A DNA stretch of 22,231 bases from the IMG/VR virus record IMGVR_UViG_3300028388_001426, positions 1 through 22,231 of that record; one strand, 5' to 3'. Position 1 is the first letter of the stretch; every line of letters starts with the position of its first letter. The notes beneath the pieces are model-generated. The model was not told the DNA's origin. It did not search any database and saw only the letters and a program-made list of their open reading frames with translations. The position numbers were made by a program, and so were the translations under genes. This stretch comes from a virus. Of the stretch, positions 1-22,231 are shown piece after piece.

Positions 1-1
1 C

Positions 2-217
2 GACCATGATGTGTACGGGGACGCGGTGCAATGCGACTCCTGTGGGAAGTGGTCCTGCGAACAAAAGCGCATCGCAGAGCTTGAGGCCCAGCTTGCCGAT
101 GCGCGGGAGTGCCTGCGAATTTGGCAGGCAAGCGAAGAATCGCAGAGCGACGACGGACTCGATGCCGCCAAAAGGCTGAGGGATGCGCTACTACTGGAGG
201 ACAAGAGCGATGAATGA
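2..217 (+). CDS. Small Cys-rich/coiled-coil protein 1, possibly truncated at window edge
   Basis: Function unknown. The frame is open to the left edge, so the true start may lie outside; the first possible internal start is GTG at 11. The N-terminus has a CDSCGKWSC cluster (Cys spacing 2 and 4), which could bind a metal. A heptad segment, RIAELEAQLADARE, then reads as a short coiled coil. The C-terminus is KSDE, as in the third gene of this run. The stop is nested with the next start (ATGAATGA), so the two are translationally coupled. The 21 bases at 67-87 recur exactly at 881-901. This suggests a duplicated family of small accessory proteins; DNA or RNA binding is possible but not shown. Confidence 0.6.
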   Translation, partial: DHDVYGDAVQCDSCGKWSCEQKRIAELEAQLADARECLRIWQASEESQSDDGLDAAKRLRDALLLEDKSDE

Positions 218-515
218 TACATGCGATCAGTGCGGCAAAGAATTTGATCCCGACATGAGGATCGACCGGGAGGAGTATTGCCAATGCCCAGACCCCGATT
301 ACATGTTTGATGATCTAGAAGAGCCTCAGCGTGAGGCAGTTGAAAAATTGGAGAAGCGTATTGCAGAGCTTGAGGCAGAGAACGCGAAGCTGCGGAATAC
401 CCTCATAGCAGCAGAAGAAAGTCTAGCAACATATGTCGGCAGTTTTGGCTATCAAGACGGCGGAAAGCTGGTTCTTAAACAGGTGCGCCAAGCCCTTACG
501 GGTAGGAGTGAGTGA
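210..515 (+). CDS. Small Cys-rich/coiled-coil protein 2
   Basis: A 101-aa protein of unknown function. I chose ATG at 210 over an earlier ATG at 183 because GGAGG (196-200) sits 9 bases upstream and the start overlaps the preceding stop. Residues 5-8 are CDQC and a CQC follows near residue 28, a pattern like a small zinc ribbon. About residues 50-70 read RIAELEAENAKLR, a leucine-zipper-like heptad nearly identical to those of its neighbours. The C-terminal third is a further helical-looking segment. The chain is acidic overall. It is one of a tandem set of related mini-proteins, probably early or accessory phage genes. A role in protein-protein assembly through the coiled coil is inference. 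Confidence 0.7.
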   Translation: MNDTCDQCGKEFDPDMRIDREEYCQCPDPDYMFDDLEEPQREAVEKLEKRIAELEAENAKLRNTLIAAEESLATYVGSFGYQDGGKLVLKQVRQALTGRSE

Positions 516-811
516 TGGGGCCTGTAGTGAAACATCGCCACGGCGGTATAGATTGGGACGATGCCCCGTGCCCTATATGCAAAGCTCAAGAGGAAGTAGT
601 GCTTGAGTCACGAAGGAAACTTGCAGCCCAGCAAAGATATGAATCGGCGCTAAGGAAACTCGCAGAGCTTGAGGCTGAGAACGCAAAGTTACGCAGTTTG
701 TGTGCCGCTGCTGAGTGGCAAGGTATTCGCTGGAGAAACGGGCAAGACGCTGAACACCGCGAATGGGATAAAACATGGGAAGCGCTACAGGGGGGCAAGA
801 GCGATGAGTGA
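515..811 (+). CDS. Small Cys/His-rich coiled-coil protein 3
   Basis: A 98-aa protein of unknown function. ATG at 515 overlaps the previous stop (TGATG) and has GTAGGAG just upstream; a GTG at 512 is a less likely alternative. The N-terminus carries KHRHGGIDWDDAPCPIC, so two His and a CxxC could form a small metal site. Residues about 48-62 read LAELEAENAKLR, the shared coiled-coil segment. It ends in GKSDE, like protein 1. The 3' end (CAAGAGCGATGAGTGA) closely matches the end of protein 1, so the duplication seems to include the coupling junction to the next gene as well as the protein. No enzymatic motif is visible. Confidence 0.7.
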   Translation: MGPVVKHRHGGIDWDDAPCPICKAQEEVVLESRRKLAAQQRYESALRKLAELEAENAKLRSLCAAAEWQGIRWRNGQDAEHREWDKTWEALQGGKSDE

Positions 812-932
812 TCCACGCTGTGAATGCGCCGTGGTGTGGCCCGATGACGAAGGTCATCACCCTGAGTGCCCGGTCGGTCGGCGCATCGCAGAGCTTGAGG
901 CTGAGAACGAACGCCTTGCTGCTTCCATGTGA
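804..932 (+). CDS. Small Cys/His-rich protein 4, probably cut short by TGA
   Basis: A 42-aa reading frame starting at ATG 804, within the stop of the previous gene (ATGAGTGA), with a GGGGG purine tract about 10 bases upstream. It has CEC near residue 6 and HHPEC near residue 18, followed by GRRIAELEAENERLAASM, the family's coiled-coil segment. The frame stops at TGA 930-932 but continues open in the same register for 64 more codons. The second part carries another family-like heptad. Full length would be about 107 codons, close to proteins 2 and 3, so this is probably the first half of a broken or recoded gene. Confidence 0.55.
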   Translation: MSDPRCECAVVWPDDEGHHPECPVGRRIAELEAENERLAASM

Positions 933-1127
933 GCAGCAGAGCCTGTAAACAAACGGCGGTGGGAGCGACTGAAAGAACTTGAGGCCCAGCTTGCCGAGGC
1001 GCGGGAGTGGCAAAGAGAGGCGCGGAAATTGCTGAGGCGTCCGCCTTTTAATGAGCCTAGCGCCGAAAGGAAACAGTGGTTTATCCGGTGCGATGCGCTG
1101 CTGGAAGCCCTCGCGGATAGACCGTAA
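933..1127 (+). pseudogene. In-frame continuation of protein 4 after the TGA
   Basis: Sixty-four sense codons and a TAA follow the TGA at 930-932 in the same frame. There is no ATG or GTG start and only a late TTG. The translation contains KELEAQLAEAREWQ. At the DNA level, 978-1009 matches 79-110 of the first gene in 31 of 32 bases (CTTGAGGCCCAGCTTGCCGA and onward). The segment is therefore genuine coding DNA related to the mini-protein family rather than random open frame. It is most simply the 3' half of a gene disrupted by one nonsense change. Stop readthrough or a sequencing error are alternatives that cannot be separated here. Confidence 0.5.
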
Positions 1128-1140
1128 GGATTATACAGAT

Positions 1141-1467
1141 ATGGCGATGTCAGAAAGGCTCAAAGAGATACAGGCGATACTCCGCGCTGCATCAGGGGTT
1201 TTCGATCCCATCGAAGAGGAATTGCCCGAAGATCCGCCCACCGAAGAGCCAGATAAAAGCAAAGATTCCGCCATGATCGATTTCATGGCGCAGCACGCCT
1301 GCCGAGTGTTTCAGCTAGTTAAGGGCGGCGGATGGGTAGTAAACGGATTCTGGGCGCCTGGCGACGAGGACAAGTTGGTATGGCTCGACGGCGAATACCT
1401 AACAGCTCGGACTGCGATCACAGCCGCGATGCGGCAGGCCGAGGATATGCGTTCAGATTTATCTTGA
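1141..1467 (+). CDS. Hypothetical phage protein
   Basis: A 108-aa protein I do not recognise. ATG 1141 follows TAAGGA (1125-1130), which serves as a ribosome site. A second ATG at 1147 could also be used. The N-terminal 20 residues are helical (SERLKEIQAILRAAS), followed by an acidic, Pro/Glu-rich linker at about residues 24-42. The C-terminal half (VKGGGWVVNGFWAPGDEDK and beyond) looks like a small mixed alpha/beta domain ending in a helix. It is the last plus-strand gene and converges with the late operon across a gap of only 21 bases. There are no transmembrane segments or catalytic motifs. It is probably an early or accessory phage gene. Confidence 0.6.
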   Translation: MAMSERLKEIQAILRAASGVFDPIEEELPEDPPTEEPDKSKDSAMIDFMAQHACRVFQLVKGGGWVVNGFWAPGDEDKLVWLDGEYLTARTAITAAMRQAEDMRSDLS

Positions 1468-1471
1468 TATT

Positions 1472-1486
1472 GTGACCATTGGTCAC
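1472..1486. promoter_or_regulatory. 15-bp palindrome at the convergent gene junction
   Basis: GTGACCATTGGTCAC has two perfect 7-bp arms around one central base. It fills the short gap between the last plus-strand gene and the end of the minus-strand operon. The absence of a hairpin loop and of a following T tract argues against an intrinsic terminator and favours a dimeric protein-binding site. The inner 11 bases recur at 19661-19671, behind terL. Confidence 0.4.
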
Positions 1487-1488
1487 TA

Positions 1489-1827
1489 TTAGTCCTTGGT
1501 GATGTCCTGCGTAAACGTGATGCTGCCGCGCATGATGGTGTATTTAACGGTGCTCAAAATCATCTGCACATCGTAGTAATAGGTGCCAACCAGATCCGCA
1601 TTCGTGGTTGTAATTGGAAACTCAACCGTTCCGTTGGCCGCCGACACGATTGTTCCCGTAGACTGAAATTCATTAGCCGTTGCATTCGCTGGCGACTCTT
1701 CAGGGTCTACTGTTAGCAGGAAAGTCGCTCCCGTGACGTTAAGCGGCGAGCCGTCCGTGTCCGTTACCGTTACCTCGATGGGGTACGTGTCACCTCGAAT
1801 CCGCGAGAAGTTAACTGTTGCCGTCAT
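1489..1827 (-). CDS. Baseplate/tail-tip Ig-like domain protein (BppU N-terminal-like)
   Basis: A 112-aa, strand-rich protein and the last gene of the late operon. The opening FSRIRGDTYPIEVTVTDTDG, followed by GATFLLTV, VEFPIT and GTYYYDVQM, is the pattern of a small beta-sandwich. It resembles the N-terminal domain of phage upper-baseplate (BppU-type) proteins, which plugs receptor-binding proteins onto the tail tip. It overlaps the previous gene by 17 bases. Its position after other tip genes supports a structural tail-tip role. The family match is from pattern memory only. There is no signal peptide or membrane segment. Confidence 0.6.
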   Translation of the reverse strand: MTATVNFSRIRGDTYPIEVTVTDTDGSPLNVTGATFLLTVDPEESPANATANEFQSTGTIVSAANGTVEFPITTTNADLVGTYYYDVQMILSTVKYTIMRGSITFTQDITKD

Positions 1828-2038
1828 AGTCCATCACCACTGTCGCTTTGTTGGAGGGAGCCCTAGCGATCAGGCTTGTCGATGGCTTTACCGCCGTCGC
1901 TACCTGCCTGGGCTGGATCGCTGTGCCAGAGTTTTCAGGCTTTACCGCCGTCGCCTGAGCGACAAGACCATCGATCACCAGAAGATGATCGAAGATTCCC
2001 GTATCAAAAATGTTCGTGTCAAAGATCCCGCCACTCAT
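1811..2038 (-). CDS. Small repetitive tail-tip-associated protein
   Basis: A 75-aa protein with an N-terminal triplet, IFDTNIFDTGIFD, followed by two copies of an ATAVKP motif. The start overlaps the upstream stop (ATGA). Short phage structural proteins opening with repeated FD motifs are familiar beside tail-fibre genes, but I know no assigned function. The repeats are visible in the DNA too, including an exact 17-bp direct repeat. It may be an adaptor or low-complexity linker in the tail tip. The C-terminus overlaps the start of the following Ig-like gene, so the two are probably coupled in translation and function. Confidence 0.6.
   Translation of the reverse strand: MSGGIFDTNIFDTGIFDHLLVIDGLVAQATAVKPENSGTAIQPRQVATAVKPSTSLIARAPSNKATVVMDYDGNS
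1884..1954. repeat. 17-bp direct repeat within the small tail-tip gene
   Basis: GGCTTTACCGCCGTCGC occurs at 1884-1900 and again at 1938-1954, 54 bases apart (18 codons). It encodes the two ATAVKP copies in the minus-strand protein. The exact base identity suggests recent internal duplication of an 18-codon unit. Confidence 0.7.
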
Positions 2039-2565
2039 TCCGTAATGCCCGCCGCCGCTTCAAAGATGCCATCCACCTGTTCATCGGTAAGCCCAGCGCC
2101 TGATAGCAAGGTGTTAATCCACCTTTCTTGTCGATTCACCGATGGCTTGGATTCCATCAGGATTTGCAATCGCTCGCGCTGTTTTGGGGTGAGCGCCTGT
2201 ATTTCCGTCCGCACAGCCTGATCGTGTCCCCCGTCAATCAAAGCAAGGCGAAGCTGATACAAGTCAACGCGCATTTTTGCCCTACGATCAATGGCGCGCT
2301 GTTCCACCTCTTCCGTCGATAGATTGACAACTCGCCACCGCTGCACGAATCCATCGCCCTGCGCTTCGATCTCGCCCGGTTCCACTCGCTGAGTTTTGCG
2401 ATCATAAACAGGCTCGGGATCGGCCGTCATTCGGTAAACATCGTAAATCGCCAGTAACTGATCGCTTGGATTCTTAGGGAATTGCATCTTAGGACTATCT
2501 CGGCGCAAGTCCTCGAAGCTGTACGGAACTGGCGTGCCGTCAATAATCCTTACTTTATCCTTCAC
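2035..2565 (-). CDS. Tail-fibre-associated or assembly protein, hypothetical
   Basis: A 176-aa protein. I place the start at GTG 2565 because GGAGG (2573-2577) lies 7 bases upstream and the GTG overlaps the previous stop (GTGA). The longer TTG start at 2583 would include the ribosome site itself. The N-terminal half (PYSFEDLRRDSPKMQFPKNP, then a YDVYR region) resembles the conserved opening of phage tail-fibre assembly or chaperone proteins. The middle and C-terminal parts are helical and charged, ending in GLTDEQVDGIFEAA. Position among tip genes supports an accessory tail role. The family assignment is moderate to weak. Confidence 0.55.
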   Translation of the reverse strand: MKDKVRIIDGTPVPYSFEDLRRDSPKMQFPKNPSDQLLAIYDVYRMTADPEPVYDRKTQRVEPGEIEAQGDGFVQRWRVVNLSTEEVEQRAIDRRAKMRVDLYQLRLALIDGGHDQAVRTEIQALTPKQRERLQILMESKPSVNRQERWINTLLSGAGLTDEQVDGIFEAAAGITE

Positions 2566-3188
2566 GCTGTAACCTCCAAACAAGCCCCGACAAATGAAGA
2601 ACCAGAGCCAGAATACGATAATGTTGTCGTCGGCAGTTCATCGATTAGCCCCGCCCGGTACAACAGGGAGCAGTTGATATTGCCCACCACCACGCTGGAA
2701 TTATTGGTGTAAAACGGATCGCTTGGGGTGATGGTTTGCGACACTCCAGACGTATTGGCAAAAGTTGCGTGCAAGACAAAGCTGGTGCCGTTTTTCACAT
2801 CAAGGAAATCACCGTCGCGCAGTTCTGCGTTTGATGTGCTGACATCGGCAGTCCTGCTGGAAAGTCCGGTACCGCCCCACGTTCTAAGAACCACGTACGT
2901 CACCGCTTCCGTGTTCGTCCATGTCGCTGTCTCCGAACCACTAGCCGCCGTTTTCGTGGCAATGTGGACGTAGTAACCAGTAAGGCCCGCAGACAGTTCT
3001 GTCGTCCATCCAGCAGGCGCGGATATGGCGGTATTTGAGGAACGGTAGCCTATGCCCACCAGCAGATCGCCTGTCGTGTGCGTCGGCAATGCGGTGCCAG
3101 ATGTAACGTGCGAATAGCTGATTAGCGATATAGGCGTCTCATACAACGTCACCTGCTCGCCAATCAGAAGTTTAGCGGACCCACTCAT
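2562..3188 (-). CDS. Tail-tip/fibre beta-rich protein, hypothetical
   Basis: A 208-aa protein rich in Ser, Thr, Gly and Val, with alternating strand pattern throughout and only a few charged residues. This is typical of exposed phage fibre or receptor-binding modules. Segments such as GDLLVGIGYRSSNTAISAPA and a later SFVLHATFAN look like beta-sandwich strands. There is no signal peptide, transmembrane span or catalytic motif. ATG overlaps the stop of the upstream gene (ATGA). It lies two genes after the hub protein. I infer a host-recognition or decoration role but do not recognise a named family. Confidence 0.55.
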   Translation of the reverse strand: MSGSAKLLIGEQVTLYETPISLISYSHVTSGTALPTHTTGDLLVGIGYRSSNTAISAPAGWTTELSAGLTGYYVHIATKTAASGSETATWTNTEAVTYVVLRTWGGTGLSSRTADVSTSNAELRDGDFLDVKNGTSFVLHATFANTSGVSQTITPSDPFYTNNSSVVVGNINCSLLYRAGLIDELPTTTLSYSGSGSSFVGACLEVTA

Positions 3189-3655
3189 GCAGGCGTCACC
3201 GCAACACCGGGAACGGACAGGTAGACCTTGTTGTTTGATTTCCAGATTACGACGATGTTCTCGTCGGTGTCGTCCAATACGGGGAGGGTGCCGATGATTT
3301 TATCGACGTTCGCCCAATCGATGGTATAACTTGATCCATCCAGTATGGAGATAGTCATTGAGTCGCCGTTAGCGAAACTCGCGAAAGTCGGTGTGCTGTT
3401 TCCGGTGAGTGTCCAGTACTTAAACCCCGTGCCCGATATTGATGGATTGATTCCTGTAATCTGAGTATCGGGTTCCCGGTTAAGAATGCCAGAAGGCAAA
3501 GGTGTCTCGAAAGGATCACCGTTGCCGTCAAACGCGAAAACGGTATTACCCGTCGCCGTCGCAACGAGGTTAGCGTTCCACTCCGCCTTTCCCACCTCTC
3601 CATTACCCTGATCTGAGCCCGTGACAACGTAAGCGTGTTTAATTTGAATCGCCAT
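3185..3655 (-). CDS. Tail-fibre-like hypothetical protein
   Basis: A 156-aa protein starting at ATG 3655, 9 bases after the hub gene ends, with AAGGTGG as ribosome site. The opening (IKHAYVVTGSDQGNGEVGKA) and the later strand-rich, polar region (SISGTGFKYWTLTGNSTPTF, SYTIDW, VWKSNNKVYLSVPG) suggest a small beta-structured particle protein. Similar short openings occur in phage tail-fibre N-termini that describe repeated polar beta-turns. It is probably a tail-tip component attached to the hub. No enzymatic residues or membrane segments are seen. The function is inferred from position and composition only. Confidence 0.55.
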   Translation of the reverse strand: MAIQIKHAYVVTGSDQGNGEVGKAEWNANLVATATGNTVFAFDGNGDPFETPLPSGILNREPDTQITGINPSISGTGFKYWTLTGNSTPTFASFANGDSMTISILDGSSYTIDWANVDKIIGTLPVLDDTDENIVVIWKSNNKVYLSVPGVAVTPA

Positions 3656-3664
3656 AAAACCACC

Positions 3665-6550
3665 TTATGGATCAAACATAATTGCACTGAGCGCGTAATA
3701 CTTCGGGGTATACGATCCCGATGCGCTAATGTCGTGCGTGTGCGTGATGCTGTTGGAGTGAGCAAAAGTTGTAGTTTGATTCCCCGATGTTGTCGCCGTC
3801 GCGCCCTGGTGATCGTGGCCCACTGGCGTACTCGTCCCTGAAACCGCGATGGTGTTATCGCCCGCTTTCTCGAACTCCGCGCCCTCGGGCGAAATCTGGA
3901 TAAAGTGATCCCGCAGATCAGGAGTGTTTCCAGAACCGTCGCAGAGGATCCAGCCGGGAGGAACCGTGCCGCCATCCCATAAAACAATCATTCCAGGCAC
4001 TAGAGGGTAATCCACAAGCCCGGACCACAGCGGGACGTTCACGCGCTTGATGTTGTGAATCACCTCTAAACTAAACGCGTGCGTGTGTTCGCCGCCACCT
4101 GCTTCGTAGTCATACCAGGTATTGATTACTTGCAAGGTGTCAAGCGCTCTTCCGGTAGGGGTGCTGCGATGAAAGTGGTAATCGTTGTAAGAGCCGGAGG
4201 TAAACGTGAGAAACTGCGGCTGGTTCCCAAGTAGCGCATTGATTGATGACGCATATAAAAGCCGATTTGATTCGCTCACAACTCGCGTCAATCCCGCCAC
4301 CGACAGATTTGACAGTCCCATGATGCGTAAAGACTTCGGCACCGAAGTTGCGGTCGTGCCCGTCTTTTTCACCAGCCTGTGCTCGCGCCTCGGTAGGTTC
4401 AGCGTGAACTGCCCCGTTGAATACGTGTGGGAGTGCACAAGGCCCGGCGGGAAATCCGGCAGGATGGCATTACCGGACCCGCCTTCCTGTTCAAAGTACA
4501 GCGCACGAAAATTGCTGTAGCTCGGATTTGAGCCGTGCGAATCGACGGCTGTCGTCGATCCGATGAATCCGGGATGCGTAGCCGATCCACCTGTATCGCC
4601 CTCGCTGTACTCATTGCCGGCGCACACAATAAAGCGGCCATTCGCAGCGGTGTACGCTTCCCAGCCGGAAGGAATGGTGTCTCCAGATAACGGCAGGATA
4701 GCGCCCACCGGGATTGATCCCGTCGTCGCAGGCACTTCTACCTCTGTGGGATAAAAGCTGGCACTATGCCGCATCCCGGTGACTTGGTACCGCCCCGGCG
4801 AAGTCATGCGCACATTCTGAATGCGCACATAAATATCCGTCCCCCGATTGGGCATCAGGTGGCGGATCACCTGTCCTTTTTTCCACTGTATGCCCTTATC
4901 CGTGCTCGTCCACGACACGCGCACGCGATTGCGCATCCTCTCTACCCTAGACTGCGCCTTGCTGGTAGCTTCCTCAACTCGCGTGATACCTGGCATGGTT
5001 AGCGTGGATTCAATCAGCGACACCTCGCCCTCGTCCACGCCCTGTAGAGATTGAGAGATCAGCGCCTCTGCCCAGTAGGGTGAACTTAAATCGGGAACTG
5101 TATACCGTGTGTAGACCCGCGTAGGTGTGTCATCATCGTCCACACCTTCAACCGTCAACGTCCCTGCGACGCAGTTTGCCTCAGTTTCTACACCTGATAG
5201 ATCAACCGTTGAGTCTGATATGACTGTAATCCCGTTTTCGGACCAGTAGTAAATCAGTTCCGCATACGTCGCCAGCAGATCAAGATAAGACAACGTGGAT
5301 TGGGGCCTTGTTAGCGCCAGCGCAAGGCGGCACCTGGGCACCAGTCCGTTAAGTAGCGCGTCATTCCAGTCCGCCGCAGCGGGAAGCCCAGAAACCGCGA
5401 CCCCCATGCCATAGATCGTGTGCGTCGCCAGATCGCCCCAGCACAAAGCTGAATTGGCCGAGTATCTTCGGCAGTTGGCAAACGGATACCCTCTGGGCTC
5501 ATACTGTGCCGCTGCATATTGAGCACTGCCGATCGTCACACGCAATGAGCGCTGGGTGATGACTCGCGGCCCAGACTCCGAATAGCAGAACCGATTAGAT
5601 GTTGATTGTGTGATGTCCGCCGCTATCGTCTGCGTCCACTGCTGCACACCGTTGACGTACAAATAGAACGTCCCCGAAATGCGAAAAAGCGCGACATCCA
5701 GCTCCTGTGTCGCATCGGGTAACGTGTACTTGTCGCCACTGATTACCAGCGTTGTGCCGTCATAGACAACCACCTGAATCGCGTCATCATTGACGCGAAG
5801 AATTAACCCGGCAGCAGGGGTGGTAGTCGCACGGAAAATATCGACGATCCCTGTCTCTGTCGGATTAACGGTAAATTTTGACTCAACGCAAAAATTGACG
5901 GTAGAAAACCCGAACCCACCGGATACGGTAATGCCCTCACCCACAGCGCTATTCGTCGCTGCGCCGTTTTCAATCGTGACGCTGTTCGCTGCCGTGAGTG
6001 TGCGCGGAGCGACGGACTGATCTGTATTGCTGACAGCGGCATCCCACCATAGGCGAGTAAATGCCCCTGCGGGATCCTCTGACGGTCTTGGATCGTCAAC
6101 CTTTGCGCCCTTGATGACCGCATGAAAACGCGGCGCGGTAGCAATAGCGCTGGGGTCAATCCTGAACACAGAATAGGCAATTCCCACGCTCCCATCAGGA
6201 GTGCTCAGCACCATGTCATCGTCGAAAGTAGCGATAGCGGCCTGCAAATCGCTGTCTGCCGTCTGCCACGTAGTGCCGAGATAATGAGTTACCGTGACTC
6301 CCGAAATCGGCAGCTCTTCGTCGTTGATGTAGCAGCGCTCTACACTTTCAATCTCGCCATAACACCAGGCCACCCCCACCACCAGATCACCGGACACCAA
6401 TCCATAAGCAAACACATCGCCCGCTATGGTGGTCTCGCCGTACACTATCCTAATCGGGCTGTTGTCGGCCGTCGCCTGAATCGTCACCTCTTTTCGCGTG
6501 GGCGAAATGGCCGCGATCTGCTGCGCAGACAAGTTGCCGCGTGTTGTCAT
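3665..6550 (-). CDS. Central tail hub / fibre protein with LamG-like insert and collar-like C-terminus
   Basis: A 961-aa protein placed where lambda encodes its host-specificity hub gpJ. Residues 20-150 look like a hub domain. Residues about 165-345 form a strand-rich insert resembling a LamG/concanavalin fold (LYVNGVQQWTQTIA). Residues 350-605 return to hub-like sequence. Two tail-collar-like motifs follow: IPVGAILPLSGDTIPSGW (613-630) and GMIVLWDGGTVPPGWILCDG (853-872). The C-terminal third has five HxH pairs, at 706, 792, 822, 912 and 937, like metal-binding HxH pairs in trimeric phage fibres. The protein probably forms the trimeric tail tip and contacts the receptor. It overlaps the upstream gene by ATGA. 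Hub assignment is firm by context; domain limits are approximate. Confidence 0.75.
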   Translation of the reverse strand: MTTRGNLSAQQIAAISPTRKEVTIQATADNSPIRIVYGETTIAGDVFAYGLVSGDLVVGVAWCYGEIESVERCYINDEELPISGVTVTHYLGTTWQTADSDLQAAIATFDDDMVLSTPDGSVGIAYSVFRIDPSAIATAPRFHAVIKGAKVDDPRPSEDPAGAFTRLWWDAAVSNTDQSVAPRTLTAANSVTIENGAATNSAVGEGITVSGGFGFSTVNFCVESKFTVNPTETGIVDIFRATTTPAAGLILRVNDDAIQVVVYDGTTLVISGDKYTLPDATQELDVALFRISGTFYLYVNGVQQWTQTIAADITQSTSNRFCYSESGPRVITQRSLRVTIGSAQYAAAQYEPRGYPFANCRRYSANSALCWGDLATHTIYGMGVAVSGLPAAADWNDALLNGLVPRCRLALALTRPQSTLSYLDLLATYAELIYYWSENGITVISDSTVDLSGVETEANCVAGTLTVEGVDDDDTPTRVYTRYTVPDLSSPYWAEALISQSLQGVDEGEVSLIESTLTMPGITRVEEATSKAQSRVERMRNRVRVSWTSTDKGIQWKKGQVIRHLMPNRGTDIYVRIQNVRMTSPGRYQVTGMRHSASFYPTEVEVPATTGSIPVGAILPLSGDTIPSGWEAYTAANGRFIVCAGNEYSEGDTGGSATHPGFIGSTTAVDSHGSNPSYSNFRALYFEQEGGSGNAILPDFPPGLVHSHTYSTGQFTLNLPRREHRLVKKTGTTATSVPKSLRIMGLSNLSVAGLTRVVSESNRLLYASSINALLGNQPQFLTFTSGSYNDYHFHRSTPTGRALDTLQVINTWYDYEAGGGEHTHAFSLEVIHNIKRVNVPLWSGLVDYPLVPGMIVLWDGGTVPPGWILCDGSGNTPDLRDHFIQISPEGAEFEKAGDNTIAVSGTSTPVGHDHQGATATTSGNQTTTFAHSNSITHTHDISASGSYTPKYYALSAIMFDP

Positions 6551-7062
6551 CGCCGCGACTCCAGGGTGATTGAGTCACCCTCCCAGACAATAGTTGCCCC
6601 TGATGCTGGAATGAATGAGCACACGGAGTTGTACGTGTGGCGCGGGGATATTTTCGAGCCTGCAAGTACGTGAGTCACCGACACAGAGACGCGATCTCCG
6701 TTAAGTCGTGATGACTTAATGCGCCCGTCCAGCCGCAAGTAACCATCGTCAGAAGTGTATTCCGTATTAGGCGGATCATCTGGGCTCGCAATAATCGCCC
6801 ATATTTTGCAGATTCCACCACGCCACGCGCCGGATTGGATTTCGCGCACGCGGTCAGGCGTAAAAGGTAGATCGATCGACGCGGATTCCGCATCGCGTAT
6901 GCTGCGAATCGATACCCCCCCGCCCTGGTACGATCTGCCATCGAATATGAGGGCGCTGCCCGTTGATAACAGCTCAGAAATACCTGAATGTTGAATCTCT
7001 ACCGCAAACAGCGGCGCCGTACCTGTAGACTCGACTAAAGCAATTTGTGAGGCAGTCAGCAT
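6547..7062 (-). CDS. Distal tail protein (DUF2163/gpL-like)
   Basis: A 171-aa protein. I use ATG 7062, which overlaps the upstream stop (ATGA), rather than a longer frame from 7104; the upstream bases are not purine-rich, so expression probably relies on coupling. Sequence such as LFAVEIQHSGISELLSTG and ALIFDGRSYQGGGVSI, followed by VSVSVTHVLAG, matches the strand pattern of distal tail proteins that form the ring between tube and hub. The C-terminus has a single Cys in HTYNSVCSF, so the multi-Cys iron-sulfur site of lambda gpL is not evident. Position directly before the hub gene supports the assignment. Confidence 0.6.
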   Translation of the reverse strand: MLTASQIALVESTGTAPLFAVEIQHSGISELLSTGSALIFDGRSYQGGGVSIRSIRDAESASIDLPFTPDRVREIQSGAWRGGICKIWAIIASPDDPPNTEYTSDDGYLRLDGRIKSSRLNGDRVSVSVTHVLAGSKISPRHTYNSVCSFIPASGATIVWEGDSITLESRR

Positions 7063-7394
7063 CAGGAGGCCGTTGCATAATAGTCGAATGATGCCTCGAA
7101 CCAAGCCCCGCGCTTGATAACCCGTACGCCTGAAGTCACCCGGCCCACATAATTTTGACCGTCCAGGGTCATGGAGATGTCTGATGCTCGATTTGCTTTT
7201 ATGAATGCCTTAAGGCTGATGTAGTCTACCTGTGACAGCGCCGCGATCTCGCAACGGATGCGTTCATGCGTGAGTTCCCCCAACTTGCGACTGTGCAGCG
7301 TCCCGTCGTCCATGTAGTCGTGCGCTATGTTGTCCAGCACATCGATGGATGACCGCTTTGCGATGGGGTACGTCGAGGGGAATGGCACGCTCAT
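7062..7394 (-). CDS. Minor tail protein (gpM-position)
   Basis: A 110-aa protein between tape measure and distal tail protein, the slot of lambda gpM. It starts at ATG 7394 overlapping the tape-measure stop (ATGA) and ends overlapping the next start. The N-terminus is polar and helical. The C-terminal part (DISMTLDGQNYVGRVTSGV, then WFEASFDYYA) reads as beta hairpins as in tail-tip proteins that cap the tube. I do not recognise a specific family, and no catalytic or Cys motifs are present. Its role in tail-tip initiation is inferred from gene order. Confidence 0.55.
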   Translation of the reverse strand: MSVPFPSTYPIAKRSSIDVLDNIAHDYMDDGTLHSRKLGELTHERIRCEIAALSQVDYISLKAFIKANRASDISMTLDGQNYVGRVTSGVRVIKRGAWFEASFDYYATAS

Positions 7395-10300
7395 AGTACG
7401 GTCTCACCTCCTGCCGGAACTGTGACTTGAATACCCTGAGATGTCAGCACCTGCACATAAGCACCGAACTGTTGAGTGGATGTGTTGAACTGCACAGCGG
7501 CATCATTGAGCCTTTGCACACCATCCTGCAGCAGTTGGCTTATCTGAAAGTTAAAACTTTCCGCTTCTTCGCGGATGCTTTGACGCGCTTGCTCAAGTTG
7601 CGCCTGCCCAATCGCATTGGCCGCTTCGATGCGAGAGGCGAACGTCTCTGCCGTTTCCGCGTTGGCGTTATCCAGCGACTGGAATATTTGCGTGTTCAGC
7701 CGCTCGTAGTCAGCCAGAGCGCTGCGGATTTCCTGCGGGTCCACCAGGGTAGACAAGCTGTCGAAGATGTCCTGCGCTTCACTCTCTCGCGCCTCTCGCA
7801 GTTCTTCCTCGTTCAGAACGCTTTGCCGGATGTACTTTGCTGAATTGGCGGTAAGCACATTCATTTGCGACGATGCGTCGAGGATCATCATCGTGAGTTG
7901 ATAGGCGGCCTGCTGATTCGCATTCAGAGCCAGGCTTAGATTTTGCGCAGACTGCGCGGACCCGTCATAGTTATCAATCAGCGCCTGCAAGGATTCGGCT
8001 TGCCGGAAGTATTGCGCCGTAGCAGTCTGCTGCCCGTTGTTGAGCTCTTCGAATGCTTTTACCGCCTCATCGACCGGATTGCGCTTGATGGCATCTGAAA
8101 GAGACACCACGGAAGAAGCGAAAGAGACGACTTCTTCCGTGGTCCCGTCAAACGCTGAAATCAGATCCTTTAAAGACTGAGGCAGGTTTGTTTGCCTAAG
8201 AATTTGATCGAATGCGGCGTCAAGGAAGGCTTCCGTGTCCGAGCCCGAGAACTGCTGATCAGCGACGAATAGGCCGTCGCGATTATTGACCCCAACACGC
8301 AGCAATCCCTGTGCGCCGACAGCCTGACCAAAGGCTGACAGCACTTGTGAGAGAGAGTCCAGGCCACCGGCTACCGCCTCACGGTCACCTGTGCCAAACA
8401 AGCCGCGATCAATAGCACCACCTCGATCGAAGTCCAGCGTCTGATAAGCACTGGCAAAGTCCGGCTTGCTGTCGCCAAACAAGTCTGTAATGACTTTCTC
8501 AACACCCGAGCCCACAAAAGAACCGATCGCCGCGCCGATTGGCCCGAATGCGGAGCCCGCAAAGCCGAGAATAGTTGATCCGATTCCCGATGTTTCACCA
8601 AAGACCGCATTACCAAGAATGCCACCAGCAATGCCTGCTCCGGCATTTAGCGCCATGCCCCCGGCACCCAATCCGGCAGATGCGCGTGCGTTAAGGCCCA
8701 GCGTATCGAGGCCCACCGCATAGGCGCCATCGGCAAGCAGATTGTACGCCCCGGCGCCTAGCCCCGTGAATCCATTGGCTACAGCACCAGCAATGCCAGA
8801 GAAACCGCTCGATAGCGTCGAGCCTACGCCGGCCGCAGCATTAGATGCCGCCGCACCAAACCCGCCAGCAGCTCCTACATTCAAAAGCACTTTATTTCGC
8901 GCAAAGGCGTAGATGACCTCGCCCAGCGTATTCAGCGCCAGGTCTTTCAGTCCGTCAAAGGACAGCTTGCCATCGCGCAGCATGTCCGTAAAGAATCGAG
9001 CAAAGGCATCGTCCATGCGCTCCGCGCCGCGCTCAATCGCCGCAGCCACCGGGTCCGCCCTATCACCCAGGTCTTGCAAAGCTGTCGCAGCGGCCTCGCT
9101 AACCTCGCCAAGATTGGCCGTTGCCTGTGACGCTTCGGACGATCCGTCAACGATGTCACGAAACCACGGCGACTGCGCAAAGGCCGCCCAAGACTCGCTC
9201 GCTGATTCCGCGGCGAATACTGATGTGATTCCGAGGTCTTGCATGACGGAATCAAAAACAGCAATCTGCCGGGCAGATTCTTCCGCCTCTGCGGCCAACT
9301 GTGCGACCTCTTCCGCTGCCTGTCGCTCAGCGGCGGCAAGTGCTTCGGCTTCGGCGGCTGCTTGCTCAGAGGCTTCTGCGGCCAGTCTTTGCGATCTCGT
9401 GAAATCTTCCTGAGCGCGCCTTGCATCAGCCAGACGCAACCGCGCCTGATCCAGCTTCTCTGTCAGCTCGGCAACCCGATCAGCTGTGCGCCCCCACGTT
9501 CCCAGTCCCGTGTTGAGCTTCTTTTCAAGGCGCGCGACTTCGGCCTCAAGTCGCGGAATGTCATCGTCCGCGATTTCACCCAATCGAGCGGCCAACTCTT
9601 CGCCAAGCCACTTGGAAAAACGCTGCCCCGCGGTGAGCGTTTTTGCAAACCATCCACTAAGGTCCAGAAGGCCCGCCGCCAGTGACTGAATTGAGCTGCG
9701 GAAGCCAGGGTCTGCAATCAGAGCCTGCGCGCTGGCGACAGACTCCTGTAGCGGCCCGGTGTCCACATCGCCCAGCGCATCGTTCACCGAATTGGCAAGC
9801 GCCTGCATCGAGCGCCCAATGGTCATGGGCATTTCCGCAAACTCGCCCGCAATGCCATCGGCAGACGCCAGTAGCGCAGTCGTGACACGCTCTGCGGTAA
9901 GTTCGCCTTCGCTGCCCAGTGCGCGCAATTCACCGATGGAAACGCCCAGCCCGTCCGCCAGAGCGCGAGCAAGACGCGGACTGTTCTCCATGACGGAGTT
10001 CAGCTCTTCGCCTCTCAGTGCCCCGGCAGCAAGACCTTGCGATAGCTGCAATACAGCGGAGTTTGCCTCCTGCGTCGATGCGCCAGAGACGACAAAGGAC
10101 TGATTTACAGCATTTGTGATCCTGAAAAGATCGTCTTGCGTGAGATTCAGCTCTTCGGTGCTGCGAGCCAACCGAGCATACAGCGAGATCGTTGACTCCG
10201 TGGCCTGCCCGGTCGCGTTGGAGATCGACAGCGCGCGGCTATACACCGCGTTAAGCTCTTCCTGCGAATCGGTGACCAACTTCAACTGGCCGCGCATGTT

Positions 10301-10576
10301 GGCGAGAGAGTCGGCAGACCGGATCGTCTTTTGAGCGAAAGCCGTGATTCCAATAGCGCCCAACAAACCACCAAAACCCTGCAATCCCCGAGTCAGCCGC
10401 CCCACATTGGCGTTTGCGCGCAGAAACGCCTGACCCATGCGCTGCGTGCCTGTAGCGCTTTTCCCTTGCGCTCCGGTCAGCTTCTCGAGCTCGTCGCGTG
10501 TGAGCGACATTGATCGCACCGCATTACGGGAATCACCCCGAATTAGCAGCGTTGTCTGATACGTTCTCTGCGTCAT
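7391..10576 (-). CDS. Tail tape measure protein
   Basis: A 1061-aa protein, the longest gene of the window, which sets tail length and is injected ahead of the DNA. Residues about 60-250 contain the conserved tape-measure N-terminal domain (GELRALGSEGELTAERVTTA, GAALRGEELNSVMENSPRLA). A charged, Ala/Glu-rich coiled coil covers roughly 335-445. A Gly/Ala-rich hydrophobic stretch at about 555-700 could insert in or cross the host membrane, as known for this family. The C-terminus returns to long helices rich in Gln. At about 0.15 nm per residue the tail would be about 160 nm. It overlaps the T reading frame by 44 bases and lacks a strong ribosome site, so coupling is likely. Confidence 0.93.
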   Translation of the reverse strand: MTQRTYQTTLLIRGDSRNAVRSMSLTRDELEKLTGAQGKSATGTQRMGQAFLRANANVGRLTRGLQGFGGLLGAIGITAFAQKTIRSADSLANMRGQLKLVTDSQEELNAVYSRALSISNATGQATESTISLYARLARSTEELNLTQDDLFRITNAVNQSFVVSGASTQEANSAVLQLSQGLAAGALRGEELNSVMENSPRLARALADGLGVSIGELRALGSEGELTAERVTTALLASADGIAGEFAEMPMTIGRSMQALANSVNDALGDVDTGPLQESVASAQALIADPGFRSSIQSLAAGLLDLSGWFAKTLTAGQRFSKWLGEELAARLGEIADDDIPRLEAEVARLEKKLNTGLGTWGRTADRVAELTEKLDQARLRLADARRAQEDFTRSQRLAAEASEQAAAEAEALAAAERQAAEEVAQLAAEAEESARQIAVFDSVMQDLGITSVFAAESASESWAAFAQSPWFRDIVDGSSEASQATANLGEVSEAAATALQDLGDRADPVAAAIERGAERMDDAFARFFTDMLRDGKLSFDGLKDLALNTLGEVIYAFARNKVLLNVGAAGGFGAAASNAAAGVGSTLSSGFSGIAGAVANGFTGLGAGAYNLLADGAYAVGLDTLGLNARASAGLGAGGMALNAGAGIAGGILGNAVFGETSGIGSTILGFAGSAFGPIGAAIGSFVGSGVEKVITDLFGDSKPDFASAYQTLDFDRGGAIDRGLFGTGDREAVAGGLDSLSQVLSAFGQAVGAQGLLRVGVNNRDGLFVADQQFSGSDTEAFLDAAFDQILRQTNLPQSLKDLISAFDGTTEEVVSFASSVVSLSDAIKRNPVDEAVKAFEELNNGQQTATAQYFRQAESLQALIDNYDGSAQSAQNLSLALNANQQAAYQLTMMILDASSQMNVLTANSAKYIRQSVLNEEELREARESEAQDIFDSLSTLVDPQEIRSALADYERLNTQIFQSLDNANAETAETFASRIEAANAIGQAQLEQARQSIREEAESFNFQISQLLQDGVQRLNDAAVQFNTSTQQFGAYVQVLTSQGIQVTVPAGGETVL

Positions 10577-10913
10577 TGATCACACTCAAGGCGCCAGCCT
10601 CAATCAGACGAATCTGATCGAAGGTGCGCGCGCGGTTTTTCCGGCCTTTGACGGTCTCGCGGACCACCGCCATGACGGCGGCGTAGTCCAGCCCCTGGTA
10701 AAACACTCCAGACATGCCGGGAATGATTCGCCATTGGGTGCCGAGTTGGTCAAACAGAATAAAGGCATCCCAGTTATCGGGGTGCACATAGAAAGGTGGC
10801 GGGTGCGAGGGTTTCTTGCGTTCGGGGAGATTGATATAGGCGCTGCCGTCGTCCTCGTCCAGCTTTGGCCCTCGCCTTAGACCTAACGCCCAGCGGCGCC
10901 CCGCCTCTGCGAG
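10533..10913 (-). CDS. T extension of the tail assembly chaperone (DUF1799-like), reached by -1 frameshift
   Basis: This 126-residue frame has no convincing own start. It continues from the G gene after a -1 slip at 10913-10919. The join reads AALEKN, then LAEAGRRWALGL, and passes through a Pro-rich linker (KKPSHPPPFYVHPDNW) into WDAFILFDQLGTQWRIIP and VFYQGLDYAAV, the pattern I associate with the DUF1799 phage family. The full G-T product spans 10533-11260 and has 242 residues. In lambda the T domain recruits tube subunits to the tape measure. A GTG at 10787 could also start the last 84 residues. Its end overlaps the tape-measure start. Confidence 0.8.
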   Translation of the reverse strand, partial: LAEAGRRWALGLRRGPKLDEDDGSAYINLPERKKPSHPPPFYVHPDNWDAFILFDQLGTQWRIIPGMSGVFYQGLDYAAVMAVVRETVKGRKNRARTFDQIRLIEAGALSVINDAENVSDNAANSG

Positions 10914-11260
10914 TTTTTTTCCAGCGCCGCCTTGCCAATGATCGCCTGCATGATGCCCTCGATCACAGCCTTGCGGTATTCGGGCGCCTGCATGACCTCA
11001 GCCAGCGAGTCGTCATCGTAGGGCACTTCCTGACCGTCCGCGCCCTGCAGCCCGTGCCACCCCTGCAGGTAGTCGCGTATCAGCTCATCGTCCGAGACCT
11101 TGCCCGTGTCGATGTCCGACAGAATGGCGACCTGCTCATCATGCAAAGGTTTCTTGGATTTGATGACAAAGGGCACTTTCTGGGTGCGCCCGTTGTCAAG
11201 ATTCACAACAGCCTCGACTTTTACCTGAATGCTGTCATGTACACCTTTGAGAATGCCCAT
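10883..11260 (-). CDS. Tail assembly chaperone G
   Basis: A 125-aa protein between tail tube and tape measure, the invariant place of lambda gpG. The N-terminal region is beta-rich (VKVEAVVNLDNGRTQKVPFV) and the rest is helical and acidic (DDELIRDYLQGWHGL, YRKAVIEGIMQAIIGKAA). Near the end, codons GAA AAA AAC make a slippery site; without slippage the protein ends in KNSQRRGAAGR. G coats the tape measure during tail assembly, and the G:GT ratio is set by frameshifting. The start ATG 11260 has AAGG nearby, lying inside one of two competing RNA stems, so translation may be controlled by structure. Confidence 0.82.
   Translation of the reverse strand: MGILKGVHDSIQVKVEAVVNLDNGRTQKVPFVIKSKKPLHDEQVAILSDIDTGKVSDDELIRDYLQGWHGLQGADGQEVPYDDDSLAEVMQAPEYRKAVIEGIMQAIIGKAALEKNSQRRGAAGR
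10913..10919 (-). promoter_or_regulatory. Programmed -1 ribosomal frameshift site A AAA AAC
   Basis: On the minus strand seven A followed by C place A AAA AAC exactly in the zero frame (GAA AAA AAC), the canonical X XXY YYZ heptamer. A GC-rich segment (GGCGGGGCGCCGC) that can fold into a short hairpin starts about 8 bases downstream. The -1 frame is open both across the site and for 126 codons after it. Confidence 0.82.
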
Positions 11261-11262
11261 AG

Positions 11263-11340
11263 TTCATTGCCTTGTGTAAGTGCCTGGCGGAATGAATCGC
11301 GCCCCCTGCCGCCGGAGAACCGGCACCGCCAGGCAATGAA
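11263..11340 (-). promoter_or_regulatory. Alternative RNA stems before the tail chaperone gene
   Basis: The leader can form two mutually exclusive perfect 10-bp stems. Stem 1 pairs TGCCTGGCGG (11335 to 11326) with CCGCCAGGCA (11290 to 11281) and encloses a small GCCGG/CCGGC hairpin. Stem 2 pairs TTCATTGCCT (11340 to 11331) with AGGCAATGAA (11272 to 11263). They share bases 11331-11335. Stem 2 would cover the AAGG ribosome site of the start at 11260. There is no T tract, so it is not a simple terminator. Confidence 0.5.
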
Positions 11341-11365
11341 ACGAAAACAGGGAGCGCGAACTGGT

Positions 11366-12298
11366 TTACTTGACGGTCAGCAGAACTTCGTCGTCACCGG
11401 CATCAGGCAAGAAAAGTGCATTGGTCTGGTAGCCCTGCTCGCCTTCGATTTCCGTTTCCGACAGCCCTGACAGTTGCACTTTCGGCGCGTCAAGCTGAAT
11501 GATGTTGCCACCGGTCGATCCGTGGATAATCTGCAGCGGCGTCTTGCTAATCGTGCCGAGATGAGACTGCACGAGGGCCATGATGTCTTGCGTCGCAATC
11601 GTCGGCGCGAGAAACGTCATATCACCCGCCGGTGCACGGTCGACATACAGCACCTGCTCAAAATTCACCAGGTCAAGGTGCGGCGTCTCGGCGTTCATGT
11701 TCAGCGTGAGGTTTTGCAACTGAAGATCCACGGAGTTCAGCGTGCACGTGCCGGTGTTCGTGTTGTTCACCGGCAGAGGGTCTGAAAATGCCGACACATC
11801 CGGCGTCACCGGCGTGGCCGCGGCAGGCTTGTTGTACAGACCCACCATGCGGAAGTTCATCTGCGGGTAACCACCCGTCGAGAATGTGAACTCAACAGAA
11901 CCTCGGCAGCCGGTGATGATCTGCCGCTCGCCGTCGCGGTCATAGTAGATCGTGACAGCCTCGAAGTTGTCAGAAACCGGCGCGTATTGAACATCGACGC
12001 CTACGTCGATAGTTTCAGCAAACCCACACGCACGCAGAAGCGCCCCGTAAGCCGGCGCAGTGCCAGCAGTGCCAGACCCTGCAAGCTCGACAGAAAACTC
12101 CACCATGCAATACGGCGCCGTGTTGACTGTCTCGTCGCCTCCAAGCGTTGCCCGGTCAAGGTCGCGTGTCACGGTCGGGCCTTCATACATGCTCCGCTGC
12201 AGTCCGCTGGTAAGGATTGCGTTGATAGCTGCCGGCGTCGGATCAGTGCCGTACGTGCTTTCGATCTTCACCAGAATGTACTTCTTACGTGCTTTCAT
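11366..12298 (-). CDS. Major tail tube protein
   Basis: A 310-aa protein and probably the tube subunit. The N-terminus (KARKKYILVKIESTYGTDPT) with the recurring ESTYGTDP phrase is typical of siphophage major tail proteins. The rest is strand-rich with a basic-to-acidic balance suited to an inner tube (MVEFSVELAGSG, CRGSVEFTFSTGGYPQMNFR). Residues after about 180 look like a second beta domain. The ribosome site AAGGAGGTGA is near perfect, fitting very high expression. It lies between the U-like terminator and the G chaperone, exactly as lambda V does. The start overlaps the stop of a 41-aa gene (ATGA). Confidence 0.85.
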   Translation of the reverse strand: MKARKKYILVKIESTYGTDPTPAAINAILTSGLQRSMYEGPTVTRDLDRATLGGDETVNTAPYCMVEFSVELAGSGTAGTAPAYGALLRACGFAETIDVGVDVQYAPVSDNFEAVTIYYDRDGERQIITGCRGSVEFTFSTGGYPQMNFRMVGLYNKPAAATPVTPDVSAFSDPLPVNNTNTGTCTLNSVDLQLQNLTLNMNAETPHLDLVNFEQVLYVDRAPAGDMTFLAPTIATQDIMALVQSHLGTISKTPLQIIHGSTGGNIIQLDAPKVQLSGLSETEIEGEQGYQTNALFLPDAGDDEVLLTVK

Positions 12299-12420
12299 TG
12301 CTTGGTCACCTCCTTAGTGGTGCTTTTCGGCTTTTCGGTGGTGACCACCGTTCCGGTGCGCTCCCGCAAAACGGGTACGCCGTCCTTGTCTTTGACATAG
12401 CTGCCGCCTTGTCGGGCCAT
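12295..12420 (-). CDS. 41-aa hypothetical tail-operon protein
   Basis: A very small gene starting at ATG 12420, 2 bases after the U-like gene, with AAGGAG 8 bases upstream and ATGA overlap with the tube start. The product, opening MARQGGSYVKDKDGVPVLRE, is basic and Lys/Thr-rich. Its 3' end contains the ribosome site of the tube gene, so translating it would bring ribosomes to that site. Small proteins of similar style occur before tail-tube genes in some siphophages; I cannot name a family. It may be a tail component, or act mainly as a coupling leader. Confidence 0.65.
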   Translation of the reverse strand: MARQGGSYVKDKDGVPVLRERTGTVVTTEKPKSTTKEVTKQ

Positions 12421-12422
12421 CA

Positions 12423-12800
12423 CTACGCTCCTTCTGTGATCAGATGCCTGGTGTTAAACGTCTGCCTGTAGGTGAGAACCCCGGCCTTAAGGTCAACCAC
12501 TTCGCCGCCGGAATACTCAAATGCGTCGTATTCGTTGAACGTCCAGCCGAGCGCCGCGGCCAGAACAGACGCTTTGTGTGTTTCATAGTCCGCAATTGGA
12601 CTAACCAGCACACAATTAACCTCTTCTGCCACTTGCTGGCGTACAAAGTTATCTATGCTCGATGCGTTTGTGGTTTCGTCGCCCGGATAAATAAACAGCT
12701 TCGGAAGATCGTCGGTGTCGTCGATCGGGTTTGAGCTAAATGCGTATTCAGCAGAAAAGCTAAGCTGTGCATTCATGTGCGCAATAAATTCAGTGATCAC
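12423..12800 (-). CDS. Tail terminator protein (gpU-like)
   Basis: A 125-aa protein in the lambda U position, between Z-like and tube genes. The strand-helix pattern (LPKLFIYPGDETTNASS, VNCVLVSPIADYETHKASVL, then a C-terminal strand ending TFNTRHLITEGA) fits the small alpha/beta fold of tail terminators, which form a hexamer that stops tube growth and joins the head. The length is near lambda U (131 aa). The ATG at 12800 overlaps the Z-like stop by 4 bases. The assignment rests on position, size and fold pattern rather than a motif. Confidence 0.65.
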   Translation of the reverse strand: MITEFIAHMNAQLSFSAEYAFSSNPIDDTDDLPKLFIYPGDETTNASSIDNFVRQQVAEEVNCVLVSPIADYETHKASVLAAALGWTFNEYDAFEYSGGEVVDLKAGVLTYRQTFNTRHLITEGA

Positions 12801-13414
12801 AACACACCTGCTCTTCGGCCGAGATAAAAATCCAATCGCTGTTTCAGTATTTCGTCCGACTTGCTTTCCATAACCCGATCAGCCGCCGCCCGCGCGGATC
12901 GCGTACTGACCAACTGCGATACACTGGGTCCGGTCAACTTCTTGATGTCACTGCGCGCCCGTCCGGTGCGAATCCAAATCAGCCAGGCGCCAGCACCGCG
13001 GCCCTCTTCAGATGTTCCCGCACGACCACGACCCCAGAAAGCACCCTGTATCAGACGCTGACCGCGAGACTTCACAATTCTTGCCTTCGCACCGTAGCGA
13101 GTGCCGCGCCGGGTTTTTACCTTCGGGCGGTTTCCACGAGTCGGCGTCCGCTTGGACGAAAACCGCGGCAGCGAGGGCCGCTTCGACTGATAGATCAGCA
13201 GGGTTTCATGCGATTCGCGTTTACGCCGTGCGACTCTCAGAGCCTGATTAACGCCGCCCTGCGTGATGTTGTAGGTCTGTGCGATAGACTTGGCTACAGC
13301 GTTTTTGACCGGCGTCCTGAGTCGCCAGGTCGCATCCGATGCCGCCCTATCCACAAGCTGCGGGTCATACACTCGGTAGAGCTCATCGAGGTTAGAAAAA
13401 GAGATCGAAATCAC
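12797..13414 (-). CDS. Tail completion protein (gpZ-like)
   Basis: A 205-aa protein, close to lambda Z (192 aa). It starts at GTG 13414, overlapping the upstream stop (GTGA), with GAGGCG as ribosome site. The N-terminus is helical (ATWRLRTPVKNAVAKSIAQT) and is followed by NITQGGVNQALRVARRK. A very basic Arg/Lys/Gly segment spans about residues 80-120. The end is helical (LKQRLDFYLGRR). Z-type proteins act at the head-proximal end of the tail during joining and DNA positioning, which suits the positive charge. Gene order FII-Z-U is as in lambda. Confidence 0.7.
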   Translation of the reverse strand: MISISFSNLDELYRVYDPQLVDRAASDATWRLRTPVKNAVAKSIAQTYNITQGGVNQALRVARRKRESHETLLIYQSKRPSLPRFSSKRTPTRGNRPKVKTRRGTRYGAKARIVKSRGQRLIQGAFWGRGRAGTSEEGRGAGAWLIWIRTGRARSDIKKLTGPSVSQLVSTRSARAAADRVMESKSDEILKQRLDFYLGRRAGVL

Positions 13415-13716
13415 CGGGACGCCTCGAACTCGTAGGCATACCCGTTATCAAGCAATCGCCGCCCGAGCGTGTACGTCACAAAGCCTTGCGAAAGCGTGTC
13501 CCCCCGCTGCGGGACAATCGGTGCATCTGTGTGTGCAATGCGAACCACGAAATCCAGCATCAACACCTGCCCCGATTCGTCCACGGTCTCCACGTCGCGA
13601 CGGATAACCGCGCGCACATCAGACCGATGCGTGTTCAGGCGCTCAAAGGTGAAAGTGTCACCGAACACGCCCGAAAGCGTGCCGGCAACACCCTGAGCCA
13701 GATCATCGAAGCTCAT
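13411..13716 (-). CDS. Head-tail joining protein (gpFII-like)
   Basis: A 101-aa protein. The sequence LNTHRSDVRAVIRRDVETVD and a later VPQRGDTL stretch ending GRRLLDNGYAYEFEAS gives the compact beta-barrel pattern of FII-type head-tail attachment proteins, which provide the docking surface for the tail. Lambda FII is 117 aa. The start ATG 13716 overlaps the decoration gene stop by one base (TAATG). Position between capsid and Z/U genes supports the call. Confidence 0.65.
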   Translation of the reverse strand: MSFDDLAQGVAGTLSGVFGDTFTFERLNTHRSDVRAVIRRDVETVDESGQVLMLDFVVRIAHTDAPIVPQRGDTLSQGFVTYTLGRRLLDNGYAYEFEASR

Positions 13717-14069
13717 TACGCGGTCGTGTCACCGCTGCCAGGCAGCAGCTTGACGCTGACCAGTGCGCCGCGATCGTCCTCGATCGCAACAACACCGCCC
13801 ACGTTGTCACCAGACGCCGGCGTGTTCGTATCAACGAACTCAGACGCAGAAGCGTCCCACGTAAGCGTCATGCCCTGGGTGATGGTGTCAGCCGCATTGC
13901 ACGCGACCTCATACACGCCTTCGATGTAGACAGCACCCGTGGCGCCGTTGGCGATGTCTACCGCCGCAATCCCCACCAGGTCGCCCACGATAACCACATC
14001 ACCAGACGATACCGCGGTGCTTCCGTTGGTCCACTCAATCGTGGATCCGTTCTGAACAAAGTTCTGCAT
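13716..14069 (-). CDS. Capsid decoration protein (DUF2190-like)
   Basis: A 117-aa, low-charge, strand-rich protein directly after the capsid gene. The opening QNFVQNGSTIEWTNGSTAVS, then VVIVGDLVGIAAVDIANGATG and VYEVACNAADTITQG, closely follows the pattern of DUF2190 capsid decoration or stabilisation proteins; the role resembles lambda gpD although the fold differs. AAGGAG lies 9 bases before ATG 14069, consistent with high expression. A terminator hairpin separates it from the capsid gene, so its level may be set by readthrough. Confidence 0.8.
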   Translation of the reverse strand: MQNFVQNGSTIEWTNGSTAVSSGDVVIVGDLVGIAAVDIANGATGAVYIEGVYEVACNAADTITQGMTLTWDASASEFVDTNTPASGDNVGGVVAIEDDRGALVSVKLLPGSGDTTA

Positions 14070-14089
14070 GTCAGTGTCTCCTTGACAAT

Positions 14090-14110
14090 AAAAAAGGGGC
14101 CGAAGCCCCT
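14090..14110 (-). terminator. Intrinsic terminator after the capsid gene
   Basis: On the minus strand AGGGGC-TTCG-GCCCCT is followed directly by TTTTTTA. The TTCG loop is an especially stable tetraloop. It lies 19 bases after the capsid stop and before the decoration gene, so it is either a partial terminator or is overcome by late antitermination. Confidence 0.75.
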
Positions 14111-14129
14111 ATGCGTTCCGGGTCAGCGA

Positions 14130-16106
14130 TTAAGCGCCGGGATTCTTGTACAGGCCGCGATAGTCGATCGCCTTAGCCGCAAAGTCGTGGCGAGCCTTGA
14201 CCTTGATGCCGTCCACATCGAAACCTTCCTGAGTCTCCAGGTACACGCCCTGATTCCCCTGCAGGTAGCAATACTCGATCGTATCGACCTGCATGTAATC
14301 GGCGGCGAGATACCAGGCATTGCCCGTCAGTCGCGGCTCAATGACCGGGTTCAGCGATCGCATGGACTGCGGAATCGCGTTGCCCTGCTGGTCCGGCGTG
14401 ATGGATGTCAGGAACTGGTCCAGCGCCGTTTCTGCATCGGCACCCACGATGATGTGCCGCGGCGTGACGTTGATCAGGCGGCCTTCCATGCCAGTCTGAG
14501 CACGCATCGCAGCGCGTGCCGCGCCGACCGTGGTCACGGAGATCGCCGCACCAGCGCCGGCGAGGTTGCCGTGGTCGGCATGGAACAGCGCAGTGCCGTC
14601 CTGCAGCGCGGCGTTATCGACCGGGATCGCCCAGACGAGATCCGACTCCAGATCAGCCGCAGCGCGGCCGAACATCACCGGCAGACGGCCCAGCGCGTCC
14701 ATATCATCGTTGATGATGGTCTGGCGCGTGAAAGGCAGGATCTTGCCGTAAGTGGCGAGCGAGTAAGTTTCCTTCTCGTCGGTCACCTTGCCGTACTTGA
14801 ACTCGCCGCCCTCTTTCACTTCCTCGAGGGAGGGAGCGCCGGACAGGCGCACGCGATCGATCGCGCGGAAGTCCTGCGCCGTAGCCTGGCGGAAAACGCC
14901 CACGAACGTACGCGGCGCGTTCTCGTAGCCCATCAACAGGCTGCGGTTCATCGTGTTGGCGGTGATGCCCACGAAATCAGACGTAGACAGTGCGCGGCCT
15001 GCCAGTTCCATAGCACTTAGCCCGCGAGTCTGCACACCCTGGCGGACCAGGAGCTCTTCGCAGACACGCAGCAGCGTCATTCCCTGGAACTCGGCGCCGT
15101 TGCCGATGTCATTGGAGACACCTGCGCGAAAGGCAAGCGCGTCCGTCACCGCATCCCGCATGCGGGTGACCACTTCGTGATCGGTGCGGGTACGAACATC
15201 CGTGGCTCGAATGGCCGAAACGTCGGCGCTGTCGTCCTGGTCCGCAATGGCGTCGATGATGCGAGCACGTGCGGCGTCGATGGAGGCACCCTCTTCGATG
15301 AGAGTGTCCGCCAGATCACCCGGCAGGCGAGCGGTGCGAACGGCGCGACGGATTTCCGTCACACGCTCACGCTCACGCCTTACGGCCTCATCAGCGATTG
15401 CGCGAGAATCCGGGGCAGGCTCTGCCGCAGCAACCACCGGAGGGGTGCCGCCATCGCCGCGGGTTTCAGTGTCCGGTGCGTCGGTGGTCACCGGGGCTTG
15501 GTCCTGCTCATTTTCAAGAGACATAGTTGTCACTCCTTTTGTGGCCCCGATGGACCGGTTAATTACTGCCTGGCTTGTAGGTTGTTCAGACGATCGGACG
15601 GTCGCCAGATCGTCAAAACCGATGGGCACAAGCGAAACCTCCATCGGCTCCCAGTCAATGGCGCGCTTCACGTCAAGCTCGCCTTGTTTTTCGGCGACGG
15701 AATACTCGTGCACGAGATATCCGACAGAAACATGCGGTAGAACACCATCGCGTATGTCCTCCAGGATCGGCGATACGTCCTCGCGCTTGGAAAACTTCAC
15801 GCGGATCATAAGCTGGCCGTTTTCCACCCATGCCCGCTGGATCGCGCCCAGAACATTGTCGATTCCGTACTGATTGTGCGAGTTGAGAAACGGCGCACCA
15901 TTGTTCAGCCGGTCCATGCGGATTGCGGATTCGCTGATCTCCAGCTCTTCGTAGTAGTCCTCGCTCCAGTACGGGCGGCGCAGACCGCGCGCCCCGGTGC
16001 TGGCGATAAAGTCAACGGTACGATTCTCTTCGTTGTATGACGCAGCCACCGGCGCGGCACGCACATCAAGCATCGGCATCGTCTGCGTCTCTACAGATTC
16101 AGGCAT
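14130..16106 (-). CDS. Prohead protease-scaffold-major capsid fusion protein
   Basis: A 658-aa fusion. Residues about 15-170 form an HK97-type (U35) prohead protease: His77 in FLNSHNQYG, Ser127 in HVSVGY and acidic residues in DWEPMEVSLVPIGFD are likely catalytic or core positions. Residues about 195-340 are charged, helical and Pro/Ala-rich, fitting a scaffold or delta domain. Residues about 345-658 are the capsid fold (ENAPRTFVGVFRQATAQDFR, FTRQTIINDDMDALGRLP, HADHGNLAG, ending KARHDFAAKAIDYRGLYKN). The protease presumably cuts the fusion during maturation. A strong internal ribosome site at Met195 predicts a separate scaffold-capsid product. ATG 16106 overlaps portal by 8 bases and has GAAGGAGG upstream. 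Confidence 0.85.
   Translation of the reverse strand: MPESVETQTMPMLDVRAAPVAASYNEENRTVDFIASTGARGLRRPYWSEDYYEELEISESAIRMDRLNNGAPFLNSHNQYGIDNVLGAIQRAWVENGQLMIRVKFSKREDVSPILEDIRDGVLPHVSVGYLVHEYSVAEKQGELDVKRAIDWEPMEVSLVPIGFDDLATVRSSEQPTSQAVINRSIGATKGVTTMSLENEQDQAPVTTDAPDTETRGDGGTPPVVAAAEPAPDSRAIADEAVRRERERVTEIRRAVRTARLPGDLADTLIEEGASIDAARARIIDAIADQDDSADVSAIRATDVRTRTDHEVVTRMRDAVTDALAFRAGVSNDIGNGAEFQGMTLLRVCEELLVRQGVQTRGLSAMELAGRALSTSDFVGITANTMNRSLLMGYENAPRTFVGVFRQATAQDFRAIDRVRLSGAPSLEEVKEGGEFKYGKVTDEKETYSLATYGKILPFTRQTIINDDMDALGRLPVMFGRAAADLESDLVWAIPVDNAALQDGTALFHADHGNLAGAGAAISVTTVGAARAAMRAQTGMEGRLINVTPRHIIVGADAETALDQFLTSITPDQQGNAIPQSMRSLNPVIEPRLTGNAWYLAADYMQVDTIEYCYLQGNQGVYLETQEGFDVDGIKVKARHDFAAKAIDYRGLYKNPGA
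15524..15540 (-). promoter_or_regulatory. Internal ribosome site and start within the protease-capsid fusion
   Basis: AAAAGGAGTG followed 8 bases later by ATG at 15524 (Met195 of the fusion) is as strong as the best ribosome sites here. It lies exactly at the end of the protease domain, in frame, and would give a 464-aa scaffold-capsid protein without protease, comparable in logic to nested lambda C/Nu3. Confidence 0.65.
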
Positions 16107-17616
16107 TGTTGCCCTCCTTCACGGCTTCAGTGATCTGATCTTCGATGTTGTTGCCTGCCATTGAAAATTTCCGCGGGTCCCAGTCAAACGCAAGATCGCG
16201 GTTGTCGACCTCATTCGCCCAGCGCTCCCACTCGTCCAGCACCTGCTGCGGGTTTCGTCCGCGCATACGCACAAAATCGGGATAAGACAGTGCACCTAGC
16301 CGCATCTCTTCGCGCAGGCTCGCGATTTCCTGCTTCGGGTCCAGCAGATCACGATGCGGCGCCGTCCAGGTCACTCGCACCGGTTGCCGGATGCCGCGGG
16401 TCGCAGCAACACCTTCAAGAAACCAGCTCATCTCGCGCTGACAAAGTCGCGGGATCACGATGTTTTTCCGCCACGCATCAATGTTGCGGTAGAACGCCAG
16501 CCAGCCCATCCGGCCCGAGAGGAAGGTGACATTACGCAAGTCACCGGTCAGTGCTTCATAGGGAATGCCAAGCCCCGCGGCGACCGTCATCAACTGAGCC
16601 TTATCAAAATCACTCATGCCATCGACACCGGGCGGCGAGGCGAAAGTAATTTCCTTTCCCGGCGGCAAGGACTCAATGCGCCCCGGCTCAATGTGATCAG
16701 TCACAGCGCGATCAGCCGACCGCGTGCTGGGATCGGATTCATAGATGAATGCGGTGTAGCAGGCTGCGATCTTCTGCCTGAGCTGATAGGCGTCCCGCGT
16801 GTCAGCCAGGTCGCGCAGATCGGTCAGGATCGGTGCAAACCAGCTTGCGCCGTGCACTTGGCCCGGTCGATCGGCGCGGTAAGCATGGCTGAAATACCGC
16901 GACAGCACCCGTGTGGTACTGCCCGCATTGCGAACACCGATCACGAACATATCGCCCGGATGCTCAAGGTACAGATGGCACGCCACCAGCTCGTCGCGAC
17001 GGTCATACTCTTTACCGGCAATGACCTTGCCGCCGCCTTGCGCCAGCATGCCGTCGAGGTGCGAGGCAAAGTAATCAGGCTCGAGCACCTGAACCACGTA
17101 GTTCAGCGGCAAACCGTCTCTAGCGCGACGGCCACGCATGCGAAGAATCGCTGACCCAGATTCGACAATGCTACGGAACGCAACAGCTTGCCTTTCGTAA
17201 ACGCCGCCAATCTCGCCGGCACCGCTGACGGATTCCTCGACATGCTCCTCCCAGAGCTCCTGGTACTGCCGGGCGGCTTGATCACCGTCTGTCTGAAACC
17301 CCGGCACAATGCCGGTGCCGATGGTGTTGTTCGTAAGCACGTTTACCGCGTTGGCGGCATGGCCGTTATCCCGCACCATCTGTCGGGCGCCACCGGACAA
17401 GCCAGAGAAACTGCTGGTCACTTCGGCGTTGGCCGATGAACCCGGCCGCACCCATCCATCCGTCCGGCGGCCGGTCTTGGCCGCTTCGTACTTGCGGTAC
17501 ACCTGAAAGGCTTTCGCGTTCTGCTCGTACTGCATGCGCGCTTGCAGGCGGCGATTCGCAAGCCCCGGCGCAACAGTCAGCAGCGCCCGCTCAATCAGTG
17601 GCGGTTTCTCGCTCAC
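16099..17616 (-). CDS. Portal protein (lambda gpB-type)
   Basis: A 505-aa protein. It forms the dodecameric ring at one capsid vertex through which DNA is pumped and ejected. The N-terminus (ALLTVAPGLANRRLQARMQY) and core blocks such as RDNGHAANAVNVLTNNTIGTG, VVQVLEPDYFASHLDG, GQVHGASWFAPILTDLRDL and GIPYEALTGDLRNVTFLSGR are characteristic of the lambda-type portal family; lambda B has 533 aa. The start GTG 17616 overlaps the gpW-like stop, with AGAGGG 8 bases before. The gene is followed, with 8-base overlap, by the capsid fusion. The family call is secure. Confidence 0.92.
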   Translation of the reverse strand: MSEKPPLIERALLTVAPGLANRRLQARMQYEQNAKAFQVYRKYEAAKTGRRTDGWVRPGSSANAEVTSSFSGLSGGARQMVRDNGHAANAVNVLTNNTIGTGIVPGFQTDGDQAARQYQELWEEHVEESVSGAGEIGGVYERQAVAFRSIVESGSAILRMRGRRARDGLPLNYVVQVLEPDYFASHLDGMLAQGGGKVIAGKEYDRRDELVACHLYLEHPGDMFVIGVRNAGSTTRVLSRYFSHAYRADRPGQVHGASWFAPILTDLRDLADTRDAYQLRQKIAACYTAFIYESDPSTRSADRAVTDHIEPGRIESLPPGKEITFASPPGVDGMSDFDKAQLMTVAAGLGIPYEALTGDLRNVTFLSGRMGWLAFYRNIDAWRKNIVIPRLCQREMSWFLEGVAATRGIRQPVRVTWTAPHRDLLDPKQEIASLREEMRLGALSYPDFVRMRGRNPQQVLDEWERWANEVDNRDLAFDWDPRKFSMAGNNIEDQITEAVKEGNNA

Positions 17617-17822
17617 GTATCAAACCCTCTGCGGTGCGTGGGGTACGTGACGTTCTGCGTCAGGCTGCGCTGCCCGAGTTCCGTCTCCATTCGGATCATG
17701 ATTCGTTCCATATCCGCCACAGACCGATACTCAACACGCGAGCCATCGGGGAGGACCGCGATCAAAACCCCACGGGCATACGCATCCCTCAGCGCGTCTA
17801 GCTGATCTTGTGTGTAGGTCAT
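17613..17822 (-). CDS. Head-tail connector (gpW-like)
   Basis: A 69-aa protein, matching lambda W (68 aa). I use ATG 17822, which has GAAGGA 7 bases upstream; an in-frame GTG at 17840 lies before that site and is unlikely. The sequence TYTQDQLDALRDAYARGVLI, then DGSRVEYRSVADMERIM, is the helix-hairpin-helix pattern of gpW, which sits under the portal after packaging. The stop overlaps the portal start. It is the first gene after the tandem terminators, so either late antitermination or an unseen promoter must supply its transcript. Confidence 0.85.
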   Translation of the reverse strand: MTYTQDQLDALRDAYARGVLIAVLPDGSRVEYRSVADMERIMIRMETELGQRSLTQNVTYPTHRRGFDT

Positions 17823-17840
17823 TGGGTTTCCTTCGGGCAC

Positions 17841-17864
17841 AAAAAAGGCACCCCGTAGGTGCCT
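17841..17864 (-). terminator. Intrinsic terminator (second of two)
   Basis: On the minus strand AGGCACC-TACGG-GGTGCCT is followed by TTTTT. The 7-bp stem is perfect. It lies directly before the gpW-like ribosome site and 27 bases after another terminator. Confidence 0.8.
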
Positions 17865-17885
17865 GTGCGAATTTTCTGTAGGTAT

Positions 17886-17919
17886 TAAAAAGGCGACCGA
17901 AGTCGCCTAGTAAAAAAAG
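17886..17919 (-). terminator. Intrinsic terminator (first of two)
   Basis: AGGCGAC-TTCG-GTCGCCT on the minus strand, a 7-bp stem with the stable TTCG loop, is followed by TTTTTAATA and preceded by a T-rich tract (17912-17918). It ends the insert carrying the helix-turn-helix gene. Confidence 0.8.
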
Positions 17920-17926
17920 ATGCTTA

Positions 17927-18068
17927 TGCCTGCCTTACCAGGCCGCGCCTCGCCGCGCCGAGCCTCGCCGTGCCAATCCTTTCCTGCCAATCCGCGCCCC
18001 GCCGTGCCTCGCCTCGCCTGCCATACCGATCCAAGTCTGGCCGAGTATCGCCCTGCCATGCCTGCCTA
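17927..18068 (-). repeat. GGCNN pentanucleotide array A
   Basis: Read on the minus strand this gap is mostly GGC plus two variable bases repeated every 5 bases. GCC (plus strand) occurs in perfect register seven times at 17942-17974 and again at 17996, 18001, 18006, 18011 and 18016, with a few TCC variants and one-base slips. TGCCTGCCT (plus strand) bounds it at 17927-17935 and 18059-18067. It starts at the stop codon of the helix-turn-helix gene. It is not plausibly coding: the period of 5 cycles through all three frames. Confidence 0.75.
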
Positions 18069-18248
18069 TTCGGGCGGGTACTTGATCCCGTTCTTGATGC
18101 AAAACAGCTCCACCAGTCCGGGCGGCATTTCCCGATCACCGGACTCGTATCGCTGCCATGACCTTTCGGCAATCTGAACGCAGCGCGCAGCCTGGGCTAT
18201 TGAAAGCCCAACCCCTTTGCGCATTTGCTTGATTGCCTCTGGTGTCAT
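18066..18248 (-). CDS. Small XRE-type helix-turn-helix protein
   Basis: A 60-aa protein made almost only of a DNA-binding domain. Residues 16-37 (SIAQAARCVQIAERSWQRYE) fit the helix-turn-helix core of the XRE/Cro family, and a helix and short tail follow (LVELFCIKNGIKYPPE). It is likely a transcription factor binding DNA as a dimer. It is unusual inside a head-gene operon: it lies between two GGCNN arrays and is followed by two terminators. There is no strong ribosome site before ATG 18248 (the upstream bases belong to the array), so expression may be low. Candidate targets in the window are the palindromes at 1472 and 19660; that link is speculative. Confidence 0.7.
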   Translation of the reverse strand: MTPEAIKQMRKGVGLSIAQAARCVQIAERSWQRYESGDREMPPGLVELFCIKNGIKYPPE

Positions 18249-18257
18249 GATCTCTGT

Positions 18258-18355
18258 TGCCTGCCTCGCCTATCCTTCCAAGCCCCGCCAGGTCTCGCCA
18301 GTCTGAACCCGGCCTCGCCACGCCGCGCCTCGCCGCGCCTCGCCATGCCTGCCTA
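18258..18355 (-). repeat. GGCNN pentanucleotide array B
   Basis: A second array fills the gap between the 151-aa gene and the helix-turn-helix gene. GCC (plus strand) appears in perfect 5-base register eight times, at 18312, 18317, 18322, 18327, 18332, 18337, 18342 and 18347. TGCCTGCCT bounds it at 18258-18266 and 18346-18354. A 14-base segment, GCCATGCCTGCCTA, at 18342-18355 is identical to 18055-18068 of array A. Confidence 0.78.
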
Positions 18356-18357
18356 GA

Positions 18358-18813
18358 CTATGCCGCCTGAGCTACGCCCTCAATCTGAGCGCGCAGCGCG
18401 GCAATCTCGCCTTCAAGCCCGACAGAATGAGCCACATCGTAGGCGCGCTGCAATGCAGCATCCGCCCTCGAAAGCTCAGACAACAGGGCCCGGCGCGCCT
18501 TTTCCGTATCACTGCGAAGCGATACCGTGGACACGTAACCCTGCTCTCGGCGATCACAGTCCGGGTCGCGGACGTAGCCGATGGCGGTCAGATGGTATTT
18601 AGTCGTCTTGATCTCGATCTTGACGGAGCGAATCAGGCGCCGCGCCTCTTCCAGATTCCACTTGCGCGCCGCTTCCTCTGAATCCCACGTAAACTCAGAG
18701 TGCAGCGGGCTTTCAGGGTCACGCGCATCTTGCAGGACGATATCGGGAGTCAGAGACCCCCGAGCATCGTGCAGTTCCTGCAATCGCTGCCGAACTTCAA
18801 GCGATGCGCTCAT
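18358..18813 (-). CDS. Conserved-looking phage hypothetical protein, 151 aa
   Basis: Function unknown. The N-terminal half (TPDIVLQDARDPESPLHSEF, then TWDSEEAARKW) is a pattern I recall from other phage proteins without assigned role. A charged, strand-containing middle (RSVKIEIKTTKYHLTAIGYV) contains DPDCDRREQGY. The C-terminal 55 residues are strongly helical (SELSRADAALQRAYDVAHS) and could form a coiled coil. ATG 18813 overlaps the stop of the 260-aa gene, so the two are coupled and probably act together. It ends at a TAG that is the start of GGCNN array B. It has no membrane segment or clear catalytic motif. Confidence 0.7.
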   Translation of the reverse strand: MSASLEVRQRLQELHDARGSLTPDIVLQDARDPESPLHSEFTWDSEEAARKWNLEEARRLIRSVKIEIKTTKYHLTAIGYVRDPDCDRREQGYVSTVSLRSDTEKARRALLSELSRADAALQRAYDVAHSVGLEGEIAALRAQIEGVAQAA

Positions 18814-19592
18814 GCCGCATCCTTCCCGCCGACTATGGAAAGGCCGCGATTGTCGGCTTCGTCATCAAACCACGACAGCAAATCTTCCGTTTCCTGGTCA
18901 TAGCAGACAGGATCGCGCATCGCGGCAATCTGGTGGTCCCTGCCGTACGTGTTCAGGATTGAGACGAAGCGCTCGTCATCTTCTGAGACAACCTGGAACT
19001 GTCCATAGTTGCCAGACCCCTTCTCTGGCCGCCAGTCGCCGACGCCCTGGATCAGCCCAGCCGTTGCCAGTAGATTGGCAACCGTCTTGACGTTAAGCAC
19101 CGGCTCAACAAATGAAACCGTCAGCTTGCAGGCCCAGTGCGGAATGATCGCCCGAGACCTGATATCAGGGGTCTTGTTCATGTCGGCGGATCGCGTTACC
19201 GACATCAGCAGGCGCACGTCACCATAAATGGGTACTCGCTCACCGTTCACCCACAGCAGTCGCCCGAGCTGGGCCTTGGTAGCGCCAGGGACATCGACCC
19301 CCGCACCGCGAATGGCGGCCTTGAACGCCGTCGCCAAGTGCTCTATCAGGGTTGGCGCACCGTCGTCCTGATTGGTGTAGGGAGAATCCCGGAACTCCTG
19401 ATAGGGGTTGTGCTTGAGAGACCGCGCTTTTTCCGCCGCCGTCTTGCGACCCTTCGGCATCAGCAGCTCGTGCTTTGCCTTCTCGGACATGCGATTCAGG
19501 ATAATCGGGGTTTTGCCGAGAATGCAGAAATCCACACTCCCAACATCCATCTCTACAACGTCGATTGACGCTGATTTCTTTTGTGCTGCCAT
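18810..19592 (-). CDS. Phage protein of unknown function, 260 aa, possible RAMP-like fold
   Basis: Not a standard head gene though placed directly after terL. ATG 19592 has GAGGAG 8 bases upstream. The N-terminus gives a strand (VDFCILGKTPIILNRMSEKA) followed by a basic stretch (MPKGRKTAAEKARSLKHNP). The middle has HLATAFKAAIRGAG and SVTRSADMNKTPDIRSRAII. The C-terminal half ends a strand-helix run with a Gly-rich segment, GVGDWRPEKGSGNYGQF. Strand-helix-strand order plus that Gly-rich loop recalls ferredoxin-like RAMP proteins such as Cas7, but this is a weak, pattern-only resemblance. The Arg-rich surface suggests nucleic-acid binding. It is coupled to the 151-aa gene. Confidence 0.7.
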   Translation of the reverse strand: MAAQKKSASIDVVEMDVGSVDFCILGKTPIILNRMSEKAKHELLMPKGRKTAAEKARSLKHNPYQEFRDSPYTNQDDGAPTLIEHLATAFKAAIRGAGVDVPGATKAQLGRLLWVNGERVPIYGDVRLLMSVTRSADMNKTPDIRSRAIIPHWACKLTVSFVEPVLNVKTVANLLATAGLIQGVGDWRPEKGSGNYGQFQVVSEDDERFVSILNTYGRDHQIAAMRDPVCYDQETEDLLSWFDDEADNRGLSIVGGKDAA

Positions 19593-19659
19593 AATCTTTA
19601 CTCCTCGGCTGAAGCCGTAGACTGTGATGTGCGTGACCTAAGCCACACCCCAACAATAG

Positions 19660-19672
19660 CGACCATTGGTCG
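19660..19672. promoter_or_regulatory. 13-bp palindrome after terL
   Basis: CGACCATTGGTCG has perfect 6-bp arms around one base. It lies 5 bases behind the terL stop and 67 bases before the 260-aa gene. Its inner 11 bases (GACCATTGGTC) are identical to those of the palindrome at 1472-1486. It may be an operator for a regulator governing the three-gene insert. I see no convincing -35/-10 pair beside it. Confidence 0.4.
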
Positions 19673-19677
19673 GGATG

Positions 19678-21636
19678 TCAACTCCAAAAGCTCGATTTCT
19701 TGAAGCTGACGCCGTTGCTCTGCTGCGTGTCCTGCTTTCGCTGAATGCTCAGGGCCTCCCGTTGACGGTCCCAGTCCGCATCCTGCCAGCGGTCAATGCC
19801 CTCGACCGTTGCCGCCGCCCTCGCGTAATTGCGGCAATCTAAAGGCTCATTGCGCTCCCTGATCTTTTCCCACGTCCGCACAGAATGACCGGTGCGCTTT
19901 TTCGTCGTAACCAACTGCTCAGAACACAGCCCCTTGAAGTAGTCCGACGCATACTCAGGAAACTCGCACCACCCTGGCGGCAGCGGGTCTCCGCTCTCTT
20001 CCGTGGGTCTCTCCAGCTTCAGGAAGCTGTATATCTCCTGCTTGAGCAGCCCGACACCCACCGGCCAAAGGTTCACCCCGCGGCGAATCTTCCGGCCCGA
20101 GTGATTCACATCCACAGACTTTGGGACGCCGACGATCGAGGACTGGTGATCGATACCCTTAATCGGGATTACCTGCGGCTGCTGAAACTCGCGGCAGAAG
20201 GTGTAAACCGTCTGTGTTTGAAAACCCGAATCAACCGCCGTGCACGACAGGGACAGCTGAGCGCCAGACGGATGCGGCCAGCGCTCATCACGTACCAGAC
20301 GCCGTATCGACTCCCACGGCCCCGCCGACGAAAGATCCGATGTGTCCCCAGGAATCACCCGATAGTCGATCGATTGCGAATGCTTGCGCGGCCCCCAGCC
20401 CACTACCTCAAGCTCCAGGCGATCCGGCTGGACATCGATGCCGCAGGTCAGCAGCGCCACCCACTCGGCAGGCTTGTTGCGGTGATACTCACCACCCCTC
20501 GACCGATCATAAAGCGGTTTCCACGGCGGCACATCGCCGGCCTTCTCCCACACCCGCCCTAGCGTCTGGTTCCACCAGGTCTGGAACTCTGTCGGGTTGT
20601 CCTTGCGGGCAAAAAAGTCCCGCATGATCTGGCCCCACGTTGTCATCGGGCTGTAGGCTGACCAGATGTGCACCGCGGCGTGCCGTGGCGCCCTGACCGG
20701 GCTGCCGTCCAGGTCAGTAAACTCGATGCCGTCGTGTGTCTGTATGTTCTTCTCGGCGTCTCGATACACGCAGTCCGACTGCGCCGCGTAGGCTTCCGGC
20801 TGCCCGAACATCGCTCCGCAATGCTCGCAGGCGTACTTCACATCGTCCAGATTGTCGCGATCTTCAACAATCAGGTTTTCAAACTTGAGATACTGCAGCC
20901 CTTCGCATTCTGGGCAGGGTATGTAGCACCGCAACAGGCACTCTGCCTTTTCAGCTCGCCTCGCGATCAAAGATCGATACTTAGTCGTCGGGGTAGACCC
21001 GCAAATCATCTTGCCGAAGAATGAGCCTTCGTTGCGCTTCCTGGCTAACAAGTCCGGCCGGCCTTCGCCCTCGACATCCTCGTCGAACCCGTCGAGTTCA
21101 TCCAGATACACCGTGTCGGCCGACTTCTCGCGAAAGTTCTTGCCCGCGGTGCCGCCCATCACCCACAACTTGCGGCGATTATCAAAGGTCTTGTCCGTCT
21201 GCGTGTTGCGCGGATCGTTCTTCCGTCCATACCAGCTCGCCAGATCCCGCACCGGCTTTACATCGCGGATCATCGGGTTGACGTGCTCTTTCATGAACCC
21301 CGCCGCCGCGGAATCAGTCGGCAGGTACGCAATCTGATTGCGTTTGCGGTGCTCAATCATATAAGCCACGCACGCCATGAGCATTTTGGTATACCCAACC
21401 CGCGCCGATTTCAGAATGTCGAGCTCTGGGATTGCGTCATTGCCCATCATGTTCAAAGGGACACGCTGATAGGGCAGCGTCAGCCAGCGGCCCTCAGAGT
21501 ACGAGGATTCCGCCGACATGAAAAAATTGGCGTCCGCCCAGTCGGCACAGTTGACCGGCGCCGTCCTGGCAATCGCGCTCAGCGGAACACTAACCGCCGC
21601 AGCATAGCCTTCAGCCCAGCGTGCGGAGATAGTCAT
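19678..21636 (-). CDS. Terminase large subunit (lambda gpA-type)
   Basis: A 652-aa packaging motor and DNA-cutting enzyme; lambda A has 641 aa. I start at ATG 21636 rather than TTG 21678: with this start the Walker A-type motif KSARVGYTKM begins at Lys76, the residue number known for lambda gpA. Walker B is TVYLDELDGFDED (about 175-187). Two CxxC pairs at 241/244 and 270/273 form a probable zinc site. The nuclease domain begins near CGIDVQPDRLELEVVGWG, with Asp400 a likely metal ligand. The gene overlaps the small subunit by 26 bases. Cohesive-end cutting is expected for this family but no cos site is in view. Confidence 0.95.
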   Translation of the reverse strand: MTISARWAEGYAAAVSVPLSAIARTAPVNCADWADANFFMSAESSYSEGRWLTLPYQRVPLNMMGNDAIPELDILKSARVGYTKMLMACVAYMIEHRKRNQIAYLPTDSAAAGFMKEHVNPMIRDVKPVRDLASWYGRKNDPRNTQTDKTFDNRRKLWVMGGTAGKNFREKSADTVYLDELDGFDEDVEGEGRPDLLARKRNEGSFFGKMICGSTPTTKYRSLIARRAEKAECLLRCYIPCPECEGLQYLKFENLIVEDRDNLDDVKYACEHCGAMFGQPEAYAAQSDCVYRDAEKNIQTHDGIEFTDLDGSPVRAPRHAAVHIWSAYSPMTTWGQIMRDFFARKDNPTEFQTWWNQTLGRVWEKAGDVPPWKPLYDRSRGGEYHRNKPAEWVALLTCGIDVQPDRLELEVVGWGPRKHSQSIDYRVIPGDTSDLSSAGPWESIRRLVRDERWPHPSGAQLSLSCTAVDSGFQTQTVYTFCREFQQPQVIPIKGIDHQSSIVGVPKSVDVNHSGRKIRRGVNLWPVGVGLLKQEIYSFLKLERPTEESGDPLPPGWCEFPEYASDYFKGLCSEQLVTTKKRTGHSVRTWEKIRERNEPLDCRNYARAAATVEGIDRWQDADWDRQREALSIQRKQDTQQSNGVSFKKSSFWS

Positions 21637-22186
21637 CGTATGTCCGCTTGACCCACTCTTCGTCCGCAAGCTCCGCAATCTGATTGCCGACCGTGGCCGC
21701 GGCTCCGCGCACCTTGTCAGCCTGTGCCGGCGTGATGCCGGACTGCCGGATCAGTACCGTGGGTATCGAATCGATGTAGGCTGCGATGGCATTAGCCAGG
21801 CTTGCCAGTGAGTAAGACACAAACTCAAAGGGCGCGGTCTCATGCCGCACCATCTTGTTTTTCTCTTCCTGTGCCTCAGCCTGGGCGCGGGTCAGCCGCC
21901 GGCGCTCATTGTCAAGCTCCAGCTTGATGCGGGCCGGGTCCATATCCGGATCGACATCAGAACGCTCTGCCAGGAGCCTTTTCTCGATCTCTGGCGTAAC
22001 CTCGCGAATCACTCGCTCGCGGTAAACTTTCAGAACGTCTTTAAGCGTGTAAAGGTTTTCTTTGCCGACCTTTGTGTGCGGCACCCTCCAGTTGCGAAAC
22101 GCGGTAATCGATATTCCGATACTTTCCGCGCACTCGCGAAGGTTTAGGAGCGCCTCTCTTCGGTGTTCGTTATTCCTTTTTGTCAT
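21611..22186 (-). CDS. Terminase small subunit (Nu1-like)
   Basis: A 191-aa DNA-recognition partner of the large subunit; lambda Nu1 has 181 aa. Residues about 15-35 (NLRECAESIGISITAFRNW) and the following VGKENLYTLKDVLKVYRERV make a winged helix-turn-helix of the Nu1 type, which binds cos DNA. The middle is a charged helix (RRLTRAQAEAQEEKNKMVRH) for oligomerisation, and the C-terminus is helical and contacts the large subunit in lambda. ATG 22186 lacks a clear ribosome site. It is the first late gene visible on the minus strand. Confidence 0.85.
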   Translation of the reverse strand: MTKRNNEHRREALLNLRECAESIGISITAFRNWRVPHTKVGKENLYTLKDVLKVYRERVIREVTPEIEKRLLAERSDVDPDMDPARIKLELDNERRRLTRAQAEAQEEKNKMVRHETAPFEFVSYSLASLANAIAAYIDSIPTVLIRQSGITPAQADKVRGAAATVGNQIAELADEEWVKRTYDDYLRTLG

Positions 22187-22231
22187 AGCGGGTCATCAAT
22201 AACCCTACTTACTGGAATAATTGATATGTAG
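22187..22231 (-). other. Leader of the terminase operon at the window edge
   Basis: These 45 bases hold no gene. ATCAAT (22195-22200) and ATTGAT (22220-22225) form a 6-bp inverted repeat around 19 AT-leaning bases. It could be an operator or packaging-protein site, but no clear promoter can be assigned and the region is cut by the window. Confidence 0.25.

What the first reader, a model, noticed from the sequence alone, without database searches (positions are those of the whole stretch)
17927..18355. GGCNN pentanucleotide arrays starting at stop codons and filling both gene gaps
Two intergenic gaps are degenerate arrays of GGC plus two variable bases with strict 5-base spacing (seven and eight consecutive units in perfect register). 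Both start with the same TAGGCAGGCATGGC, whose TAG is the stop codon of the helix-turn-helix gene for array A and lies 2 bases after the 151-aa gene stop for array B. All four array ends carry TGCCTGCCT (plus strand). A period of 5 excludes ordinary coding selection. It may be a replicating spacer element, a recombination substrate, or a G-rich RNA or protein-binding platform.
Basis: seen in the sequence. Interest (0 to 1): 0.62.

Follow-up and report, generated by a model that had tools for sequence, protein, structure and literature searches.

The report
VIPR guide arrays in a phage
The odd GGC-plus-two-bases repeats are guide-RNA arrays of a recently described phage weapon called VIPR, a relative and possible ancestor of CRISPR, lying beside the gene for its RNA-binding protein in this phage.

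Summary
On the minus (coding) strand, arrays A (18066-17926) and B (18353-18257) are runs of GGCNN with strict 5-nt phase: 7 and 8 perfect consecutive units, against at most 4 in 300 shuffles of the window. Single-base frame resets (GGCAGGC) sit inside the arrays and at all four ends. Over 119 IMG/VR stretches and many prokaryotic genomes carry the same kind of array. Of 184 loci with complex arrays, 156 encode a relative of the window's 260-aa protein, its 151-aa protein, or both. The 260-aa family matches PDB 36pp, "SUSP1 Vipr protein" (profile E=1.7e-12). Its confident AlphaFold model matches Csm3/Cas7-type RAMPs. This is therefore a VIPR system (PMC13142463, 2026). The GGC triplets are probably Vipr-binding positions, and the NN pairs probably read target DNA. 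The cassette (promoter-like site, vipr, accessory gene, array B, HTH gene, array A, two terminators) lies between the terminase and gpW/portal genes, like a moron. It differs from SUSP1: GGC instead of GGT, no leader or structured tail, continuous arrays phased by GGCA about every 50 nt, and a different accessory protein. No DNA target of the window's guides was found. It is a new member of a known kind.

The parts
19653..19681 (-). candidate sigma70-type promoter of the cassette (TTGACA, 17 nt, TATTGT)
   Evidence: consensus scan, 10 of 12 matches; one such site is expected by chance in the region, so weak
18810..19592 (-). vipr: 260-aa single-RRM RAMP protein with glycine-rich loop (GVGDWRPEKGSGNYGQF); PHROG family 4652, listed as unknown function
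   Evidence: profile matches PDB 36pp SUSP1 Vipr, E 1.7e-12; AF2 model pLDDT 91.6, pTM 0.87; Foldseek and VIA-align top matches are Csm3/Cas7-type RAMPs; phrog_4652
18358..18813 (-). putative vipr-accessory protein (vap), 151 aa, PHROG family 15946, function unknown
   Evidence: present in 131 of 184 complex-array loci, downstream of vipr in 115 of 121 loci with both; AF2 pLDDT 95.8; no clear PDB match
18257..18353 (-). vrRNA array B: GGCA at 18353, 14 units to a second reset (GGAA, 18279), 2 more units, closing GGCA at 18265
   Evidence: parsed directly from the sequence
18066..18248 (-). 60-aa HTH_31 protein gene lying between the two arrays; probably an optional neighbour, not a core part
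   Evidence: Pfam HTH_31, E 1.2e-6; no homologue beside arrays in other loci
17926..18066 (-). vrRNA array A: three reset-bounded blocks of 8 units (18066-18023), 6 units (18022-17989) and 10 units (17988-17935), closing GGCA at 17934
   Evidence: parsed directly from the sequence
17891..17908 (-). intrinsic terminator 1 just downstream of array A (AGGCGACTTCGGTCGCCT then TTTT)
   Evidence: terminator scan
17846..17864 (-). intrinsic terminator 2 (AGGCACCTACGGGGTGCCT then TTTTT)
   Evidence: terminator scan

Best explanation
The two arrays are the guide-RNA (vrRNA) arrays of a phage-encoded VIPR system. The neighbouring 260-aa gene encodes Vipr, a minimal RAMP protein related to the CRISPR backbone proteins Cas7/Csm3. 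Shown here: the arrays, the RAMP protein, their near-constant linkage, their shared strand and their independence from other genes. Inferred from the published system: the array is transcribed in the direction of the genes; each GGC triplet is held by one Vipr subunit; the NN pairs are displayed and pair with DNA, skipping one target base per pair; the complex represses genes of competing phages or prophages. In this clade, guides of about 8-13 units follow one another without leader or tail and are delimited by a one-nucleotide-short unit, GGCA (GGCAGGC), about every 50 nt. The 151-aa protein is the likely accessory factor (vap). The cassette probably has its own promoter and two terminators and sits between the terminase and head genes like a moron.
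For: Sequence profile of the 260-aa family hits PDB 36pp 'SUSP1 Vipr protein', E=1.7e-12. The reverse check, the family HMM against SUSP1's own Vipr, gives 69 bits. AF2 model pLDDT 91.6; the Foldseek matches listed are from CRISPR complexes, mostly Csm and type VII (E from 1.9e-5), and VIA Z reaches 9.8. Of 184 loci with complex arrays, 146 have vipr, 131 the 151-aa gene and 156 either; 273 of 274 arrays share vipr's strand; median distance 121 nt; none of 13 loci with only simple-sequence GGCNN repeats has vipr. Annotated Mycobacterium phages (Saal, Donkeykong, DRBy19) and Gordonia phages (ODay, Pipp) with a vipr homologue all have a GGYNN array beside it. NN is hypervariable and the reset letter is A in 955 of 1000 cases. 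Array RNA has no excess secondary structure (z -0.5 and -0.6), as expected of a threaded guide. Literature: PMC13142463.
Against: No DNA target was found for the window's guides: no exact IMG/VR match to the 10-NN (A3) or 9-NN (B) decoded patterns, and the 8-NN matches do not extend and, where examined, lie in unrelated proteins, as chance predicts. Guides from Mycobacterium szulgai and mycobacteriophages also had no match in 198 genomes of that genus at up to 2 mismatches. A cross-search of 761 guides against the fetched loci gave no excess over shuffled guides under any skip rule. Several units of the window arrays are degenerate, and one block has only 6 units, below the published 9-16. No RNA data exist for this phage.
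Confidence: 0.93

Rival explanations
1. A VIPR locus that is decaying: the gene pair is kept but the window's short arrays are partly mutated remnants that no longer guide.
For: The window's arrays are short (16 and 23 GGC/GGT units, against up to 233 in L135), with degenerate units and a 6-unit block; no targets were found.
Against: The longest runs keep perfect phase, all boundaries keep GGCAGGC, and vipr keeps its conserved K38, R147, W153, G-loop glycines and R188. Degenerate units also occur in large arrays of other loci.
Confidence: 0.12
2. A repeat that spreads by itself or serves as a recombination hot spot between genes.
For: Arrays fill gaps between genes, occur in several gaps of one phage, and differ in length between related phages.
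Against: Units are not copies of each other (NN hypervariable); arrays are almost confined to one two-gene cassette and one strand; simple GGCNN repeats elsewhere lack the cassette.
Confidence: 0.03
3. Operator arrays bound as double-stranded DNA by the HTH protein encoded between them.
For: The HTH gene lies exactly between the two arrays in the window.
Against: No relative of the HTH gene lies beside other arrays, while vipr does; 5-nt phasing with 4-nt resets does not follow the helical repeat of B-DNA.
Confidence: 0.02

Closest known systems
VIPR of Escherichia phage SUSP1 (PMC13142463; PDB 36pp; record KT454805)
   Same: A RAMP protein of the same family, an accessory gene directly downstream, and intergenic arrays of GGY plus two variable bases on the vipr strand; phage-encoded.
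   Different: SUSP1 uses mostly GGT units in separate RNAs with flanking leader sequence and a conserved 3' tail; here GGC units run continuously with GGCA resets and no tail. SUSP1's accessory protein (146 aa) is not detectably related to the 151-aa protein (1.2 bits).
VIPR types with 'staggered arrays with overlapping vrRNAs' (mentioned in PMC13142463, fig. S18)
   Same: By that wording, guides follow or overlap one another in one array, which fits the continuous arrays bounded by shared GGCAGGC elements seen here.
   Different: Could not be compared: the figure and supplement are not held. Whether the 4-nt reset or this accessory family is described there is unknown.
Class 1 CRISPR-Cas (types III and I; Cas7/Csm3 backbone)
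   Same: RAMP fold with glycine-rich loop; by published analogy a protein that oligomerises along a guide RNA and disrupts pairing periodically.
   Different: No CRISPR repeats of the usual length; one small RAMP gene instead of several cas genes; the information lies in dinucleotides within 5-nt units.

Membership tests
VIPR | Vipr protein: RAMP homologue with a single RRM, thumb and G-loop | tested here: met
   Profile to PDB 36pp E 1.7e-12; reverse 69 bits; RAMP fold of confident model
VIPR | vrRNA tract of alternating GGY/NN units in intergenic DNA next to vipr | tested here: met
   GGC 78%, GGT 6% of units across 680 blocks
VIPR | NN positions hypervariable between guides | tested here: met
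   all 16 dinucleotides used; identical or near-identical guides are rare between loci
VIPR | 9-16 repeats per vrRNA | tested here: inconclusive
   Reset-bounded blocks have 8, 6 and 10 units (array A) and 14 (array B); across loci the commonest are 8-11. Real RNA ends unknown.
VIPR | one accessory (vap) gene beside vipr | tested here: inconclusive
VIPR | encoded in a phage or provirus | tested here: met
   Terminase, portal and tail genes around it; the record is a virus contig
VIPR | target DNA read with a 1-nt skip (xNN) | tested here: inconclusive
   No targets found. NN frequencies are nearest to codon positions 1-2 on the sense strand by KL, but log-odds do not discriminate the frames
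VIPR | vrRNA is transcribed and bound by Vipr | not testable with these tools
   Needs small-RNA sequencing and pull-down
VIPR type II (SUSP1 / P. fulva) | invariable structured 3' tail after each repeat tract | tested here: not met
   No common sequence follows the arrays beyond GGCAGGC, by inspection of array ends; SUSP1 tails seen for comparison
CRISPR-Cas | array of long near-identical repeats separated by unique spacers | tested here: not met
   Tandem Repeats Finder reports only short-period, degenerate arrays here, and the parsed units are 5 nt

The most novel reading that the evidence does not exclude
This clade uses a guide-array format not yet described: a continuous GGCNN tract in which a minimal frame-shifting element (GGCA before the next GGC) about every 49-54 nt serves as a 7-nt delimiter shared by successive guides, read or processed with the help of the 151-aa phrog_15946 protein, so that one short tract stores many guides without leader or tail.
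Probability: 0.3. Interest if true: 0.65.

Novelty: new member of a known kind. Interest (0 to 1): 0.55.

Why it matters
It assigns a likely function to two PHROG families listed as unknown (4652 as Vipr; 15946 as probable accessory protein). It shows that the RNA-guided VIPR system, first reported in 2026, can be found from raw sequence by its array pattern alone. It also adds a large GGC-type clade, found in phages or contigs assigned to actinobacteria, proteobacteria, planctomycetes and others. The regular GGCA reset gives a concrete, testable idea of how guides are delimited in continuous arrays. Isolated mycobacteriophages and Gordonia phages that carry the system offer laboratory models.

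Tried and rejected
Exact decoded guides of the window against IMG/VR gave no match for the 10-NN pattern of block A3 and the 9-NN pattern of block B. 8-NN patterns gave 9, 25 and 4 matches; the A3 and B matches did not extend to all remaining NN, A1 has no further NN to test, and the in-frame A3 matches lie in unrelated proteins. Guides of M. szulgai and mycobacteriophages had no match in 198 genomes of that genus, nor did the mycobacteriophage guide in IMG/VR. Cross-search of 761 guides against fetched loci with skips of 0-3 gave no excess over shuffled guides. Codon-phase test of NN: KL favours codon positions 1-2 (0.076 against 0.12-0.30), but after removing base composition the frames are not distinguishable, so I do not count it as support. 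BLASTN of arrays against phage records found nothing with a long array or a made-up array as query; the window region hit mycobacteriophage arrays. Rfam found nothing credible and no hammerhead near the arrays. Array RNA structure is not better than in shuffles. I first thought of a TRAP-like ring protein, because of about 11 triplets at 5-nt spacing; this was dropped when the RAMP match appeared. Fold searches listed no clear relative of the 151-aa protein, which leaves its fold undecided. PADLOC-DB (2023) gave no match for either core protein.

Full report
Observation. The finding is real. On the minus strand, which is the coding strand of all genes around it, the two gaps read GGCNN GGCNN and so on. 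The longest perfect runs are 8 units (18349-18310) and 7 units (17974-17940); in 300 dinucleotide-preserving shuffles of the window the longest run was 4, and GGC pairs at multiples of 5 nt exceed every one of 2000 shuffles of each array. Two corrections: some units are degenerate, and the phase is reset in places by a unit one base short, GGCA, giving lags of 4, 9 and 14 besides 5, 10 and 15. Parsed this way, array A holds blocks of 8, 6 and 10 units and array B one of 14 units plus a short remainder.

Distribution. The GTDB genome set gave 41 stretches, from named or binned Mycobacterium, Bradyrhizobium, Azohydromonas, Atopobiaceae, Planctomycetota, Armatimonadia, Acidobacteria and others. 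About a third of those 41 are simple-sequence repeats and a different thing. In 250 arrays the 4-nt step carries A in 955 of 1000 cases, and successive resets are mostly 39-64 nt apart, peaking at 49 and 54. Random single-base deletions would not give a fixed letter or a preferred spacing, so the reset is a real element.

The linked genes. BLASTN of the window region hit mycobacteriophages Saal, DRBy19, Gorge and Donkeykong; in the three that I opened (Saal, DRBy19, Donkeykong) the hit is an array directly upstream of two hypothetical genes. These two genes are relatives of the window's 260-aa and 151-aa genes. Profile searches over the fetched loci then showed the linkage. Of 184 loci with complex arrays, 146 encode the 260-aa family, 131 the 151-aa family and 156 at least one; many of the rest have the array at or near an end of the sequence held. 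273 of 274 arrays lie on the strand of the 260-aa gene, at a median distance of 121 nt. None of the 13 loci with only simple GGCNN repeats has a vipr gene. No other gene family recurs widely beyond ordinary phage genes such as a portal and, by my reading of their sequences, exonuclease- and RecT-like proteins. The HTH gene between the window's arrays is not part of the conserved set.

Identity. A profile of the 260-aa family finds PDB entry 36pp, SUSP1 Vipr protein, with E=1.7e-12. The AlphaFold2 model (pLDDT 91.6, pTM 0.87) matches CRISPR RAMP subunits: the Foldseek matches listed are from CRISPR complexes or subunits, mostly Csm and type VII, and VIA-align gives Z up to 9.8 with rmsd 4.0 over 137 residues. 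The literature search found one paper, PMC13142463, which reports VIPR: a minimal RAMP protein, an accessory gene, and RNAs of alternating GGY and NN in which the NN pairs read double-stranded DNA with one skipped target base each. That work shows transcription, binding, reprogrammable repression and phage defence for the SUSP1 system, and natural targets in competing phages, satellites and prophages. The window's locus fits this description in protein, array, gene order and phage context.

How it probably works here. Shown: the arrays, the RAMP protein, their linkage and shared strand. Suggested by sequence only: a promoter-like site at 19681-19653 (no better than chance by count) and two strong terminators at 17908-17891 and 17864-17846 bracket vipr, the 151-aa gene, array B, the HTH gene and array A as one transcription unit. 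In lambda the W gene directly follows A (own knowledge), so the unit looks like a moron inserted between them. Inferred from the published system: GGC triplets are held by Vipr subunits and NN pairs read the target. The array RNA has no unusual folding (z -0.5 and -0.6), which fits a threaded guide and not a structured RNA.

Differences from the characterised system. I read the SUSP1 locus directly. Its guides are mostly GGT units in separate tracts with a common tail, and its accessory protein is not detectably related to the 151-aa protein. Here the units are GGC, run continuously, lack a tail and are phased by GGCA. The paper mentions staggered arrays with overlapping guides, which may be this form, but its supplement is not held, so I cannot say whether this clade, its reset element or its accessory protein has been described.

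What failed. No DNA target was found for the window's guides or for the few others tried. I could not scan the annotated phage collection by pattern, so this is a weak negative. The base usage of NN is nearest to codon positions 1-2, but a composition-corrected test does not single out that frame. The targeting rule is therefore taken from the paper and not confirmed here for this clade.

Verdict. The identification as a VIPR locus is firm. The novelty is that of a new member of a known kind, with an array format that may or may not be one of the published types.

Noticed in passing
L195 5902-6066 (DRBy19 gp51), L194 5761-6147 (Donkeykong gp48), L197 3629-3898 (Pipp gp43): Annotated 'hypothetical protein' genes in these phages lie on or overlap the vrRNA arrays, so they are probably spurious genes called over non-coding guide DNA.
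   Followed up: partly
L135 12350-13549: Very large array: 233 GGC/GGT units with 28 GGCAGG resets in 1.2 kb, which would be over twenty guides in one tract.
   Followed up: no
L154, L158, L164, L165, L177, L185, L188: Low-complexity GGCNN tandem repeats (one or a few NN types repeated) in Streptomyces, Pseudacidovorax and other genomes, without a vipr gene; a different phenomenon that the same pattern picks up.
   Followed up: partly
L014 / L016 and L021 / L036: Phages with similar array flanks have arrays of different length and many different guides, so guide content appears to turn over faster than the flanking DNA. How new NN sequences arise is unexplained.
   Followed up: no
L196 (Gordonia phage ODay) 2938-3567: Here too vipr sits inside the structural gene cluster (between tail assembly chaperone and tape measure genes), as in the window.
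   Followed up: no
window 183-932, + strand: Three overlapping short ORFs each carry a similar coiled-coil stretch (ELEAENAKLR or ELEAENERL), apparently a repeated segment near the contig end.
   Followed up: no
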